Positions 1-64,000 of a stretch of DNA of 64,000 nucleotides are shown in pieces. The notes under the pieces were generated by a model, which saw only the letters and a program-made list of their open reading frames with translations, was not told where the DNA came from and ran no database searches. The translations under genes were made by a program, and so were the position numbers. Origin of the DNA: Saccharofermentans sp. (lineage in GTDB: Bacteria > Bacillota > Clostridia > Saccharofermentanales > Saccharofermentanaceae); the NCBI GenBank assembly GCA_024688685.1, contig JAILDX010000038.1, positions 62,001 through 126,000 of the forward strand. Reading direction: 5' to 3'. The first letter of the stretch is position 1, and every line of letters begins with the position of its first letter.

Positions 1-31
1 TGAGAATTGCTGCAATAATCTTTGTTTTCAA
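1..31 (-). CDS. Start of a secreted or lipoprotein gene (partial)
   Basis: Only the first ten codons lie inside the window. On the minus strand a strong GGAGGAG ribosome binding site sits about 5 bases before a TTG codon at 31-29, and the frame then reads MKTKIIAAIL, a positively charged N-terminus running into a hydrophobic stretch as in a signal peptide. It follows the TerB-like gene by about 12 bases, so it is probably the third gene of that minus-strand operon. The product cannot be named from this fragment. Confidence 0.5.
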   Translation of the reverse strand, partial: MKTKIIAAIL

Positions 32-42
32 TTGTCTCCTCC

Positions 43-465
43 TTATTTCAAAAGCTTTTTGATGAACATACTCTCTTTAAGAGTGATCCTGTTGTCAGCA
101 GATACGATACAGAGCATAAAAGATACCATATCTGCCTTGATGCTGATATCAAGTCCGCCAAATACATCAACGATGATATCTGCAAGTTCTCTCAGTGCTT
201 TGGGATTTGTGTTCTTTACAAGATTCTCTGCATTCTCGTAGCCTATGTCCAGTCCTGTCGCAGAAGCAACGAGAGTGTACTCAGACCCCTGAAGTTCCCC
301 GTCTGCAGCGCAGGCAGCCCTGACGAGGATCTTAAATGCCTCAAGTCCGTTAGGGAGCAGCATGAGAGCAGGAACGATCCTCTGAGAAAGCTGCTCAAGC
401 TCATCTCTGCGCTGTTCATATGTGAGATCCTCATACTGATGACAAAGCTTTTCAAATTCGAACAT
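43..465 (-). CDS. TerB-like domain protein
   Basis: A 140-residue soluble protein. Two acidic repeats stand out, 'AACAADGELQGSEY' around residues 49-62 and 'SADNRITLKES' near 122-132. They match the metal-binding-like D-G-x-x-x-x-E signature of the TerB/DjlA-type helical fold (tellurite-resistance family). The whole chain is predicted helical with no membrane segment. The start follows a GGAGG embedded in the stop region of the upstream DUF975 gene, 4 bases away, so the two are translationally coupled. TerB-like proteins are usually linked to envelope stress or membrane-associated complexes, and pairing with a DUF975 membrane protein fits that. The actual function is unknown; the family call is by motif only. 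Confidence 0.6.
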   Translation of the reverse strand: MFEFEKLCHQYEDLTYEQRRDELEQLSQRIVPALMLLPNGLEAFKILVRAACAADGELQGSEYTLVASATGLDIGYENAENLVKNTNPKALRELADIIVDVFGGLDISIKADMVSFMLCIVSADNRITLKESMFIKKLLK

Positions 466-469
466 GTTA

Positions 470-1297
470 TTAAACCTCCGTTAAGTTAAACTCTTCAGGT
501 GAAGCGATTCCCTTGTCGATAGCTTTCTGTCTCATGACAAGATAGAACTCACCGTATGTTGTCTGCGAATAAGGATTTACAAAATACATACCGATGCAGC
601 AGCAGAGCATACCGAGCAGATACCATCCGATGAATGAGAGCTGAAGAACGAAAAGATCCCATTTCTCGCCATCCATTGTCTTCATGCTGATCTCGAAAGC
701 TCTGTCCTTGCTGATATCAGGGTTGTCTGAAAGAATATAGGGAATAAGGAAATATGAATATGACTTGATAATTCCGGGAATAACAAAGAGTAAGCCCCAG
801 AGGAATTCATAGAGAGTCTTGAAAAACATTACCTTAACTCTCGCCATATACTTGCCGCCTGTGAAGCCGGAGAACAGGTGAGCAAAGTTGATGTCTCCGT
901 AATGCTGCCTGATAAAATATTTGTGGTAGCCTACGGTAAGCGGATTCGTAACGAATATATTGAACACAGTCTTGAAAAGGAAAATGACAAAGCTCAGAAC
1001 AGCACCTGCAATACCGACACCGATCGTCACAGGATTAAGGTAGGAGTCGATCAACTGCTGCAGTTCCTGTCTCTGAGCATTTGTAAGATCTTCTGAACCT
1101 TCGATATCGTCAATATCGATCATATGTGTCTGTGATACAGACGTATTATTGCGGGAAAGAGATGAAGTGTTTACACTCGAACCTCCGTTCCCGAATCCTG
1201 CAATAACTGCAAATACGAAACATACCAGAAATGCCCACCAGTAGGAACCCCTCAGGATGTCCTTGGCTCTTGTTTTAAGTTGTTCTCTTGTCCACAT
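470..1297 (-). CDS. DUF975 family integral membrane protein
   Basis: A 275-residue membrane protein beginning 'MWTREQLKTRAKDILRGSYW', the characteristic start of the DUF975 family common in Clostridia and Bacilli. Hydrophobic segments are visible near residues 17-35, 95-118, 160-185 and 215-240, with a polar Ser/Asn/Asp-rich loop at about 38-80. The C-terminal 'YFVNPYSQTTYGEFYLVMR' is also typical. The family has no proven biochemical role. An AAGGGGG ribosome binding site precedes the ATG. The gene heads a minus-strand operon with the TerB-like gene and is divergent from rubredoxin. Confidence 0.8.
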   Translation of the reverse strand: MWTREQLKTRAKDILRGSYWWAFLVCFVFAVIAGFGNGGSSVNTSSLSRNNTSVSQTHMIDIDDIEGSEDLTNAQRQELQQLIDSYLNPVTIGVGIAGAVLSFVIFLFKTVFNIFVTNPLTVGYHKYFIRQHYGDINFAHLFSGFTGGKYMARVKVMFFKTLYEFLWGLLFVIPGIIKSYSYFLIPYILSDNPDISKDRAFEISMKTMDGEKWDLFVLQLSFIGWYLLGMLCCCIGMYFVNPYSQTTYGEFYLVMRQKAIDKGIASPEEFNLTEV

Positions 1298-1364
1298 GGT
1301 AAAAACCCCCTTTTGAATATCTGAATAATTATATCAAAAAAAACAGTAAACTTATAATTTATAG

Positions 1365-1370
1365 TATAAT
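1365..1370 (+). promoter_or_regulatory. -10 box upstream of rubredoxin/pyk
   Basis: A perfect TATAAT lies about 47 bases before the rubredoxin ATG in a very AT-rich divergent intergenic region. No good -35 is visible at 16-18 bases, so this rests on the -10 alone. Confidence 0.4.
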
Positions 1371-1416
1371 TATCCCGTGGCAGATGAACACTGCCGGTGA
1401 AAGAGAGGTATTAATT

Positions 1417-1581
1417 ATGAGTAAGTATCAGTGTGCACCATGTGGTTATATCTATGATCCCGAGGTCGGTGATCCCGACAGTGGAATTGCGCCGGGAACG
1501 CCTTTCGAGGACCTTCCTGATGATTGGTGCTGCCCCATCTGCGGCGTAGACAAGAGTATGTTTGAGAAGATTGACGACTGA
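1417..1581 (+). CDS. Rubredoxin
   Basis: A 54-residue rubredoxin, a small one-iron electron carrier. The two iron-binding knuckles are present as 'CAPCG' and 'CPICG', and the family motif '[16 protein letters not shown]' lies between them. The ORF track starts 11 codons earlier, but the ATG at 1417 gives the standard N-terminus (MSKYQC) and is preceded by GAGAGGT, so I use it. Rubredoxins in anaerobes pass electrons to superoxide reductase, rubrerythrin or flavodiiron proteins in oxygen detoxification; no partner is adjacent. Pyruvate kinase starts one base after its stop, so the two are probably co-transcribed. Confidence 0.93.
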
Positions 1582-1582
1582 T

Positions 1583-2998
1583 ATGAGAAAGACAAAGATT
1601 ATTTGTACGATCGGTCCTGCTTCTGAGAATGAGCAGACACTCTCGGAAATGTGCCGTGCAGGCATGAATGTTGCGAGGCTCAATTTCTCTCACGGCACAC
1701 ATGAGGAACATCAGAAGAAGATCGATCTCATCAAAGATGTGCGTGAGAAGCTTAATCATCCGCTTCCCATAATGCTTGATACAAAGGGCCCGGAATACAG
1801 GATCAAGACTTTTAAGGATAAGAAAGCTGTTCTTGAGGACGGTCAGGATTTTATCTTCACTGTTGCCGAGTGCGAAGGCGATAATACGAGAGTATCCGTA
1901 AGTTATAAGAATCTTGTCAATGAGCTTAATGTCGGTGACAGGATCCTTGTTAATAACGGACTCCTTGTTTTTGTCGTTAAGGAGCTTTCCGGTGATGATG
2001 TTGTATGCAAGGTTGTTGCAGGCGGTGAGATATCTGACCGCAAGAGCATGAACTTCCCGAATCATGTATTTAAAGGAGAGTATCTGAGCGAGCAGGATAA
2101 GGATGATCTGCTTTTCGGTATCAAGAACGATGTTGATTTTGTTGCGGCATCGTTTGTTTCGACAAAGCAGGATATGGTGGATCTCCGCAATTTCCTTGAC
2201 GCGAACGGCGGTCAGGAGATCGATATCATCGCAAAGATCGAGAACCGCGCAGGTGTAGATAATATCGAGGAGATCTGTGAGATCGCTGACGGCATCATGG
2301 TTGCCCGCGGAGATCTTGGAGTTGAGATCCCGTTTGTAGAGGTTCCTGCGATCCAGAAATATCTGATCAAGAAGTGCAGACTTCTTGGTAAGCGCGTTAT
2401 CACTGCAACTGAGATGCTCGAGTCTATGATCCATAATCCCAGGCCGACGAGAGCTGAGATCTCTGACGTTGCAAATGCCGTTTATGATGAATCATCAGCT
2501 GTAATGCTTTCCGGAGAATCTGCCGCAGGCAAGTATCCTGTCGATGCGGTCAGATATATGGCCGAGATCGCAGAGTACACGGAGAAGAATATCGATTATG
2601 TTAAGAGATTCCATTCCACGGACTATGTGATCAAGAGCAATATCGACGCTGTTTCTCACGCAACGTGTGATATGGCTATCGATACAAAGGCAAAGGGTAT
2701 CGTTATTAGCTCAATGTCGGGTATTACAGTCAGAATGGTAAGCCGTTTCCGTTGCCCTGTTGACATCATCGGTATGACTACTTCCGTTAAGGCTTGGCGC
2801 AAGCTCAATCTGAGCTGGGGTGTTACACCTGTTCTCAGTGAAGAGTTCAGTTCTGTAGATGTCATGTTCTACTATGCTGTCAGACATGCAAAGGATGTAT
2901 TTGGCCTTGAGAGCGGTGATAATGTCGTTCTTACGGGCGGACAGGCCGGCGGTGAATCAGGACATACAAATACCATCAGGCTTGAGACGGTTAAATGA
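1583..2998 (+). CDS. pyk: Pyruvate kinase
   Basis: A 471-residue pyruvate kinase converting phosphoenolpyruvate and ADP to pyruvate and ATP. It opens with 'MRKTKIICTIGPAS', the usual N-terminus. It shows the TIM-barrel metal/substrate signature 'IIAKIENRAGVDNIEEI', 'MVARGDLGVEIP', the 'ATEMLESMIHNPRPTRAE' active-site helix, and 'DAVMLSGESAAGKYP' read here with SSAVMLSGESAAGKYP. The C-terminal domain ends in 'GGQAGGESGHTNTIRLETV'. The length matches the short bacterial form without the extra PEP-utilising domain found in Bacillus. The start was moved from the track's 1562 to the ATG at 1583, which fits the family N-terminus and lies just past the rubredoxin stop. Confidence 0.96.
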   Translation: MRKTKIICTIGPASENEQTLSEMCRAGMNVARLNFSHGTHEEHQKKIDLIKDVREKLNHPLPIMLDTKGPEYRIKTFKDKKAVLEDGQDFIFTVAECEGDNTRVSVSYKNLVNELNVGDRILVNNGLLVFVVKELSGDDVVCKVVAGGEISDRKSMNFPNHVFKGEYLSEQDKDDLLFGIKNDVDFVAASFVSTKQDMVDLRNFLDANGGQEIDIIAKIENRAGVDNIEEICEIADGIMVARGDLGVEIPFVEVPAIQKYLIKKCRLLGKRVITATEMLESMIHNPRPTRAEISDVANAVYDESSAVMLSGESAAGKYPVDAVRYMAEIAEYTEKNIDYVKRFHSTDYVIKSNIDAVSHATCDMAIDTKAKGIVISSMSGITVRMVSRFRCPVDIIGMTTSVKAWRKLNLSWGVTPVLSEEFSSVDVMFYYAVRHAKDVFGLESGDNVVLTGGQAGGESGHTNTIRLETVK

Positions 2999-3000
2999 TT

Positions 3001-3028
3001 TTTGGGGACGGTTCTGAAAATAGGGACA
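3001..3028 (+). repeat. REP-like repeat, left copy (pyk side)
   Basis: The unit GGGACGGTTCTGAAAATAGGG at this place differs by two bases over 28 from the terminal inverted repeat of the transposase element at 22.8 kb. It begins 2 bases after the pyk stop codon. A second, shifted half-unit (AGGGACAGTTCTCATTTG) runs straight on to about 3039. Confidence 0.8.
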
Positions 3029-3061
3029 GTTCTCATTTGTAAATCTTATGATCTTAAATGT

Positions 3062-3098
3062 AAAAATGGACAGCTGATCGGCTGTCCATTTTTTTTTT
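3062..3098. terminator. Bidirectional rho-independent terminator between pyk and glnS
   Basis: ATGGACAGC and GCTGTCCAT pair with a 6-base loop, extended by A/T pairs, and are followed by a run of ten T on the plus strand. A run of five A on the other side gives a U-tract on the minus strand. It lies between convergent pyk and glnS, inside the REP-like repeat pair. Confidence 0.85.
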
Positions 3099-3140
3099 GT
3101 GTTATAAAGCCTTTATTTACGGCATTTGTGATTTGAGATG

Positions 3141-3165
3141 TGTCCCCAAATTGAGAACCGTCCCT
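3141..3165 (-). repeat. REP-like repeat, right inverted copy (glnS side)
   Basis: This is the inverse-orientation partner of the repeat at 3001. On the minus strand it reads GGGACGGTTCTCAATTTGGG. It is more diverged than the left copy, but the GGGACGGTTCT core and terminal GGGACA are kept. It starts within 6 bases of the glnS stop codon. Together the two copies form a short element of about 165 bp without a transposase, of the MITE/REPIN type. Confidence 0.7.
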
Positions 3166-3168
3166 GTT

Positions 3169-4830
3169 TTATTCCGGTCTGTAGCTGTCTTTAAGGGACA
3201 CTGCTCTGTTGAAAACAAGATGACCGGGAACGGAATCCTTGTTATCTGCACAGAAATAGCCGACTCTAAGGAACTGGAATCTGTCAGCGGGCTGAGTATC
3301 AGCCAGGGAAGCCTCAACCTTTGCTCCTGTAATGATCTCAAGAGAATCAGGATTGATAAAATCCAGATAATTACAGTCAGCGAGATCAGGCTGCTCTGTG
3401 GTGAAGAGCTTGTCGTAAAGTCTGATCTCTGCGTCAATGCATGTTGCTGAATCAACCCAGTGGATTGTTGACTTGATCTTGCGGCCGTCAGCAGGGTTGC
3501 CGCCACGGCTTTCCTTATCGTATTCGCAGTGAACAGCAGTTACATTGCCTGCTTCATCCTTGTCGCAGCCGATGCACTTAATTATGTAAGCAGACTTTAG
3601 ACGTACCTCGTTGCCGGGGAAGAGGCGGAAATACTTCTTTGCGGGCTCTTCCATAAAATCTTCAGTTTCGATCCAGAGTTCTCTGGAGAACGAAACTGTT
3701 CTGACACCGTCATCGGGATTCTCCGGATTGTTCTCGACAGTGAACTCCTCTGTCATGCCCTCAGGATAGTTATCGATAATAAGCTTAACAGGATGGATAA
3801 CTGCCATTGCACGCTTTGCCGTCTTATTGAGATCTTCTCTGAGGCAGTATTCGAGGAATGCATAATCAACAAGGGAGTTAACCTTGGACACACCGTTGCG
3901 CTCGTGGAATGCACGGATAGCTGCGGGTGTATATCCGCGGCGGCGGAGACCGCATAGTGTAGGCATTCTGGGATCATCCCATCCGTCAACGTAACCGCTC
4001 TCGATAAGATTGCGGAGCTTACGCTTGCTGAGCACGGTGTTTGTAATGCCGAGACGTGCAAACTCAATCTGACGGGGTTTGCATTCGATCGAAATGTTCT
4101 CAACGACCCAGTTGTAAAGAGGTCTGTGAGCTTCGAACTCAAGTGAGCAGAGCGAATGTGTGATGCCTTCGATCGCATCCTCAATCGGATGAGCAAAGTC
4201 ATACATAGGATAGATGACCCACTTTGTACCCTGACGGTGGTGGGGAAGACGGTTGATCCTATAAATTACGGGATCTCTCATGTTGAAGTTGCCGGAAGCA
4301 AGATCGATCTTCGCACGGAGTGTCATCTTTCCGTCCTCGAATTCGCCTGCGCGCATTCTCTTGAACAGGTCGAGACTCTCTTCGACAGGTCTGTCTCTGT
4401 AAGGGCTCTGAGCGGGAGTCTGCGTATCACCGCGCATCTCTTTCATCTGCTCGGGCGTGAGTTCACAGACATAAGCGAGACCTTTCTCGATCAGCTCGAT
4501 GGCATATCCGTACATCTGCTCGAAATAATCAGAAGCATAGAAGAATCTGTCATCCCAGTCGTGACCGAGCCACTTGATATCTTCTTTGATCGCATCGACG
4601 AACTCTTCATCTTCCTTTGTAGGGTTGGTATCGTCCATACGGAGATTACAGAGACCACCGTAAAGTTCAGCTGTTCCGAAATCTATCTCTAGAGCTTTTG
4701 CGTGACCGATATGGAGATAGCCGTTAGGCTCGGGAGGGAATCTCGTATGAACCTTCTGTCCATAACATCTGCCGCCTTCCTTAAGTTCTTCATCGATTAT
4801 CTCGTGGATAAAATTCTTTCCGTCTGCCAT
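3169..4830 (-). CDS. glnS: Glutaminyl-tRNA synthetase
   Basis: A 553-residue class I aminoacyl-tRNA synthetase charging tRNA-Gln with glutamine. The N-terminal 'FPPEPNGYLHIGHAK' contains the HIGH motif, 'RMDDTNPTKE' follows, and 'VLSKRKL' is the KMSKS-equivalent loop. The C-terminal half carries the beta-barrel anticodon-binding domains. The length matches E. coli GlnS. The ribosome binding site (AGGAGC) overlaps the end of gltX, and the two genes are one base apart. The presence of GlnRS means the organism need not rely only on the GatCAB transamidation route to Gln-tRNA. The call is secure. Confidence 0.96.
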   Translation of the reverse strand: MADGKNFIHEIIDEELKEGGRCYGQKVHTRFPPEPNGYLHIGHAKALEIDFGTAELYGGLCNLRMDDTNPTKEDEEFVDAIKEDIKWLGHDWDDRFFYASDYFEQMYGYAIELIEKGLAYVCELTPEQMKEMRGDTQTPAQSPYRDRPVEESLDLFKRMRAGEFEDGKMTLRAKIDLASGNFNMRDPVIYRINRLPHHRQGTKWVIYPMYDFAHPIEDAIEGITHSLCSLEFEAHRPLYNWVVENISIECKPRQIEFARLGITNTVLSKRKLRNLIESGYVDGWDDPRMPTLCGLRRRGYTPAAIRAFHERNGVSKVNSLVDYAFLEYCLREDLNKTAKRAMAVIHPVKLIIDNYPEGMTEEFTVENNPENPDDGVRTVSFSRELWIETEDFMEEPAKKYFRLFPGNEVRLKSAYIIKCIGCDKDEAGNVTAVHCEYDKESRGGNPADGRKIKSTIHWVDSATCIDAEIRLYDKLFTTEQPDLADCNYLDFINPDSLEIITGAKVEASLADTQPADRFQFLRVGYFCADNKDSVPGHLVFNRAVSLKDSYRPE

Positions 4831-4831
4831 A

Positions 4832-6286
4832 TTAAAGCTCCTTTATCTTATCTAGACCGATCCTGATCCTGCGAAGTGATTCTTCTTTTCCGAGAAGGAT
4901 AAGAACTTCCGCACAACCACCGGGTGTTACAGCTACTCCTGCAGCTGCGATCCTTACGGGCCACATTATAACAGAATTCTTGATCTCATGATCTTCCGCA
5001 TACTTCTTGAGAGCCTCGGTTATCGCTTCCCTTGTCCACTCTGTATTCTCCAGGAGGGGGATGGCGTCTGCAAGCATAGTCTTTGAACTCTCAATAGAAG
5101 ACTTGCTCTTCTTGTGCTCGAAAAGGGATACATCATAATCAGCCAGTTCTCCGAGGAATGAAAGTTTCTCCTCGAGTTGTGTGAATCTGGTGATCCTGGG
5201 CTTTAAGATCTCGTCTAACAGCTCAAACTTATCGGATGTTATGCCGAACTTCTCGTAATACCTGCCTGCGTGCATGGTAAACGTGTCGAGGTCCATTGCC
5301 TTGATGTGTTCTGCATTGACCCATTCAAGCTTGTCGTAATCAAATACTGAGGGGGACTTGGATATTCCGTGGATATCGAAAGCCTCTGTAAGCTCTTCAA
5401 GTGAGAAGATCTCGCGGTTGTCAGAAGGAGCCCATCCGAGAAGCGCAATATAGTTGATGATCGCTTCAGGGAGAAATCCGTCGTTGATCAGATCCATGAA
5501 ACCGGTTGAGCCGTGACGCTTTGAAAGCTTTGAAACAGTCTCCGTACCGTCTTCGTTTACTGTCTTGCCCATGATAAGGGGAAGATGAACATATGTGGGG
5601 ATATCCCAGCCGAAAGCACGGTAAAGCTCATTGTATTTGGGTGTGGAAGAAAGATACTCGGATCCTCTTACAACGTGTGTGATACCCATTGTATGATCAT
5701 CGATAACATTCGCGAAATTGTAAGTGGGGAAGCCGTCAGCCTTCAGAAGGACCTGGTCATCCAGATCTTCGTTGGGAACCGTGATATCACCGTAAACGAG
5801 GTCGTTATAAGTCGTCTCGCCCTCGAGAGGCATCTTCTGACGGATAACGTAAGGAATGCCTTTCGCGAGGTTATCTGATATCTCCTGCTCAGAAAGTGTT
5901 CTGCAGTGACGGTCGTAGCCCGTTGCACCGGATTCCTTAAGACTCTCAAGTCTCTCCTTTGTGCAGAAACAGTAGTAAGCATGACCTGTCTTAACAAGTT
6001 CTTCAGCATAGGGCTTATAAAGTGAGAGTCTCTCGCTCTGGACATAAGGTCCGAAATCACCGCCGATATCCGGACCTTCGTCATGCTTAAGTCCTGCTAT
6101 CTTTAAAGTGTCATAGATAACGTCAGTAGCACCTTCAACGTATCTTTCCTGATCGGTATCCTCGATCCTGAGTACAAAAGTGCCGTCCTCATGCTTTGCG
6201 ATAAGATATTCGTAAAGCGCTGTTCTCAAATTGCCGACATGCATAAATCCCGTAGGGCTCGGCGCAAATCTGGTTCTGATCTTCAT
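4832..6286 (-). CDS. gltX: Glutamyl-tRNA synthetase
   Basis: A 484-residue class I synthetase attaching glutamate to tRNA-Glu. It starts 'MKIRTRFAPSPTGFMHVGNLR' (HVGN is the HIGH element). It contains 'LRIEDTDQERYVEG', the KMSKS equivalent 'VSKLSKRHGSTG', and a helical C-terminal anticodon-binding domain. The track begins four codons upstream at 6298, but GGAG lies 6 bases before the ATG at 6286, giving the standard N-terminus, so I use that start. It is first in the gltX-glnS operon. A tRNA-Glu(CTC) gene is present elsewhere in the window at 37.1 kb. Confidence 0.95.
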   Translation of the reverse strand: MKIRTRFAPSPTGFMHVGNLRTALYEYLIAKHEDGTFVLRIEDTDQERYVEGATDVIYDTLKIAGLKHDEGPDIGGDFGPYVQSERLSLYKPYAEELVKTGHAYYCFCTKERLESLKESGATGYDRHCRTLSEQEISDNLAKGIPYVIRQKMPLEGETTYNDLVYGDITVPNEDLDDQVLLKADGFPTYNFANVIDDHTMGITHVVRGSEYLSSTPKYNELYRAFGWDIPTYVHLPLIMGKTVNEDGTETVSKLSKRHGSTGFMDLINDGFLPEAIINYIALLGWAPSDNREIFSLEELTEAFDIHGISKSPSVFDYDKLEWVNAEHIKAMDLDTFTMHAGRYYEKFGITSDKFELLDEILKPRITRFTQLEEKLSFLGELADYDVSLFEHKKSKSSIESSKTMLADAIPLLENTEWTREAITEALKKYAEDHEIKNSVIMWPVRIAAAGVAVTPGGCAEVLILLGKEESLRRIRIGLDKIKEL

Positions 6287-6319
6287 ACGAATCTCCATTA
6301 TTTTTAATGTGCAGTCTGT

Positions 6320-6325
6320 ATTATA
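6320..6325 (-). promoter_or_regulatory. -10 box for the gltX-glnS operon
   Basis: On the minus strand TATAAT lies about 33 bases upstream of the gltX start in an AT-rich divergent region. There is no convincing -35. Confidence 0.4.
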
Positions 6326-6392
6326 ACACTTATATAAAAATAAAAATTAGTGGTATTATACAAATAATTGTTTCGCGAGTGGAGGTTTTTGC

Positions 6393-7433
6393 TTGGATAA
6401 AATATCTGTAAATCGCCCTTATGACTGTTACTGCGGTCAGGATATCGCTTTCGAGTATGTCGGAACGTATATAAGGGAACATGAGAAAGACGGCGGAATG
6501 AAGGACAGAAAGATCCTTGTTGTCTCTGACCGTAATGTAGGCGGATACTTCTATTCTATATTTGAGGAACAGTTTCTTAAGGAAGAGATCAGGCCATATC
6601 TGGTAATAATCGACGCGACGGATATGTACAAGAATCTTTCTTCGGTAGCAGAAGTCGTGAAGTCTCTTGTCGATTTTTCTTTAAGTGACGGGGACTGGGT
6701 AATCGCGTTAGGCGGCGGAGGAGTCATTGATATTGCCTCTTTTGCATGCAGTGTCTATAATTCTGAACTTAAGCTGATACTTGTTCCCACAACGCTTAAT
6801 GCAATGGCTGAAGGTGCCATCTCTGAAAAAGCACTTCTCAATTCAGGAAGTCATAAGAGTGTCCTTTGCGCAAAGAGTAATGTTAAGGTAGTCTTTGCGG
6901 ATCCGTATTTTCTTAAATATGTTCCCGTTAAGGTTAAGACTAACGGATACGCTTCCGTTATCAGATATGCTGTACTGGCGGATCCGTCTTTGCTGAAGGA
7001 ACTGCTTAATGACAATGATCTGAGGCCTTTTCTTACAAGAGTCTATGAGACCAGGACAAAGATAGAGAAGAAGAATCCTCTCTTGCTGACAATGGGACAG
7101 GAGGTTGCAGGCGCAATAGAGAGTTATTTCAGGTTTATGAATTATTCTGAAGGAGAAACCCTTGCGCTTAGTATTTATGCGGCTGTTCCCGTATCTTACC
7201 GCGAAGCGATGAAAGTGCTGTATAATAAGTTAGGTCTGCCTTATGAGCTGAAGGGTGTGAGCAGCAGGATGATCCTTAAGAATCTTGAGGAACGTTTCCG
7301 CCTTCAGGGTGATGGCCGTTTCGAGATCGCTGATCTTGCCGAAGATGGAAAATCTTGGAAGATCAGAAGAGTCACAGCTGATGAGGCATATAAGATAATG
7401 GAGAAGAGAATTGGAGTAATATGCGCAGAATAA
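6393..7433 (+). CDS. 3-dehydroquinate synthase-like protein lacking zinc ligands
   Basis: A 346-residue protein of the AroB/iron-dependent alcohol dehydrogenase fold. The nucleotide-binding signature 'IALGGGGVIDIASF' (about 105-117) and 'VPTTLNAMAE' match AroB's GGGVIGDxxGF and PTTLLAQVD. 'DPYFLKYVPVKVKTNGYASVIRY' aligns with AroB's DxxFLxTLPxREfxxGxAEVIKY. The zinc-binding residues are gone: AEVIKY's Glu is Ser188, the GHTFGHAIE histidines become 'GQEVAGAIES' (235-244), and LHGE's His becomes Glu in 'YSEGE' (251-255). It is therefore unlikely to be an authentic DHQ synthase. TTG start with GGAGG 7 bases upstream. It overlaps the M28-like gene and heads the operon running to the CdaA fusion. 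Function unknown. Confidence 0.7.
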   Translation: MDKISVNRPYDCYCGQDIAFEYVGTYIREHEKDGGMKDRKILVVSDRNVGGYFYSIFEEQFLKEEIRPYLVIIDATDMYKNLSSVAEVVKSLVDFSLSDGDWVIALGGGGVIDIASFACSVYNSELKLILVPTTLNAMAEGAISEKALLNSGSHKSVLCAKSNVKVVFADPYFLKYVPVKVKTNGYASVIRYAVLADPSLLKELLNDNDLRPFLTRVYETRTKIEKKNPLLLTMGQEVAGAIESYFRFMNYSEGETLALSIYAAVPVSYREAMKVLYNKLGLPYELKGVSSRMILKNLEERFRLQGDGRFEIADLAEDGKSWKIRRVTADEAYKIMEKRIGVICAE

Positions 7434-8617
7434 TTGCTGTTTTGCTGACGATAACTATCCTGTGTTCGTGTCTTACGGGATGCAAGGAAGAACAGGAGAA
7501 GAAGATGCCCGCTGATTTCGGGACATACGGTGCCGATTTCGCGAGGAATCTTGCATCCGAGTATCCCTTCCGCAAAGCGTACAGCATCCAGGAGACTCTT
7601 GCCGGAACGATGATAAAGACAGAGTTCGAGAACCTCGGATACGATGTCCAGACACAGCCTTTTACAGGAAGCACCGGCGAACAGTCCAACAATTACATAG
7701 CCATTTATAATGGTTCAGGTTTTTACAGCAAGAACGAAGATACCGGAGAGTATATCCCTACTGAACGATACATCGTTATCGGAGCGCATTATGACAGTGC
7801 ATTCCTCAGAGAAGAGAAGGATGCTTACAATGAAGAACACGGCACAACATACGGTTACGACGGCATAAGCGACAATGCGTCCGGCATAGGAGTCCTCATG
7901 ACATGTGCAAAAGAAATCAAGAGTTACACAGGATTAGGTTTTAACGTTATATTTGTTGCATTTGGAGCTTCAGGTGACGATCTTGCAGGATCGAAGGCGT
8001 TCTTCAATGCGCTTACTCCTGACGTAAGATCAAAACTCGAGGTCATGTTCTGTGTGGACAGCATATATGCGGGAGATAAGATCTATGCTTCAAGCGGTCT
8101 AAGCTCACTTATCAGCGGCCGCAAGTATGAGATGAGGCGTAAGCTTTATCAGTCATATGATGTTGCATTTGAGAACAATCTCTTCACAAATTACGGTTTT
8201 AATCTTCTTTATAATGAATCCAGGATAATGACTGATCTTGACGGAAACGGAACAGAAGAACTTTACAATGAAGTTTCGGTCAATAAATCAGACTATATCC
8301 CTTTTGACAATGCTTTGATCCCTGTCGTTTATTTTGACAGTTTTGACTATAACTTCAAAACTCTGGAAGAAATGCACGATACTAAAAATCTTGATCTTCA
8401 GGGATTTGGAGGCATGATAAGGAACACTCTTCTCGATGACAGCAAAGTGCTCGACGAGATCTATGTAACTGAGGAAGATGATCTTCTAAGGATGAGAATA
8501 AACTGTCTGGCGTTTATTATTCTCGGAGTCGGAATGAAGGGCTCGGATTCTGCACTCACATATACGCAGTATGTAAACGCTCTCGAATCTGAGCGGGCAG
8601 CGCAGGATGCTGCTTAA
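7421..8617 (+). CDS. M28-family peptidase-like lipoprotein
   Basis: A 398-residue predicted lipoprotein with lipobox 'LTGC' (Cys21). The fold is M28 aminopeptidase: 'GAHYDSA' (His123, Asp125) supplies the first ligand, 'DNASGIG' (Asp151) the bridging Asp, 'CVDSI' an Asp further on, and 'MHDTKN' the final His. The usual catalytic Glu-Glu in FGAEExGLxGS is replaced: here 'FGASGDDLAGS', Ser184-Gly185, followed by two Asp. The protein may be inactive, or may use the shifted Asp residues. It would sit on the outer face of the membrane. The gene overlaps the AroB-like gene by 13 bases and nagA by 11, so it is part of one operon. Confidence 0.75.
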   Translation: MRRIIAVLLTITILCSCLTGCKEEQEKKMPADFGTYGADFARNLASEYPFRKAYSIQETLAGTMIKTEFENLGYDVQTQPFTGSTGEQSNNYIAIYNGSGFYSKNEDTGEYIPTERYIVIGAHYDSAFLREEKDAYNEEHGTTYGYDGISDNASGIGVLMTCAKEIKSYTGLGFNVIFVAFGASGDDLAGSKAFFNALTPDVRSKLEVMFCVDSIYAGDKIYASSGLSSLISGRKYEMRRKLYQSYDVAFENNLFTNYGFNLLYNESRIMTDLDGNGTEELYNEVSVNKSDYIPFDNALIPVVYFDSFDYNFKTLEEMHDTKNLDLQGFGGMIRNTLLDDSKVLDEIYVTEEDDLLRMRINCLAFIILGVGMKGSDSALTYTQYVNALESERAAQDAA

Positions 8618-9743
8618 AGGGGCTCTGGTCTGGGACCCGGATGAAGGGTTTGCCGGAAGGGATCTTTCATTCTCTTCTTCCGGTCTTATAGGTCCGTCTG
8701 ATGATAATTGCATTTCTGATCTGAGCGGCCTTAAGATAATCCCGGGATTTGCTGATACTCACATTCATGGCTTTGGCGGAGCGGATACATCCGACGGAGA
8801 TATTGATGGTATCATACATATGTCAAGGGAGCTGGTTAAGAGAGGTATTACCGCTTTCTGTCCCACTACGATGACAATAAGTGAAGATAAGATCTTCCGG
8901 GTCTTTGATGCTGTATCAGCAGCGCGAAATATCCTCGAGGAAGAACATCTTCCGCACTCCAGGATACTTGGAATACATCTGGAAGGACCTTTTTTGTCGC
9001 CAGAAAGAACAGGTGTTCAGGGATCAGATCATCTGAGAGTTCCGGATATTGATCTTATAAACAGGCTGGAAAAGAACTATCCCGGACTTTTGAGAATAAT
9101 CGATATTGCTCCTGAGCTTGACGGGAGCAGCGAGTTTATAAATTGTCTCTCTTCAAGATACAGTATATCCATTGCTCATAGTAACGCCGATTATGATACG
9201 GCCTGCTATGCATTTGAAAACGGTGCAGATTCTGTCACCCATATCCTTAACGCTATGCCTCCAATTGACAAGAGAGCGCCGGGGATCGCATGTGCGGCTT
9301 TCGACAAGTCAGCTTATGTAGAATTGATATCAGACGGCATTCATGTTGAAGCACCTGTGATTAGAATGCTTTATAGGACAGTAAATGATGACAGGATCAT
9401 AACTGTTTCTGATTCCATGAGAGGTGCAGGCATGCCTGACGGAAAGTATCTGCTTGGTGATACAGAGGTTACATGCAGAAAGGGCAGGACTTTCTACGGC
9501 CCGGATGGTGGTCTTGCAGGTTCCGTCACGGATCTGATGAGTGAATACAGACTGCTGCGTTTATCCGGCTGTGACGAGAATAAGGTCATAAGATCGCTTA
9601 CCGTAAATCCTTATGAGAGGATCTTTATTGAAGGCGGCAGGCTTGATGAAGGATATCCTGCAGATTTCCTTGTTTTTGACGGTGAAGAACATATTGATAC
9701 ATATTCTTCGGGAATGAGTTGCCGGACTCATAATATGCTATAA
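8607..9743 (+). CDS. nagA: N-acetylglucosamine-6-phosphate deacetylase
   Basis: A 378-residue amidohydrolase removing acetate from GlcNAc-6-phosphate, the step feeding amino-sugar or recycled peptidoglycan carbon to NagB. Motifs in order: 'GFADTHIHGFGG' (metal-binding HxH), 'GIHLEGPFLSPERTGVQG' (Glu metal ligand), 'IAHSNADYD', 'VTHILNAMPP', 'ISDGIHVE', and 'TVSDSMRGAGMPDG' with the catalytic Asp. The C-terminal 'NPYERIFIEGGRLDEGYPADFLVFD' is also standard. No nagB lies next to it; its neighbours are an M28-like lipoprotein and a c-di-AMP cyclase, suggesting an envelope-related operon. The start overlaps the previous gene. Confidence 0.93.
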   Translation: MLLKGALVWDPDEGFAGRDLSFSSSGLIGPSDDNCISDLSGLKIIPGFADTHIHGFGGADTSDGDIDGIIHMSRELVKRGITAFCPTTMTISEDKIFRVFDAVSAARNILEEEHLPHSRILGIHLEGPFLSPERTGVQGSDHLRVPDIDLINRLEKNYPGLLRIIDIAPELDGSSEFINCLSSRYSISIAHSNADYDTACYAFENGADSVTHILNAMPPIDKRAPGIACAAFDKSAYVELISDGIHVEAPVIRMLYRTVNDDRIITVSDSMRGAGMPDGKYLLGDTEVTCRKGRTFYGPDGGLAGSVTDLMSEYRLLRLSGCDENKVIRSLTVNPYERIFIEGGRLDEGYPADFLVFDGEEHIDTYSSGMSCRTHNML

Positions 9744-9752
9744 TAAAATATT

Positions 9753-11285
9753 ATGAACGATGAATCGATATTGTCACAGATCATAGAGTTTTTCAGAGAG
9801 CTTATTGCCAGTCTTGGCGAAGGCTATCTTTTCTTTGGCAGCCCTTTTGATCTTGTAAGATATGTTTTTGATATTGCCATTGTAACTTTCCTGTTTTACT
9901 GGATAATCCTGTTTATCAGACAGACCAGGGCATGGCAGCTTATCAAGGGTATTATACTTATCCTGATCGCAGTCCTTGCATTCTCTTTGCTGGGTCTGCA
10001 GATGGTCAATTTCATCTTTAACAGACTGCTTTATGTGTTTGCTATTTTCTTTATCATACTTTTCCAGCCGGAGTTCAGACGTGTTCTTGAGACGGTAGGT
10101 CTTCGTTCTTCGGGTTCTATCAAAGCCTTTTTCGGAACCACGGAAAAAAATGATGACAAAGCTCTTTCATCTCTTATCCATGAGATAAGCTATGCATGCA
10201 AAGAGATGTGCAAGACATATACGGGTGCTCTGATACTTATAGAGCGCAATACAAGACTTGATGAACTCCTGACACAGGAGAATGTGGTCAAATTTGATTC
10301 TACCGTTACCAATTCAGTAATACAGTCCATCTTCTATAAAGGTTCTCCCATGCATGACGGAGGACTTCTTATCCGTAACGGAAAGATAATTGCGGCCAGA
10401 TGCCATGTTCCTCTTTCTGTTACGATGCATAATCTGGAAAGAAGCGGTACAAGACACAGGGCTGCTGTCGGTGCCAGTGAGATGGGTGATACAGTTGTTG
10501 TCGTCGTTTCTGAAGAGAGAGGCAGGACGTCGATAGCCGTTAACGGCATGCTGTTTGAGATGGCTGATGAGCATGAGCTCGAAGCAAATCTTTCTTATCT
10601 CCTCGGTGTCGGGGAATATGAACATGAGAAGAAGGGAATTGGCAAAGTCTTTTCCAAGTTCCGCAAGCATAAGACAGTAGAAGTCAGACAGGCTCCTTCA
10701 GCAGTTGATCTTACTCAGGACAGCACTGTTATCAGAGAGGTCGGTGCTCCGGAGATGACAGCTAACGAAGAGGTTTCCGTATCGGAATCGATCCTTGTAA
10801 AGAAGCCACAGACAGTTACGGAAGCATCAGGCATCAAGCCTTCAAAGATAGATCTCAAGACGAGAAGTGCAGAAGAGGTTCCTTATTCGCGCAAGATTGG
10901 ATTTGGTGAGAGAACCGCTTACTTTTTCATATCGCTGTTCCTTTCTGTCGGGCTCTGGATGTATATTCAGGTGAACAATAACCCTGTAGTTACTAAGACA
11001 ATTACAGTGCCGATCTCATATTCTTCCGCTGATACACCGGAGAATATCGAAGTATCTTATCCTATTGATACCGTTGAGCTTACTATCGTCGGACGAAGCA
11101 GTACCATAAGCAATCTGTCATCAGCTGATATTACTGTATCTATAGATTATTCATCCATTGATGAGGCAACTACGGGTGTTGTTGAATTACCGGTTATCGT
11201 TGAGCCTAAAGAGAGTCTGGTCTATTTCAGAGTTGAGCAGCAGCTGCCTGAGACTGTATCCGTCAATGTTTATTCTGTAAACTGA
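9753..11285 (+). CDS. Diadenylate cyclase fused to YbbR domain (CdaA-CdaR fusion)
   Basis: A 510-residue membrane protein predicted to make cyclic di-AMP from two ATP. Three N-terminal membrane helices (about 36-55, 62-81, 88-104) are followed by a DAC domain (about 115-285) with 'MHDGGLL' at 200-206 (DGA motif as DGG) and 'GTRHRAAVGASE' at 232-243 (RHR motif). A polar linker leads to a fourth membrane helix (about 388-405) and a single extracytoplasmic YbbR repeat (about 412-505). In Bacillus and relatives CdaA and its YbbR-type regulator CdaR are separate adjacent genes; here they are one chain. It is last in the operon and followed by a strong terminator. Confidence 0.9.
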   Translation: MNDESILSQIIEFFRELIASLGEGYLFFGSPFDLVRYVFDIAIVTFLFYWIILFIRQTRAWQLIKGIILILIAVLAFSLLGLQMVNFIFNRLLYVFAIFFIILFQPEFRRVLETVGLRSSGSIKAFFGTTEKNDDKALSSLIHEISYACKEMCKTYTGALILIERNTRLDELLTQENVVKFDSTVTNSVIQSIFYKGSPMHDGGLLIRNGKIIAARCHVPLSVTMHNLERSGTRHRAAVGASEMGDTVVVVVSEERGRTSIAVNGMLFEMADEHELEANLSYLLGVGEYEHEKKGIGKVFSKFRKHKTVEVRQAPSAVDLTQDSTVIREVGAPEMTANEEVSVSESILVKKPQTVTEASGIKPSKIDLKTRSAEEVPYSRKIGFGERTAYFFISLFLSVGLWMYIQVNNNPVVTKTITVPISYSSADTPENIEVSYPIDTVELTIVGRSSTISNLSSADITVSIDYSSIDEATTGVVELPVIVEPKESLVYFRVEQQLPETVSVNVYSVN

Positions 11286-11310
11286 TAAGCTGTAATTTTG
11301 AGCAAATCAA

Positions 11311-11340
11311 AAGGGGTTATCTCAACTGAGATAACCCCTT
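11311..11340. terminator. Terminator hairpin after the CdaA fusion
   Basis: A perfect 13-bp stem (AAGGGGTTATCTC with GAGATAACCCCTT) and 4-base loop lie between the convergent cyclase and HEAT genes. The T-run is weak, but the stem is strong and could serve both strands. Confidence 0.75.
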
Positions 11341-11358
11341 GTTCATTATAAGTAAAGG

Positions 11359-11700
11359 TTAGACAACACTTGTCTTAAGTCTGTCGAAAGCTGCTTTTGC
11401 AACATTCCTTACATTCGGATCCGAGTCGGCGAAAGCAAGCTTCTTAACATATTCTTCGCAGTGCTTTGCCTGAATATCAGCGGCTGAAGTTGCAGCTGCG
11501 GCTCTAACCATCGGTGAGGAATCTCTCAAAAGGGGGATCAAAGCCATGCCAGCTTCATAAGTTGAGATCATACCCATAGCAATAGCAGCCTCAGTTCTGA
11601 TCGCTTCATCTCCGTCACCGGAATACTTGATCAGAGCATCAAGCTTCTGCTTTCTGCCTAATTTCTGGATCTTCTCTCTTATCGCGTCTATTCTTGCCAT
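11359..11700 (-). CDS. HEAT-repeat protein
   Basis: A 113-residue all-helical protein with three HEAT-like repeats. The pattern 'D-x-x-x-x-VR-x-x-A-A-x-A-L' is seen as 'DGDEAIRTEAAIAMG', 'DSSPMVRAAAATSAA' and 'DSDPNVRNVAKAAFD'. It lacks any catalytic domain and probably serves as a binding scaffold. GGAGATAAAG precedes the ATG. It is transcribed alone, convergent with the cyclase gene and divergent from the GH5 gene. No specific partner can be deduced. Confidence 0.8.
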   Translation of the reverse strand: MARIDAIREKIQKLGRKQKLDALIKYSGDGDEAIRTEAAIAMGMISTYEAGMALIPLLRDSSPMVRAAAATSAADIQAKHCEEYVKKLAFADSDPNVRNVAKAAFDRLKTSVV

Positions 11701-11739
11701 CTTTATCTCCTAAATTAATAAAAAGATAATATTAATTAC

Positions 11740-11745
11740 ATTATA
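11740..11745 (-). promoter_or_regulatory. -10 box for the HEAT-repeat gene
   Basis: TATAAT on the minus strand lies about 40 bases upstream of the HEAT gene start. No clear -35. Confidence 0.35.
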
Positions 11746-11842
11746 GATTCAATAAATAACTATTGTTTTAACAAAAAGTATACAAATTGTGAAGCCATTG
11801 TGGCAATCTTTGTTAATACTTTCAAAATTAAAAATAGTAATA

Positions 11843-11869
11843 TTGAATTACTGTAACTTGTTTTATAAT
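11843..11869 (+). promoter_or_regulatory. Promoter for the GH5 lipoprotein gene
   Basis: TTGAAT and a perfect TATAAT (11864-11869) are separated by 15 bases, about 47 bases before the ATG at 11917. Spacing is slightly short, so confidence is moderate. Confidence 0.45.
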
Positions 11870-11916
11870 AACACTATGTGGGTGCAAAAGTAAAATAATT
11901 TGTGGAGACTATGTAA

Positions 11917-13110
11917 ATGTCAAACAGTTTTAGTATTCGTTTATTGTCAGTTTTAACAGTAATTGCTGTTTCTTCAGGTGTGCTGACATCATGTTCAGAG
12001 AAACTTGACAAGGAGACTTTGCCCGCACCGACAACTACAGCATCAGAGTCAAGTGAGAGTTCCGAGACAGAACCTTCCGAGACAGAACCTTCGCTTGGTC
12101 CCAACAGTACTGCAGTCGTTACAGATAGAATCGTGGATCTTCATGGTCAGCTTTCTGTTAACGGCACAGGTATCGTTGATGAACATGGCAATCCGGTCCA
12201 GCTTACAGGTATGAGTTCTTACGGACTTAATGCATGTGCCGGTTTCTTTAACCCCAATACAGTTAAGACTCTTGCTGAAGACTGGGGCTGCGATGTCTTA
12301 AGATTTGCTATGACTACAAGAGGCAACTCTGACGATTATACGAGAGATCCTGACAAGTATTTTACAGAGATGTGCAACTGCATCAATCTTTGTATTGATC
12401 AGGGTATTTATGTAATCGTAGACTGGCATATACTTTTTGATGGTGATCCCAACGAGTTTAAGGCAGAGTCGATAGATTTCTTTACCAGGATCTCTACAAT
12501 TTACGGAAACGAACCTAATGTCATCTATGAGATCTGTAACGAGCCCAACGGAATGCGTTTCGATGATGAGAGCCAGCCTGTTGACTGGGATAACTGCATC
12601 AGACCTTATGCAGTCGATGTTGTATCTGCGATCAGAGCACATGATCCGGATAATATCATCATTATCGGTACTCCTACATGGAGTCAGGACGTAGATATCG
12701 CTTCTGCAAATCCTGTTACAGGTGATAATCTCATGTACACAACACATTTCTATGCAGGTTCACATGGTCAGGAGCTCAGAGATAAGATTTCTACAGCCCT
12801 TTCAAACGGATGTGCAGTCTTTGTAACTGAATGGGGTACTACTGCGGATTCAGGTAAAGGTCAGATCTTTGATACAGAGGTATATGAGTGGATTGATTTT
12901 CTTAATGAGAACGGCATCAGCTGGTGTAACTGGTCAGTCGGCGGATCAAATTCCGAAGCGTCTAATGCACTTAAGTTTAAATCACCGATATTAACGATCG
13001 AAGAGAAATATGCAGGTCACTGGCCTGATGAATTCCTGTCGAACTCAGGTCTCCTTGTAAGATCGCTTATCCTTGAAAGGACGGAAGCGCAGACGCAGGA
13101 AGATGACTGA
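11917..13110 (+). CDS. GH5-family cellulase-like lipoprotein
   Basis: A 397-residue lipoprotein (lipobox 'LTSC', Cys26), then a Ser/Glu/Thr-rich linker to about residue 65 and a glycoside hydrolase family 5 barrel. The acid/base is in 'VIYEICNEPNG' (Glu209) and the nucleophile in 'VFVTEWGTT' (Glu305). 'VDWHILFDGDPNE' matches the GH5 Trp-His loop. It resembles GH5 endoglucanases acting on beta-1,4-glucans, but the exact substrate is not decidable from sequence. The ALPAPTTTASESSESSE-like linker suggests surface display. A promoter is visible upstream, and the next gene, also a lipoprotein, overlaps its 3' end. Confidence 0.88.
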   Translation: MSNSFSIRLLSVLTVIAVSSGVLTSCSEKLDKETLPAPTTTASESSESSETEPSETEPSLGPNSTAVVTDRIVDLHGQLSVNGTGIVDEHGNPVQLTGMSSYGLNACAGFFNPNTVKTLAEDWGCDVLRFAMTTRGNSDDYTRDPDKYFTEMCNCINLCIDQGIYVIVDWHILFDGDPNEFKAESIDFFTRISTIYGNEPNVIYEICNEPNGMRFDDESQPVDWDNCIRPYAVDVVSAIRAHDPDNIIIIGTPTWSQDVDIASANPVTGDNLMYTTHFYAGSHGQELRDKISTALSNGCAVFVTEWGTTADSGKGQIFDTEVYEWIDFLNENGISWCNWSVGGSNSEASNALKFKSPILTIEEKYAGHWPDEFLSNSGLLVRSLILERTEAQTQEDD

Positions 13111-14230
13111 TATCAAGAGATTAAAGAAGATCACAGCATTATTTCTCCTTGGTTCCCTTATCGCAGGAACCGTAGGATGTTCTATATCCGCACCTGCAGC
13201 AACTGGTGTTTCGACTTCGGATACTACTGTAGATATCAATGAAGAACAGCTTATGTCAGCTGCAAGTGTTGAGACATCTGATATAACGGAAGAGCCGGAT
13301 GAGACGACTGGATCAACTGTTCCGGCTGAACCGGAAGAGATACTGATTTCCTTTATCGGAGATGTTACTCTGTGTTCAGACGCAAGAGGCGGACATTCCG
13401 CAAGGAGTTTTAATAATGTCGTCCGCGGGGATATGGATTATTGTTTCCAGAACTGCAGGGATGTTCTTTCTTCCGATGATCTTACCATTGCTAATCTTGA
13501 GGGAGCAGTCACCACAAGGACATCTCACAAATCCAAGCAGTTCGTATTCAAGATGGCGCCCGAGAATATGCAGATGCTCGTTAATGCGGGTATAGAGGCC
13601 GTTAATCTTGCAAATAATCATTCGATGGATTTCTTTGAGTCCGGGTATCAGGATACAAAGGATAATCTTGATCAGTACGGTATCGTCTGGAGCGATCAGC
13701 ATACATCAGCCACATATCAGATCGGTGATTACCTTATCGGTATGTTTGGCATCTGCGACTGGGATAACGCTAATCTGGCGTACAGCAGGATTGAAGAACT
13801 TAAGGGGAAGGGATGCAACATAATCATTGCAACCTGTCACTGGGGCACGGAAGCAACATATAAGGCTAATTCTAAGCAGATAACTCTTGCACATGCTCTT
13901 ATCGACAGAGGCGTTGATATCGTTATCGGCGGACATCCCCACAGACTCCAGCCTATCGAGAAGTACAACGGTAAGTGGATCGCATACAGTATCTCGAATT
14001 TCTGTTTCGGCGGCAATCTCGGATTGTCTGATCCGGACACCATAATATTACAATGTAAATTTGTTATGGACTCAGAGACGGGTAATTGTGTAGACTATAG
14101 ACTCAATGTTATACCGTACTCCCAGACGAGTTCAAGCGGAAACGATTTCTGTCCTGTGCCGTATGAATGGGGAAGCACAAGGTATTACAGGGTTTTATCG
14201 AGACTCGGCTGGTCTCAGGAAGACGAATAA
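13103..14230 (+). CDS. CapA-family metallophosphoesterase-like lipoprotein
   Basis: A 375-residue lipoprotein ('IAGTVGC' lipobox) with the CapA/PgsA polyglutamate-synthesis fold related to calcineurin-like phosphoesterases. Motifs are 'SFIGDVTLCSD', 'NLEGAVTT', 'NLANNHSMDF', 'CHWGTE' and 'GGHPHRLQP'. Family members are tied to poly-gamma-glutamate capsule production or to uncharacterised envelope roles; no capB or capC is nearby, so the substrate is unknown. The track starts at a TTG (13073) giving a basic extension, but no ribosome binding site precedes it. The ATG at 13103 gives a standard signal peptide and overlaps the GH5 gene by 8 bases. Confidence 0.85.
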   Translation: MTDIKRLKKITALFLLGSLIAGTVGCSISAPAATGVSTSDTTVDINEEQLMSAASVETSDITEEPDETTGSTVPAEPEEILISFIGDVTLCSDARGGHSARSFNNVVRGDMDYCFQNCRDVLSSDDLTIANLEGAVTTRTSHKSKQFVFKMAPENMQMLVNAGIEAVNLANNHSMDFFESGYQDTKDNLDQYGIVWSDQHTSATYQIGDYLIGMFGICDWDNANLAYSRIEELKGKGCNIIIATCHWGTEATYKANSKQITLAHALIDRGVDIVIGGHPHRLQPIEKYNGKWIAYSISNFCFGGNLGLSDPDTIILQCKFVMDSETGNCVDYRLNVIPYSQTSSSGNDFCPVPYEWGSTRYYRVLSRLGWSQEDE

Positions 14231-14253
14231 TTATTAAGATCGGAGATAATATC

Positions 14254-14754
14254 ATGAGTGGAAAAGTATTGATAGTAATGGGTTCAGATTCTGATTTCCC
14301 GGTAATGGAAGGATGTTTTAAGCTCCTGAAGAAGTTTAATGTAGAGTTTGAAGCTCGTGTTGCATCAGCTCACAGGACTCCGGAAGTTGCGACTGAACTT
14401 GCAAAAACAGCAAAGGACAACGGTTTCTCGGTTATTATTGCTGCTGCAGGACTTGCAGCTCATCTCGGCGGGGTTCTCGCTGCCAATACTATCCTTCCTG
14501 TCATTGGCGTTCCCTGTAAGGGAGGCGCTCTTAACGGTGTGGATGCGCTTTATGCAACGGTTCAGATGCCTACAGGAATTCCTGTTGCGACAGTTGCTAT
14601 AGAAGGAGGTTCCAATGCAGCGATCCTCGCATGCCAGATCCTGGCACTGGGCGATGAAGAATTATCCAAGAGTCTTGTTGAATATAAAGAATCACTGGCA
14701 GCTTCTGTTGTTGAAAGAGACAGCAGACTCCAGACAAAAATAGCAGAGATATAA
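14254..14754 (+). CDS. purE: N5-carboxyaminoimidazole ribonucleotide mutase
   Basis: A 166-residue class I PurE, interconverting N5-CAIR and CAIR in de novo purine synthesis. It has 'VMGSDSDFPVMEG' (substrate phosphate loop), 'VASAHRTPE' (catalytic His) and 'AAAGLAAHLGGVLAANT'. The track start at 14167 lies inside the CapA gene. The ATG at 14254 has GGAG 8 bases before it and gives the canonical N-terminus. It is the first gene of the purine run purE-purF-purN-purO-purH-(membrane protein)-purD. No purK is visible in the window. Confidence 0.95.
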   Translation: MSGKVLIVMGSDSDFPVMEGCFKLLKKFNVEFEARVASAHRTPEVATELAKTAKDNGFSVIIAAAGLAAHLGGVLAANTILPVIGVPCKGGALNGVDALYATVQMPTGIPVATVAIEGGSNAAILACQILALGDEELSKSLVEYKESLAASVVERDSRLQTKIAEI

Positions 14755-14763
14755 GGAGTTATT

Positions 14764-16143
14764 ATGAGCGGAGTTTTCGGGTGTTTTGACAGAACAGGTG
14801 CTAAGGACGTAGCAAAGGACCTCTATTACGGAGTTTTCTCTTTGCAGCACAGAGGACAGGAATCTGCAGGTATTGCAGTCAACAATGACGGCACATTTCT
14901 TCTTCACAAGCAGATGGGTATGGTTACTGATGTGTTTGATGAGATTACATTATCAGCACTTCCCGGATTTTGCGGTATAGGTCATGCAAGAGGCGGTTCT
15001 GACAAGGCAACGGGTTATGACGGTGTTCAGCCTGTACTTATCAAGTCCAGAGTCGGCAATATCGGTATTGCATGTGATTCCGTTATCCTTAACGGCGATG
15101 CGATCAGGGACGAACTCAAGAATCTCGGTGCTATTTTCCAGTCCGGTACTGATTCAGAGCTTATCCTGTCTCTCTTCTCTCGAAACAGGATCTCCACAGA
15201 TGATTGTGAACACGCCATCCTCAACATGATGAAGGAGATGAAGGGCGTATATTCAATGGTATTCATGACGGATAACAAGCTTATCGGTGTCAGGGATCCG
15301 TTTGGTCTGAGGCCTCTTGTTCTCGGAAAGATCGGTGAGAGGTACTTCCTTTCTTCAGAATCATGTGCGCTTGATGCGATCGATGCCGAGTTCGTAAGAG
15401 ATATCGAGCCGGGCGAGATCATCACTATCTCAAATGACGGCGTATCATCACTTTTCTATGATGATAAGAGCGACCGTGTTTCCGACGGCCACGTCTGTAT
15501 CTTTGAATATGTTTACGTAGCAAGACCTGACAGTGTTATTGACGGAACAGAGATATTTGAATCGCGTTATAACGCAGGAAGAGCTCTTGCAAAGGAACAG
15601 CCCTGTGACTGTGACCTCGTTATCGGTGCTCCTGACTCAGGCAATGCCGCTGCACTCGGTTATGCCGATTCTCTCGGTGTTCCTTACGGTATGGGTCTTC
15701 TCAAGAACAGATATGTAGGAAGAACATTTATCAAGAGTACACAGGGACAGAGAGAACTTGCTGTTAAGATGAAGTTCTCTGTCCTTAAGAGTGCTGTTAA
15801 GGGCAAGAGGATCTGCATCGTTGATGACTCTCTCGTAAGAGGTACAACAACAAAGCATATTATCCGCTTTATGCGTGAGAACGGTGCAAAGGAAGTCCAT
15901 CTCAGACTTGCTTCACCTCAGGTCAGATATGCATGCTGCTATGGAGTTAATGCCGATAAGATCCAGGATCTTCCCGCACATACAAAGACTGACAGTGAGA
16001 TCTGTGAGATGATCGGAGCTGATTCTCTCGGATATATAAGCCTTGATTCGCTCAGAGCTTCACTTAAGGGAATTCACTGCAAGACGTGTTCAGCTTGTTT
16101 CGATGGCAATTTCATCGCAGGTACGTCGGAGAAGAGTGAATGA
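14764..16143 (+). CDS. purF: PurF amidophosphoribosyltransferase with degenerate glutaminase site
   Basis: A 459-residue PurF, forming phosphoribosylamine from PRPP. The phosphoribosyltransferase half is intact: 'PDSGNAAALGYA', 'KNRYVGRTFI', the PRPP loop 'CIVDDSLVRGTTTKH', and iron-sulfur-type cysteines ('HVCIFEY', 'YACCYGVN', 'CKTCSACFDG'). The Ntn-type glutaminase half is altered: the nucleophile Cys of MCGVFG is Ser2 (MSGVFG), 'GHVRY' is 'GHARG', and the oxyanion loop HNGN is 'CDSV'. 'LQHRGQESAGI' remains. Glutamine hydrolysis is therefore doubtful; it may use free ammonia. An AAGGAG site precedes the only plausible start, and purN overlaps its stop. Confidence 0.92.
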   Translation: MSGVFGCFDRTGAKDVAKDLYYGVFSLQHRGQESAGIAVNNDGTFLLHKQMGMVTDVFDEITLSALPGFCGIGHARGGSDKATGYDGVQPVLIKSRVGNIGIACDSVILNGDAIRDELKNLGAIFQSGTDSELILSLFSRNRISTDDCEHAILNMMKEMKGVYSMVFMTDNKLIGVRDPFGLRPLVLGKIGERYFLSSESCALDAIDAEFVRDIEPGEIITISNDGVSSLFYDDKSDRVSDGHVCIFEYVYVARPDSVIDGTEIFESRYNAGRALAKEQPCDCDLVIGAPDSGNAAALGYADSLGVPYGMGLLKNRYVGRTFIKSTQGQRELAVKMKFSVLKSAVKGKRICIVDDSLVRGTTTKHIIRFMRENGAKEVHLRLASPQVRYACCYGVNADKIQDLPAHTKTDSEICEMIGADSLGYISLDSLRASLKGIHCKTCSACFDGNFIAGTSEKSE

Positions 16144-16769
16144 CCATGAAGATCGCTGTATTTGTCTCGGGCGGAGGTACAAACCTTCAGGCAATAATCG
16201 ATAATATCAGGAACGGATACCTTAACGGCGTCAGTATTTCTCTTGTAGTCGCTTCAAACAGTGAGGCCTATGCTCTGACAAGAGCTGCTGAGAATAATAT
16301 CCCGTCAACTGTCCTAAGTGCCAAGTCATTCACTTCAAGAGAAGCATGGGATGATGCAGTTCTTAAAGCTGTTACTGACTCAGGGGCAGAGCTTATCGTT
16401 CTTGCAGGCTATCTGTCGCTTTTGGGGGAGAAGACCGTAAAGGCTTATTCCAACAGGATTATCAATATCCATCCCGCACTCATCCCTTCTTTCTGCGGTG
16501 CAGGCATGTACGGTATCAAGCCTCATAAAGCAGTCCTGGCAAGGGGTGTAAAAGTCTCCGGTGCGACTGTTCATTATGTGAACGAGAAATATGATGAAGG
16601 ACCTATAATCCTTCAGAAGGCTGTTGATGTGCTCCCGGATGACACACCTGAATCGCTTCAGAAGCGAATAATGAAAGAATGTGAGCAGGTAATACTTCCT
16701 AAAGCCATAAGGCTTATTGCTGATGGAAAAGTAACAATAGAAAACAATATTGCATATGTAAAGGAGTGA
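16140..16769 (+). CDS. purN: Phosphoribosylglycinamide formyltransferase
   Basis: A 209-residue PurN transferring a formyl group from 10-formyltetrahydrofolate to GAR. It contains 'FVSGGGTNLQAIID', 'LAGYLSLLG', the catalytic 'IINIHPALIPSFCG' with Asn/His, and 'HYVNEKYDEGPIILQ' carrying the catalytic Asp. Its ATG overlaps the purF stop (ATGA), with GGAG 8 bases upstream, so translation is coupled. An alternative ATG at 16146 has poorer spacing. Confidence 0.95.
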   Translation: MTMKIAVFVSGGGTNLQAIIDNIRNGYLNGVSISLVVASNSEAYALTRAAENNIPSTVLSAKSFTSREAWDDAVLKAVTDSGAELIVLAGYLSLLGEKTVKAYSNRIINIHPALIPSFCGAGMYGIKPHKAVLARGVKVSGATVHYVNEKYDEGPIILQKAVDVLPDDTPESLQKRIMKECEQVILPKAIRLIADGKVTIENNIAYVKE

Positions 16770-16775
16770 TCAGAA

Positions 16776-17498
16776 ATGGAAACTAGTAAACTGTCAGATC
16801 TCTTAAGCCGTATTTCCTACCCGGGACGCGGTATCGTTGTCGGAAAGTCACCTAACGGCAAATATGCTGTTGCGGCATACTTTATCATGGGAAGAAGTGT
16901 AAACTCCCGCAACCGCGTGTTTACTGCAACTGAAGATGGTATCAAGACTGAGGCTTTTGATCCTTCAAAGCTCTCCGATCCTCATCTCATCATCTACAAT
17001 GCAGTAAGGATGCTCGGAAATGATACGATCGTAACAAACGGTGACCAGACTGATACGGTCTATGATCTTATGAGTGAAGGTCAGACATTTGCTGATGCGC
17101 TTTGTACAAGGCTTTATGAGGATGATGCTCCTAATTATACTCCGAGGATCTCAGCTATCCTTCATGTTAACGGAAGTGATTTCAAGTATGAGATGAATAC
17201 GATGTATTATGACGGTGGTGAACCCAATTCACAGACGTCCTGTTTCCATATGAATTTTGGTTTTACAGAGCCTGAAAATGGTATCGGTCATTATATCCAC
17301 ACATATAAGGGTGACGGTAACCCGCTCCCCAGCTTTGACGGTAATCCCGAGAAGGTTGAGATCGAGGATGATATTTCTTCATTCACAGCAATGATCTGGG
17401 ATAACCTCAATGAGGATAACAAGGTATCACTTTTTGTTAAGTATATTGATCTTACAACAGGTGAGGCAGAGACAAGGATCGTTAATAAGAATAAATAA
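16776..17498 (+). CDS. Archaeal-type IMP cyclohydrolase (PurO family)
   Basis: A 240-residue protein resembling the PurO-type IMP cyclohydrolase family (first known from archaea), which closes FAICAR to IMP. The N-terminal 'YPGRGIVVGKSPNGKYAVAAYFIMGRSVNSRNR' corresponds to the conserved opening of that Ntn-like family. No similarity to the PurH cyclohydrolase domain is seen. Its position, directly before a stand-alone AICAR transformylase, supports the function: together they replace bifunctional PurH. The ribosome binding site is AAGGAG and the spacing on either side is under 20 bases. Confidence 0.85.
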   Translation: METSKLSDLLSRISYPGRGIVVGKSPNGKYAVAAYFIMGRSVNSRNRVFTATEDGIKTEAFDPSKLSDPHLIIYNAVRMLGNDTIVTNGDQTDTVYDLMSEGQTFADALCTRLYEDDAPNYTPRISAILHVNGSDFKYEMNTMYYDGGEPNSQTSCFHMNFGFTEPENGIGHYIHTYKGDGNPLPSFDGNPEKVEIEDDISSFTAMIWDNLNEDNKVSLFVKYIDLTTGEAETRIVNKNK

Positions 17499-17512
17499 GG
17501 ATGGTGACAAAG

Positions 17513-18694
17513 ATGTCTAACGAAATGCAGCTTAAGTACGGATGTAACCCTAATCAGAAGCCTTCAAGGATATTCATGGAAAATGGTTCTGAGCTTCCCA
17601 TTACAGTTCTTAACGGAAAGCCCGGATATATCAATCTTCTTGATGCTTTTAACGGCTTCCAGCTTGTAAAGGAACTCAAGAAGGCTACAGGTATGCCTTC
17701 TGCTACTTCATTCAAGCATGTTTCGCCTGCAGGTGCTGCAGTCGGAAGACCTTTGTCAGAGACAGAGGCGAAGATCTACTTTGTTGACGACCTCGGTGAG
17801 CTTTCTCCCATCGCATGCGCTTATGCAAGAGCAAGAGGTGCAGACAGAATGTCTTCATACGGCGATTTCGTTGCTCTTTCTGATACTTGTGATGCTATTA
17901 CTGCCAGAATGCTCGCAAGAGAGGTTTCGGACGGTATCATCGCTCCTGATTATACGGAAGAAGCTCTTGAGATCCTGAGGACAAAGCGTAAGGGAACATA
18001 TAACGTAATAAAGATCGATCCTTCATATACACCTGATCCTATCGAGCGCAAGCAGGTTTACGGTGTTACATTTGAACAGGGAAGAAATGAGCTCGATATC
18101 AACACAGCTCTTCTTGATAATGTTGTTACAGACAACAAGGAGATTCCTGAAGACAAGAAGATCGACCTTATGATCTCACTTATCACACTTAAGTACACAC
18201 AGAGCAATTCCGTTTGCTACGTCAAGGACGGTCAGGCAATCGGTATCGGTGCAGGACAGCAGTCCAGGATCCACTGCACGAGACTGGCAGGAAACAAGGC
18301 TGATATCTGGTGGCTCCGTCAGCATCCCAAGGTCATGGGACTTCAGTTTGTTGATGACATCAGAAGACCTGACAGAGACAACACGATCGATGTGTATATC
18401 TCTGACGAGCATGATGATGTACTGGCTGACGGTGTATGGCAGAATCTCTTCAAAGTTAAGCCTGAGGTTCTCACTGATGCTGAGAAGAAGGAATGGCTTG
18501 CAAAGAATACTGACGTTTCTGTCGGATCGGATGCTTTCTTCCCGTTCGGCGACAATATCGAGAGAGCACATAAGAGCGGCGTTATGTACATTGCAGAACC
18601 CGGCGGATCTATCCGCGATGATCATGTAATCATGACTTGCAACAAGTACGGTATTGCAATGGCATTTACAGGAATCAGATTGTTCCATCATTAA
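17513..18694 (+). CDS. purH: Stand-alone AICAR formyltransferase
   Basis: A 393-residue protein corresponding only to the C-terminal transformylase part of PurH, adding the formyl group to AICAR. Signatures include 'LKYGCNPNQKPS', 'YINLLDAFNGFQLV', 'SFKHVSPAGAA' (matching KHxNPxG with Lys-His), and 'GIGAGQQSRIHCTRLAG'. The N-terminal MGS-like IMP cyclohydrolase domain of normal PurH is absent; the gene just upstream supplies that activity. The track's ATG at 17501 has AAGG right against it, whereas the ATG at 17513 has GGTGA at a proper distance, so I prefer 17513. Confidence 0.93.
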   Translation: MSNEMQLKYGCNPNQKPSRIFMENGSELPITVLNGKPGYINLLDAFNGFQLVKELKKATGMPSATSFKHVSPAGAAVGRPLSETEAKIYFVDDLGELSPIACAYARARGADRMSSYGDFVALSDTCDAITARMLAREVSDGIIAPDYTEEALEILRTKRKGTYNVIKIDPSYTPDPIERKQVYGVTFEQGRNELDINTALLDNVVTDNKEIPEDKKIDLMISLITLKYTQSNSVCYVKDGQAIGIGAGQQSRIHCTRLAGNKADIWWLRQHPKVMGLQFVDDIRRPDRDNTIDVYISDEHDDVLADGVWQNLFKVKPEVLTDAEKKEWLAKNTDVSVGSDAFFPFGDNIERAHKSGVMYIAEPGGSIRDDHVIMTCNKYGIAMAFTGIRLFHH

Positions 18695-18712
18695 TTCAAG
18701 GAGGATCCATCT

Positions 18713-19150
18713 ATGGCAAAGAAAAACTATGCGGAAATGAGTGACCATGATCTTTTGGTAGAGATGCTCAAAGCCCAGGAGAAGGATGCAAGAAGAGGCC
18801 TGCTGGCCGCTATCTCCGGATTTACCATTGCTGGTGTCTTTGCCGTAGCTTTAGCGATCATTATTCCTGTTGCATTGACTTCACTTCATAATATTAACAA
18901 TGCTGTTAAAGACTGTACGGTTATGGTCGAGAATGCGTCTGTCACTATCATGCAGGCGCAGACGACTCTTGAAGGCATTGACTCAATGACTGAGAGTGTC
19001 AACGGTGTTGTTACTGACAATACCGATGCTGTAACAGAAGCTCTTGAAGAGATCAATTCAATTGATATTGAGACACTGAATCAGGCGATCAGTGATCTTT
19101 CTTCCGTTGTAAGACCTCTTGCTAATTTCTTTGGCGGAAGAACAAATTAA
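18713..19150 (+). CDS. Single-pass membrane protein with coiled-coil tail, in the purine operon
   Basis: A 145-residue protein: a short charged cytoplasmic N-terminus, one membrane helix at about 30-56 ('AISGFTIAGVFAVALAIIIPVALTS'), then an alpha-helical region with heptad-like spacing (about 60-135). No enzyme motif. It looks loosely like DUF948-type membrane proteins, but I do not assign it. It lies 18 bases after the AICAR transformylase and 31 bases before purD with an excellent AAGGAGG site, so it is expressed with purine enzymes. It could be a membrane anchor or simply a passenger gene. Confidence 0.7.
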   Translation: MAKKNYAEMSDHDLLVEMLKAQEKDARRGLLAAISGFTIAGVFAVALAIIIPVALTSLHNINNAVKDCTVMVENASVTIMQAQTTLEGIDSMTESVNGVVTDNTDAVTEALEEINSIDIETLNQAISDLSSVVRPLANFFGGRTN

Positions 19151-19181
19151 TCTAAATCATTGCATTACGGAGGTCATTTCC

Positions 19182-20468
19182 ATGAAGGTATTAGTTGTCG
19201 GCGGCGGCGGAAGAGAACATGCCATTATCATGAAGCTGTCAGAGAGCCCTAAGGTGGATGAGATATACTGTGCTCCCGGTAACGGCGGTATATCTAAGTA
19301 TGCCAAGTGTTTCGATGTGAAGGCTACTGATATTGAAGGTATGGTCGCTCTTGCTGAGCAGCTTAAGCCTGATATGGTCGTTGTAGCTCCTGACGACCCG
19401 CTCGTTCTAGGAATGGTGGACAGCCTTAATTCCAAGGGTTTTAAGACCTTCGGCCCTAAGGCAAATGCAGCGATAATCGAAGGTTCCAAGGTTTTCTCCA
19501 AGGAACTTATGAAGAAGTATGATATCCCGACAGCCTTCTACGAAGTCTTTACGGACAGTGACAGCGCCATCGCATATCTTAAAGCGCAGAACTCATATCC
19601 GGCTGTAATTAAGGCTGACGGCCTTGCTCTCGGAAAGGGCGTTATCATTGCACAGAACGAGGAAGAGGCTGTTACTGCAGTTAAAGAGATGATCGATGAT
19701 CTGAAGTTCGGAAAGAGCAGCAGCCGTATCGTCATAGAAGAGTTCCTGACAGGACCTGAAGTATCCGTTCTTGCATTTACTGACGGTAAGACGATGGTTC
19801 CTATGATCTCATCTATGGACCACAAGCGTGCACTTGATGGTGATAAGGGTCTTAATACAGGCGGTATGGGAACTCTTTCCCCGAATCCCTGCTATACTCC
19901 TGAAGTTGCAAAAGAATGCATGGACAAGATCTTCATTCCTACAATGGAAGCAATGAACAAAGAGGGAAGGACATTTGAAGGATGTCTTTACTTCGGTCTG
20001 ATGATCACTCCCAAGGGCCCTAAGGTTATTGAATACAACTGCAGATTCGGTGATCCGGAGACACAGGTAGTTCTTCCTATGCTCGATGGTGATCTTTATG
20101 AGATATTTGATGCAATCTATGAGCACCGTCTTGCTGATGTTGATATCAAGTGGCACGATGGTTCATGTGCTTGTGTCATCATGGCATCAGGCGGATACCC
20201 CGAGAGTTATAAAAAGGGTATTCCGATGGAAGGCTTTGATAATAAGGGTCAGATCGACGGATGTTTTGTCTATCATGCAGGAACAAAGGTCGATGATAAT
20301 GGTGTTTTCCTTACAAACGGCGGACGCGTAATAGGTGTTACTTCGAAGGGAAAGGATCTTGAGACAGCTTTGGCTAATGCATATGAAGGCGTTTCTAAGA
20401 TCCGTTTTGACGGAATGCATTACAGAAAAGATATCGGTGCTCGTGCACTGGCCATATTAAAGGGTTAA
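19182..20468 (+). CDS. purD: Phosphoribosylamine-glycine ligase
   Basis: A 428-residue ATP-grasp ligase joining glycine to phosphoribosylamine, the direct consumer of PurF's product. It opens 'MKVLVVGGGGREHAI' and has 'APGNGGI', 'KADGLALGKGVIIA', 'EEFLTGPEVSVLAF', 'MGTLSPNP' and 'YNCRFGDPETQ'. The ATG at 19182 follows GGAGGT and gives the canonical start; the track's earlier start runs inside the preceding gene. Six bases separate it from the nadD-yqeK fusion. Confidence 0.96.
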   Translation: MKVLVVGGGGREHAIIMKLSESPKVDEIYCAPGNGGISKYAKCFDVKATDIEGMVALAEQLKPDMVVVAPDDPLVLGMVDSLNSKGFKTFGPKANAAIIEGSKVFSKELMKKYDIPTAFYEVFTDSDSAIAYLKAQNSYPAVIKADGLALGKGVIIAQNEEEAVTAVKEMIDDLKFGKSSSRIVIEEFLTGPEVSVLAFTDGKTMVPMISSMDHKRALDGDKGLNTGGMGTLSPNPCYTPEVAKECMDKIFIPTMEAMNKEGRTFEGCLYFGLMITPKGPKVIEYNCRFGDPETQVVLPMLDGDLYEIFDAIYEHRLADVDIKWHDGSCACVIMASGGYPESYKKGIPMEGFDNKGQIDGCFVYHAGTKVDDNGVFLTNGGRVIGVTSKGKDLETALANAYEGVSKIRFDGMHYRKDIGARALAILKG

Positions 20469-20473
20469 GCCTG

Positions 20474-21691
20474 ATGCGGATAGCGCTTTTCGGCGGTTCT
20501 TTTGATCCGATACATTACGGGCATATGGAGCTTATTAAAGGTGCGTTAAGCTCCGGAAGCGTTGATGTTGTCATAGTCATCCCGACTGTGGCCAACAGTT
20601 TTAAGCGCGGCAGAGCACTGATACCTGCTCCGTACCGTTATTATATGACTAAGGCGGTCATCGATTCGGAATTCGACCGCAATGTGTTTGTCAGTGATAT
20701 TGAGTTCTCATTTGAAGGTATTTCATATACGGTAAATACTCTTCGCGAGGTGACTAAAGACAGTTTTATCATTCCTTTCCTTTTGAGCAACGGCGTAAAA
20801 GGCGAAGATGCGCTCACGAGGCATCAGTTTTTCTGGCTTTGCGGATCGGATATCCTTCCGTCTTTTGATACATGGTATAAGCCTGCTGAGATATTGTCGT
20901 ATGCAGCACTTCTTTGTGCCAGACGCAAGGGTGATGATGCTGATGTTATTAGTGAGTGCGCAAAGCTTAAGAATCAGTTTGGGTGTGATATAGCCCTTTT
21001 CGAGATGAATGGTGTTGATCAGGCATCATCTGAGATTAGGAATCACAATTCGTTTGACTCGATCCCGAAAGCGGCAGCGGATTTTATTGCGGTTCACGAT
21101 GTTTATAATGCAGTAAAAGCATTTGATCTATGTTCTGACAGTGCGTGTGAGTTTTTCTATGATGCGGCAGTGAAGATGTTTCCGACATTATCGGGAAAGA
21201 GGCTTCTGCATACGCTTAATGTCGGACTGCTGTCTGCAAAGCTTGCAAATGATCACGGGGTCTCGTGTGATAAGGCGCTGATCGCTGGAGTGCTGCACGA
21301 CTGTGCCAAGGAGTATCCGATCGAGGAACAGCTTGAAATGGCAAGGAAAGTCTCGGGAGATACTTTCACGGATGAGAAGCTGCTCCATAGTCCTGCCGGG
21401 GCATACCTCGCAGCAGAGAAATTTGGTATTACTGATAAGGAAATTCTTGATGCGATAACATATCATACGACGGGCCGCGGAGGAATGACTGTTCTGGATA
21501 AGATCGTATATCTTGCGGATAAGATCGAACCGTCACGTACATATACTGACCTGTCTGAGATGAGACGTATTGCTCCGCTTGATCTTGACCGTGCAGCAAG
21601 GCTCTGTCTTGATTCGGTCATGGACAAGTTCAGGCGCAAGAACCGCCCGATCCATCCGCTGACAGACGCATGGAATAAAGAATTATTATGA
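20474..21691 (+). CDS. NadD-YqeK fusion: nicotinate-mononucleotide adenylyltransferase plus HD hydrolase
   Basis: A 405-residue two-domain protein. Residues 1-about 205 form NadD, adenylylating nicotinate mononucleotide in NAD synthesis, with 'GGSFDPIHYGHMEL' and 'SSEIRN'. Residues about 225-400 form a YqeK-type HD domain, a family known to hydrolyse diadenosine tetraphosphate symmetrically: 'HTLNVGLLSAKLA', 'LLHDCAKEYP', 'HSPAGAYLA' and 'YHTTGRGGMTVLDKIVYLADKIEP'. In Bacillus these are two adjacent genes. rsfS follows, keeping the conserved nadD-yqeK-rsfS order. Confidence 0.92.
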   Translation: MRIALFGGSFDPIHYGHMELIKGALSSGSVDVVIVIPTVANSFKRGRALIPAPYRYYMTKAVIDSEFDRNVFVSDIEFSFEGISYTVNTLREVTKDSFIIPFLLSNGVKGEDALTRHQFFWLCGSDILPSFDTWYKPAEILSYAALLCARRKGDDADVISECAKLKNQFGCDIALFEMNGVDQASSEIRNHNSFDSIPKAAADFIAVHDVYNAVKAFDLCSDSACEFFYDAAVKMFPTLSGKRLLHTLNVGLLSAKLANDHGVSCDKALIAGVLHDCAKEYPIEEQLEMARKVSGDTFTDEKLLHSPAGAYLAAEKFGITDKEILDAITYHTTGRGGMTVLDKIVYLADKIEPSRTYTDLSEMRRIAPLDLDRAARLCLDSVMDKFRRKNRPIHPLTDAWNKELL

Positions 21692-21724
21692 TATAATCAA
21701 AGTATCAAACAAAAGGAGAACGAT

Positions 21725-22063
21725 ATGGATTCAAAAGAACTGGCAACGAAGGTAACTGAGATACTCGATTCAAAGAAGGGTATCGATATTGAGATGATCG
21801 ATGTGTCTGAGAAGACAACACTTGCAGATTATTTTGTTATCGCAAGCGGCAACTCCACAACTCAGATCAAGGCGCTTACCGATGAAGTTGAATATGTTCT
21901 TAAGAATGAATGCGGTATCTATCCCGATCATATCGAGGGCAGGAGCGGCGACAGATGGATGCTCCTTGACTATAAGGATGTCGTTGTTCACATCTTCCAT
22001 CCTGAAGAAAGAGCCAATTATAATCTTGAGATGCTCTGGGCATCAAAAAAAGCACAGGAATAA
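21725..22063 (+). CDS. rsfS: Ribosomal silencing factor RsfS
   Basis: A 112-residue RsfS/Iojap protein that binds ribosomal protein uL14 and blocks subunit joining when nutrients are low. Family motifs are 'IDVSEKTTLADYFVIASGNSTTQ', 'GRSGDRWMLLDYKDVVVHIFHPEERANYNLEMLW'. The length and order after nadD-yqeK are typical. AAAGGAG precedes the start; a TATAAT at 21693-21698 may mark an internal promoter but has no -35. Confidence 0.95.
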   Translation: MDSKELATKVTEILDSKKGIDIEMIDVSEKTTLADYFVIASGNSTTQIKALTDEVEYVLKNECGIYPDHIEGRSGDRWMLLDYKDVVVHIFHPEERANYNLEMLWASKKAQE

Positions 22064-22129
22064 TACAGATTATTACATTTTGCCTCAAAGGCAAAAGTTG
22101 GGAATTTTAAGAAAATCTGATTTGCTATC

Positions 22130-22155
22130 CTCTTCTTATCAAATGATAAGGAGAG
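22130..22155 (+). promoter_or_regulatory. Hairpin covering the comEA ribosome binding site
   Basis: CTCTTCTTATC and GATAAGGAGAG form an 11-bp stem (one G-U pair) with loop AAAT. The 3' arm contains the whole AAGGAG Shine-Dalgarno, 9 bases before the comEA ATG at 22163. Such a fold would keep ribosomes off until opened. Function is inferred from structure only. Confidence 0.55.
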
Positions 22156-22162
22156 CTTTTTT

Positions 22163-22804
22163 ATGTTGAAAGATAAGAGAAAACTGATTTATCCTGTTGC
22201 ATTTCTGCTACTCGTCGGTGCCGGCTTTGCGTATAAGATCATTGCCAGAAATATCTATTCAGGAATACCTGTGAGCGCACCTTCAGACACTGAAAGTGTT
22301 GAGTGCAGTGATTCACAGTCTGATGCGATATCTGAATATACTTCAGAGAAGATAAAAATCTATATTTGCGGGGAGATTATGAACCCCGGGGTTTATGAAG
22401 TCGATAAAGGCACCATTTTAAATGACGTAGCACTGCTTGCGGGCGGGTTTACCGAAATGGCTGCCACTGATTATCTCAATCTTGTATACAGCTTTGAGAA
22501 TAATATGTCTGTCTTTATCCCGAACAAAGATAATCTCGATGAAGGCGACAGGGTGATTATGAGGAAGTATAACGATCCTGTCGTTTATGACGGCAGCAGT
22601 TCAGGAAATACAGGTGCACTTGTAAATATCAATACCGCAACTCTCGAGGAACTGAAAACGTTGCCGGGGATTGGTGAGAGTACGGCGGGCGTGATCATGG
22701 CTTACCGTGAGGAACACCGTTTCGAGAGGATTGAGGACATAATGAACGTGTCGGGAATCGGGGAGGCAAAGTTCAGCAGGATTAGGCCGCTGATCACAGT
22801 TTAG
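22163..22804 (+). CDS. comEA: ComEA-type DNA-binding competence protein
   Basis: A 213-residue protein with an N-terminal membrane anchor (about 7-25), a polar Ser/Glu stretch, an SLBB-type domain ('YICGEIMNPGVYEVDKGTILNDVALLAGG', about 70-130) and a C-terminal helix-hairpin-helix pair ('VNINTATLEELKTLPGIGESTAGVI' and 'IMNVSGIGEAKFSRIRPLITV'). This is the layout of ComEA, which binds incoming double-stranded DNA outside the membrane for transformation. No comEC is adjacent. Its TAG stop lies within the first bases of the transposase element's left inverted repeat. Confidence 0.9.
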   Translation: MLKDKRKLIYPVAFLLLVGAGFAYKIIARNIYSGIPVSAPSDTESVECSDSQSDAISEYTSEKIKIYICGEIMNPGVYEVDKGTILNDVALLAGGFTEMAATDYLNLVYSFENNMSVFIPNKDNLDEGDRVIMRKYNDPVVYDGSSSGNTGALVNINTATLEELKTLPGIGESTAGVIMAYREEHRFERIEDIMNVSGIGEAKFSRIRPLITV

Positions 22805-22828
22805 GGACGGTTCTGAAAACAGGGACAC
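22800..22828 (+). repeat. Left terminal inverted repeat of the REP-type element
   Basis: Twenty-nine bases beginning TTTAGGGACGGTTCTGAAAA are perfectly matched, in inverse orientation, by 23661-23689. The repeat contains the comEA stop codon and holds GGGAC twice in direct orientation. Confidence 0.92.
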
Positions 22829-22872
22829 ATATCAGACGTTAGAATAATAATTGTGGAAAGAAGGTAGTAATT

Positions 22873-23637
22873 ATGCCAAGAACCAGAAGAATGAAGAGCA
22901 GAAGCGGAATCTATCATGTAATGGCAAGAGGGACAGATAAGCAGATAATATTTGAAGATACAAGAGATTATATATTCTTCAGAAAAATGCTTTTCAGATA
23001 TAGCAAAGAGCAGAATATATCGATAATTGCTTATTGTCTGATGAGTAATCACTTTCATTTGCTGATCAAGGATGAACAGGGAGAACTGTCCCTTTTTATG
23101 AAGAGACTGCAGCTTACATATGTTAAGTACTTTAACGACAAATATGAAAGATGCGGACATCTGTTCCAGGACAGATTTAAAAGTGAATGTGTTGAAGATG
23201 ACAGGTATTTGCTGACAGTATTTCGATATATCCTTAACAACCCCGTTAAGGCTGGGATCTGCAGAGTTGAAGATTACAGATGGAGCAGTTATTCTGACTA
23301 TTTCGATGAGGATTCGGAGACTGATCTTGAGATCATCAGGAATTATATCGATGATGACAGGAGGTATAAGGATTTCATCGACGCAGGTAATAAAGAAGCT
23401 AATGAATACGAGGATAATACTGAGTTTTTGCTGGGAATAATCAGAGATGATGAATGGGCGGCGCAAAAGGTAAAGGAACTCCTGGGAGTTAATAGTGTCA
23501 GAGATATCGGGAAATACTCTTCAAGAGAGAAAAACATGGATGTTGCGGTTCTTAGAAGCAATGGATTGACTCCGAAACAGATCCGCCGAATAACAGGGAT
23601 CAGAACCAGAAATCAGCCTTGTATGGATTTTGATTGA
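22873..23637 (+). CDS. REP-associated tyrosine transposase
   Basis: A 254-residue Y1 (HUH) transposase of the RAYT group. The N-terminal 'RSGIYHVMARGTDKQIIFED' is typical, the metal-binding HUH motif is 'SNHFHLLIK', and the catalytic Tyr lies in 'FRYILNNPVKAGICRVEDYRWSSY'. A helical C-terminal part ('VAVLRSNGLTPKQIRRITGI') resembles the DNA-binding tail seen in this group. RAYTs act on REP hairpins flanking them rather than as simple insertion sequences. The protein ends soon after the 'ITGI' helix, perhaps slightly short, but the catalytic core is whole. Confidence 0.9.
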   Translation: MPRTRRMKSRSGIYHVMARGTDKQIIFEDTRDYIFFRKMLFRYSKEQNISIIAYCLMSNHFHLLIKDEQGELSLFMKRLQLTYVKYFNDKYERCGHLFQDRFKSECVEDDRYLLTVFRYILNNPVKAGICRVEDYRWSSYSDYFDEDSETDLEIIRNYIDDDRRYKDFIDAGNKEANEYEDNTEFLLGIIRDDEWAAQKVKELLGVNSVRDIGKYSSREKNMDVAVLRSNGLTPKQIRRITGIRTRNQPCMDFD

Positions 23638-23660
23638 TAAGTCAGAATGGCGGGGGAGAA

Positions 23661-23689
23661 GTGTCCCTGTTTTCAGAACCGTCCCTAAA
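23661..23689 (-). repeat. Right terminal inverted repeat of the REP-type element
   Basis: Perfect inverted copy of 22800-22828. The birA stop codon (TAG on the minus strand, 23687-23685) lies inside it. Confidence 0.92.
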
Positions 23690-24665
23690 ATCTGACACTG
23701 ACTTCGCCGCTCATGACATTTGAGGATGATCCGTCATCGAATTTTACGAACAGAGAGAAATCGTCGTTCAGGGCAATGGCTCTGCCTTGCTTTTTTTCTC
23801 CGGTCGCGTAGTTTGATACGGTGACGTCGCGGCCGAGTGAGATGCAGCAGGAACGGTAAGTCTCAAGATATGATGGCTTTCCGGAAGGCCAGTCTGATAC
23901 GAGCTTATCCATTTCGAGGATGATCTGTGCGGCTAATCTTGCGCGGTCCAGATGAGATCCGTCAGTTCCGGCGGAAAGGGAAGTTGCAATATCTGCGATC
24001 TCAGCAGGGAACTCATCTGCTTTCTGATTGACATTGATGCCGATGCCGACGATTACATTGCTGACGAGTCCGATCTCGCCCTCAACAGAGAGTTCGGTAA
24101 GGATTCCGCAGACTTTGCGTGATCCGATAAACAGATCGTTGACCCATTTGATGGATGTCTCTATGCCAAAAGCTGACAGGATCGCATTATGAACGGCTAC
24201 GGCTGTCCACGCTGTGATCTCGCTCATATCTGAAAGCTCGCCGGATGGACGGATCAGCATCGAAAGGTATATTCCGGAATCCGAAGGGGATTCAAAACGC
24301 CTTCCAAGCCTGCCGCGCCCTCCTGTCTGCTCGTTTGCAATGATGCAGGTGCCTGACTCCGGATTGTCTTTTAGCATCTCCTTAAGTCGGTTGCTTGTCG
24401 AATCAATTGTAGAGAGACAGATAACATTTTTGCGACGCTCCTGAGGAAGATAAGAGTAAACATCTCCGGGAAGGAGCTTATCTGGACATGATAAAAGCCT
24501 GTACCCCTTGTTTGTGACGGAATCAATGACGCATCCGTCGCCTTTGAGAGCTTTAACAGCACCGTTTACGGCAGCTCTGGTAACTCCGAGACTGACGCTT
24601 ATGGCTTCTCCGGACACATATGAATCATTTGATCTAAGGATTGATAGCACTTCATCTTTTGTCAT
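23685..24665 (-). CDS. birA: Biotin-protein ligase and repressor
   Basis: A 326-residue bifunctional BirA. The N-terminal winged helix (about 1-60, 'VSGEAISVSLGVTRAAVNGAVKAL') is the DNA-binding part. The catalytic domain carries 'STIDSTSNRLKEM', the biotinyl-AMP loop 'GGRGRLGRRF', and 'IKWVNDLFIGSRKVCGILTE'. A C-terminal SH3-like domain ends in 'GEVSVRF'. It biotinylates carrier proteins such as acetyl-CoA or pyruvate carboxylase subunits and may repress biotin genes; none are adjacent. It is divergent from the HD-GYP gene. Confidence 0.95.
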   Translation of the reverse strand: MTKDEVLSILRSNDSYVSGEAISVSLGVTRAAVNGAVKALKGDGCVIDSVTNKGYRLLSCPDKLLPGDVYSYLPQERRKNVICLSTIDSTSNRLKEMLKDNPESGTCIIANEQTGGRGRLGRRFESPSDSGIYLSMLIRPSGELSDMSEITAWTAVAVHNAILSAFGIETSIKWVNDLFIGSRKVCGILTELSVEGEIGLVSNVIVGIGINVNQKADEFPAEIADIATSLSAGTDGSHLDRARLAAQIILEMDKLVSDWPSGKPSYLETYRSCCISLGRDVTVSNYATGEKKQGRAIALNDDFSLFVKFDDGSSSNVMSGEVSVRF

Positions 24666-24742
24666 AAAATGATTTTACCAAATAAACAGTAATAATGATA
24701 AAATAAATGTGTATATCGAATGAAACATATGGGGAGTAGTTG

Positions 24743-26470
24743 ATGTTAGGATATGCCATTCTGGCAACAGGTGTGCTCAGTGCGATTTTTACTGTATATC
24801 TGATGTTCAATGCAGCCAAGGGCATTGATCCTCTGTATGTGCTGTCATCATTCGTTATTACTGTAAGTATCTTTGGTTATTTCCTTTATGTTTCGGCCGG
24901 CAATTTTGAGAGCCTGATGTTTGGCAATGCAGTTGCGTACATAGGCGGTATATTCCTTCCGATGATAATGGTGTTTATGCTGTCGGATTTCTCAGGGGCT
25001 AAACTCCCGATATGGTTCAAACTGTTTATTGTTGCTGCCAATCTTGCTCTGTTTATTATTGTTCTTTTGTCTTTTAGGTTCCATTTTTACTATTCAACAT
25101 CTATTTTCGAACCGTCAGGCAACGTTCATCTTGTCAATACTCCGGGTCCGGGTTATTTTTTCAGACTTGTTATACTCGCAGTTGAAGTAATCCTCTGCAT
25201 ATTCTTTACAGTTCTTACTTTTATTGGCCGTAAGACTGCTTCATGGAAAACAATGTGGATCTTCCTTTCGTTTATGATCATTACAATAGTTGCTTATGCT
25301 GCTACGAGTATTGCTCATATCAACCACGGTTATGTCGCATTTGCGTATCTGATCTGCCAGCTCTCGCTTCTTTATACGATCAATAAGTTCCAGCTGTATA
25401 ACATAACTTCAAGCACGCAGGGAAGAGCAATGATTACTTTTGACAGGAAACTGAGACTGACCGGTTTTAACAGTCAGGCTGTTGCGATCTTCCCTGATGT
25501 AGGCAAGACCAGGATCGATACAGAGATAATATCTGACAGCTATACTCTTAACGAAGTAATGAGATGGATAAGGAAAAACCTTCCGACAACAAAGATCGGT
25601 TCTGTTATAACAAAAGATTTCATAATCAATGAAAACAGTCTCACAGACAATATGCACATCAAGTGCCGTTTCTCACCGTTGTCATTTGGGTTTGCCAAGG
25701 TTATCGCAGGCTATATGGTCGAGATCATAGATGAGACAGAACAGGTCAATAAGATCAATGAACTCAACCTTACAGGTGTTAAGCTCAAACAGGAGGCAGA
25801 CCGCCAGACAAAGAGAGCAGAGAATATGCAGGGATCGGTAATCCTCGGAATGGCGTCTATGATCGAATCCCGTGATAACTCCACAGGCGGTCATATCAAC
25901 AGAACGAGTGCATGCGTTCAGCTTTTTGTTGAGGAGATCAAGAAGACGGGCAAATACACGATGAATGACAACTACTGGTCCAATGTCATTAATGCAGCGC
26001 CTCTTCACGATCTCGGTAAGATTGCAGTCGATGACCGCATTTTGCGTAAAAGGGACGGTCTTACACCTGATGAATATGCTGAGATGCAGAGACATGCTGC
26101 AGTCGGTGCAGAGATCGTGCGTCAGGTCCTCGCCGATGTAGATGATAAGGAATTCGTCAGGATCGCTTCAAATGTTGCTCATTATCATCATGAGAAGTAT
26201 AACGGAACAGGATATCCTGAAGGCCTTTCCGGCAGAATGATACCTTTCGAGGCAAGGATAATGGCTCTTGCCGATGTTTTCGATGCGCTTGTAAGCAAGA
26301 GATATTATAAGGAGACCATGAGCTATGATCAGGCTTTCGATATCATCAGGAGAGATCTTAATACACATTTCGATCCTGAGCTCGGAAAGATCTTCCTTAA
26401 AATGAAAGACAAGTTGATCGCACTGTATGATTCTTTCCATGGAGTTGACGATCCGAGCATGCTCAAATAG
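24743..26470 (+). CDS. Membrane HD-GYP domain protein
   Basis: A 575-residue sensor-type protein. About seven membrane helices occupy residues 1-225, resembling the histidine-kinase 7TM N-terminal module. A PAS-like region follows at about 226-335, then a coiled-coil linker and a C-terminal HD-GYP domain with 'PLHDLGKIAV' and 'HYHHEKYNGTGYPEGLSG'. HD-GYP proteins commonly hydrolyse cyclic di-GMP. A TTG directly precedes the ATG; I chose the ATG, 6 bases after GGGGAG. It is not part of an obvious operon and is followed by the thrS leader. Confidence 0.88.
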   Translation: MLGYAILATGVLSAIFTVYLMFNAAKGIDPLYVLSSFVITVSIFGYFLYVSAGNFESLMFGNAVAYIGGIFLPMIMVFMLSDFSGAKLPIWFKLFIVAANLALFIIVLLSFRFHFYYSTSIFEPSGNVHLVNTPGPGYFFRLVILAVEVILCIFFTVLTFIGRKTASWKTMWIFLSFMIITIVAYAATSIAHINHGYVAFAYLICQLSLLYTINKFQLYNITSSTQGRAMITFDRKLRLTGFNSQAVAIFPDVGKTRIDTEIISDSYTLNEVMRWIRKNLPTTKIGSVITKDFIINENSLTDNMHIKCRFSPLSFGFAKVIAGYMVEIIDETEQVNKINELNLTGVKLKQEADRQTKRAENMQGSVILGMASMIESRDNSTGGHINRTSACVQLFVEEIKKTGKYTMNDNYWSNVINAAPLHDLGKIAVDDRILRKRDGLTPDEYAEMQRHAAVGAEIVRQVLADVDDKEFVRIASNVAHYHHEKYNGTGYPEGLSGRMIPFEARIMALADVFDALVSKRYYKETMSYDQAFDIIRRDLNTHFDPELGKIFLKMKDKLIALYDSFHGVDDPSMLK

Positions 26471-26472
26471 GG

Positions 26473-26500
26473 TTGACTTAAGCATCTTTTGTAGTAAACT
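26473..26500 (+). promoter_or_regulatory. Promoter for the thrS T-box leader
   Basis: TTGACT and TAAACT are separated by 16 bases, just after the HD-GYP stop and before the T-box RNA. Confidence 0.6.
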
Positions 26501-26506
26501 AATTGC

Positions 26507-26759
26507 CATAAAAGCTTTGACCGGGACACGTATGATCGGCAAATGCATTCTCCAGAGAGTAAGGTGCCGCTGGCTGGAAGCCCTTAGAATGTATCGTTCA
26601 TATACAACCCGAACAGCTGCAGGGGTAAACTGCTTAACGCAACTGACCTGAGCCGGACGACACCGTTACTGTCTAATTGAGTGGCATGATACATTTATCG
26701 TGCAATTTGGGTGGAACCGTGCAGCCATGCATCCCAAAGTATTGGGACATGGTTTTTTT
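26507..26759 (+). ncRNA. T-box riboswitch upstream of thrS (threonine)
   Basis: The 318-bp gap before thrS is a T-box leader sensing uncharged tRNA. The stem I landmark is 'AGAGAGTAAGGTG' with 'GCTGGCTGGAAGCC' following at about 26554-26584. The diagnostic T-box sequence 'AATTTGGGTGGAACCGTG' is at 26704-26721. A terminator then competes with the antiterminator. A Thr specifier (ACA or ACC) is plausible within 26604-26609; I did not fold stem I fully. The thrS gene downstream fits. Confidence 0.9.
26725..26759 (+). terminator. Regulated terminator of the T-box
   Basis: CCATG-(CA)-TCCCAA pairs with TTGGGA-CATGG with loop AGTA, followed by seven T. Its 5' arm follows the T-box sequence directly, as expected for the terminator/antiterminator switch. 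Confidence 0.85.
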
Positions 26760-26788
26760 ATTGCTCAAAAAAAGGAGGAAACAGCACA

Positions 26789-28579
26789 ATGTTTGATTTT
26801 GTAAACAATGAACAGGACAGAAAGAACTACAGACACACAACGTCTCACATCCTGGCACAGGCAGTTAAGAGGATCTGGCCCGAGACAAAGCTTGCCATAG
26901 GTCCTGCGATTGATGACGGCTTCTACTATGATTTCGATAAAGAGGGTGGATTCACCAATGACGATCTGAAGACTATCGAGGAAGAGATGAAGAAGATCGT
27001 TAAAGAGAATCTTCCTTTGGAGAGATTTGAGCTCCCGAGGGAAGAAGCTATAAAGTTTATGACAGACAGGAATGAGGATTACAAGGTGGAACTCATCAAT
27101 GATCTTCCTGAGGATGCTGTAATCTCTTTCTATAAGCAGGGCGATTTTACTGATCTCTGCGCCGGCCCTCACGTCGAGAGTACGGGTGTTATCAAGGCTT
27201 TCAAGCTCATTTCTGTAGCAGGCGCTTACTGGAGAGGTAATTCCAATAACAAGATGCTCACCAGGATCTATGGTACAAGCTATCCGGATAAGGGAATGCT
27301 CAAGGAATATCTGGACAGACTTGAAGAGGCTAAGAAGCGTGACCACAACAAGCTCGGCCGTGAACTCGAGTATTTCACAACAGTTGATTATATCGGCCAG
27401 GGTCTCCCGATCATTTGCCCAAAGGGTGCAAGAGTCATCCAGACACTGCAGAGATGGGTTGAGGACGTTGAGCAGGAGAGAGGATGCCAGCTCACGATGA
27501 CACCTTATTTCGCAAAGAGGGATCTCTATAAGATCTCAGGACACTGGGATCATTACCGTGACGGCATGTTCGTTATGGGCGACAAGGCAGATCAGGATGA
27601 TGAGACAAAGGAATGCTTTGCTTTAAGACCTATGACATGTCCTTTCCAGTATCAGGTATTCCTTAACAGACAGAGATCATACAGAGATCTTCCGATGAGA
27701 CTTACTGAGACATCGAAGCTTTTCCGTAATGAGGATTCGGGTGAGATGCACGGACTTATCAGAGTAAGACAGTTTACTATCTCCGAGGGTCACTACATCA
27801 TCAGACCTGACCAGCTTGAAGAAGAATTCAAGGAATGTCTCGATCTCGCGAAATACATGCTCGACACTGTAGGACTTCTCGATGACTGTACATTCAGGTT
27901 CTCACAGTGGGATCCTGCTAATCCGAAGAACAAGTATGAAGGTACAAAGGAACAGTGGGAGAAAGCACAGGATGCTATGGGCAAGATCCTCGATGATCTT
28001 GGTTTGACATATGATATCGGTATCGATGAGGCGGCTTTCTACGGACCTAAGCTCGATATCCAGTACAAGAATGTATTTGGTAAGGAAGATACTCTTGTTA
28101 CGATCCAGATCGATATGCTCCTCGCTGAGAAGTACGGCATGGAATATGTTGACAAGGACGGTTCAAGACAGATCCCTTATATCATCCACAGAACAAGTCT
28201 TGGATGCTATGAGAGAACACTTGCTTATCTTATTGAGAAGTACGCAGGCTGGCTGCCTCTCTGGATGGCTGATGAGCAGATCAGAGTACTTCCTATCTCT
28301 GATTCCCACTACGATTATGCTTTCGAAGTATGTGATGCTCTTAAGAAGAGAGGCATTAAGGCTACTGTCGATGACAGATCCGAGAAGCTCGGAAAGAAGA
28401 TCAGGGAAGCTGCCATCGATAAGGTTATCTATACAGCCGTTATCGGTGACCAGGAGGTTGCTGACAGGACTTGCGCTGTAAGTTCAAAGTTTGACGGCAA
28501 ACTTGGCTCGATGAGTATCGATCAGCTCGCTGACACAATGCTCAGGGAGATTAAGGATAAGGTAAGACACGAAGTATAA
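26789..28579 (+). CDS. thrS: Threonyl-tRNA synthetase without TGS domain
   Basis: A 596-residue class II synthetase charging tRNA-Thr. The editing domain is present ('HTTSHILAQ' HxxxH, 'DLCAGPH'). The catalytic core has zinc-binding 'PMTCPFQ', motif 2 'GEMHGLIRVRQF' and motif 3 'HRTSLGCYERTLAYLIEKY', and a C-terminal anticodon-binding domain follows. The usual N-terminal TGS domain of about 60 residues is missing: the chain starts almost directly at the editing domain. The ATG at 26789 has AAAGGAGGAA before it; the track's upstream start lies inside the T-box. Confidence 0.95.
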   Translation: MFDFVNNEQDRKNYRHTTSHILAQAVKRIWPETKLAIGPAIDDGFYYDFDKEGGFTNDDLKTIEEEMKKIVKENLPLERFELPREEAIKFMTDRNEDYKVELINDLPEDAVISFYKQGDFTDLCAGPHVESTGVIKAFKLISVAGAYWRGNSNNKMLTRIYGTSYPDKGMLKEYLDRLEEAKKRDHNKLGRELEYFTTVDYIGQGLPIICPKGARVIQTLQRWVEDVEQERGCQLTMTPYFAKRDLYKISGHWDHYRDGMFVMGDKADQDDETKECFALRPMTCPFQYQVFLNRQRSYRDLPMRLTETSKLFRNEDSGEMHGLIRVRQFTISEGHYIIRPDQLEEEFKECLDLAKYMLDTVGLLDDCTFRFSQWDPANPKNKYEGTKEQWEKAQDAMGKILDDLGLTYDIGIDEAAFYGPKLDIQYKNVFGKEDTLVTIQIDMLLAEKYGMEYVDKDGSRQIPYIIHRTSLGCYERTLAYLIEKYAGWLPLWMADEQIRVLPISDSHYDYAFEVCDALKKRGIKATVDDRSEKLGKKIREAAIDKVIYTAVIGDQEVADRTCAVSSKFDGKLGSMSIDQLADTMLREIKDKVRHEV

Positions 28580-28609
28580 CCCTTATCGTTTCAACTGAAT
28601 TACGGCAAT

Positions 28610-28648
28610 AAGACAAACAGGTTACAAATGCCTGTTTGTCTTATTTTT
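28610..28648 (+). terminator. Terminator after thrS
   Basis: A 12-bp perfect stem (AAGACAAACAGG with CCTGTTTGTCTT), 9-base loop, then ATTTTT. Confidence 0.88.
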
Positions 28649-28673
28649 GCCCAAATTTGCTATTTATAAACTG

Positions 28674-28679
28674 TATAAT
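28674..28679 (+). promoter_or_regulatory. -10 box for the NlpC/P60 gene
   Basis: TATAAT lies 44 bases before the ATG and just after the thrS terminator. No good -35 is seen. Confidence 0.4.
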
Positions 28680-28722
28680 GTAATCAACAAATTATGTGTT
28701 TAAGCAGAAAGGGGTGATAAAC

Positions 28723-29931
28723 ATGCAATACGATAACATGATCTCCAAGAACGTTGCTATGCGTATAGTCTCGTTTGTCACCGGGTGTGCCGTTACCGTT
28801 GCAGGATTTTCAGTGTCTCATCTTGGTGCTGCCGAGCAGATATCATTGCAGGTTCCTGTAGATCCGACGGTGATCAGTAATGAAAGATCGGTAATCGAAG
28901 ATGCTTCTCTTTGTCTGAACAGAGCTGTTCCTGAGCCTGAAGCCGACAGTCTTGATGACTACACGCTTTATCTTACAGGTGAACCGGAGAGTGAGTTCGA
29001 ATTTGATGGTACATACTATTATGTTAACGGAACTGATGTTCATCTCAGGAGTATTCCGAGCGCTAACAGTGAAGTCGTTGCCAATCTTGTTAATGAAGAG
29101 AAGGTTGTCCGCGTTTCTTATTATGGCAACTGGTCTTATGTAAGATCTTCGAGCGGAGCTGAAGGATATTGTTTCACATCGTTGCTTATTGATGAGGCAT
29201 CGGCTACTCCTACGCCGACACCTTCACCGACACCAACGCCTTCGCCAACGCCGACGCCTACAAGAGCGCCTGCAACACCAACTCCGGTACCGTCGACCAC
29301 ATCTTCTGTATCTGAATCTTCGTATTCTGCTATGCTCTATACGACGACAACGATCAACGCAAGATCAGGTCCGGGAACTAATTACAGGTCTATAACGAAG
29401 CTGCCCGGTGGTACGGCTGTCAATGTTGTAGCGCAGACATCAAATGGCTGGTATAAGCTTGATAGTGGCTATTATATCTCTGCATCTTATACAACATCTT
29501 CAGCGCCTTCTTCATCGTCATCTTCGTCATCATCAGGTTCTTCCGGCGGAAGCGCTACGCATGATACGAACGCGGCGTTTGCAGATTACGTAAAGTCGTT
29601 CCTCGGAATCCCTTACAGGTATGCAGCAAGTTCAGCAACTGCTTGCGATTGCTCAGGTCTTGTCAAGTATGTTTACGCGAATTACTACGGCATCAATCTG
29701 CCTCACGGCGCTAATTCGATGCTTAAGTATGGTACATCGATCGATCCTTCATCTGTACAGTGCGGAGATCTCGTGTTCTTCGACTACGACAGAGACGGCA
29801 GGGTAGACCACGTAGGTATCTACATCGGTTCGAATACTGTTATCCATGCATCCGAGTCCCGCGGCAAGGTTGTATCTACCGCATACTCGTCAATGACATA
29901 TGCAGTAGCTTGTGCAAGAAGAGTCCTGTAA
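28723..29931 (+). CDS. Secreted NlpC/P60 peptidoglycan hydrolase with two SH3 domains
   Basis: A 402-residue exported protein: N-terminal hydrophobic signal (about 12-36), bacterial SH3 domain 1 (about 90-155, 'VHLRSIPSANSEVVANL'), a Thr/Pro repeat linker ('TPTPTPSPTPTPSPTPTPT'), SH3 domain 2 (about 205-255, 'INARSGPGTNYRSITKL'), a Ser-rich linker, and a C-terminal NlpC/P60 cysteine peptidase. The catalytic Cys is in 'ACDCSGLVKYVY', the His in 'VDHVGIYIG', and a third polar residue in 'VIHASES'. Such enzymes cleave peptide stems of peptidoglycan. The ATG at 28723 follows AAAGGGGTG; the track's GTG start is less likely. Confidence 0.92.
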   Translation: MQYDNMISKNVAMRIVSFVTGCAVTVAGFSVSHLGAAEQISLQVPVDPTVISNERSVIEDASLCLNRAVPEPEADSLDDYTLYLTGEPESEFEFDGTYYYVNGTDVHLRSIPSANSEVVANLVNEEKVVRVSYYGNWSYVRSSSGAEGYCFTSLLIDEASATPTPTPSPTPTPSPTPTPTRAPATPTPVPSTTSSVSESSYSAMLYTTTTINARSGPGTNYRSITKLPGGTAVNVVAQTSNGWYKLDSGYYISASYTTSSAPSSSSSSSSSGSSGGSATHDTNAAFADYVKSFLGIPYRYAASSATACDCSGLVKYVYANYYGINLPHGANSMLKYGTSIDPSSVQCGDLVFFDYDRDGRVDHVGIYIGSNTVIHASESRGKVVSTAYSSMTYAVACARRVL

Positions 29932-29946
29932 ATTAAGACTGCTGAT

Positions 29947-31233
29947 TCAGAGTGCTGACAGAGCAACGATCGCTTCTGTCAGCACTTTTTTATTTGCCTC
30001 AAAATCATTTACGGTCATATGCTCATCAGCTCTGTGACACTGATCTTCCTGCCAGGGACACATAATGCCGAAAGCAATGGTGTTGGGCATGTGTCTTGCA
30101 TATGTTCCGCCGCCTGTAGCAATAGGCGAGATAAATTCTGTTCTATATGATTCTTGGAATCCGTCAAATCTGTCAATGTTATTCTTCCATACTTCCGTTA
30201 AGGCTTTGATCTCAGGTGTATCCTTTTTCTTGTAAAGAGGCCCCATGTGATTACGTACATCTACTGTAAGACCGTAAGGGGAGATAGCGTTCCTGAAATA
30301 CGCAATAATGTCGTCCATCTTAGCCGTAACGGGATATCTGATATCGATCACAAGTTCTTCGCCATTCTCATCTATCCTTAGTATAGCGGGATTTGCTGTA
30401 ACAAAACCGGAATCATCTTCTATTACACATCCTGTATAATCTGCATACTTTTTGCCAAAGATATGCTCACTGATATATCTGAGAAGTGGAGAGACTTCTA
30501 TAACAGAAGGATCCAGCTTCCCCATAAGATCCATGATCGCATTTATGCCGCCCTCGGGAACTGCCGCATGAGAAATCTTTCCCACGCCTTTATAAGCCTG
30601 TCCGTTAAATGATAGTGAAGCGTCATTGGGGACCATATTAGCCGCATTACCGGCATTAGCTGTAATGCCGGTATTTACACTGTCTGATATCTTTATCTGA
30701 AGGATTCCTTTCTCCGCATATATAACGGGATACTGGGAATCAGGAGTTATTGCCGTATCTGGCAGTTCTCCCTTTGCAGCGTATGTCTCGACACAATCGC
30801 AGGTCCTTTCCTCATCACTTCCGAGTATGAGCCTTATCCTGCACTGCGGTTCAAATCCGTTGTTCTTGAGATCTCTCATCGCGAAAAAGGATGCACACGC
30901 CGGACCTTTGTCATCTACAATACCGCGTCCGTATATGACGTCGTCTTTCACAGTCATTGCAAAAGGCTCGAAGGTCCATCCTTTGCCTGAAGGAACTACA
31001 TCAAGATGGCAGACGATACCTATCATCTTTGAACCGCTGCCGAACTCGACATAACCGACCTTATCATCGATGATACCTGTACTGAAACCCTCTTTTTGTG
31101 CTTCATCCAGAAAGAACTGCAGTGCCTTGCGCGGCATCCTGCCATAAGGAGCACCTTCTTCAGGGACACCTCCTACTGACGGTATAGATAAAAGGTTTGA
31201 AATAAATTCATTCTCATAAGCAGTCAGTGACAT
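29947..31233 (-). CDS. M20 family dipeptidase (PepV-like)
   Basis: A 428-residue zinc peptidase. Motifs: 'GIVCHLDVVPSGKGW' (first metal His and catalytic Asp), 'GRGIVDDKGPA' (bridging Asp), 'LGSDEERTCDC' (catalytic Glu-Glu), and near the C-terminus 'ADEHM' with the last His. This is the M20 layout shared by PepV-type dipeptidases and succinyl-diaminopimelate desuccinylases; the overall shape favours a PepV-like dipeptidase. The start at 31233 is chosen because GAGGT precedes it, whereas the track's longer start has no site. A terminator hairpin for the opposite gene overlaps its last codons. Confidence 0.87.
   Translation of the reverse strand: MSLTAYENEFISNLLSIPSVGGVPEEGAPYGRMPRKALQFFLDEAQKEGFSTGIIDDKVGYVEFGSGSKMIGIVCHLDVVPSGKGWTFEPFAMTVKDDVIYGRGIVDDKGPACASFFAMRDLKNNGFEPQCRIRLILGSDEERTCDCVETYAAKGELPDTAITPDSQYPVIYAEKGILQIKISDSVNTGITANAGNAANMVPNDASLSFNGQAYKGVGKISHAAVPEGGINAIMDLMGKLDPSVIEVSPLLRYISEHIFGKKYADYTGCVIEDDSGFVTANPAILRIDENGEELVIDIRYPVTAKMDDIIAYFRNAISPYGLTVDVRNHMGPLYKKKDTPEIKALTEVWKNNIDRFDGFQESYRTEFISPIATGGGTYARHMPNTIAFGIMCPWQEDQCHRADEHMTVNDFEANKKVLTEAIVALSAL
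29952..29991 (+). terminator. Terminator of the NlpC/P60 gene, inside the 3' end of the dipeptidase gene
   Basis: GTGCTGACAGA pairs with TCTGTCAGCAC and is followed by TTTTTT on the plus strand. The hairpin is encoded by roughly the last 14 codons of the convergent M20 gene. Confidence 0.8.
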
Positions 31234-31274
31234 ATATTTATACCTCATTTCTTGTGTTTGGCTTGAATACAATA

Positions 31275-31280
31275 ATTATA
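31275..31280 (-). promoter_or_regulatory. -10 box for the M20 dipeptidase
   Basis: TATAAT on the minus strand, about 42 bases upstream of the chosen start. -35 not evident. Confidence 0.35.
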
Positions 31281-31300
31281 TATTTTGCACCTGAATAATG

Positions 31301-31306
31301 TATAAT
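31301..31306 (+). promoter_or_regulatory. -10 box for the zinc-ribbon/SpoU pair
   Basis: TATAAT lies 31 bases before the ATG at 31337, back to back with the dipeptidase promoter. -35 not evident. Confidence 0.4.
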
Positions 31307-31336
31307 TGTTTTTAGCTATTTATTGGAGGAACGGTA

Positions 31337-32488
31337 ATGGAATTAAAGGGGTTATATTGTCCGTCATGTGCTTATCAGATATCTCAGGCAGATATCCAGT
31401 ATGGTAACTGTCCTTGTTGCGGTGTTGATATTACGGCTCTTGGAGCAGAGAATCTCAGGACTGAACGTAATGCTGACGGTACTGTTGATATAAAGGAAGA
31501 ATCCGGAAAGGTAATAGGTTCAGCTATACTTCCCAGAGGCGCTACATCGGTTGTTTCATACAAGTTCGACAGTCAGGATAAAGTCACTCCCAAGAAGCTT
31601 CGTATAGATCTTGCATGCCCCGGCGGCAGATCTATGTTCTATGAGAGCGGAACTGTTTACTGCCAGATGAAATCGGGCATATTTAATGATGCAAAAGGAG
31701 CCTTGGCGACTCAGCTCAAGGCTAAGAGAAGGAACTTCCTCAGTTCATCACAGTTCCTTGACAAGATGGCTGACCAGATTACAGGTGCTGCAGGAAGGAT
31801 CAGTGTAGAGAGGACGTCTGATTTTCCTTTCGAGGACGCAGGTTCAGTCCGCAATGTTTTCCTCAATGCGTCAGTGCTCGGTCTTAATAAGGCGATGAAC
31901 GAGAATCACGGAACAATCTTTACGCTTGATGATTTCTTCTTCGACGGTCTTGTTAAGATCTATACATACAGCGTAGGCAACTCATATAAGTATCTTACGC
32001 TCGGGACTATCATTACAGGTGATGAGATCTCCATGTCTTTGTCAACTGCTGCAAGTGTGGCTGATGCGCTTGAGACAACAAGAGATGTGACCGGAAAGAT
32101 CACACAGATAACAAATGCGTCACAGGGCTTTGTCGGCAATGTTGCAAGGACCGGGGCAAGAATGCTGGGTTTAGGTGCTATTTGCGCGATCCCGGGAGCC
32201 ATAAGCGGAGTTAACAGATTTATCAATAACAGCGGTATAATCGGTTTGCTGAATGAAGTCAAAGAGAAAGAACAGACTGATGATGACAGGAATGTTCTTA
32301 CTGCGGACGCGGCAGACGGCAGCAACGAGGGGTTTGGCGAACACAGAAAGAATTCCAAGATATCATATATCTCATGGGGATATGAACTCCTGGTCGGAAT
32401 GATCACTGACAGCCGTCCTGACGCAAGAGATATGGATGAATTCGAGACATTCGTAAAAACCCTTAAGTGCAATGAGAGTCTGAGCTGA
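31337..32488 (+). CDS. Zinc-ribbon protein of unknown function
   Basis: A 383-residue protein. Residues 8-29 hold a rubredoxin-like zinc ribbon ('CPSCAYQISQADIQYGNCPCCG'). The rest is mixed alpha/beta with no catalytic motif. One moderately hydrophobic stretch near 275-305 ('MLGLGAICAIPGAISGVNRF') could associate with a membrane. It is preceded by GGAGG and ends one base before a SpoU methylase gene, so they are probably an operon. It could be an RNA- or protein-binding accessory of that enzyme, but nothing in the sequence shows this. Confidence 0.7.
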   Translation: MELKGLYCPSCAYQISQADIQYGNCPCCGVDITALGAENLRTERNADGTVDIKEESGKVIGSAILPRGATSVVSYKFDSQDKVTPKKLRIDLACPGGRSMFYESGTVYCQMKSGIFNDAKGALATQLKAKRRNFLSSSQFLDKMADQITGAAGRISVERTSDFPFEDAGSVRNVFLNASVLGLNKAMNENHGTIFTLDDFFFDGLVKIYTYSVGNSYKYLTLGTIITGDEISMSLSTAASVADALETTRDVTGKITQITNASQGFVGNVARTGARMLGLGAICAIPGAISGVNRFINNSGIIGLLNEVKEKEQTDDDRNVLTADAADGSNEGFGEHRKNSKISYISWGYELLVGMITDSRPDARDMDEFETFVKTLKCNESLS

Positions 32489-32489
32489 T

Positions 32490-33284
32490 ATGAACGAGGT
32501 TATCAGAAGTTCTGATAATAGTATTGTAAAGAAGATCCGCAAAGTCCACAGCCGTAAAAAGGGCGATGAACTCGTCTATATTGAAGGTGTGCGGATCGTC
32601 GAGGACTGCCTTTTATCGGGCGGCGTCTGCGACAGGCTCATATGTTCAGAGAAGAAGTATGATGTGGCTTCTGAACTTGCTGATAAGTACGGGATATCTT
32701 CACTGGACATCTCTGTTCTTGATGATGGCCTGTTTGACAGGATCTCTTCAACTGTTAATTCCCAGGGTGTTGCAATGCTCGTTAATGTGCCTAAGTACAG
32801 TAATTCGATCATAGAGAATAAAGATAATGCGGTTTACTGCATCCTTGACTGTGTACAGGATCCCGGAAATGTCGGTACTATAATAAGGCTGGCTGATGCA
32901 TTTGATTTTGATGCTGTCATTATCACAGGGGGAACGGCTGATCCTTTTGGTGAGAAAGCTCTTCGTGCGTCGATGGGATCATCATGGCATATCCCGGTAG
33001 TAACATTTAACGATGATGTCAGTCTCGTAAAGGAGCTTAACAGCAGGAATATCACGACATTAGGCATGCATCTCAGAGGCGACAACCTTGATACAGCTGA
33101 ACTCAGGCTCCCCTGTGCGTTTATTATTGGCAACGAAGGGAAGGGAATGAGCGATGATGTTTCTTCATTGTGCACCAGTCTTGTAAAGATCCCGATGCCC
33201 GGCAGGGCCGAGTCATTAAATGCCGCTTCGGCCGCATCTGTCATAGGAAATGAGCTCCGTAAAGCACGAGATTTAACTCTCTGA
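32490..33284 (+). CDS. SpoU-family RNA 2'-O-methyltransferase
   Basis: A 264-residue TrmH/RlmB-type SPOUT enzyme methylating ribose 2'-OH of rRNA or tRNA with S-adenosylmethionine. An N-terminal substrate-binding domain ('IRKVHSRKKGDELVYIEGVRIVEDC') is followed by knot motifs 1 'LDCVQDPGNVGTIIRLADAF', 2 'FIIGNEGKGMSDDV' and 3 'KIPMPGRAESLNAASAASV'. The exact nucleotide target cannot be named. It starts one base after the zinc-ribbon gene stop. Confidence 0.93.
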   Translation: MNEVIRSSDNSIVKKIRKVHSRKKGDELVYIEGVRIVEDCLLSGGVCDRLICSEKKYDVASELADKYGISSLDISVLDDGLFDRISSTVNSQGVAMLVNVPKYSNSIIENKDNAVYCILDCVQDPGNVGTIIRLADAFDFDAVIITGGTADPFGEKALRASMGSSWHIPVVTFNDDVSLVKELNSRNITTLGMHLRGDNLDTAELRLPCAFIIGNEGKGMSDDVSSLCTSLVKIPMPGRAESLNAASAASVIGNELRKARDLTL

Positions 33285-33311
33285 TTGCACTTTTTCTTAT
33301 TTTCTTATAAT
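33285..33311 (+). promoter_or_regulatory. Promoter for the aconitase-citrate synthase operon
   Basis: TTGCAC and TATAAT (33306-33311) with 15-base spacing (17 to TAATAT), overlapping the end of the methylase gene; the ATG is 46 bases downstream. Confidence 0.45.
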
Positions 33312-33356
33312 ATATATATTCTGAAAAACCGATATTTATATTCCGGGAGGATAATC

Positions 33357-35645
33357 ATGATAAAATTACTTGATTCAGGTGCTTATCTTATCAGAGGCAC
33401 AGAGATTATTCCTGACAGCCACGATGCAGCAGCTGCCATCGCCGCAAAGACAGGAAAGACAGTTACAAAGGAAGAGGCGAAGAAGGAGACTATCGCTTAC
33501 GGAATCCTAAAGGATCACAATACTTCAGGGAATATGGATAAGCTTAAGATCAAGTTCGATAAGCTCACATCCCATGATATTACTTTTGTAGGCATCATCC
33601 AGACTGCAAGAGCTTCCGGTCTCACAAAGTTCCCGGTTCCCTATGTTCTTACTAACTGCCACAACTCGCTTTGTGCTGTTGGCGGTACGATAAACGAGGA
33701 TGACCACATGTTTGGCCTTACCTGTGCCAAGAAGTACGGCGGTGTATATGTTCCGCCTCATCAGGCAGTAATCCACCAGTTCGCCCGCGAAATGCTTGCC
33801 GGAGGCGGCAAGATGATACTCGGTTCCGATTCACACACACGTTATGGTGCTCTCGGAACAATGGCAATGGGCGAAGGCGGACCTGAGCTTGTTAAGCAGC
33901 TTCTTAATCAGACATACGATATCAATATGCCGGGTGTTGTTGCAATCTACCTCACAGGGGCTCCCGTAAAGGGCGTTGGTCCTCAGGACGTTGCGCTTGC
34001 TATCATCGGAGCGGTATTTGCCAACGGTTATGTTAAGAATAAGGTAATGGAGTTTGTCGGTCCCGGTGTTAAGAACCTCAGCACTGATTTCAGGATCGGC
34101 GTTGATGTAATGACAACTGAGACAACATGTCTTTCTTCTATATGGCAGACAGACGATGAGGTTAAGAGCTTCTATGATATTCACGGCAGAAGTGAGGATT
34201 ACAAGGAGCTCAATCCCGGTGAAGTTGCTTATTACGACGGACTTATCGAGATTGATCTTTCAACTGTCAGGCCTATGATCGCTATGCCTTTCCATCCTTC
34301 GAACACATATACGATCGAAGAACTCAAGGCCAATCTCGGTGATATCCTTAATGATGTTGAGAAGCGTGCTGCTGTTTCGCTCGGCGGAGCAGTTGAGTAC
34401 TCTCTTAAGAGCAAGGTAAGGAACGGCAAGTTCATGGTGGATCAGGGAATAATCGCAGGCTGTGCAGGCGGAGGATTTGAGAATATCTGCGCTGCAGCTG
34501 ATATCCTCAAGGGCAAGTACATTGGAAACAATGAGTTTACTCTCAGCGTTTATCCCGCATCAATGCCTGTTTATATGGAACTTGTACGTAACGGCTGTGC
34601 AGCTGCGATCATGGAGACAGGTGCGATCATCAAGACTGCATTCTGCGGACCTTGTTTCGGTGCAGGTGATACGCCTGCAAACAATGCGTTCAGCATCCGT
34701 CATTCAACAAGAAACTTCCCTAACCGTGAAGGATCCAAACTCCAGAACGGACAGATCTCATCAGTTGCTCTTATGGATGCAAGATCCATTGCAGCAACCG
34801 CAGCAAACAAGGGTGAGCTTACGGCTGCTACCGAGTTTGACGGTGAGATCGGAAAGTATACATATTTCTTCGATTCAAAGATCTATGCAAACCGTGTCTT
34901 TGATTCCCATGGTGTTGCAGATCCGGATCAGGAGATCCATTTCGGTCCCAATATCAAGGACTGGCCTGCTATGGTCGCACTTACTGATAATCTTGTTCTC
35001 CGCTGCGTATCAGAGATTCATGATCCTGTAACAACAACGGATGAGCTGATCCCTTCAGGTGAGACGTCATCATACCGTTCAAATCCTCTCGGACTTGCTG
35101 AGTTCACATTAAGCCGTAAGGATCCTGAATATGTCGGTTATGCAAAGGATATCCAGAAGGTAGAGAAGGCCCGTGAGGACGGACAGAAGCTCTGCGATCT
35201 TTTCCCTGAGATCCATAAGGTAATGCAGACTATCAAGAAGGATTTCCCTGATGTATGCCGCGATAATGTCGGTTTCGGTTCTACGATCTTTGCTGTTAAG
35301 CCCGGCGACGGTTCTGCACGTGAGCAGGCTGCTTCATGTCAGAAGGTATTAGGCGGATGGGCTAACATCGCAAATGAGTATGCAACAAAGCGTTACAGAA
35401 GTAATCTCATCAACTGGGGTATGCTTCCTTTCCTGATCGATGAAGGTGAACTGCCGTTTAAGAAGCTCGATTATATCTTCATCCCGGGAATCCGTGCCGC
35501 TGTTGAGAATAAGACAGAGATCATCAAGGCATATACAGTTTCTTCAGAAGGTCTTACGTCATTTGACCTTCGCCTTGGCGACCTTACTGACGAAGAACGT
35601 CAGATTATACTGAAGGGTTGTCTGATCAACTACAACCGTGTTTGA
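33357..35645 (+). CDS. Aconitate hydratase
   Basis: A 762-residue aconitase-superfamily enzyme isomerising citrate to isocitrate. Iron-sulfur cluster cysteines are in '[12 protein letters not shown]' and '[14 protein letters not shown]'. '[21 protein letters not shown]' and '[10 protein letters not shown]'-type residues ('[11 protein letters not shown]') match the substrate site. The swivelling domain 4 is C-terminal. The length resembles the mitochondrial-type or short bacterial form rather than the 900-residue AcnA. The ATG at 33357 follows GGGAGG; the track's upstream extension covers the promoter. It is followed by citrate synthase at 16 bases, so the pair supplies the citrate branch used for glutamate synthesis. 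Confidence 0.92.
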
Positions 35646-35661
35646 GAGGTGACAAGATCTT

Positions 35662-37032
35662 ATGAGTGATCTGAAAGACAATTTGATATCAAAGCTTACC
35701 GAGAATGCTGCGGTCAAGAGCCATATCAATCCTGAACTCTATACGAAGTACAATGTTAAGCGCGGACTTCGTAATAACGACGGAACAGGTGTTCTTGTAG
35801 GCCTTACCGAAGTCGGCGAGGTAATGAGTTATATCGTTGATGATGCTGACAGGATCCCGATAGAGGGCAAGCTTTTCTATCAGGGGTATGAAGTATCCGA
35901 TATCGTTGATAATGCGTGGAAGAACGGCCGTTACGGATTTGAAGAAGTTGCTTTCCTTCTTATGACTGGAGAACTTCCTACAGAATCAGAACTGAATGAT
36001 TTCAAGAAGCTCCTTGCTGAATCAAGACCTCTGCCTGCAGGTTTTACGGAAGACATGATCCTCAAGGCCCCCAGCCCTGATGTAATGAACAAGCTTGCAA
36101 GAAGTGTTCTTGCACTCTATTCATACGATGATAATCCGGATTCGATCAAGCTTGATAATGTTGTCAGACAGTGTGTTGAGCTTATCGCAAGATTCCCGGT
36201 ACTCATCGCTTACGGATATATGGCAAGACGCCACTATGTTGAGCATCAGAGTCTTTTCCTTCATGACCCTATCCCTGAGTACAATACCGCTCAGAATATC
36301 CTTCATCTTATAAGACCTGACGGAAAGTTTACTGAAGCTGAAGCAAGGGTTCTTGACCTTATGCTCTGCATACATGCTGAGCACGGCGGAGGTAATAACT
36401 CTTCGTTTGTTACACACTGTGTTGCTTCTTCCGGTTCTGATACATATTCTGTAATCGCAGCAGCAGTCGGATCACTCAAAGGCCCCAAGCACGGAGGTGC
36501 AAGCAACAGTGCTTATGCGATGATGGCTGATATGATGGAGAACATCACTGATTTCAATGATGATGCACAGATCGAGGATTATCTGACAAAGATCCTTAAA
36601 AAGGAAGCATTTGACAGATCAGGACTTATCTATGGAATCGGTCACGCCGTTTATACTCTCTCTGATCCGAGAACAAGGCTCCTTAAGAAATATGCAAGAG
36701 ACCTTGCGATAGAGAAGGGAATGGTGGAGAAGTTTGATCTCTACGATAAGGTTGAAAAGCTCGCTCCCGATGTATTCCACAGAGTAAAGGAAAACGATAA
36801 GATCATGTGTGCGAATGTTGATTTCTACGCAGGATTCTGTTATTCAATGCTCGATATCCCTCCGGTACTCTTTACTCCGCTCTTTGCATGCGCAAGGATC
36901 GCCGGATGGAGTGCGCACAGGATCGAGGAGCTAGTTTCCGGCGGCAGGATAATGAGACCTGCATTCAAGTGCGTTAACAAGAGAAGACAGTATATCGATA
37001 TAGAGAACAGGCAGTCTCATATCGAAGGATGA
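35662..37032 (+). CDS. Citrate synthase
   Basis: A 456-residue citrate synthase condensing oxaloacetate with acetyl-CoA. Active-site elements include 'LHAEHGGGNNSSF' (His), 'GPKHGGASN' (His), 'GIGHAVYTLSDPRT' and the Arg-containing 'CARIAGWSAHRIEE'. It is co-transcribed with aconitase. The N-terminus (about 1-60) is longer than in E. coli GltA and resembles a clostridial subgroup. 2-methylcitrate synthase is an alternative, but no other methylcitrate-cycle gene is near. No isocitrate dehydrogenase is visible here. Confidence 0.93.
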   Translation: MSDLKDNLISKLTENAAVKSHINPELYTKYNVKRGLRNNDGTGVLVGLTEVGEVMSYIVDDADRIPIEGKLFYQGYEVSDIVDNAWKNGRYGFEEVAFLLMTGELPTESELNDFKKLLAESRPLPAGFTEDMILKAPSPDVMNKLARSVLALYSYDDNPDSIKLDNVVRQCVELIARFPVLIAYGYMARRHYVEHQSLFLHDPIPEYNTAQNILHLIRPDGKFTEAEARVLDLMLCIHAEHGGGNNSSFVTHCVASSGSDTYSVIAAAVGSLKGPKHGGASNSAYAMMADMMENITDFNDDAQIEDYLTKILKKEAFDRSGLIYGIGHAVYTLSDPRTRLLKKYARDLAIEKGMVEKFDLYDKVEKLAPDVFHRVKENDKIMCANVDFYAGFCYSMLDIPPVLFTPLFACARIAGWSAHRIEELVSGGRIMRPAFKCVNKRRQYIDIENRQSHIEG

Positions 37033-37049
37033 ATTAAGAGATAAACTAC

Positions 37050-37078
37050 TTGCCATAGCAGATTACTTATGATAATAT
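37050..37078 (+). promoter_or_regulatory. Promoter for tRNA-Glu
   Basis: TTGCCA and TAATAT are 17 bases apart, ending about 18 bases before the mature tRNA 5' end. Confidence 0.5.
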
Positions 37079-37095
37079 ACTACGGCAAGTTGATT

Positions 37096-37170
37096 GGCCC
37101 CATGGTCAAGCGGTTAAGACGGCGCCCTCTCACGGCGCAATCAGGGGTTCGAGTCCCCTTGGGGTCACCA
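37096..37170 (+). tRNA. tRNA-Glu (anticodon CTC)
   Basis: A 75-nt cloverleaf. Acceptor GGCCCCA pairs with TGGGGTC, the D-arm region is GTCAAGCGGTTAAGAC, the anticodon stem is GCGCC/GGCGC around loop CTCTCAC (anticodon CTC, reading GAG), and the T-arm is AGGGG-TTCGAGT-CCCCT. The discriminator is A and CCA is encoded. Confidence 0.96.
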
Positions 37171-37174
37171 CAGT

Positions 37175-37210
37175 AAAGATCTCCTGCCTGTTTGGCAGGA
37201 GATCTTTTGT
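37175..37210 (+). terminator. Terminator after tRNA-Glu / leader hairpin of uvrA
   Basis: A perfect 14-bp stem (AAAGATCTCCTGCC with GGCAGGAGATCTTT) with loop TGTTT, followed by TGTTT. It ends only about 14 bases before the uvrA ATG. Confidence 0.8.
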
Positions 37211-37223
37211 TTACTTAGGATAT

Positions 37224-40202
37224 ATGGAAGATAACAGATACATAAAAATAAGAGGTGCAAGAGAGCACAACCTTAAGAATATCGATATTGATATTCCTCG
37301 CAACAAGCTTGTCGTAATGACAGGCCTGTCCGGTTCCGGTAAGTCTTCTCTTGCGTTTGATACTATATATGCCGAGGGACAGAGACGTTATGTCGAGTCC
37401 CTGTCTTCATATGCAAGGATGTTCCTCGGACAGCTCGAGAAGCCTGATATTGACAGCATTGAAGGTCTGTCTCCCGCTATTTCGATAGATCAGAAATCAA
37501 CGGTAGCCAATCCGAGATCAACAGTAGGTACGGTAACAGAGATATATGATTATTTCAGGCTTCTTTATGCAAGAGTCGGAAAGCAGTACTGCTGTGACTG
37601 CGGCTGTGAGATCGCTCCTCAGAGTATCGACCAGATAATCAACTCAATTACTTCTTATCCAGAAGGCACCAGGATTATTATTTCCGCACCTGCAGTAAGA
37701 GGCAAGAAGGGTGAGTTTGCCAAACTGCTCGATGAATGGAGAAGGAAAGGTTTCGCGAGGGTAAAGATCGATAATGAGACCTACGGTCTTGATGAAGATA
37801 TCAAGCTGGATAAGAACAAGAAGCATGAGATCGATGTCGTTATCGACAGACTCGTTATAAGGCCTTCAAATCTTACGAGACTTTATGATTCCTGTGAGAC
37901 TGCGCTTGCAGTCGGAGACGGCCTTTTGAATATTGAGTTCCAGATCAGTACTGAAGGCGAAGAAAAGGAGACCGTTAATAAACTATATTCCCAGAAGACA
38001 ACATGTCCGCAGTGCGGAAGGTCTTTCCATGAGATCAATACAAGAAGTTTCTCTTTCAATAATGCTTACGGTGCATGTGAGAGGTGTTCCGGTCTTGGTA
38101 CTCTGATAAATGTTGATCCTGAACTCTGTGTCCAGGAACCGACTAAGTCTATCAATGAGGGCGCGATCAGAACGTCGGGATGGAACTTTGACGATCCTAA
38201 GAGCTGGGGAAGGAGCTTTATTGTAGCTTTGTCCGAGAGATACGGATTCTCGCTTGATACACCATATAATGAACTGTCCAAGGAAGCACAGGACATTATC
38301 ATGTATGGCAATAACGGCGAGATGCTCAAGATAGATACGACAAACAGTATTTATCCCAGAGACAAGGATTACTACAATTCATGGGAGGGAGTTGTCCCGA
38401 GTGTCATGAGAAGATACAGGGAATCCTCGAGTGATGAGATGAGGGCAAGCTATGAACGTTATATGAGCATAGATATCTGCCCTGACTGCGGAGGCGCCAG
38501 ACTTAACAGGGAAAGCCTCTCTGTCAAGGTCGGCGGTATCAATATCAGTCAGCTCTCGGACATGTCTGTAGAGAAGATGATAGGATTTTTTAGGGATCTT
38601 AAACTCGACACAAGATCTGAAGAGATATCAGCTCCCATCCTTACAGAGATAAGAGCCAGACTGGGATTCCTTTATAATGTCGGATTGGAGTATATGACGC
38701 TTTCAAGAGCCGCTTCAACTCTGTCAGGTGGTGAAGCCCAGAGAATAAGACTTGCGACGCAGATAGGATCAGGACTTCAGGGTGTCCTATATATACTCGA
38801 TGAGCCTTCCATCGGTCTCCATCAGCGCGATAACGAGAAGCTTATCAATACTTTGACGATGCTCAGGGATATGGGCAATTCCGTTATCGTCGTGGAACAC
38901 GATGAAGACACGATGAGAGCTGCCGATCATATTGTTGATATCGGACCGCTGGCGGGTCGTGACGGCGGGCAGATCGTGGCTCAGGGTACTGTGGATGATA
39001 TCGAATCCTGTGAGATATCCGTTACCGGCCAGTATCTTTCAGGAAAGAAGTTTATTCCTGTCCCGATGAACAGAAGAAAGCCGGACGGAAGGAATATCAG
39101 TATAAAGGGCGCTTGTATCAATAACCTTAAGGGTATCGATGTTGATATACCTGTAGGTCTTTTTACATGCATAACAGGCGTATCAGGTTCTGGTAAATCA
39201 TCGCTCATTAATTCAACGCTTGTTCCGTATCTGTCATATAAGCTGAACGGTGCAAGGAAACAGAGGGTAAAGTGTGATTCGATAACCGGGTTCTCGGCAC
39301 TTGATAAGATAATCATCATTGACCAGCAGCCTATCGGACGCACACCGAGGAGTAATCCTGCTACATATATCGGAGTATTTGATCTTATAAGAAAGCTCTA
39401 TGCCGCAACACCCGATGCGAAGATGAGGGGTTATCAGGTCGGCAGATTCTCCTTTAATGTCAAGGGAGGCCGCTGCGAAGCCTGCCAGGGCGACGGTGTA
39501 AATAAGATCGAGATGCATTTCCTGCCTGATATCTACGTTAAATGTGATGTATGTAAGGGAAAGAGATATAACAGAGAGACGCTTTCCGTAACATACGACG
39601 GGAAGAATATTGCTGACGTTCTCGAAATGACGGTTGACGAAGCCTGTGAGTTCTTTAAGAACCTTCCGAATATTTACAAAAAGGTCAGGACTCTTCAGGA
39701 TGTCGGCCTCGGTTATATTAAACTTGGACAGCCTTCAACGACTCTTTCAGGCGGTGAAGCCCAGAGGATAAAACTTGCCGCAGAATTGTCGAGAAGATCA
39801 ACCGGAAAAACATTATATGTATTAGATGAACCGACTACAGGACTCCACATTGCTGACGTCCATAAGCTGGTTGACATTTTGGAGAGGCTAACAGAAAATA
39901 AAAATACCGTAGTAGTTATCGAGCATAATCTCGATGTAATAAAGGTTGCGGATCATATTATCGATCTGGGACCCGAAAGCGGGGATCTCGGCGGAGAGAT
40001 AGTTGCCAGCGGAACTCCGGAAGAGATAAGCAAATGCAGGAACTCTTATACAGGACAATTCCTTAAGCCTGTTCTTAGCAAAGCAAAGAAAAACGGTCAG
40101 TACGTTGATATTTCTGACTTCTTCGACATATCAAGGCTCGAAGAAGAAGCAATGGAGATAATGACCGGACCTAAAGTAAGAAGAAAGATTAAAGAGGGAT
40201 AG
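37224..40202 (+). CDS. uvrA: Excinuclease ABC subunit A
   Basis: A 992-residue DNA-damage recognition ATPase of nucleotide excision repair. Two ABC cassettes are visible: Walker A '[19 protein letters not shown]' and '[15 protein letters not shown]', signature '[12 protein letters not shown]' and '[12 protein letters not shown]', and D/E boxes '[14 protein letters not shown]' and '[11 protein letters not shown]'. Zinc modules are '[12 protein letters not shown]' and '[19 protein letters not shown]'. It is about 50 residues longer than typical, mostly at the C-terminus. The N-terminus '[20 protein letters not shown]' confirms the start. No uvrB is adjacent; clpE follows by 4 bases. Confidence 0.97.
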
Positions 40203-40206
40203 ATAT

Positions 40207-42660
40207 ATGGCATTATGCAGTATGTGTAAGCAAAGACATGCGATCGTCTTTACTACCAGATATGAGAACGGTCAGAGGATCGACGAGGGATTCTGTGTCA
40301 AATGTGCTTATAAAGCGCGCATCAGCGGCATTTCAGAGATGTTCAAGGATGCAGGCATAGATGAGAATAACATTGACGAATTATCAGACAGGATTGAAGA
40401 GACAATGGGTTCTGCTGATTTCTCAGATCCGGGAACACTTCTTTCAGGACTTCTTAACAACAATTCTCTTGATGCGCCTTATGATTTCGATGAAGACAGC
40501 ACCAATGTCGGTGTTGCGGACGAACAGGTTGACGGACCTCAGGACGGCGGAGAGATGAGCAATCCCATCGGGGATCTCTTCAGCAAGATGTTCGGTGTCG
40601 GCGGCAATAAGAACGACAAGGCTGACGAGAATGAGAAGGGCAATGCAAGAAAGGATAAGAAGCGCAACAGCTCCAGGATGAAGTACCTCAATGAGTTCGG
40701 TACAAATCTTACTGAGCGTGCAGCTCAGGGTAAGATCGACAGGATAATCGGAAGAGATGTCGAGATAGACAGATGTATCCAAATACTTAATAGAAGGACT
40801 AAGAATAATCCTGTCCTTATCGGTGCTCCCGGTGTCGGTAAGACTGCAGTTGCACAAGGACTTGCAAATAAGATAGTTGAGGGATCCGTACCCGAGAAGC
40901 TCCTGAATATGCAGGTATGGCAGCTTGATCTTCCGGCCATGGTTGCAGGAACTCAGTTCAGAGGTCAGTTTGAGGCTCGTATCAAGGGAGTTATCAATGA
41001 GGCTATAAAGGCTGAGAATATCATTCTTGTTATCGATGAACTCCATACGATAGTCGGTGCAGGCGATGCAGAAGGTTCAACTAATGCAGGTAATATCCTT
41101 AAGCCCGCACTCGCAAGGGGAGAACTTCGTATCCTCGGTTCGACAACAACAGGTGAATACAAAAAGATTGAGAAAGATTCGGCTCTTGAGAGACGTTTCC
41201 AGAAGGTCATGCTTGATGAACCGTCGCCGGAAGAGGCTTTCGAGATTCTTAAGGGTATTAAGGATTACTATGAGAAGCATCATAATGTCACATATTCTGA
41301 TGAGGTTCTCAGATTTGCGGTTACTGCATCCAAGCGTTATATAACTGACAGATTCCTTCCTGACAAGGCTATTGACCTTATCGATGAAGCAGGTTCACGC
41401 GCCAATCTTAACAACGTCAAGCTCGTAAAGCTCGCAAATACGAAAACAGCGCTTGATGAAGCCCTCGCAAATTATTCCGAGTCTGTTGAGAAGGTCAACG
41501 ATGTAAATGACAGCGAGCGTGATGCTCTTTATGAGAAGATCGCTGAACAGAAGGCTTCTGTTGACAAGCTCCAGAAGGAATACGACGCACTTAATAATGA
41601 GATCGCGCCTGATCCAATACAGATCGAAGACATCGCAAGAGTAGTAGAGATGTGGACAGGTATTCCTGTTAAGTCCATTTCTGAGAGCGAGAGTGAGAAG
41701 CTCCTGCATCTGGAAGAACGTCTGCATGAGCGCGTGATCGGACAGGAGAAAGCTGTTTCGGCTGTCGCAAAGGCTGTAAGAAGAACAAGATCCGGATTTA
41801 CCAAGAAGCATAAGCCTTCATCGTTTATCTTTGTAGGACCTACAGGTGTAGGTAAGACAGAACTTGTTAAGGCTCTTGCTGAGGTCCTCTTTGATACTGA
41901 GGATGCACTTATCAGGATCGATATGTCCGAGTATATGGAACCGCACAGTGTAAGTAAGCTTATCGGTTCTCCTCCGGGATATGTCGGACACGAGGATTCC
42001 GGCCAGCTTACAGAGCAGGTCAGAAGGAAGCCTTACTGTGTAATCCTTTTTGATGAGATAGAGAAGGCACATCATGATGTATTCAATATACTGCTGCAGC
42101 TCCTTGATGAAGGAAGACTTACTGACAGTCATGGAATACATGTTAACTTTGAGAATACGATCATTGTTATGACATCAAATGCAGGCAGCTCATCAAAGGC
42201 TCCAACCATAGGATTTACGTCAGGTTCTCAGGAGGCTCTTGAAGCTCATGTCGATACTGCTCTTAAGGAGACATTCAGACCTGAGTTCCTCAACAGAGTT
42301 GACGATACGATCATCTTCACGGAGCTCTCTACCGCTGAGATTAGAAAGATCGCCGATATCATGATGAAGGAAGTCTATGCATCTCTGAGGGAGAAGGGCA
42401 TTGAAGCATCCATGACCGAGGCATGCGGTGACAGACTGGCTGAGATAGGGTATGATAAGAAATATGGTGCAAGGCCTCTAAGAAGGGCTATCAGAACGAA
42501 TATTGAAGATAAGCTTTCTGACATGTACCTTGACGGAAGTCTTGATAAGGTTTCAAAGATCAGTATCGATTACCGTGACGGGGAATTTGTTTTTGATATC
42601 ATCCGCAATGATGTGTCGATCGTTCCGCCGGTTGTTAAGGAGCGTAAACGTAAACAGTAA
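40207..42660 (+). CDS. ClpE-like AAA+ protease ATPase with N-terminal zinc finger
   Basis: An 817-residue HSP100 unfoldase. Residues 4-35 hold a four-Cys zinc finger ('CSMCKQRHAIV' and 'CVKCAYKAR') as in ClpE, instead of the double Clp_N repeat of ClpC. A long acidic linker (about 45-155) follows. D1 has 'GAPGVGKTAVAQG' and 'VIDELHTIVG', the middle coiled-coil region lies at about 400-460, and D2 has 'GPTGVGKTELVKALAE' and 'LFDEIEKAH'. An 'IGF' tripeptide ('APTIGFTSG') sits where ClpP-binding loops occur, so it probably feeds ClpP. It forms an operon with uvrA upstream and a dehydrogenase gene downstream. Confidence 0.9.
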   Translation: MALCSMCKQRHAIVFTTRYENGQRIDEGFCVKCAYKARISGISEMFKDAGIDENNIDELSDRIEETMGSADFSDPGTLLSGLLNNNSLDAPYDFDEDSTNVGVADEQVDGPQDGGEMSNPIGDLFSKMFGVGGNKNDKADENEKGNARKDKKRNSSRMKYLNEFGTNLTERAAQGKIDRIIGRDVEIDRCIQILNRRTKNNPVLIGAPGVGKTAVAQGLANKIVEGSVPEKLLNMQVWQLDLPAMVAGTQFRGQFEARIKGVINEAIKAENIILVIDELHTIVGAGDAEGSTNAGNILKPALARGELRILGSTTTGEYKKIEKDSALERRFQKVMLDEPSPEEAFEILKGIKDYYEKHHNVTYSDEVLRFAVTASKRYITDRFLPDKAIDLIDEAGSRANLNNVKLVKLANTKTALDEALANYSESVEKVNDVNDSERDALYEKIAEQKASVDKLQKEYDALNNEIAPDPIQIEDIARVVEMWTGIPVKSISESESEKLLHLEERLHERVIGQEKAVSAVAKAVRRTRSGFTKKHKPSSFIFVGPTGVGKTELVKALAEVLFDTEDALIRIDMSEYMEPHSVSKLIGSPPGYVGHEDSGQLTEQVRRKPYCVILFDEIEKAHHDVFNILLQLLDEGRLTDSHGIHVNFENTIIVMTSNAGSSSKAPTIGFTSGSQEALEAHVDTALKETFRPEFLNRVDDTIIFTELSTAEIRKIADIMMKEVYASLREKGIEASMTEACGDRLAEIGYDKKYGARPLRRAIRTNIEDKLSDMYLDGSLDKVSKISIDYRDGEFVFDIIRNDVSIVPPVVKERKRKQ

Positions 42661-42669
42661 GGAGGTCTC

Positions 42670-43530
42670 ATGAAGATACTTGTTATAGGTGGTACCAGGT
42701 TTTTTGGCAAACCTATGGTCAGGGAACTTCTGTATGCGGGACACGACGTTACTGTTGCCACAAGAGGCCTCAGGACTGTTCCATATAATGGAAAACTTGA
42801 TTCTGTCATAATAGATAAGACAGATCCTTTGTCGGTATCATCTGCTTTTGCCGGCAAGTATTACGATGTCATCATCGACAAGGTTGCATATTCATCTAAT
42901 GATGTAAAGTCTCTTGTTGAGAATGCAGCGTTTGGCAGATATATCCAGATGTCTTCATGCTCTGTATATCAGACTGTTCATGCAGCTATTAAGGAAGAAG
43001 AGTTTGATGCATCCGGCTATGAACTTAAGTGGATCGACAGACCTGAGGATTATTCAGAAGGAAAGAGACAGGCTGAATGTGCAGCATTAAAACTGTTAGG
43101 CCCTGAACGGTGCCTGTTTGTCAGATATCCTGTTGTCGTCGGTGAGAATGATTATACAGGCAGACTTCAGTTTTATGTTGATCATATCATTAATGATCAG
43201 CCTATGAATGTTGATAATATCGATGCGCAGATCCCTTTCATACATGAACGTGAAGCCGGACTGTTTATAGCACATCTGGCAAGCAGCAATTATTCCGGTG
43301 CTGTCAATGGCTCAAGCCATGGAACGATTTCCCCGAGAGAACTGATCGATCATATTGAGAATACGACTCATCACAAGGCAATAATCGATGCCGGAGGAGA
43401 TCCTGCCCCGTATAACGGTATCTATGGCGTACAGTCATTCTGTACCGAGAAAGCCGGAAAGACAGGTTTTGTTTTCTCAAATGTTTATGAATGGATATAT
43501 AACCTTCTTGATTTCTACTGCTATAGCTGA
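42670..43530 (+). CDS. Atypical short-chain dehydrogenase/epimerase
   Basis: A 286-residue Rossmann protein of the NAD-dependent epimerase family. The dinucleotide motif is 'VIGGTRFFGKPMV' (GxxxFxG type) and a Tyr-x-x-x-Lys is seen in 'DYSEGKRQAE'. This start pattern resembles the CSP41-like/atypical SDR group of sugar-nucleotide epimerases or RNA-binding proteins. The substrate is unknown. It lies 9 bases after clpE and 14 bases before the zinc-ribbon/pseudokinase gene, with AAGGAGG before the ATG. Confidence 0.85.
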   Translation: MKILVIGGTRFFGKPMVRELLYAGHDVTVATRGLRTVPYNGKLDSVIIDKTDPLSVSSAFAGKYYDVIIDKVAYSSNDVKSLVENAAFGRYIQMSSCSVYQTVHAAIKEEEFDASGYELKWIDRPEDYSEGKRQAECAALKLLGPERCLFVRYPVVVGENDYTGRLQFYVDHIINDQPMNVDNIDAQIPFIHEREAGLFIAHLASSNYSGAVNGSSHGTISPRELIDHIENTTHHKAIIDAGGDPAPYNGIYGVQSFCTEKAGKTGFVFSNVYEWIYNLLDFYCYS

Positions 43531-43544
43531 GAAAGGATGCCGAT

Positions 43545-44519
43545 ATGAAGAATCTTTCCTGTAAAAACTGTGGAGCCCCGATGGCTCTTGATGCTTCTGC
43601 TATGACGGCTCATTGCCGTTTCTGCGGAACACAGTATGTTCTTGATCACAAGGATACTGATTACTTTCTTGATTTCTACCGTCAGGTCAATGATCTCATC
43701 TCAGCAGAAGATGATACAAAGCGTAAAGACCTTGCTGACAGACTGTGGGATACAGCAGATGAGAAGGTGTTTACGACATCTGACGGAAGAATTGTTACAG
43801 TCTATTATCTGTATTCTTTTTCTGAACCTGAATGTGATGTTTATGTTGCCAGAAGGAATATCATCTTCCATTTCAAAAAGAACGGAGCACTGTTATCAGA
43901 CAGGTTCAGGATAAACTCTTCAATGCTTGATTATCCGTCTGCAGACACAAAGAATCTTTCAGATTTCTTCCCGAAAGTCACGGCAGGGTTTAATCTTGAT
44001 GACGGTACCGACATACTGGTCGTCGCCAAGGATGAAGACGAGTATCCTTTAAGACTGTTTGGTAAGCTTCATGGAAGACATGTTGCATGGATCATCAGCA
44101 GGATCGAGAATCTCTGCTGCGTACTTGAATATAACGGCATAGTTCATCCGCAGATCGATCCTGATACAGTGTTTATCAATCCTTATATTCATCAGGCATC
44201 CCTTTACGGAAACTGGTGGAACGTCACGAAGAACAATACTCTGTCGTCTGACAGAACGCATGTTAACACAACTGCAATGAATCTTTACGGATTACGTAAT
44301 ACCGCAGCATTCTCGCTCGGCTTTAATGATGTATCAGAGGTGACTGTAAGGGAAGACATTCCCGCACCTTTTGCCGATTTTTTGAAGAGTGCCCCTGAAG
44401 TAAACGCATACAGTGATTTCGAGAAGTGGGATAAGACGCTGATCAAGTCATTTGGCGAGAGACGTTTCTACAAATTTACGGGCGGCGAAGACGATATCTA
44501 TAAGAAAGGACAGGAGTAA
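43545..44519 (+). CDS. Zinc ribbon plus degenerate kinase-like domain
   Basis: A 324-residue protein. Residues 6-27 form a zinc ribbon ('CKNCG' and 'CRFCG'). Residues about 75-225 look like a protein-kinase fold in decay: 'DVYVARRNIIFHFKKNG' resembles an N-lobe strand pair, and 'LEYNGIVHPQIDPDTVFIN' (195-213) lines up with the kinase catalytic loop GIVHRDIKPENILI with HRD changed to HPQ and Lys/Asn lost. 'LYGNWW' stands where DFG would be. I infer a pseudokinase or ligand-binding derivative; this needs structure prediction. Its stop overlaps the ATG of the next VWA gene (TAATG), so expression is coupled. It begins the four-gene unit discussed in findings. Confidence 0.6.
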   Translation: MKNLSCKNCGAPMALDASAMTAHCRFCGTQYVLDHKDTDYFLDFYRQVNDLISAEDDTKRKDLADRLWDTADEKVFTTSDGRIVTVYYLYSFSEPECDVYVARRNIIFHFKKNGALLSDRFRINSSMLDYPSADTKNLSDFFPKVTAGFNLDDGTDILVVAKDEDEYPLRLFGKLHGRHVAWIISRIENLCCVLEYNGIVHPQIDPDTVFINPYIHQASLYGNWWNVTKNNTLSSDRTHVNTTAMNLYGLRNTAAFSLGFNDVSEVTVREDIPAPFADFLKSAPEVNAYSDFEKWDKTLIKSFGERRFYKFTGGEDDIYKKGQE

Positions 44520-45433
44520 TGGGAAGAGGTTCTTATACCGCAGGTGACTGGGCCAGTCTAAGAAGCAGCCGTAAGCTGAATGCTGTAAGCACTGTAGAAT
44601 CCATATTCACTAACAACTGCGCAGTTTCTGCTTATGACAGCAGAAATGTTGTAATCCGTGAATCGAGAGACAGTGAAGAGCATAATTCTTCTACCCCTGT
44701 CATTATCGGATTTGATGTTACTGCTTCAATGGGTTATCTTGCGAAGACACTTGCAACTGAGACGATCAATTATTCGGTCAATCAGATAATCCACAGTTCT
44801 CTTTCCAATCCGCAGTTTCTGATCGCAGCGATCGGCGATGTAAAATGCGATAATACACCTCTTCAGGTTACACAGTTTGAATCGGATATCAGGATCAACA
44901 CGCAGCTTATGGAGCTCCACCTTGAAGGCGGAGGCGGCGGTAACGGAGGAGAATCATATAATCTCCTGTGGTGGTTTGCCGCCAAGCATACTTCGACTGA
45001 TGCATTCGAGAAGCGTGGTAAAAAGGGATTTCTGTTTACGATCGGTGATGATAACTGCCATGAAGGATTAAGTGTTGTTGAGATTGGAAAAGCTTTCCGT
45101 GATACTGTCCCGTATTCGGTGTCCAATCAGGAGCTGATCGCAATGGCAGAAGAGAAGTATCATGTCATTCACATACATATCAATAACGGAACACCTGAGA
45201 GCAGAAAGATCTTCAGGAATCTGCGGGATATTCTTCCCGGAAAAGCAACGGAGATCAACATCAATGATCTTGACTGTCTCTCATATCTGATTTCATCAAT
45301 AGTTAAGATACGTCTTGGAGCTTCTGCAGGTGACGTTATGTCAGAAATTCCGCAGGAAGCAGCCGTAAAGCTGGCAAGATCGATATCATTTGCCTTCAAC
45401 GACAACAGGTCAGGTGGCTCGTTGTTCTTTTAA
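44519..45433 (+). CDS. VWA-domain protein 1
   Basis: A 304-residue soluble protein with a von Willebrand A domain. The metal-ion (MIDAS) motif is 'GFDVTASMGYLA' (66-72, DxTxS), after an unusual conserved N-terminal segment 'MGRGSYTAGDWASLRSSR' and 'RESRDSEEH'. Gly-rich 'LEGGGGGNGGES' follows 'LQVTQFESDIRI'. No signal peptide or membrane helix, so it acts in the cytoplasm. It is a paralogue of the next VWA protein, aligning with it over the full length. VWA proteins usually work as metal-dependent binding scaffolds in multi-protein complexes. The ATG overlaps the preceding stop. Confidence 0.8.
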   Translation: MGRGSYTAGDWASLRSSRKLNAVSTVESIFTNNCAVSAYDSRNVVIRESRDSEEHNSSTPVIIGFDVTASMGYLAKTLATETINYSVNQIIHSSLSNPQFLIAAIGDVKCDNTPLQVTQFESDIRINTQLMELHLEGGGGGNGGESYNLLWWFAAKHTSTDAFEKRGKKGFLFTIGDDNCHEGLSVVEIGKAFRDTVPYSVSNQELIAMAEEKYHVIHIHINNGTPESRKIFRNLRDILPGKATEININDLDCLSYLISSIVKIRLGASAGDVMSEIPQEAAVKLARSISFAFNDNRSGGSLFF

Positions 45434-45486
45434 ATCATTAGTAGTATTATTTAATTGCTTGGAATCTATACTATCTGAGGTGCTCT

Positions 45487-46425
45487 ATGGGATACGGAAG
45501 TTATAAGGCATCTGACTGGGAAAGACTTAAGAACAGCAGAGGCATCAATAATTCATCAAGTGCAGCTACATTGTTTAACGGAAATGATTTCAAGGATATC
45601 TATAATCCTTTGTATATCAATTTCCGTGAATCCAGAGACAGCGAAGATTCTCCCAATTCGACACCGATTATTTTCGGGTTCGATGTAACAGGTTCAATGG
45701 ATTATCTTGCTGTTGAGATAGCTAAGAATTCTCTTAACAAGACCATTACCGAACTCTACGACAAGAAGCCCGTTACTGATCCTCACGTAATGTGTGCTGC
45801 GTTTACTGCACCGCGTTATAACGGAGATGTTATTCTGGCGGGCGCGCTTCAGGTCACTCAGTTTGAAGCCGATATCAGAGTCATTGAACAGCTTCTTGAC
45901 CTTAATGTCAAGTTTGGCGGAAACAGATACAGTTATGATGATCTTGTCTGGTATTTCGCTGCAAACCACACAGATATTGACTGCTACAATAAGAGAAAGA
46001 AAAAGGGTTACATAATCTGTATCGGTGACGAGATATGCGGTGCTGATGACGGTTCATTCCTGCGTGAGAATGATCTCCTGAAGATCTTTGGTGATAATAA
46101 GATGACAGGGCATCTCAGCAACAGGCAGATCTATGATATGGCTGCAAAGAAATACGAGATATTCCATATCGTTACTCTGATGGGATGGAGAGAGGGAAGA
46201 GCGTTTAATACCTGGAATCACTTTATGCCCGGACGGGTTGCAACGATCGGTCAGAGAGATATATCACTTCTGTCTGAGGTCATCACATCGATTATACAGC
46301 TTTCACAGGGTGCTGACAGGGAAGATGTTATAGGCCAGTGGCCGGAAGAGATCCGTTCCAAGATCAGGAAATCGGTAGAACCGATATTCCCGGATAAGCC
46401 TGTTCCTGACTGGGAAGAACCGTGA
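45487..46425 (+). CDS. VWA-domain protein 2
   Basis: A 312-residue paralogue of the preceding protein with the same start pattern ('MGYGSYKASDWERLKNSR', 'RESRDSED') and MIDAS 'GFDVTGSMDYLA' at the same residue numbers (66-72). 'LQVTQFEADIRVIEQLL' and 'KKKGYIICIGDEICG' match its sister's 'LQVTQFESDIRINTQLM' and 'KKGFLFTIGDDNCH'. The glycine-rich loop is shorter. It has no export signal. The gene begins 53 bases after its sister and its stop overlaps the GTG of the PurA-like gene (GTGA), so the two are coupled. Confidence 0.8.
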   Translation: MGYGSYKASDWERLKNSRGINNSSSAATLFNGNDFKDIYNPLYINFRESRDSEDSPNSTPIIFGFDVTGSMDYLAVEIAKNSLNKTITELYDKKPVTDPHVMCAAFTAPRYNGDVILAGALQVTQFEADIRVIEQLLDLNVKFGGNRYSYDDLVWYFAANHTDIDCYNKRKKKGYIICIGDEICGADDGSFLRENDLLKIFGDNKMTGHLSNRQIYDMAAKKYEIFHIVTLMGWREGRAFNTWNHFMPGRVATIGQRDISLLSEVITSIIQLSQGADREDVIGQWPEEIRSKIRKSVEPIFPDKPVPDWEEP

Positions 46426-47567
46426 GTATTAAGATTGTTATCGGGAAAAACTTCGGCGACGAGGGGAAAGGCCTCGCCGTCGATTATTTTTCCGCTGTTT
46501 CAGAAAAAGCCGGCAGGACATGCCTTGTAATAAGGCATAATGGTGGTGCACAGGCAGGCCATACGGTAGATCTTAAGGATAAAAGATTTGTATTCAGCCA
46601 GTTATCTTCCGGATCATTCCGCCATGCGGACACGTATCTTGCTGATTCATTCCTTTTTGATCCGTATGCATTAAAGACAGAGACGAACGGATTTGCGTGC
46701 ATAAACAGATCATTTCCGAAGATGACTGCAAGTGGAAATATCAGGTGTGTTACAGTTCTTGATGTCCTGCTGAATCAGGCGCTTGAGGATCTTCGCGGCA
46801 CTGAACGTCACGGGTCGTGCGGTATGGGGATAGATGAGACTGTTCGCCGTTCTGCCACTACGTTCAGACTTCCGCTTAATAAGGTTAAATACGGCACTGC
46901 GGAAGAGATCTTTGATTTCCTTAAAGGTATAAGGGCAGAGTATCTTCCTTCAAGACTTGAAGAGCTTAACCTGTCTATCCACGACCTTGGCAAATACAGG
47001 GACCTGATAAATAACGACATCATACTCCGCAACTGGGCTGAAGCAGCCGTTGATCAGTGCTGGATGGTTGAACTTGTGGATCCGTATTATATTACGCGAT
47101 ATGACGACATCATATTTGAAGGTGCACAGGGTCTTCTGCTTGATAATGAGAATAAAGAATATGCTCCTCATCTGACGACTTCAAGAACAGGTCTTACAAA
47201 TCCCGTCAGGATAATAAGAGATGTAATGACTGCGAAAGAGACTGAAGCTGAAGCAGTCTATGTCACAAGATCATATGTAACTCGTCACGGCAACGGTCCG
47301 CTTCCTAACGAGGCTTCTTTTACATTTCCCGATGAGACAAATGTCCCGAATGAATGGCAGGGAAGTCTGAGATTTGCTCATCATGGAAGCATGGATGAGT
47401 TTCTGATGCCTGTTCAGAGGGATATTGATACTGTATACTTTAAAGGATCACACTCATTCTTTATTACCCATCTCAACGAAATGGATCTGCCGTTCAAAGA
47501 GGAATTGAAGACTCCGCTTTATCTGTCCTGTGATAAGTATTCAGATAATATCAGATACCAAAAGTAA
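46422..47567 (+). CDS. Divergent adenylosuccinate synthetase homologue
   Basis: A 381-residue member of the PurA superfamily, about 50 residues shorter than housekeeping PurA. Kept: 'NFGDEGKGLAVD' (Asp13), 'NGGAQAGHTV' (His47) and 'IFEGAQGLLLD' (233-241). Changed: GTTGRGIGP is 'GSCGMGIDE' (131-139), the aspartate-binding TTGRxRRTGW is 'EWQGSLRFAH' (311-320), and the guanine-recognition TKLD is 'THLN' (349-352). It should still activate an oxo group by phosphoryl transfer, but the nucleotide donor and amine substrate are probably not GTP and aspartate. GTG start overlapping the VWA2 stop. The PHP gene overlaps its 3' end on the other strand. Confidence 0.82.
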   Translation: MSIKIVIGKNFGDEGKGLAVDYFSAVSEKAGRTCLVIRHNGGAQAGHTVDLKDKRFVFSQLSSGSFRHADTYLADSFLFDPYALKTETNGFACINRSFPKMTASGNIRCVTVLDVLLNQALEDLRGTERHGSCGMGIDETVRRSATTFRLPLNKVKYGTAEEIFDFLKGIRAEYLPSRLEELNLSIHDLGKYRDLINNDIILRNWAEAAVDQCWMVELVDPYYITRYDDIIFEGAQGLLLDNENKEYAPHLTTSRTGLTNPVRIIRDVMTAKETEAEAVYVTRSYVTRHGNGPLPNEASFTFPDETNVPNEWQGSLRFAHHGSMDEFLMPVQRDIDTVYFKGSHSFFITHLNEMDLPFKEELKTPLYLSCDKYSDNIRYQK

Positions 47568-48372
47568 CCGGCTGCCTTTTCTCAAAATAACAGAGCTCTG
47601 TTACACCGATAGCCCTGAGATATTCATACATATCATCGAAATATATCCCGAGTGTATCAGGGGTGTGTGAATCAGATCCCAGAGAAATGAGTTCTCCGCC
47701 CATAGCCAGGTATCTCTCGATTATCTTTCTGTCAGGCATGATTATTGAAGACCCTTTCATGTATGCCTTATAAACCGATCTGGTATTGATCTCGAGACAC
47801 TTGTTTTTGGATATCAGGGCTTCAAAGAAACGGTCAAATGCTTTTGGACAGTCATCATAAAGAAGATATTCTTCTTTATCAGTGTTGTATCTGTTTATGT
47901 AATCAAAATGAGCGGCAACATCATATCCTGAACATTTCTCACACATCTCCGCCATTACATTGATGTATTCATTATGGCGTTCGATCTTGGAAGTGTCTTT
48001 ATAATGATCACCGAGAAAATACACATCTCTGCCCCGGAAAAGATGATTGCTTAAAATAACGATGTCAAAGTCATTGCTCTTTGCGATCCTGTCGATCACA
48101 GGAACTATATGTGACTGATATCCGAACTCTATGCCCTTGAGCAGCTTAAGCGGGGGAGGACATGATCTTTTCCATTCTTCGAATCTGAGGTTATATTCAT
48201 CGATATCAAATGTCTGAACAGTATCCTCAGGATCGGGATTGTCATACTCGTAATGTTCAGTTATGCCTGCAACATCTATACCGTTTGCTATAGCGGCATT
48301 AATGAGCTCATCCGGTGTCATTTTTGCATCAGGAGAGAAGTGACATGTATGATTGTGAATATCCGCTCTCAT
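47551..48372 (-). CDS. PHP-domain phosphoesterase (histidinol-phosphatase type)
   Basis: A 273-residue PHP-family metal phosphoesterase similar to HisK histidinol-phosphatases. Motifs are 'ADIHNHTCHFSPDAKMTPDE' (HxH), 'GITEHYEYD', 'KGIEFGYQ', 'ILSNHLFRG', 'AAHFDYINR' and 'SLGSDSHTPDTLG'. It may act in histidine synthesis, but no his genes lie nearby, so another phosphoester is possible. It overlaps the PurA-like gene's end by 17 bases in convergent orientation and follows the MraY-like gene by 2 bases on the minus strand, so those two form an operon. Confidence 0.85.
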   Translation of the reverse strand: MRADIHNHTCHFSPDAKMTPDELINAAIANGIDVAGITEHYEYDNPDPEDTVQTFDIDEYNLRFEEWKRSCPPPLKLLKGIEFGYQSHIVPVIDRIAKSNDFDIVILSNHLFRGRDVYFLGDHYKDTSKIERHNEYINVMAEMCEKCSGYDVAAHFDYINRYNTDKEEYLLYDDCPKAFDRFFEALISKNKCLEINTRSVYKAYMKGSSIIMPDRKIIERYLAMGGELISLGSDSHTPDTLGIYFDDMYEYLRAIGVTELCYFEKRQPVTFGI

Positions 48373-48374
48373 GA

Positions 48375-49355
48375 TCAGCCTTTATTTACCAGAAATGCTA
48401 TCAGAATGAATACGATATCGAGCACGAGGCCAAAGAAGAATATCGTGAGCATAGTCTTTGGTACGGAAAAGCCTTTATTCTTCTTAAGATGATCATGCAC
48501 AGGTGTTGTGAGCCACTTCATAATGATGATCTTTCTCCTGGTAAGCCTTCCGATGGTGATCTTCAGGATGGACAAACCTCCGTCGATGATGAAGGGGAGA
48601 CCAAAGACAAGATAAACAAACGGCATCTTTACATACATGGCATAAAGTGCGATCAGCAATCCTAAAGCTCTTGATCCGGCATCTCCCATGAGCATCTTGC
48701 TCGGATAATGATTGAAGATGAGATATGCGAACAAAGCGCCGATAACAGCTTCACATATAATAAAGCTTTGTGTTGTTATTGTTCCGCGCATAATTGAAAG
48801 CGCATGGAATGCCAGTATTGTGATTACCGTAAGGCTTCCGGAAAGACCGTCAACTCCGTCAGTTGCGTTTGTTGAGTTAATTGATACACCGATCAGGATT
48901 ACTGCAAGGATAAAGTAAACTGCTTTGGGAATCGTTACTGCAGTTCCTGTAACACCGATGATAACTTCGCCGGACATCATAAATGTGGCTATATAAGCGC
49001 CTGCAAGAGCAACAAGGAAATCAAGTCCGCCTTTGACATATTCGTTCCACGGTGTTTTTGCCCTGTCATCGAGGAACCCTGTGATCATGGCGATGAGGAC
49101 TAGTGCCATGGAACTGACGATGGCTATGTCGTTATAGCAGAAACCGATTACTACACCTGCAAAAACGATCACGAAATAGAAACCGACACCTGTGGGCTTT
49201 CCTACGTTGACTTCGCTTCCGACTGCAAACTTACGACCTCTGTCAGCTCCGAGGAGCGCCTTGCCGAATGGGAGAAACATCAATAATATAAAGGTCGCTG
49301 CAAATGCTATCAGACATGGAGAAATATTGATCAATAATGTCAAAAATCCGTTCAT
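48375..49355 (-). CDS. MraY-like phosphosugar transferase
   Basis: A 326-residue polytopic membrane enzyme of the MraY/WecA family, which transfers a phospho-sugar from UDP to undecaprenyl phosphate. About ten membrane helices are visible. Catalytic Asp motifs are 'ITGFLDDR' and 'NATDGVDGLSG'; 'MLMGDAGSRALG' matches the uridine/metal region. The MraY loop HHHFE reads 'TPVHDHLKK' here, so the middle His is Asp and the trailing FE is LK. It probably still acts on a UDP-MurNAc-type substrate, but it lies outside any cell-wall cluster and could be a paralogue. Confidence 0.82.
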   Translation of the reverse strand: MNGFLTLLINISPCLIAFAATFILLMFLPFGKALLGADRGRKFAVGSEVNVGKPTGVGFYFVIVFAGVVIGFCYNDIAIVSSMALVLIAMITGFLDDRAKTPWNEYVKGGLDFLVALAGAYIATFMMSGEVIIGVTGTAVTIPKAVYFILAVILIGVSINSTNATDGVDGLSGSLTVITILAFHALSIMRGTITTQSFIICEAVIGALFAYLIFNHYPSKMLMGDAGSRALGLLIALYAMYVKMPFVYLVFGLPFIIDGGLSILKITIGRLTRRKIIIMKWLTTPVHDHLKKNKGFSVPKTMLTIFFFGLVLDIVFILIAFLVNKG

Positions 49356-49394
49356 AATTCACCTCACAACGTTAGTAGTATATCATTCTTGTGC

Positions 49395-49400
49395 TATAAT
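49395..49400 (+). promoter_or_regulatory. -10 box for argS
   Basis: TATAAT in the 96-base divergent gap, 52 bases before the argS ATG; only a weak TTAGTA stands at the -35 distance. Confidence 0.4.
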
Positions 49401-49451
49401 AATGCGCGAAAATATATATTTAGGCATATTGCTCACAATTGGAGGTCATTT

Positions 49452-51173
49452 ATGGAATATAAACAACAGATTGCAGAATTACTCTCTGCAAAATGCGGAC
49501 TCGATGCAGAAAAGATACAGAGCCTTATCGAGATACCGCCTCAACTCGAGATGGGTGATTTTGCTTTCCCTTGTTTTGTTCTCGCCAAGACAATGCATAA
49601 GGCTCCTCAGGCGATTTCAGAGGAGATCGCAACAGGTCTTGATCTTTCCGGAACTGATCTTGCGGCAAAGAACGTTGGACCTTATGTAAATTTCTTTATC
49701 GACAGAAGTGCACTTTCCGAGAATGTTATCGGTGAGATCCTTAAGGAAGGTCTTTCTTATGGTTCTTCTGATCTCGGCAGCGGTAAGAATGTCATTGTTG
49801 AGTATTCATCTCCGAATATCGCCAAACCTTTCCATGTAGGACATGCGTTTACGACGATCCTCGGCAATTCTCTTGCAAGGATCTATAACAAGCTCGGCTA
49901 TAACGTTATCCGCATGAATCATCTTGGTGATTACGGAACACAGTTTGGCAAGCTCATTACAGCATACAGACTCTGGGGTGATGAAGAGGCACTTAATGAA
50001 GATCCAATCAAGGAACTCCTCAGGATATATGTAAAGTTCCATAAGGAAGAGAAGGAAGATCCGTCTCTTACAACATCTGCAAGAGAAAACTTCCGCAAGC
50101 TTGAGGAAGGCTCGGCAGAAGAGGTTGAGCTCTGGCAGAAGTTCAGGGATATGTCTCTGGTCGTATTTAAGAAGCTCTATAACAGGATCGGGGTTGAGTT
50201 TGATAACTACAACGGCGAATCTTTCTACAGTGATAAGATCCCTGAGATCGTAGATATTCTTAATTCCAAGGGCCTTCTTGTAGAGAGCGAAGGCGCAAAG
50301 GTTGTCATGCTTGAGGATGAAGGGCTTCCGCCGTGTATCATCCTTAAGAGCGATAACACTACGATTTATGCTTCCCGTGATCTTGCTTCAGCACTTTACC
50401 GCTACAGAACTTATAATTTCGACAAGAATATCTATGTTGTAGGCAATACGCAGGCTCTTCATTTCAGACAGGTGTTTGCAGTTCTCAAGAAGGCTGGTTT
50501 TGATTTTGCAGATAACTGCGAACATGTTGCTTTTGGCCTTGTTAAGTTCAAGGATATGGTCTTCTCGACGAGAGAGGGCAACATCGTTCTTCTTGAGGAA
50601 CTCCTTGATCAGTCCGTAAGCAAGACGAGAGAGATAATCGCAGAGAATGCGAAGACCAGAGGACAGGATATGTCTGAGGAAGAGATCGATGACATCGCCG
50701 AGAAGCTTGGTGTAGGTGCTGTTATCTATACATTTGTTAAATCAGGAAGAGAGAGGGATATCATATTCTCATGGAAGGAGATGCTCGATTTCGAAGGCGA
50801 TACTGCTCCTTATCTCATTTATACATATGCAAGAACAAGGTCCATCCTGAGAAAGGGCGCCGAGAAGGGTGTTAATCCTGATTCCGGCAATCTCTCTCTT
50901 CTTACCGGTGATGAAGAATACGCTGTTATCAGGGCACTTTCCGATCTTAAGGAATCGATCGTTAAGGCTGCATCAAGCAATGAGCCGTTTATGATCGCAA
51001 GACAAGTCGCAGCTATCGCAAGAGCTCATAACAGATTCTATAACAACACGAGCATTCTTAATTGTGATGATGAGAAGCTCATTGCTGCAAGACTTGCACT
51101 CTGTGAAGCAGTATGCACGGCAATAAAGGACGGTCTTGACCTCCTTGGCATCGGAACTGTTGAGAGGATGTGA
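49452..51173 (+). CDS. argS: Arginyl-tRNA synthetase
   Basis: A 573-residue class I synthetase for tRNA-Arg. The N-terminal Add1 domain is followed by 'YSSPNIAKPFHVGHAFTT' (HIGH), 'DYGTQFGKL', 'QALHFRQVF' and 'MVFSTREGN' in the KMSKS position. A DALR-type anticodon-binding domain ends the chain with 'LLGIGTVERM'. GGAGGT lies 6 bases before the ATG at 49452; the track's longer start runs through the promoter. The M3 peptidase gene follows by 7 bases. Confidence 0.96.
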   Translation: MEYKQQIAELLSAKCGLDAEKIQSLIEIPPQLEMGDFAFPCFVLAKTMHKAPQAISEEIATGLDLSGTDLAAKNVGPYVNFFIDRSALSENVIGEILKEGLSYGSSDLGSGKNVIVEYSSPNIAKPFHVGHAFTTILGNSLARIYNKLGYNVIRMNHLGDYGTQFGKLITAYRLWGDEEALNEDPIKELLRIYVKFHKEEKEDPSLTTSARENFRKLEEGSAEEVELWQKFRDMSLVVFKKLYNRIGVEFDNYNGESFYSDKIPEIVDILNSKGLLVESEGAKVVMLEDEGLPPCIILKSDNTTIYASRDLASALYRYRTYNFDKNIYVVGNTQALHFRQVFAVLKKAGFDFADNCEHVAFGLVKFKDMVFSTREGNIVLLEELLDQSVSKTREIIAENAKTRGQDMSEEEIDDIAEKLGVGAVIYTFVKSGRERDIIFSWKEMLDFEGDTAPYLIYTYARTRSILRKGAEKGVNPDSGNLSLLTGDEEYAVIRALSDLKESIVKAASSNEPFMIARQVAAIARAHNRFYNNTSILNCDDEKLIAARLALCEAVCTAIKDGLDLLGIGTVERM

Positions 51174-51180
51174 CACTTAA

Positions 51181-52863
51181 GTGATCAATTTCAGTGACAT
51201 AAAGTATGAGAGGCCTTCTGTTGACGAGTTTAAGGAGCGTGTACAGAATATCAGGTTCAAGCTCATGACTTCGCAGGACCTGGAGAATGCTGAGACTGCG
51301 ATATTTGAGTATGAGAAGTATATTTCCAGATTCAATACGGCATATTCGCTCTGCAATATCCTTCATGATCTTGATACATCGAATGATTTTTATGTTGAAG
51401 AGCTTGAATTCTTTGATGAGGCAATTCCTACAATAAGTGAACTGTCGTCTGCCGTATTGTCAGTTATGCTTAACTGTCCCTGTGCAGAGCAGCTTAAGAA
51501 GAAATACGGCAAGATGATATTTCTTAAGGCACAGAACCAGAAGGAGATCATTTCCAAGGACGTCATTGAAGACCTTGCGAGGGAATCTGCGTTAGAGAAC
51601 GAATATGCTCAGCTTCAGTCGGAAGCAGAGATCATATTCGCAGGTAAAGAGCATAATCTCAGTATGCTTTCTGCACATATGGAATCTACTGACAGAGTTG
51701 AAAGAAGAGCGTGTGCGAAGGCGATCGATGATTATTATTCAATGAGACGTCCCCAATATGACCAGATCTATGATGATATGGTCAAGATCAGGACTGCTGC
51801 TGCTCAGAAACTTGGCTTCACTAACTTTACAGAGCTTGGCTATAAGCGTATGGAACGCTTTGATTACGGCAGGGAAGAAGTTGCTGCTTTCAGGGATGCA
51901 ATACACAAATATATCGTTCCCATAACAGTTAAGATCAGGGAGATCCAGAAAGAGAGACTCGGTGTAGATGAACTGATGTTCTATGATCTTCCGTGTCTTT
52001 TCAAGAACGGCAACCCCGTACCTACAGTTGAACTGAAGGATTATGAGAAAGTAACCGGTCAGTTCTTCAGAAAGATATTTGACAGTACTCCCAGTTTCTT
52101 TGATGTTCTTTCAGAGAACGGCTTTACAGATCTTATCTCACGTAAGAATAAATCTACAGGCGGATACTGCATGTATCTTGATGATTATTCCATTCCTTTT
52201 ATCTTTATGAACGGTAACGGAACTGCTGATGATGTAGCAACAGTCGTTCATGAGGGCGGCCACGCATATGCCGCTATCAAGAGTGCGGAGTGTTCACCTT
52301 TTGTTGAATGCCTTTCGCCTACGATGGAGACATGTGAGATCCATTCTACGGCAATGGAATACTTGTCATATCCGTTCATGAGACTATTCTACGGAAGCGG
52401 TGCTGAGAATTACTGTCTTCACCATATGACTGAAGGAATCCTGTTCCTTCCTTATGGCTGTATGGTTGATGAGTTCCAGCACATCATTTACGATAATTAC
52501 GATATGACTCCCGATGACAGGCATAAGGTCTGGAAGTCGCTCGAAGAGAAATATCAGCCTTTCATCAAATACGATGATCAGCCCTTCCACAAGATGGGCG
52601 GTGCATGGATGAAAAAGGATCACATCTTTACCACGCCTTTCTACTACATTGATTACTGTCTCTCCCAGATCTGTGCCCTTCAGCTCTGGAATGAGTCAAG
52701 AGAGGATATGAAATCAGCTCTTATCAAGTACAACAGGCTTTGTGAGCTTGGCGGCAACGATACATTCCTTCATCTGATAAAGAAAGCAGGTCTCAAGTCT
52801 CCGTTTGATGTTGATGTGATCAAGACAATAGCATATTCCTGCTGTGATTTCCTTGATCTATGA
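51181..52863 (+). CDS. M3 family oligoendopeptidase
   Basis: A 560-residue cytoplasmic zinc peptidase of the oligoendopeptidase F/PepF type. The zinc site is 'VVHEGGHAYAAI' (HExxH) with the third Glu in 'ETCEIHSTAMEYLSYPF'. These enzymes degrade short peptides. GTG start directly after argS, with only a weak site upstream (GAGG about 14 bases away). The next gene overlaps its stop (ATGA). Confidence 0.92.
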   Translation: MINFSDIKYERPSVDEFKERVQNIRFKLMTSQDLENAETAIFEYEKYISRFNTAYSLCNILHDLDTSNDFYVEELEFFDEAIPTISELSSAVLSVMLNCPCAEQLKKKYGKMIFLKAQNQKEIISKDVIEDLARESALENEYAQLQSEAEIIFAGKEHNLSMLSAHMESTDRVERRACAKAIDDYYSMRRPQYDQIYDDMVKIRTAAAQKLGFTNFTELGYKRMERFDYGREEVAAFRDAIHKYIVPITVKIREIQKERLGVDELMFYDLPCLFKNGNPVPTVELKDYEKVTGQFFRKIFDSTPSFFDVLSENGFTDLISRKNKSTGGYCMYLDDYSIPFIFMNGNGTADDVATVVHEGGHAYAAIKSAECSPFVECLSPTMETCEIHSTAMEYLSYPFMRLFYGSGAENYCLHHMTEGILFLPYGCMVDEFQHIIYDNYDMTPDDRHKVWKSLEEKYQPFIKYDDQPFHKMGGAWMKKDHIFTTPFYYIDYCLSQICALQLWNESREDMKSALIKYNRLCELGGNDTFLHLIKKAGLKSPFDVDVIKTIAYSCCDFLDL

Positions 52864-54278
52864 GACTGCCGGAATCATTTAAGGAGAGAATGAAGAACGT
52901 CCTTGGGGACGAATACAACGCGTTTATCGCAAGTTTTGATGAACCTTCTCTTAAGGGAGTCAGAATGTCTACCGCGAAATTGTCTCCCGAAGACTATGAG
53001 AATACTGCAAGAATACTTGATCCTGAAGCAGCAAGAGTTCCGTGGACATCATGCGGTTTCTACATAACTAATGATACTTCGGGAAAGGATCCTTATTATC
53101 ATGCAGGTGTCTATTATCCTCAGGAACCTTCTGCAATGCTTCCCGCAGAGGTAATTTGCGCAAGACCGGGGGAGGTCATACTTGATCTTTGCGCGGCTCC
53201 CGGAGGAAAAGCCTGCAGGATCGGTGACGATCTTAAAGGAGAAGGCCTTCTTGTAGCAAATGAGATAAATTCCGAGCGTTCCAAAGCACTGAACCGTAAT
53301 ATTGAACGTACCGGTATAACTAACTGCATAATCCTCAATGAGGATCCTGACAGCATAGCTGCAAAACTTCCGGGTTTCTTTGACAAGATACTTATCGATG
53401 CTCCTTGTTCAGGCGAAGGAATGTTCAGGAGAGATCCGAGAGCGGTTAAGAGCTGGGAGGATTACGGACCTGAACAGATAAGCAGGATACAGAATGATAT
53501 CCTTAATGTCGCAGCAAAATTGCTTAAAAAGGGTGGAGAGATAGTATATTCCACATGTACTTTTGCAGAGATCGAAGATGAACTGATGATAGACAGATTT
53601 ATAGATTCACATCCTGATTTCGCGATAGTGCCTCATCCCGAGATCGAGGGGATCACTCATAATCCTGACGGTTCCATGCGTATCTGGCCGCATAAAGCAG
53701 AAGGTGACGGTCATTTCTGTGTCCATCTTAAAGATGTTTCCGTTCAGTCTGATGACGTTGTAAAGACTTCTGAAGCAGGCTTTGCCAGATACAGTTCGAC
53801 AGTAAAGAAGTCTTATGACGCAATGATCGCCTGTTACGAAGAGATATTAACGGGAGATGCGATCGGCGAATTTAAAAAATCGTGCGAACAGAGACTAGTC
53901 ATGCGCGGTGAAGGCATGTATCTCATGCCGTGTGATCCAAGGCTGCTTAACGGACTTAAAGTAGTTAAATCAGGATTATTCCTCGGCGAGATCAAGATGA
54001 CTAAATACAAGAGGATATTTGATCCATCAAACAGCTTTCCTCTGTGCCTGAACAGATCACAGATAAGGGAGGATTCATTTATCTCATACAGCAGTGATGA
54101 TGAAGGGCTTATCCGTTATCTTAAGGGAGAGACGATCGCTGTTCCTGAAGAGCTTTCAGGAAAGATCAAAGACAAAGGTCTTGTAGTTATCGCAGTTGAC
54201 GGTTTCGTTCTCGGGCTGGGAAAGATCCAGGGAACGCTGATAAAAAATATGTATCCAAAAGCGTGGAGGCTGTTATGA
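52860..54278 (+). CDS. RsmF-like rRNA m5C methyltransferase
   Basis: A 472-residue NOL1/NOP2/Sun family methyltransferase modifying cytosines in 16S rRNA. Motifs are 'LDLCAAPGGKACR' (SAM binding), 'LIDAPCSGEGMFRRDP' and 'YSTCTFAEIEDE' with the two catalytic cysteines. The C-terminal 170 residues form the extra domains seen in RsmF/YebU (ending 'GKIQGTLIKNMYPKAWRLL'). Both junctions overlap by 4 bases (ATGA), so M3 peptidase, methylase and RdgB are translationally coupled. Confidence 0.92.
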   Translation: MRLPESFKERMKNVLGDEYNAFIASFDEPSLKGVRMSTAKLSPEDYENTARILDPEAARVPWTSCGFYITNDTSGKDPYYHAGVYYPQEPSAMLPAEVICARPGEVILDLCAAPGGKACRIGDDLKGEGLLVANEINSERSKALNRNIERTGITNCIILNEDPDSIAAKLPGFFDKILIDAPCSGEGMFRRDPRAVKSWEDYGPEQISRIQNDILNVAAKLLKKGGEIVYSTCTFAEIEDELMIDRFIDSHPDFAIVPHPEIEGITHNPDGSMRIWPHKAEGDGHFCVHLKDVSVQSDDVVKTSEAGFARYSSTVKKSYDAMIACYEEILTGDAIGEFKKSCEQRLVMRGEGMYLMPCDPRLLNGLKVVKSGLFLGEIKMTKYKRIFDPSNSFPLCLNRSQIREDSFISYSSDDEGLIRYLKGETIAVPEELSGKIKDKGLVVIAVDGFVLGLGKIQGTLIKNMYPKAWRLL

Positions 54279-54856
54279 AGATAATTATTGCTACAGGTAA
54301 CAAAGATAAGGTCAGGGAGATAAATGAGGTCCTGGCAGGAACAGAATTTGAGGCTGTTTCGATGAAGTCTGAAGGTATAGATCCTGAGATAATCGAGGAT
54401 GCTGATACATTTGAAGGCAATGCACTGATCAAAGCAAGAACAGTTCATCAGTATACAGACTGTTATGTTATGGCTGATGACTCCGGTCTGTGTATCGATG
54501 CGCTTGACGGAGCGCCAGGCGTTTATTCGGCAAGGTTTGCAGGGGAAGACTCAACTTATGAAGAGAAGTTTGCAAAGATATATGATCTTCTCGGTGATAC
54601 GCCTAAAGATAAATGGACAGCCAGATTCGTGTGCGCTATTGCTGTTGTAAGACCTGACGGGTCTGAGTTTACAGTGAGGGGAGAATGTGAAGGCGTGCTC
54701 CTCGATCACCCTCAGGGAGAGAACGGTTTCGGCTACGATCCTATATTCTATGTTCCGTCTTTTGGCATGACTACAGCACAAATGGACCCCGAAGTGAAAA
54801 ACAGCATCAGTCATCGCGGAAAAGCCCTAAATGCTATGGTTGAAAGGTTATTGTAA
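54275..54856 (+). CDS. XTP/dITP diphosphatase (RdgB/HAM1)
   Basis: A 193-residue house-cleaning pyrophosphatase removing XTP, dITP and ITP. The motifs are 'IIIATGNKDKVREI', 'TFEGNALIKA', 'ADDSGLCIDALDGAPGVYSARFAG', 'GENGFGYDPIFYVPSFG' and 'SHRGKALNAM'. I use the ATG at 54275, 5 bases after GGAGG, instead of the track's in-gene start at 54263. Confidence 0.95.
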   Translation: MKIIIATGNKDKVREINEVLAGTEFEAVSMKSEGIDPEIIEDADTFEGNALIKARTVHQYTDCYVMADDSGLCIDALDGAPGVYSARFAGEDSTYEEKFAKIYDLLGDTPKDKWTARFVCAIAVVRPDGSEFTVRGECEGVLLDHPQGENGFGYDPIFYVPSFGMTTAQMDPEVKNSISHRGKALNAMVERLL

Positions 54857-54938
54857 TTGTGATATTATTGCTTAGCGCATACAGTTGTACGCCACACAAA
54901 TACAACTAATCACAGTTATAAAGGATATCGGAAATAAG

Positions 54939-55382
54939 ATGAGCGATGGCAGCGGAGAGTATTATTTAGTAGAGAAAAGTGTGCTTCCTGAGGTCTTTCT
55001 TAAGGTAATGGAAGTAAAGAGAAGGCTTAATACCGGAGAATCACCTTCTATTAATAATGCATGTAAGGAGTTAGAGCTCTCAAGATCTGCATATTATAAG
55101 TATAAGGATACGGTCCTTCCTTTTTATGCTGATCACGGCAGGAAGGTAACTATCCTGTTCAGCGTTGAGAACTTCCCTGGAATACTTTCACAGATAATCA
55201 ATATTATTTCCGGATATCGCGCAAATATCCTTACTATCAATCAGAATATTCCTATCAACGGACTTGCTGATATTTCAATATCATTTGATACCGGTTCGAT
55301 ACTGGGATCTGTTGAGGATATTATTTCCGACATTGGCAAGATAACCGGTGTAAGGAACTGCAGTATACTCAGCAGAGAATAA
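54939..55382 (+). CDS. ACT-domain regulatory protein (PheB/UPF0735 family)
   Basis: A 147-residue protein with an N-terminal helical part ('YYLVEKSVLPEVFLKVMEVKRRL', then an HTH-like 'INNACKELELSRSAYYKYKD') and a C-terminal ACT domain (about 70-145) that can bind amino acids. Length and layout match the UPF0735/PheB family. The start at 54939 gives the family length; the track begins earlier at a TTG without support. It is 20 bases from homoserine dehydrogenase, so threonine or another aspartate-family amino acid is a reasonable ligand, by context only. Confidence 0.85.
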   Translation: MSDGSGEYYLVEKSVLPEVFLKVMEVKRRLNTGESPSINNACKELELSRSAYYKYKDTVLPFYADHGRKVTILFSVENFPGILSQIINIISGYRANILTINQNIPINGLADISISFDTGSILGSVEDIISDIGKITGVRNCSILSRE

Positions 55383-55402
55383 TCGCTTTTGGAGGTTTTG
55401 GA

Positions 55403-56581
55403 ATGTTTAATATAGCAATACTCGGATTTGGTGTTGTTGGATGCGGAACGGCTGAAGTTCTTGAGTCCAACAAACAGAGCATAAAGAACAAGATCGGCAA
55501 TGAGATCAATTTAAAGTACATACTTGATATCAGAGATTTTCCTGACAGCCCTTTTGCTGACAAGGTTATTCATGATGCAGATGTTATCTTTAATGATCCT
55601 GAGATCGACTGCTGCGTAGAGACTATCGGCGGCGCGAGGATCGCTTATGAGTTTACAAAGCGTGCTCTTTCATGCGGTAAGTCTGTTGTTACGAGCAATA
55701 AAGAGCTTGTAAGCACCAAAGGACCTGAACTGCTGAAGATCGCTGCCGAGAACAACTGCTCTTATCTCTTTGAAGCTGCTGTAGGCGGCGGTATTCCGAT
55801 AATCAGACCTCTCTACAGATGTCTTGCTGCAAATAAGATCCTAAAGATTAACGGCATCGTTAACGGTACGACAAATTATGTTCTTTCTTCAATGAAGAAC
55901 AAGGGTATCTCTTATGATGAAGCACTTGCTCAGGCACAGGCAAACGGCTATGCAGAAGCTGATCCTACTGCAGACGTTGAAGGTATTGATGCGCAGAGAA
56001 AGCTATCCATCCTGTCGACGATCGCAATGGAAGGCAGGTATATTGCCCCTGAGAAGATCACGACAAAGGGAATCTCTTCAGTTACCCTTGATGATATCAA
56101 ATTTGCAGAGAGTATCGGATGTCAGATCAAACTCATTGCTTTCTTTAAGAGGGAGGGGGAGAAGTGCCAGGTTTATGTAATGCCTCATTTCGTCTCCAGA
56201 AAAAAGCTCATCGGTAATGTTGATGATGTTTTCAACGCTGTTGTCGTTGAAGGCGATTTTGTAGGTGAGACGTTATTCTACGGTAAGGGCGCAGGAAGTC
56301 TGCCTACTGCTTCTGCGGTTTGCGGAGATGTTATAGAACTTGCCGTAAACAACAAGAGTGAGTTTGTTAAGCCGTGGAATGATGACGGCTCTGATATCGT
56401 TATCCCTTATGACGATGTTAAGACATCATTCATATTCTGGAATATCAGTGATCTCTTCGCATTTTGTGCAGAGAGCAGCAGTTCAGATAACGGTTTGATC
56501 ATCCTTGAAGGAATAACGATCAAGGATGCTGAAGATCTTGCATCAAGATCCCGCTGCTCCTTTATGCATTATCTTGCCTGA
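55403..56581 (+). CDS. hom: Homoserine dehydrogenase (no ACT domain)
   Basis: A 392-residue enzyme reducing aspartate semialdehyde to homoserine for threonine and methionine. It has the Rossmann start 'NIAILGFGVVGCGTAEVL', 'VTSNKELVS', 'NGIVNGTTNYVLSSM' and 'ADPTADVEGIDAQRK' with the catalytic Lys and Asp. The C-terminal ACT domain of many homologues is absent. The separate ACT protein just upstream might stand in for it. GGAGGT precedes the ATG. Confidence 0.94.
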   Translation: MFNIAILGFGVVGCGTAEVLESNKQSIKNKIGNEINLKYILDIRDFPDSPFADKVIHDADVIFNDPEIDCCVETIGGARIAYEFTKRALSCGKSVVTSNKELVSTKGPELLKIAAENNCSYLFEAAVGGGIPIIRPLYRCLAANKILKINGIVNGTTNYVLSSMKNKGISYDEALAQAQANGYAEADPTADVEGIDAQRKLSILSTIAMEGRYIAPEKITTKGISSVTLDDIKFAESIGCQIKLIAFFKREGEKCQVYVMPHFVSRKKLIGNVDDVFNAVVVEGDFVGETLFYGKGAGSLPTASAVCGDVIELAVNNKSEFVKPWNDDGSDIVIPYDDVKTSFIFWNISDLFAFCAESSSSDNGLIILEGITIKDAEDLASRSRCSFMHYLA

Positions 56582-56587
56582 TGTATT

Positions 56588-56821
56588 ATGGATAATATCG
56601 GTGCTCTTATCTTCTGGGCTATAGTAATCGTCCTGGCCGCTTTTATTATCTTTTCTGTTATCATGTTTATCAGAGACGGTAAACTCGCAAAGAAAGAGGG
56701 AAGAAAGCGCAAGATTGTTTTTATTGTCCTGTTTATCATTTCTGTTATAATCGCGTTAATAGCAGTTGCATTAGGTATTCTATTGTGTTTGCTCGCCATG
56801 GCGGTCATGCACGGAATGTAA
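56588..56821 (+). CDS. Small two-helix membrane protein
   Basis: A 77-residue hydrophobic protein with membrane helices at about 5-29 and 43-72 and a very basic loop between ('KLAKKEGRKRK'), which should face the cytoplasm. No family recognised. It lies 6 bases after hom and one base before another tiny membrane protein, in a run of three membrane-linked genes. Confidence 0.6.
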   Translation: MDNIGALIFWAIVIVLAAFIIFSVIMFIRDGKLAKKEGRKRKIVFIVLFIISVIIALIAVALGILLCLLAMAVMHGM

Positions 56822-56822
56822 T

Positions 56823-56966
56823 ATGAGTGATAATCGCTTTCTGAAGCTGTTTACCTTAATCTCTGTAACCGGACTTGTTATTACTCTTGTTCATCTGGCT
56901 TATATTTACTATGCCTATGAGAACTCTTCGATCATTTATTTCATTTCGCAGGAGATCTGGCCGTGA
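56823..56966 (+). CDS. 47-residue single-helix membrane protein (not in ORF track)
   Basis: ATG at 56823 to TGA at 56966 encodes 47 residues beginning 'MSDNRFLKLFTLISVTGLVI' with one membrane helix at about 8-31. It fills the gap precisely: it starts one base after the previous stop, and its own TGA overlaps the GTG of the PstS-like gene (GTGA). That packing supports it as a real gene although it was below the track's size cut-off. Function unknown. Confidence 0.65.
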   Translation: MSDNRFLKLFTLISVTGLVITLVHLAYIYYAYENSSIIYFISQEIWP

Positions 56967-57961
56967 AAAGAGTTCTTGTTCTGATATTAACTGCAGTATT
57001 CTTCATCACAGTTAACTGTGGTCTTTATTTCCTTATAACCCGCAGACTGAAGAATAATTTCAGTGGTGCAGGGCAGCTTAAGATGATAGATGTCGGATCA
57101 TTTCTGCCTTTTGAACCCGGATCGGATCTTGCAAGAACAGATTCTACACTTCATTTCACATCTGAAGATGATCTTCCTGTTCTGGACGGAGCGGCGGCAC
57201 TGGTGCCTGTTTATGCTTCCGTTATTGACAGCTGCTATCCCGAAGGGTGTGTTACATATGAAGGCGGTTCATTTGACGATAACAATTATTACGGGGAGAA
57301 CTTCGCGGAAGACAGTGTAATGAAGTATCAGAACACGATACGCGGGTTTAATGCCGTTGTTGACAGATCTGTTGATATGTTCTTTACTGCGCATCCTTCT
57401 GATGATCAGCTTGCTTATGCACAGGAGCATGGAGCTGAGCTCGAGATCATACCTATAGGACTTGAATCATTTGTTTTTTTCGTTAACAGGAATAATCCCG
57501 TTAACGGATTAACTGTCGATCAGATAAGGGCAATATACCGTAACGAGATAACTGACTGGAGCGAGGTCGGCGGTCCTGACAGGATGATCAATCCCGTTAC
57601 CCGCATTCAGGGATCAGGAAGTCAGACTATGATGGAAAAGTTCATGAAGGGAGATATGATCTCATCACGGAATCCTTTATCGATCTTCGGCGGCTCGATC
57701 GGTTATTCATTCAGGTTCTATCTTTCCGGGCTAGTAAAGAATGATAATGTTAAGATGCTTGCCGTAAACGGAGTGTATCCTGATGCTGAGAATATCCGCA
57801 ACGGTTCTTATCCGATCACCGCTGATTTCTATGTTGTATACAGAAAAGACAATCCTAATCCGAATGTCACCATATTAAAAGACTGGCTCTTATCTGATGA
57901 GGGCCAGTCTTTAATAGAAGCTTGCGGTTATGTCGGTCTGCCGGATGACGGTCAGATCTGA
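56963..57961 (+). CDS. Membrane-anchored PstS-like substrate-binding protein
   Basis: A 332-residue protein with an N-terminal membrane helix (about 4-27) and no lipobox, then a periplasmic-binding-protein type 2 domain of the phosphate-binding family. 'NPVNGLTVDQIRAIYRNEITDWSEVGG' and 'RIQGSGSQTMMEKFM' are typical PstS-like stretches; 'SIGYSFRFYLSG' continues the fold. No PstCAB transporter genes are adjacent, so it may sense rather than import, with the two small membrane proteins as partners. GTG start overlapping the preceding stop, with GGAG upstream. Confidence 0.78.
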   Translation: MKRVLVLILTAVFFITVNCGLYFLITRRLKNNFSGAGQLKMIDVGSFLPFEPGSDLARTDSTLHFTSEDDLPVLDGAAALVPVYASVIDSCYPEGCVTYEGGSFDDNNYYGENFAEDSVMKYQNTIRGFNAVVDRSVDMFFTAHPSDDQLAYAQEHGAELEIIPIGLESFVFFVNRNNPVNGLTVDQIRAIYRNEITDWSEVGGPDRMINPVTRIQGSGSQTMMEKFMKGDMISSRNPLSIFGGSIGYSFRFYLSGLVKNDNVKMLAVNGVYPDAENIRNGSYPITADFYVVYRKDNPNPNVTILKDWLLSDEGQSLIEACGYVGLPDDGQI

Positions 57962-59862
57962 TTATTACAGTATTCCTTATATCTGTCGCGGAGCTCTGTC
58001 ATCTTCTGATTCATCTCGATCTGAAGTACAGATACCTCTTTAAGATCTTTCTCATCTATTGCTTTCTTTATCCTGTCAAACAGGCTGTCGCTCTCTGATG
58101 ATGTCTTGGCGATATAATTCTTCAGTCTTACTATCTCATTCCAGAGAAGCTCATCGTATGAAGAATCATCTGAATGCCTCTTAACGATGCTCCTGATGGA
58201 AGCACGGTTCTCGGGAATGATCCTTTCCTTAAGTTCCATCTCCCATCTCTCAAGCATTGCTCTTGCGTATGAATCAAGGATGATCCTGTCGAATACATCG
58301 CCTGCACAAAGGATACTCGTAACATTCTTGTGTTCTGAAAGAACAAGCATTGAATCATAAACGGTAGCTGCAGGCTTGCCAAACAGTCTGTCTCTTTCTT
58401 CTCCTGTCATGCTCTCGAAAATATCCTCTTCGCATCTGTAGAGACGGTCCTTATCAAGGTATTCTCCATCAGCGCCATAGGGCTTAACGAACTCTGTCTC
58501 CAGCATCTTTGTTGAATGACCGGAGCGTACAGCAAACTCAATACCGTCGATCATGCACTGATAGATTGCAGCGAGACACAGATATGTATTTGTATGAGGA
58601 TTGGGTGACCTCAGCTCAAATCTTGTAACTGCCTTCTTGTCCTCTGATCTGACAACACCGAGAAGAACAGAACGGTTACGGGAAGGAATATTAACGTCCG
58701 TACCGATTGAAGCAACACAGTGAGTAGGCGCCTCGAAACCCGGCTGCAGACGGTTGAAAGCATCGGTCGATGACGAAACAAAAGGATTAATGAGGTCATA
58801 ATGCTTCATGATGCCAAAGAGCGAACCCCATCCGATCCGGCTGAGATAGTCCGCCTTCATATCCATAGGTGCAAACAGGTTGATCTTCTTGCCATTCTTG
58901 AGGAAAGCAACGGCATTAACATGAGTATGCTCACCGGAACCTGCAACACCGGGAAGGGGCTTCGCATTAAAGCTGACATCAAGACCGTGCAGTCTGAATA
59001 TCTCTTTGATGAATACACGGGCGCACAGCTCGTAATCAGCGCCCTGAAGCGCGTCAGAGTACTTCCAGTCAACTTCAAGCTGCTCCATGATGAAGTGGAA
59101 ATCTCCTGAGGAAGAAATGGCAGCCTTGACACCTCCGACTTCCTTATGACCCATCTCGGGATTGAAACCGTATCTGTCGAGCATAAGTATAACCTGTTCC
59201 AAAGCAGTTCTTACAACACCCTTCGTTCTCTTCCAGTACTGCTCCTGAAGTTCCTGGGAGATAGTAAGCTGTTCTGTAGCGATCTTCTCATCAGGTGAAT
59301 TGACCCAGAACTCGAGCTCTGTTGCCATGATGAGATTGATCCTGTCAAGGTCTTCGAAACTGAAACCGAACTCGCTGCAGAGTTCAGGCTGGTTCTTTAA
59401 GATATCTGTTATCTTCTGTTCAAAGAATTCAGCACTCTTCTTAAGTACCGATCTTGAGCAGACGGGTTTGCCGTTATGCTTAAGGAAGGAAGGGATACGC
59501 AGTGTTCCTACAGGAAGACCAGTCTTGGGATCGATATGCGAATAGTTGTAGTCTATATACCAGACAACATCGGGATCGGGTATAAGATCGACCTTACCGT
59601 CGTTAAGAGTTGCAATACCGGGAAGGACAACCGATGAACCGTCTGTCTGTACCGCTTCGCCATTAAGATAATTGTCAAGATTGTCATGAAAATCAGCGAT
59701 CGGGATCTTCTCATCTGTATCGTTGCCTGCAAGGTCGACAGCAACGAGAGATACAAACTTGATCTCAGGGTGCTTATCGAGTATGCCTGTGATGTCCTTA
59801 ACGCTGTGGAGTTCAGGCCTGATCACGCAAAGAAGATCAGGATTAACCGTAAAACCGCTCAT
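57952..59862 (-). CDS. Long-form glutamine synthetase
   Basis: A 636-residue glutamine synthetase-superfamily enzyme, joining ammonia to glutamate. The catalytic region shows 'IMATELEFWV', 'MGHKEVGGVKAAI', 'GVAGSGEHTHVNAVAFL' (GSGMHxH with Met as Glu), 'APTHCVASIGTDVNIPSRNRS' and 'RFELRSPNPHTNTYLCLAAIY'. It is about 190 residues longer than GlnA of the GSI class, with extra N-terminal sequence and a helical C-terminal tail (about 540-636). GSIII or another long subclass is likely; the exact class is unclear. AAAGG precedes the ATG. Its end overlaps the PstS-like gene by 10 bases in convergent orientation. Confidence 0.85.
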   Translation of the reverse strand: MSGFTVNPDLLCVIRPELHSVKDITGILDKHPEIKFVSLVAVDLAGNDTDEKIPIADFHDNLDNYLNGEAVQTDGSSVVLPGIATLNDGKVDLIPDPDVVWYIDYNYSHIDPKTGLPVGTLRIPSFLKHNGKPVCSRSVLKKSAEFFEQKITDILKNQPELCSEFGFSFEDLDRINLIMATELEFWVNSPDEKIATEQLTISQELQEQYWKRTKGVVRTALEQVILMLDRYGFNPEMGHKEVGGVKAAISSSGDFHFIMEQLEVDWKYSDALQGADYELCARVFIKEIFRLHGLDVSFNAKPLPGVAGSGEHTHVNAVAFLKNGKKINLFAPMDMKADYLSRIGWGSLFGIMKHYDLINPFVSSSTDAFNRLQPGFEAPTHCVASIGTDVNIPSRNRSVLLGVVRSEDKKAVTRFELRSPNPHTNTYLCLAAIYQCMIDGIEFAVRSGHSTKMLETEFVKPYGADGEYLDKDRLYRCEEDIFESMTGEERDRLFGKPAATVYDSMLVLSEHKNVTSILCAGDVFDRIILDSYARAMLERWEMELKERIIPENRASIRSIVKRHSDDSSYDELLWNEIVRLKNYIAKTSSESDSLFDRIKKAIDEKDLKEVSVLQIEMNQKMTELRDRYKEYCNNQI

Positions 59863-60002
59863 ATGAATACCTTTCTGTTTTTGGATTCTTGATGAAATAA
59901 TAATATCATACTATTATTTATCTCTATTTTGTGATTATTCTTGATTTTTACAGGTTTTATATGCAAAATTTAGAAAATATATTAGTGGAGAGTGTTTGAT
60001 CC

Positions 60003-60770
60003 TTGTTTTTTTCAAATCTCAAATTCTGGGCAAAGTATTATTTCAATATAGACGATCTGGGTAAAGGTATCGTTTCCAAGCTTATCTTCATACTTTTGCT
60101 TGCGTCAAAAGTATCGATAAGGTTTCTGCCCGCCAAATACACAGATTTTTCTGAACTTACCGCATGGTTCAACACAGTGCTCAAAGCAGATGAGGTCACC
60201 GAAGAGATGATGATGATCCCTTTGACAAGGGAGAATATGATATATCTCGCTCTTTCAGTCTTTGTATTATTCTTCTGCATCTCTGTATCTATATTCTATT
60301 CAGGCCTTGTCATCAGACACAGCAGAAGACTTGTCTCAGGTGTAAAGATAATATCGGCAGGGGAGTACTGGCTTAGATTTATACTGGTGGAGATCGCTTT
60401 CGCGTTCCTGTATGTTCCTTTTATCTTTGCCGCTGTCTATCTTCTTCTCCTGTTCCTGCTTGCGATTCCGTTCATATGCAACGCTGTTGCCAGTTATTTA
60501 TCAGGGGACAGAGGCCTTTGGGATTCAATCGCGGGCTGTTCGAAGCAGCTTAGAGGAAAATATCTGTTGTTTCTGAGAGACTTGTGCGGTGTATACCTTG
60601 TTTATCTTGTAATCGGTTTTGTCATATCTCTGTTGTCATATGTGTCATCGACAGTGTACTTCATCATGGATGCAGCGCTTGACTGCTGGTTCTATCTGGC
60701 TTTTGCAAGAGTCTGTGCGATCCAGTACACAATTGGCGAGAGATTCACATCCGGACGCATGGTTTACTGA
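60003..60770 (+). CDS. Polytopic membrane protein of unknown function
   Basis: A 255-residue protein with about five membrane helices (roughly 28-45, 78-102, 120-155, 185-212, 215-240). The amphipathic start 'FSNLKFWAKYYFNIDDLGKG' lies in the cytoplasm. No motif is recognised. The start is a TTG at 60003, the first possible codon after an in-frame stop; GGAG is about 12 bases upstream, a wide spacing, so the exact start is uncertain. It stands alone between glutamine synthetase (divergent) and malic enzyme. Confidence 0.65.
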   Translation: MFFSNLKFWAKYYFNIDDLGKGIVSKLIFILLLASKVSIRFLPAKYTDFSELTAWFNTVLKADEVTEEMMMIPLTRENMIYLALSVFVLFFCISVSIFYSGLVIRHSRRLVSGVKIISAGEYWLRFILVEIAFAFLYVPFIFAAVYLLLLFLLAIPFICNAVASYLSGDRGLWDSIAGCSKQLRGKYLLFLRDLCGVYLVYLVIGFVISLLSYVSSTVYFIMDAALDCWFYLAFARVCAIQYTIGERFTSGRMVY

Positions 60771-60791
60771 TTATTTTTGTGCTATTTAATA

Positions 60792-60819
60792 TTGGCATTT
60801 TCTAAAAGAAAAATATAAA
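60792..60819 (+). promoter_or_regulatory. Promoter for malic enzyme
   Basis: TTGGCA and TATAAA with 16-base spacing, 37 bases before the ATG at 60857. Confidence 0.55.
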
Positions 60820-60856
60820 ATAGTAGGGCATTAGTAGAACACGGAGGATTTTTAAT

Positions 60857-62035
60857 ATGTCTAACGAATCAATTGCCATTCAAAAGCATGCTGAATGGAA
60901 GGGTAAGATCGAAGTTATCGCAACTGCTCCCGTAGGAACAAAGGAAGAGCTTTCAATAGCTTATACTCCCGGAGTTGCTGCGCCTTGTCTGGAGATCCAG
61001 AAGGATGTCGATCTTTCATATAAGTACACAAGACGTCACAATCTTGTAGCTGTTGTTACAGATGGTACAGCAGTTCTTGGTCTTGGCGATATCGGACCTG
61101 AGGCAGGTATGCCTGTTATGGAAGGTAAGTGCGCACTCTTCAAGGCTTTTGCTGATGTTGATGCTTTCCCGCTCTGCATCAGATCGAAAGATGTCGATAC
61201 GATCGTTGAGACTGTTGCGCTTCTCGCAGGTTCTTTCGGCGGCGTAAATCTTGAGGATATCTCGGCTCCCAGATGTTTCGAGATCGAGAGAAAGCTCAAG
61301 GAGAGACCTGACGTTGATATCCCGATCTTCCACGATGACCAGCACGGTACAGCAGTTATTACTCTTGCAGGTCTTACAAATGCTCTTAAGATCGTCGGCA
61401 AGAAGATGGAAGATATCCACGTTGTAGTTAACGGTGCAGGTGCCGCTGCTACAGCTATCACAAAGCTCCTTATCTCCAGAGGACTGAAGAATGTTATCCT
61501 CTGCGACCGTAAGGGTGCTATCTATGATGGAAGAGACGGACTTAATCCTGCAAAAGAAGAGATGGCAAAGATCACCAATCCCGATAAGAAGGCAGGAAGC
61601 CTTAAGGATGTTATAGTTGGTGCTGATGTATTCATCGGAGTTTCTGCTCCCGGTGTTCTCACAGCTGATATGGTCGCTACAATGGCTAAGGATCCTATCG
61701 TATTTGCATGTGCTAACCCTACACCTGAGATCCTTCCTGATGAGGCTAAGAAGGCTGGCGTTGCAGTTATGGCTACAGGAAGATCAGACTTCCCGAACCA
61801 GGTTAACAACGTTCTTGCATTCCCCGGTATCTTCAGAGGCGCTCTCGATGTAAGAGCTTCCGATATCAATGATGAGATGAAGATCGCTGCCGCTAACGCT
61901 ATTGCAGGTATTGTTTCCGATGAGGAACTCAATCCTGAATACATCCTTCCCGATGCTTTCGACCCTAGAGTCGGCAAGGCTGTTGCTGCTGCTGTTGCAC
62001 AGGCTGCAAGAGATTCCGGCGTAGCCCGCATCTGA
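60857..62035 (+). CDS. NAD(P)-dependent malic enzyme
   Basis: A 392-residue short-form malic enzyme oxidatively decarboxylating malate to pyruvate. The catalytic Tyr is in 'SIAYTPGVAAPC', Lys and the metal ligands in 'MEGKCALFKAF' and 'PIFHDDQHGTAVI', and the dinucleotide fold in 'VVNGAGAAATAI'. It ends 'AVAQAARDSGVARI'. It has its own promoter and is followed by a terminator. Cofactor preference is not decided here. Confidence 0.95.
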   Translation: MSNESIAIQKHAEWKGKIEVIATAPVGTKEELSIAYTPGVAAPCLEIQKDVDLSYKYTRRHNLVAVVTDGTAVLGLGDIGPEAGMPVMEGKCALFKAFADVDAFPLCIRSKDVDTIVETVALLAGSFGGVNLEDISAPRCFEIERKLKERPDVDIPIFHDDQHGTAVITLAGLTNALKIVGKKMEDIHVVVNGAGAAATAITKLLISRGLKNVILCDRKGAIYDGRDGLNPAKEEMAKITNPDKKAGSLKDVIVGADVFIGVSAPGVLTADMVATMAKDPIVFACANPTPEILPDEAKKAGVAVMATGRSDFPNQVNNVLAFPGIFRGALDVRASDINDEMKIAAANAIAGIVSDEELNPEYILPDAFDPRVGKAVAAAVAQAARDSGVARI

Positions 62036-62046
62036 CAAACTTACTG

Positions 62047-62090
62047 CTCACCTGCATTACAGGCTTGTCTTGTATGCAGGTGAGTATTTT
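62047..62090 (+). terminator. Terminator after malic enzyme
   Basis: CTCACCTGCAT pairs with ATGCAGGTGAG (11 bp, 16-base loop that can pair further) followed by TATTTTATATT. Confidence 0.75.
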
Positions 62091-62111
62091 ATATTGAAGT
62101 GGAGGCAGAAT

Positions 62112-62600
62112 ATGATAGATCACATTGAATTGTTGAGACTTATTGAGAATGATGCAAAGCTTTCCTTAGAGGATATTGCGGTAAGGCTCGGCGCTTCTGA
62201 AGAAGAGGTCAGCAAAGAGATCAAGTATCTTGAAGATGAGAAGATAATCCTCGGTTATACGACAAACATCAACTGGGAGAAGCAGCTTCCCGAGCACTGC
62301 ATCGGCATGATCGAAGTCAGGATCACGCCTATCAAGGGCAAGGGATACGATCAGGTTGCAAATATCATCAGCCAGTATGATAAGGTTTCCGCATGCTACC
62401 TTATGTCCGGCGGTTTTGACCTTATGGTCATTTATGAGGACATGAGTCTCAGGGATATTGCTAATTTTGTTAACCAGAAGATAGCTACTCAGGAAGGTGT
62501 ACTGTCTACTACGACCCACTTCATCCTCAAGAAGTACAAGGCTAACGGAATAATGTTTGACGCAGCAGACAAAGACGACAGGCAGGCAATAATATTATGA
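62112..62600 (+). CDS. Lrp/AsnC-family transcriptional regulator
   Basis: A 162-residue feast/famine regulator. The N-terminal winged helix ('LLRLIENDAKLSLEDIAVRLGASEEEVSKEIKYLEDEKIILGY', about 5-50) binds DNA, and the RAM ligand-sensing domain follows (about 65-145, 'VSACYLMSGGFDLMVIYE'). The start at 62112 has GGAGG 6 bases before it. Its stop overlaps the aminotransferase ATG (ATGA), so it probably regulates and is co-expressed with that enzyme. Confidence 0.92.
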   Translation: MIDHIELLRLIENDAKLSLEDIAVRLGASEEEVSKEIKYLEDEKIILGYTTNINWEKQLPEHCIGMIEVRITPIKGKGYDQVANIISQYDKVSACYLMSGGFDLMVIYEDMSLRDIANFVNQKIATQEGVLSTTTHFILKKYKANGIMFDAADKDDRQAIIL

Positions 62601-63781
62601 CGGACGGGACAAGTAAACTATCTGAAGTCGTAAATAAAGTACCGCCTTCAGCTATCAGGAGATTTTTTGATCTTGCAAATGAGATGAAAGGTCATGTTAT
62701 CTCACTTTCGATAGGTGAGCCAGACTTTGTTACTCCGTGGTCTATCAGAGAAGCAGGCATTAACTCTTTACGCGAAGGATATACCCATTATTCCCCAAAT
62801 TCAGGGTATATGGAAGCCAGGGAGGCAATCTGTTCTTACATACAGAGAAGATATGGGGTTTCATATTCATCCAAGGAAGAATGCCTTATTACCGTAGGAG
62901 GAAGTGAAGGTCTCGATCTTGTTGCAAGGGCTCTTATCAATCCCGGCGATGAAGTCGTTATCGTTGAACCCTGCTTTGTCGCATATAAGGCTACTGTAAT
63001 GTTTGCTCACGGTGTTCCTGTAGTTATCTCCACAAAGGAGGAGAATGACTACAAGCTTATGCCTGAGGAACTTGAGGCTGCGATTACAGATAAGACAAAG
63101 TATATCATCCTCGGGTATCCGAGCAATCCGACCGGAGCTGTAATGACATATGATGATCTTAAGAAGATAAAGGACGTTCTTGTTAAGTATCCTGATATCA
63201 CGATCATCTCAGATGAGCTTTACTGTGAACTCAATTACCTTGACAGCAAACCGTCTTCGCTGATCCAGTTCCCTGAGCTAAGAGACAGAACTGTTATGAT
63301 CAACGGTTTCTCAAAGTCTTATGCAATGACAGGTTTCAGGATCGGTTACAGTGTCGGACCGAAGAGTATAATTGCCGCCATGACCAAGATACATCAGTAC
63401 TGCATCATGAGTGCGCCTTCAACCGCGCAGTTTGCAGTTATAGAAGCTGCTTCCAACGGTGATTCATGCATTGAAGAGATGCGCAATGAGTATAACCACA
63501 GAAGAAGAGTCCTCCTTAAGGGCTTATCCGATGCAGGACTTAAGTGTTTTACTCCGTATGGCGCTTTTTATGCATTCCCTTCCATTGAGGGTCTCGGCAT
63601 CCAGTCAGATGAATTCTGCGAGAGGTTCCTTCTCGAGAAGAAAGTAGCCATAGTCCCCGGCAAAGCTTTTGGAGAATGTGGTGAAGGTCATGTAAGGATA
63701 AGCTATGCAGCTTCAATAGATGATATAAAAGATGCAGTAGTAAGATTAAAGGAATTTGTAGAGGAACTTAAAAATGCTTGA
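62597..63781 (+). CDS. Class I/II PLP-dependent aminotransferase
   Basis: A 394-residue aminotransferase of the aspartate/aromatic group. The PLP Lys lies in 'NGFSKSYAMTGFRIGY'. 'YPSNPTGAVMTYDDL' and 'ISDELYCELNY' (Asp and Tyr holding PLP) and 'HVRISYAASIDDIKDAVVRL' (substrate-carboxylate Arg) complete the site. It resembles PatA/AraT-type enzymes; the amino donor is not resolvable. It is coupled to the Lrp regulator gene by a 4-base overlap and overlaps prfB by 8 bases. Confidence 0.92.
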   Translation: MTDGTSKLSEVVNKVPPSAIRRFFDLANEMKGHVISLSIGEPDFVTPWSIREAGINSLREGYTHYSPNSGYMEAREAICSYIQRRYGVSYSSKEECLITVGGSEGLDLVARALINPGDEVVIVEPCFVAYKATVMFAHGVPVVISTKEENDYKLMPEELEAAITDKTKYIILGYPSNPTGAVMTYDDLKKIKDVLVKYPDITIISDELYCELNYLDSKPSSLIQFPELRDRTVMINGFSKSYAMTGFRIGYSVGPKSIIAAMTKIHQYCIMSAPSTAQFAVIEAASNGDSCIEEMRNEYNHRRRVLLKGLSDAGLKCFTPYGAFYAFPSIEGLGIQSDEFCERFLLEKKVAIVPGKAFGECGEGHVRISYAASIDDIKDAVVRLKEFVEELKNA

Positions 63782-64000
63782 ATTCGATAACATCAGACTT
63801 GAGCTGGAGGCTCTTGAGGAACCTATCCTTTCACTCAAGGAATCACTTCATATCGATCATGTAAAGACACAGATAAGCGAGCTTGAAGCAAGAACACAGG
63901 AACCCGGATTCTGGGATGATGTTGATAAGGCACAGTCTCTTCAGACAAACCTTGCAAGACTCCAGAAGAAAGTGGACGGTTTCAATTCTTTGTTTAACAC
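63774..64000 (+). CDS. prfB: Peptide chain release factor 2 (partial, 5' end)
   Basis: The visible 75 codons start 'MLEFDNIRLELEALEEPIL' and continue 'ISELEARTQEPGFWDDVDKAQ', the N-terminal RF2 domain (LxELexxxxxPxFWdD). The part carrying the GGQ and SPF motifs lies beyond the window. In many bacteria an in-frame stop at about codon 25 needs a +1 frameshift; here codons 18-30 read straight through, with no stop. GAGG lies 9 bases before the ATG. Confidence 0.88.
   Translation, partial: MLEFDNIRLELEALEEPILSLKESLHIDHVKTQISELEARTQEPGFWDDVDKAQSLQTNLARLQKKVDGFNSLFN

Follow-up and report, generated by a model that had tools for sequence, protein, structure and literature searches.

The PurA homologue described here belongs to a family that retains the catalytic residues of adenylosuccinate synthetase (PurA), is maintained by purifying selection, is encoded beside conserved partner genes and, in bacteria, lies in a cassette of phage origin. 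As a preferred, though tentative, reading of these sequences, we propose that the gene may encode the catalytic subunit of a phage-derived complex, namely a synthetase of the PurA fold whose re-specified pocket would take an amine that is not free aspartate. The enzyme is of a known kind and the module surrounding it is apparently undescribed: within open-licence papers, we found none that describes how the PurA-like, VWA and pseudokinase genes are linked, and none on the pseudokinase partner or the bacterial cassette; two wide-ranging surveys that deal with phage NAD and jumbo-phage systems leave PurA unmentioned.

The PurA-like gene and its operon

The window, i.e. the whole stretch of 64,000 nucleotides of Saccharofermentans sp. 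DNA that was analysed (contig JAILDX010000038.1, positions 62,001 to 126,000), carries the PurA-like gene downstream of the genes for partners 1, 2a and 2b (Table 1). Start and stop codons overlap at two junctions, as TAATG between partners 1 and 2a and as GTGA between partner 2b and the PurA-like gene, which has a GTG start. This operon, absent from the preliminary description of the gene, is the most informative feature of the locus.

Table 1. Features of the cassette, in window positions.
Feature	Positions	Strand	Basis
Partner 1, 324 aa, N-terminal zinc ribbon and pseudokinase domain	43545..44519	+	hhalign to phage pseudokinases
Zinc ribbon CxxC...CxxC, residues 6-27	43560..43625	+	Invariant columns of A2 alignment
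Pseudokinase catalytic-loop region HPQIDPDTVFINPYIHQASLYGNWW, residues 201-225	44145..44219	+	HRD aspartate and DFG lost
Partner 2a, VWA-like (putative), 304 aa	44519..45433	+	phrog_2971 2.8e-36, MIDAS-like motif
MIDAS-like motif DVTAS, residues 66-70, partner 2a	44714..44728	+	D66, T68, S70 invariant in A3 alignment
Partner 2b, 312 aa, paralogue of 2a	45487..46425	+	phrog_2971 2.4e-27
MIDAS-like motif DVTGS, residues 66-70, partner 2b	45682..45696	+	Sequence; invariant in A3 alignment
PurA-like synthetase, 381 aa	46422..47567	+	GTG start, no internal stop
GDEGKG, residues 12-17, P-loop with catalytic Asp13 and Lys16	46455..46472	+	Asp, Lys in 153/153
GSCGMGIDE, residues 131-139, equivalent of IMP-phosphate loop GTTGRGIGP	46812..46838	+	C133 152/153, S132 153/153
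DETNVPNEWQGSLR, residues 304-317, replaces aspartate-binding TTGRxRR loop	47331..47372	+	N307, Q313, R317 conservation
THLN, residues 349-352, proposed TKLD equivalent	47466..47477	+	Last position D 56/75 phage, N 54/78 bacterial

The motifs quoted in the preliminary description are present in the protein: Asp13 within GDEGKG, His47 within GGAQAGHT, FEGAQG (residues 232-237), GSCGMGIDE, EWQGSLR (residues 311-317) and THLN. The match to Pfam PF00709 (2e-31) is confined to residues 5-299, and the scores fall below the cut-offs of both the NCBIfam PurA model (93.2 bits vs. 402) and the PurZ model NF038379 (31.9 bits vs. 300), the best PHROG being phrog_1211 (7e-47). Profile-profile alignment of PurA with the family gives 99.8% and ends shortly before the aspartate loop, for which reason the C-terminal correspondences to PurA are uncertain; this holds for the pairing of TKLD with THLN and of TTGR with EWQGSLR, both made by eye or with MAFFT beyond the end of the profile alignment.

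Conserved catalytic residues and altered binding sites

Relatives were gathered from 80 bacterial loci, 80 viral contigs and 218 phage records, mycobacteriophages accounting for 189 of the latter; residues were counted in an alignment of 153 family members, 78 bacterial and 75 phage. Asp13, Lys16, His47 (the equivalent of His41 in PurA), Gln236 (Gln224), Arg283, His289 and Asn307 are invariant, and the position of Thr252 (Thr239) holds Thr or Ser in all 153 members. Close pairs of PurA-like genes have dN/dS values of 0.07-0.18, i.e. the gene is under purifying selection, and these values together with the invariant residues rule out a decayed or degenerate PurA. The departures from E. coli PurA therefore represent a shared, maintained design.

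On the nucleotide side, the phosphate loop GTTGRG of PurA has become RHGSCGMG, and the changes T129 to C133, V273 to H289 and N38 to Q44 at the IMP site are near-invariant in the family. Here we take the roles of PurA residues, including Val273 as a ribose contact, from what is established for the E. coli enzyme. With the IMP site altered as well, the change may concern the nucleotide acceptor no less than the amine. On the amine side, TNxxNxWQGxxR stands in place of the TTGRxRR loop in bacterial members, and phage members have variants of this pattern; Asn307 is found in 153/153, Gln313 in 152/153 and Arg317 in 150/153. Such a new conserved pattern suggests re-specification, not decay. The new amine site is putative, as the C-terminal third of the protein is not alignable to PurA by profile; a changed acceptor (or nucleotide) specificity is likely.

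Aspartate recognition had earlier been described as lost, and this stands insofar as the loop is replaced in all 153 members. Aspartate itself is not strictly excluded: the near-invariant Arg317 could bind a carboxylate or stand in for one of the aspartate-loop arginines, among which the role of Arg303 in PurA has been addressed (PMC8342488).

The accompanying claim that guanine recognition is lost is not supported at family level: Asp is found at the proposed equivalent of E. coli Asp333 in 56/75 members from phages and 18/78 from bacteria. Furthermore, the Thr330 position is mostly kept, and Lys331 is missing from the host's own PurA (TVMD) too. The branch of the window has Asn at the Asp position of TKLD, like PurZ of phiVC8; PurZ of phiVC8 and S-2L use ATP (PMC8342488), and a shift of phosphate donor in this branch is possible.

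Pseudokinase and VWA-like partners in bacteria

Partner 1 aligns with the phage pseudokinase family over most of its length (hhalign 99.9%, E 6e-34), and that family matches PDB protein kinases at 6e-12. The HRD aspartate is absent from partner 1, whose catalytic-loop region aligns with phage forms such as HGALVPSHVLIHPTEHGAKIIDW, and from the phage members inspected, while DFG is lost in the bacterial form and reads IDW in many phage forms. By sequence, partner 1 is classed as a pseudokinase because it has kinase-fold homology but lacks the catalytic HRD aspartate. The cysteines C6, C9, C24 and C27 of its zinc ribbon are invariant in the A2 alignment, with a profile resembling RPB12-type zinc ribbons.

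The family of partners 2a and 2b has an invariant DxTxS, in which the first MIDAS Ser is Thr, and a later conserved GD. Among 54 members, the Pfam models VWA_4 (5e-6) and VWA_2 (0.0035) each matched one; a PDB search of the family found no match, and comparison with the phage TROVE VWA (a set of three sequences) gave no profile match. The VWA label of both partners is putative and comes from the MIDAS-like motif, profile support being thin.

A VWA-like gene lies beside the PurA-like gene in 77 of the 78 bacterial loci, and the zinc-ribbon pseudokinase gene is found in 65 of the 66 cassettes with enough upstream DNA. VWA-like copies number one in 42 of these cassettes, two in 22 and three in 1 (n = 66). 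Beyond the cassette the flanks contain no recurring family (at most 3/117), which rules out a conserved wider bacterial operon; as the flanks are unrelated and the cassette is found at different genomic places, it therefore travels as a unit. None of the four cassette proteins was matched by the PADLOC-DB models, ruling out a known anti-phage defence system. At one locus (L071:7992-10841) the PurA-like ORF is in frame with a flagellin-like C-terminus, giving 949 aa; a near-identical locus (L073) has two separate genes, so that the long ORF was treated as an assembly join or a local event and not as a Rosetta-stone fusion.

Phage loci and origin of the bacterial cassette

In phage or viral loci, the VWA-like gene is present in 83 of 84, the exception being a contig cut at the gene edge. 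Across these 84 loci, 29 encode the pseudokinase as third partner and 33 a Met/Gly-rich protein; no locus has the two together, and in 22 loci neither was recognised. Several of the phage pseudokinases have an N-terminal J-domain-like HPD segment in place of the zinc ribbon, that of Cane17 matching DnaJ at 0.012. In this mycobacteriophage, the gene order is J-domain pseudokinase, VWA-like (with intein) and PurA-like.

Some further features of the phage loci deserve mention. The Met/Gly-rich protein, of about 200-240 aa and without a convincing Pfam match (L113:4222-4932, L114:3738-4526, L116:4486-5091 and 30 other viral loci), precedes the VWA-like gene where it replaces the pseudokinase, and it ends in a tail reminiscent of the GGM tail of GroEL. 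In the Cane17 VWA-like protein (L115:3897-5711), the intein-like insert, with Hint/intein matches, lies within the VWA-like region. One viral contig has a second, diverged VWA-like gene 3' of the PurA-like gene (L136:7481-8563).

PurZ had earlier been invoked as a precedent for a PurA relative of this sort; in the tree, obtained by a short search with SH-aLRT support only and with a root that rests on the PurA outgroup, the PurA-like family splits from both PurA and PurZ (SH-aLRT 99). All bacterial members form one clade (97) within the phage diversity, sister to two phages with the pseudokinase form (96). The reading that fits best is a single acquisition of the bacterial cassette from a large phage and its later spread.

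The hosts of the family are rumen and gut Clostridia and large phages, and the cassette is also found in genomes binned as Myxococcota. Carriers comprise at least 218 sequenced phages (189 mycobacteriophages), many uncultivated large phages and about one-third of the genomes in one rumen Clostridial genus.

NAD-salvage neighbourhood in phages

NAD metabolism dominates the recognisable phage neighbours of the PurA-like gene; among the 136 scanned, these were NAPRTase (11), NAMPT N-domain (7), isochorismatase (4), NAD synthase (2), PARP (2) and NADAR (1). A NAPRTase or NAMPT gene lies less than 5 kb from the PurA-like gene in 12 of 17 records, where 1.0 is expected. Of two control genes from nucleotide metabolism, neither was found at that distance in any record (ribonucleotide reductase, 0/16; thymidylate synthase, 0/13; 0/29 together). 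The corresponding p-values (binomial 1e-11 vs. uniform placement; Fisher 1.6e-7 vs. both controls) are too small because the records are related. In many phages the PurA-like gene has NAD+ salvage and NARP2 genes (NadV/NAMPT, NadM) close by; they have no sequence relation to it and are missing from the bacterial cassettes, whose flanks hold no NAD genes alongside.

This neighbourhood bears on a somewhat unlikely alternative, namely that the enzyme serves phage counter-defence by making or repairing a small purine or NAD-type nucleotide against NAD-depleting or nucleotide-signal immunity, the Clostridial copy having been captured. The prominence of NAMPT/NAPRTase, nicotinamidase, NAD synthase, NMNAT-Nudix, PARP and NADAR genes and the close placement of the first of these agree with it, and the changed 5'-phosphate loop and ribose contact would suit a non-IMP nucleotide. 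However, RNA ligase genes show some closeness too (4/19 within 5 kb vs. 1.6 expected), which may mark a conflict-gene zone. Moreover, a NAPRTase or NAMPT gene is found anywhere in the record in 18 of 50, near the NadV background of 22-33% in phages (PMC9503650), and the bacterial cassettes do without such genes. The NAD link is real in position and may reflect a shared conflict-gene region instead of one pathway. The fixed partners and the closeness to NAD salvage nevertheless give a concrete entry to a phage function taken over by some gut bacteria.

Several phages have TROVE (Ro60-type) RNA-binding proteins near the PurA-like gene (L168:7598-8902, L171:7244-8548, L113:9385-10890), and Thg1, RNA ligase and PARP genes lie near it in others.

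A proposed complex and its possible function

Our preferred reading is that of a re-specified synthetase within a complex; retained chemistry, a new amine and physical complex formation are what we infer. The phosphoryl-transfer and 6-oxopurine residues are intact, from which the first half-reaction of PurA is argued to survive: an NTP (GTP, possibly ATP in the branch of the window) would donate a phosphate to the 6-oxo group of a purine nucleotide. As the amine site is replaced, the second half-reaction is argued to link the activated purine carbon to some amine that is not free aspartate; the pocket would be re-specified around the amine as well as on the 5' side of the nucleotide. The VWA-like protein, with its putative Mg-binding MIDAS motif, and the zinc-ribbon pseudokinase would act as obligate partners, probably for scaffolding or substrate presentation.

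An obligate VWA-like partner might suit an NTP-driven switch, in which the PurA fold would work only as an NTPase/GTPase, remodelling or gating its VWA-like and pseudokinase partners much as in MoxR-VWA pairs, without ligation; the J-domain or Gly/Met-rich tail in phages and the zinc ribbon in bacteria would be plausible client-binding parts. We consider this unlikely: Gln236, Thr252, Ser132 and Asp13, whose equivalents in PurA we take to position the 6-oxopurine and its phosphate, are invariant or near-invariant in the 153 members and are not needed by a pure NTPase. VWA-type proteins are paired with a nucleotide-using or kinase-like partner in the MoxR-VWA, TerY-P and TROVE/Ro60-type systems, from which the window cassette differs in having a PurA-fold enzyme as the partner and no AAA+ ATPase, phosphatase or active kinase.

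Extending the re-specified synthetase one step further, the cassette would be a novel type of conjugation system, in which a purine nucleotide, activated at C6 by the PurA-like enzyme, is attached to an amine of a protein or macromolecule presented by the VWA-like protein and the pseudokinase. This version is rather doubtful; if true, large phages would use such a modification in addition to NAD chemistry, and gut bacteria would have captured it at a later stage.

Relationship to PurA and PurZ

The genome of the window (2.47 Mb, 40 contigs) encodes a canonical PurA on another contig (C17:4875-6131, 1e-160), which rules out the PurA-like gene as the sole purA of the organism; it also contains Lyase_1 family genes, which could include purB. 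Across the genus, a family copy was found in 28 of 85 genomes, 26 of these 28 also carrying canonical PurA, and the two are cleanly apart by score. The view that the gene is not the PurA of the AMP pathway is borne out: since the host has a separate canonical purA, as do 26/28 carriers, the PurA-like gene is an accessory enzyme, under no pressure to keep PurA activity.

An ordinary second PurA, i.e. an aspartate-dependent adenylosuccinate synthetase with drifted motifs, is improbable. Every catalytic residue is kept, Arg317 could replace Arg303 or Arg305, and the host's canonical PurA strays from the E. coli motifs itself, reading TVMD, GSTKSG and EGQLG at the quoted sites, so that such departure alone is no evidence of lost function. 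Yet all 153 members show an altered aspartate loop with a conserved pattern of its own, the changes of T129 to C and of V273 to H extend through the whole family, the family forms a separate branch, and the gene is locked to non-metabolic partners. The family shares with PurA (PF00709) the fold over residues 5-299, the P-loop, the catalytic Asp and His and the Gln224 and Thr239 equivalents, and differs from it in the replaced aspartate loop, the changed phosphate loop, Val273 to His, the C-terminal third and the fixed partner genes.

Although phrog_1211 bears a PurZ-like name and PurZ/PurZ0 of Z-DNA phages are likewise phage-encoded PurA relatives with changed specificity, a PurZ-like enzyme making 2-aminoadenine precursors is so improbable as to be ruled out on sequence, and PurZ is wrong as a parent: it carries Ser instead of Asp13 (PMC12884076), which is Asp in 153/153 members here, lacks the RHGSCGMG, TRHG and WQG motifs, and forms its own branch, in line with the low score against its model. 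No 2-aminoadenine gene context was seen around the family.

The proteins of phrog_1211 and phrog_2971 in Bixzunavirus mycobacteriophages ('PurA-like adenylosuccinate synthetase') represent the same family and the same VWA-like partner. PHROGs uses the PurZ-like name, which does not suit the window branch, and mycobacteriophage annotators use PurA-like, whereas phrog_2971 has no assigned function. The database labels adenylosuccinate synthetase and PurZ-like are probably both wrong for this gene.

Finally, the canonical PurA of the host and that of relatives in its order (L001:1495-2766) are of a divergent type, with GSTKSGIAPFYSDKY, EGQLG for EGAQG and TVMD for TKLD.
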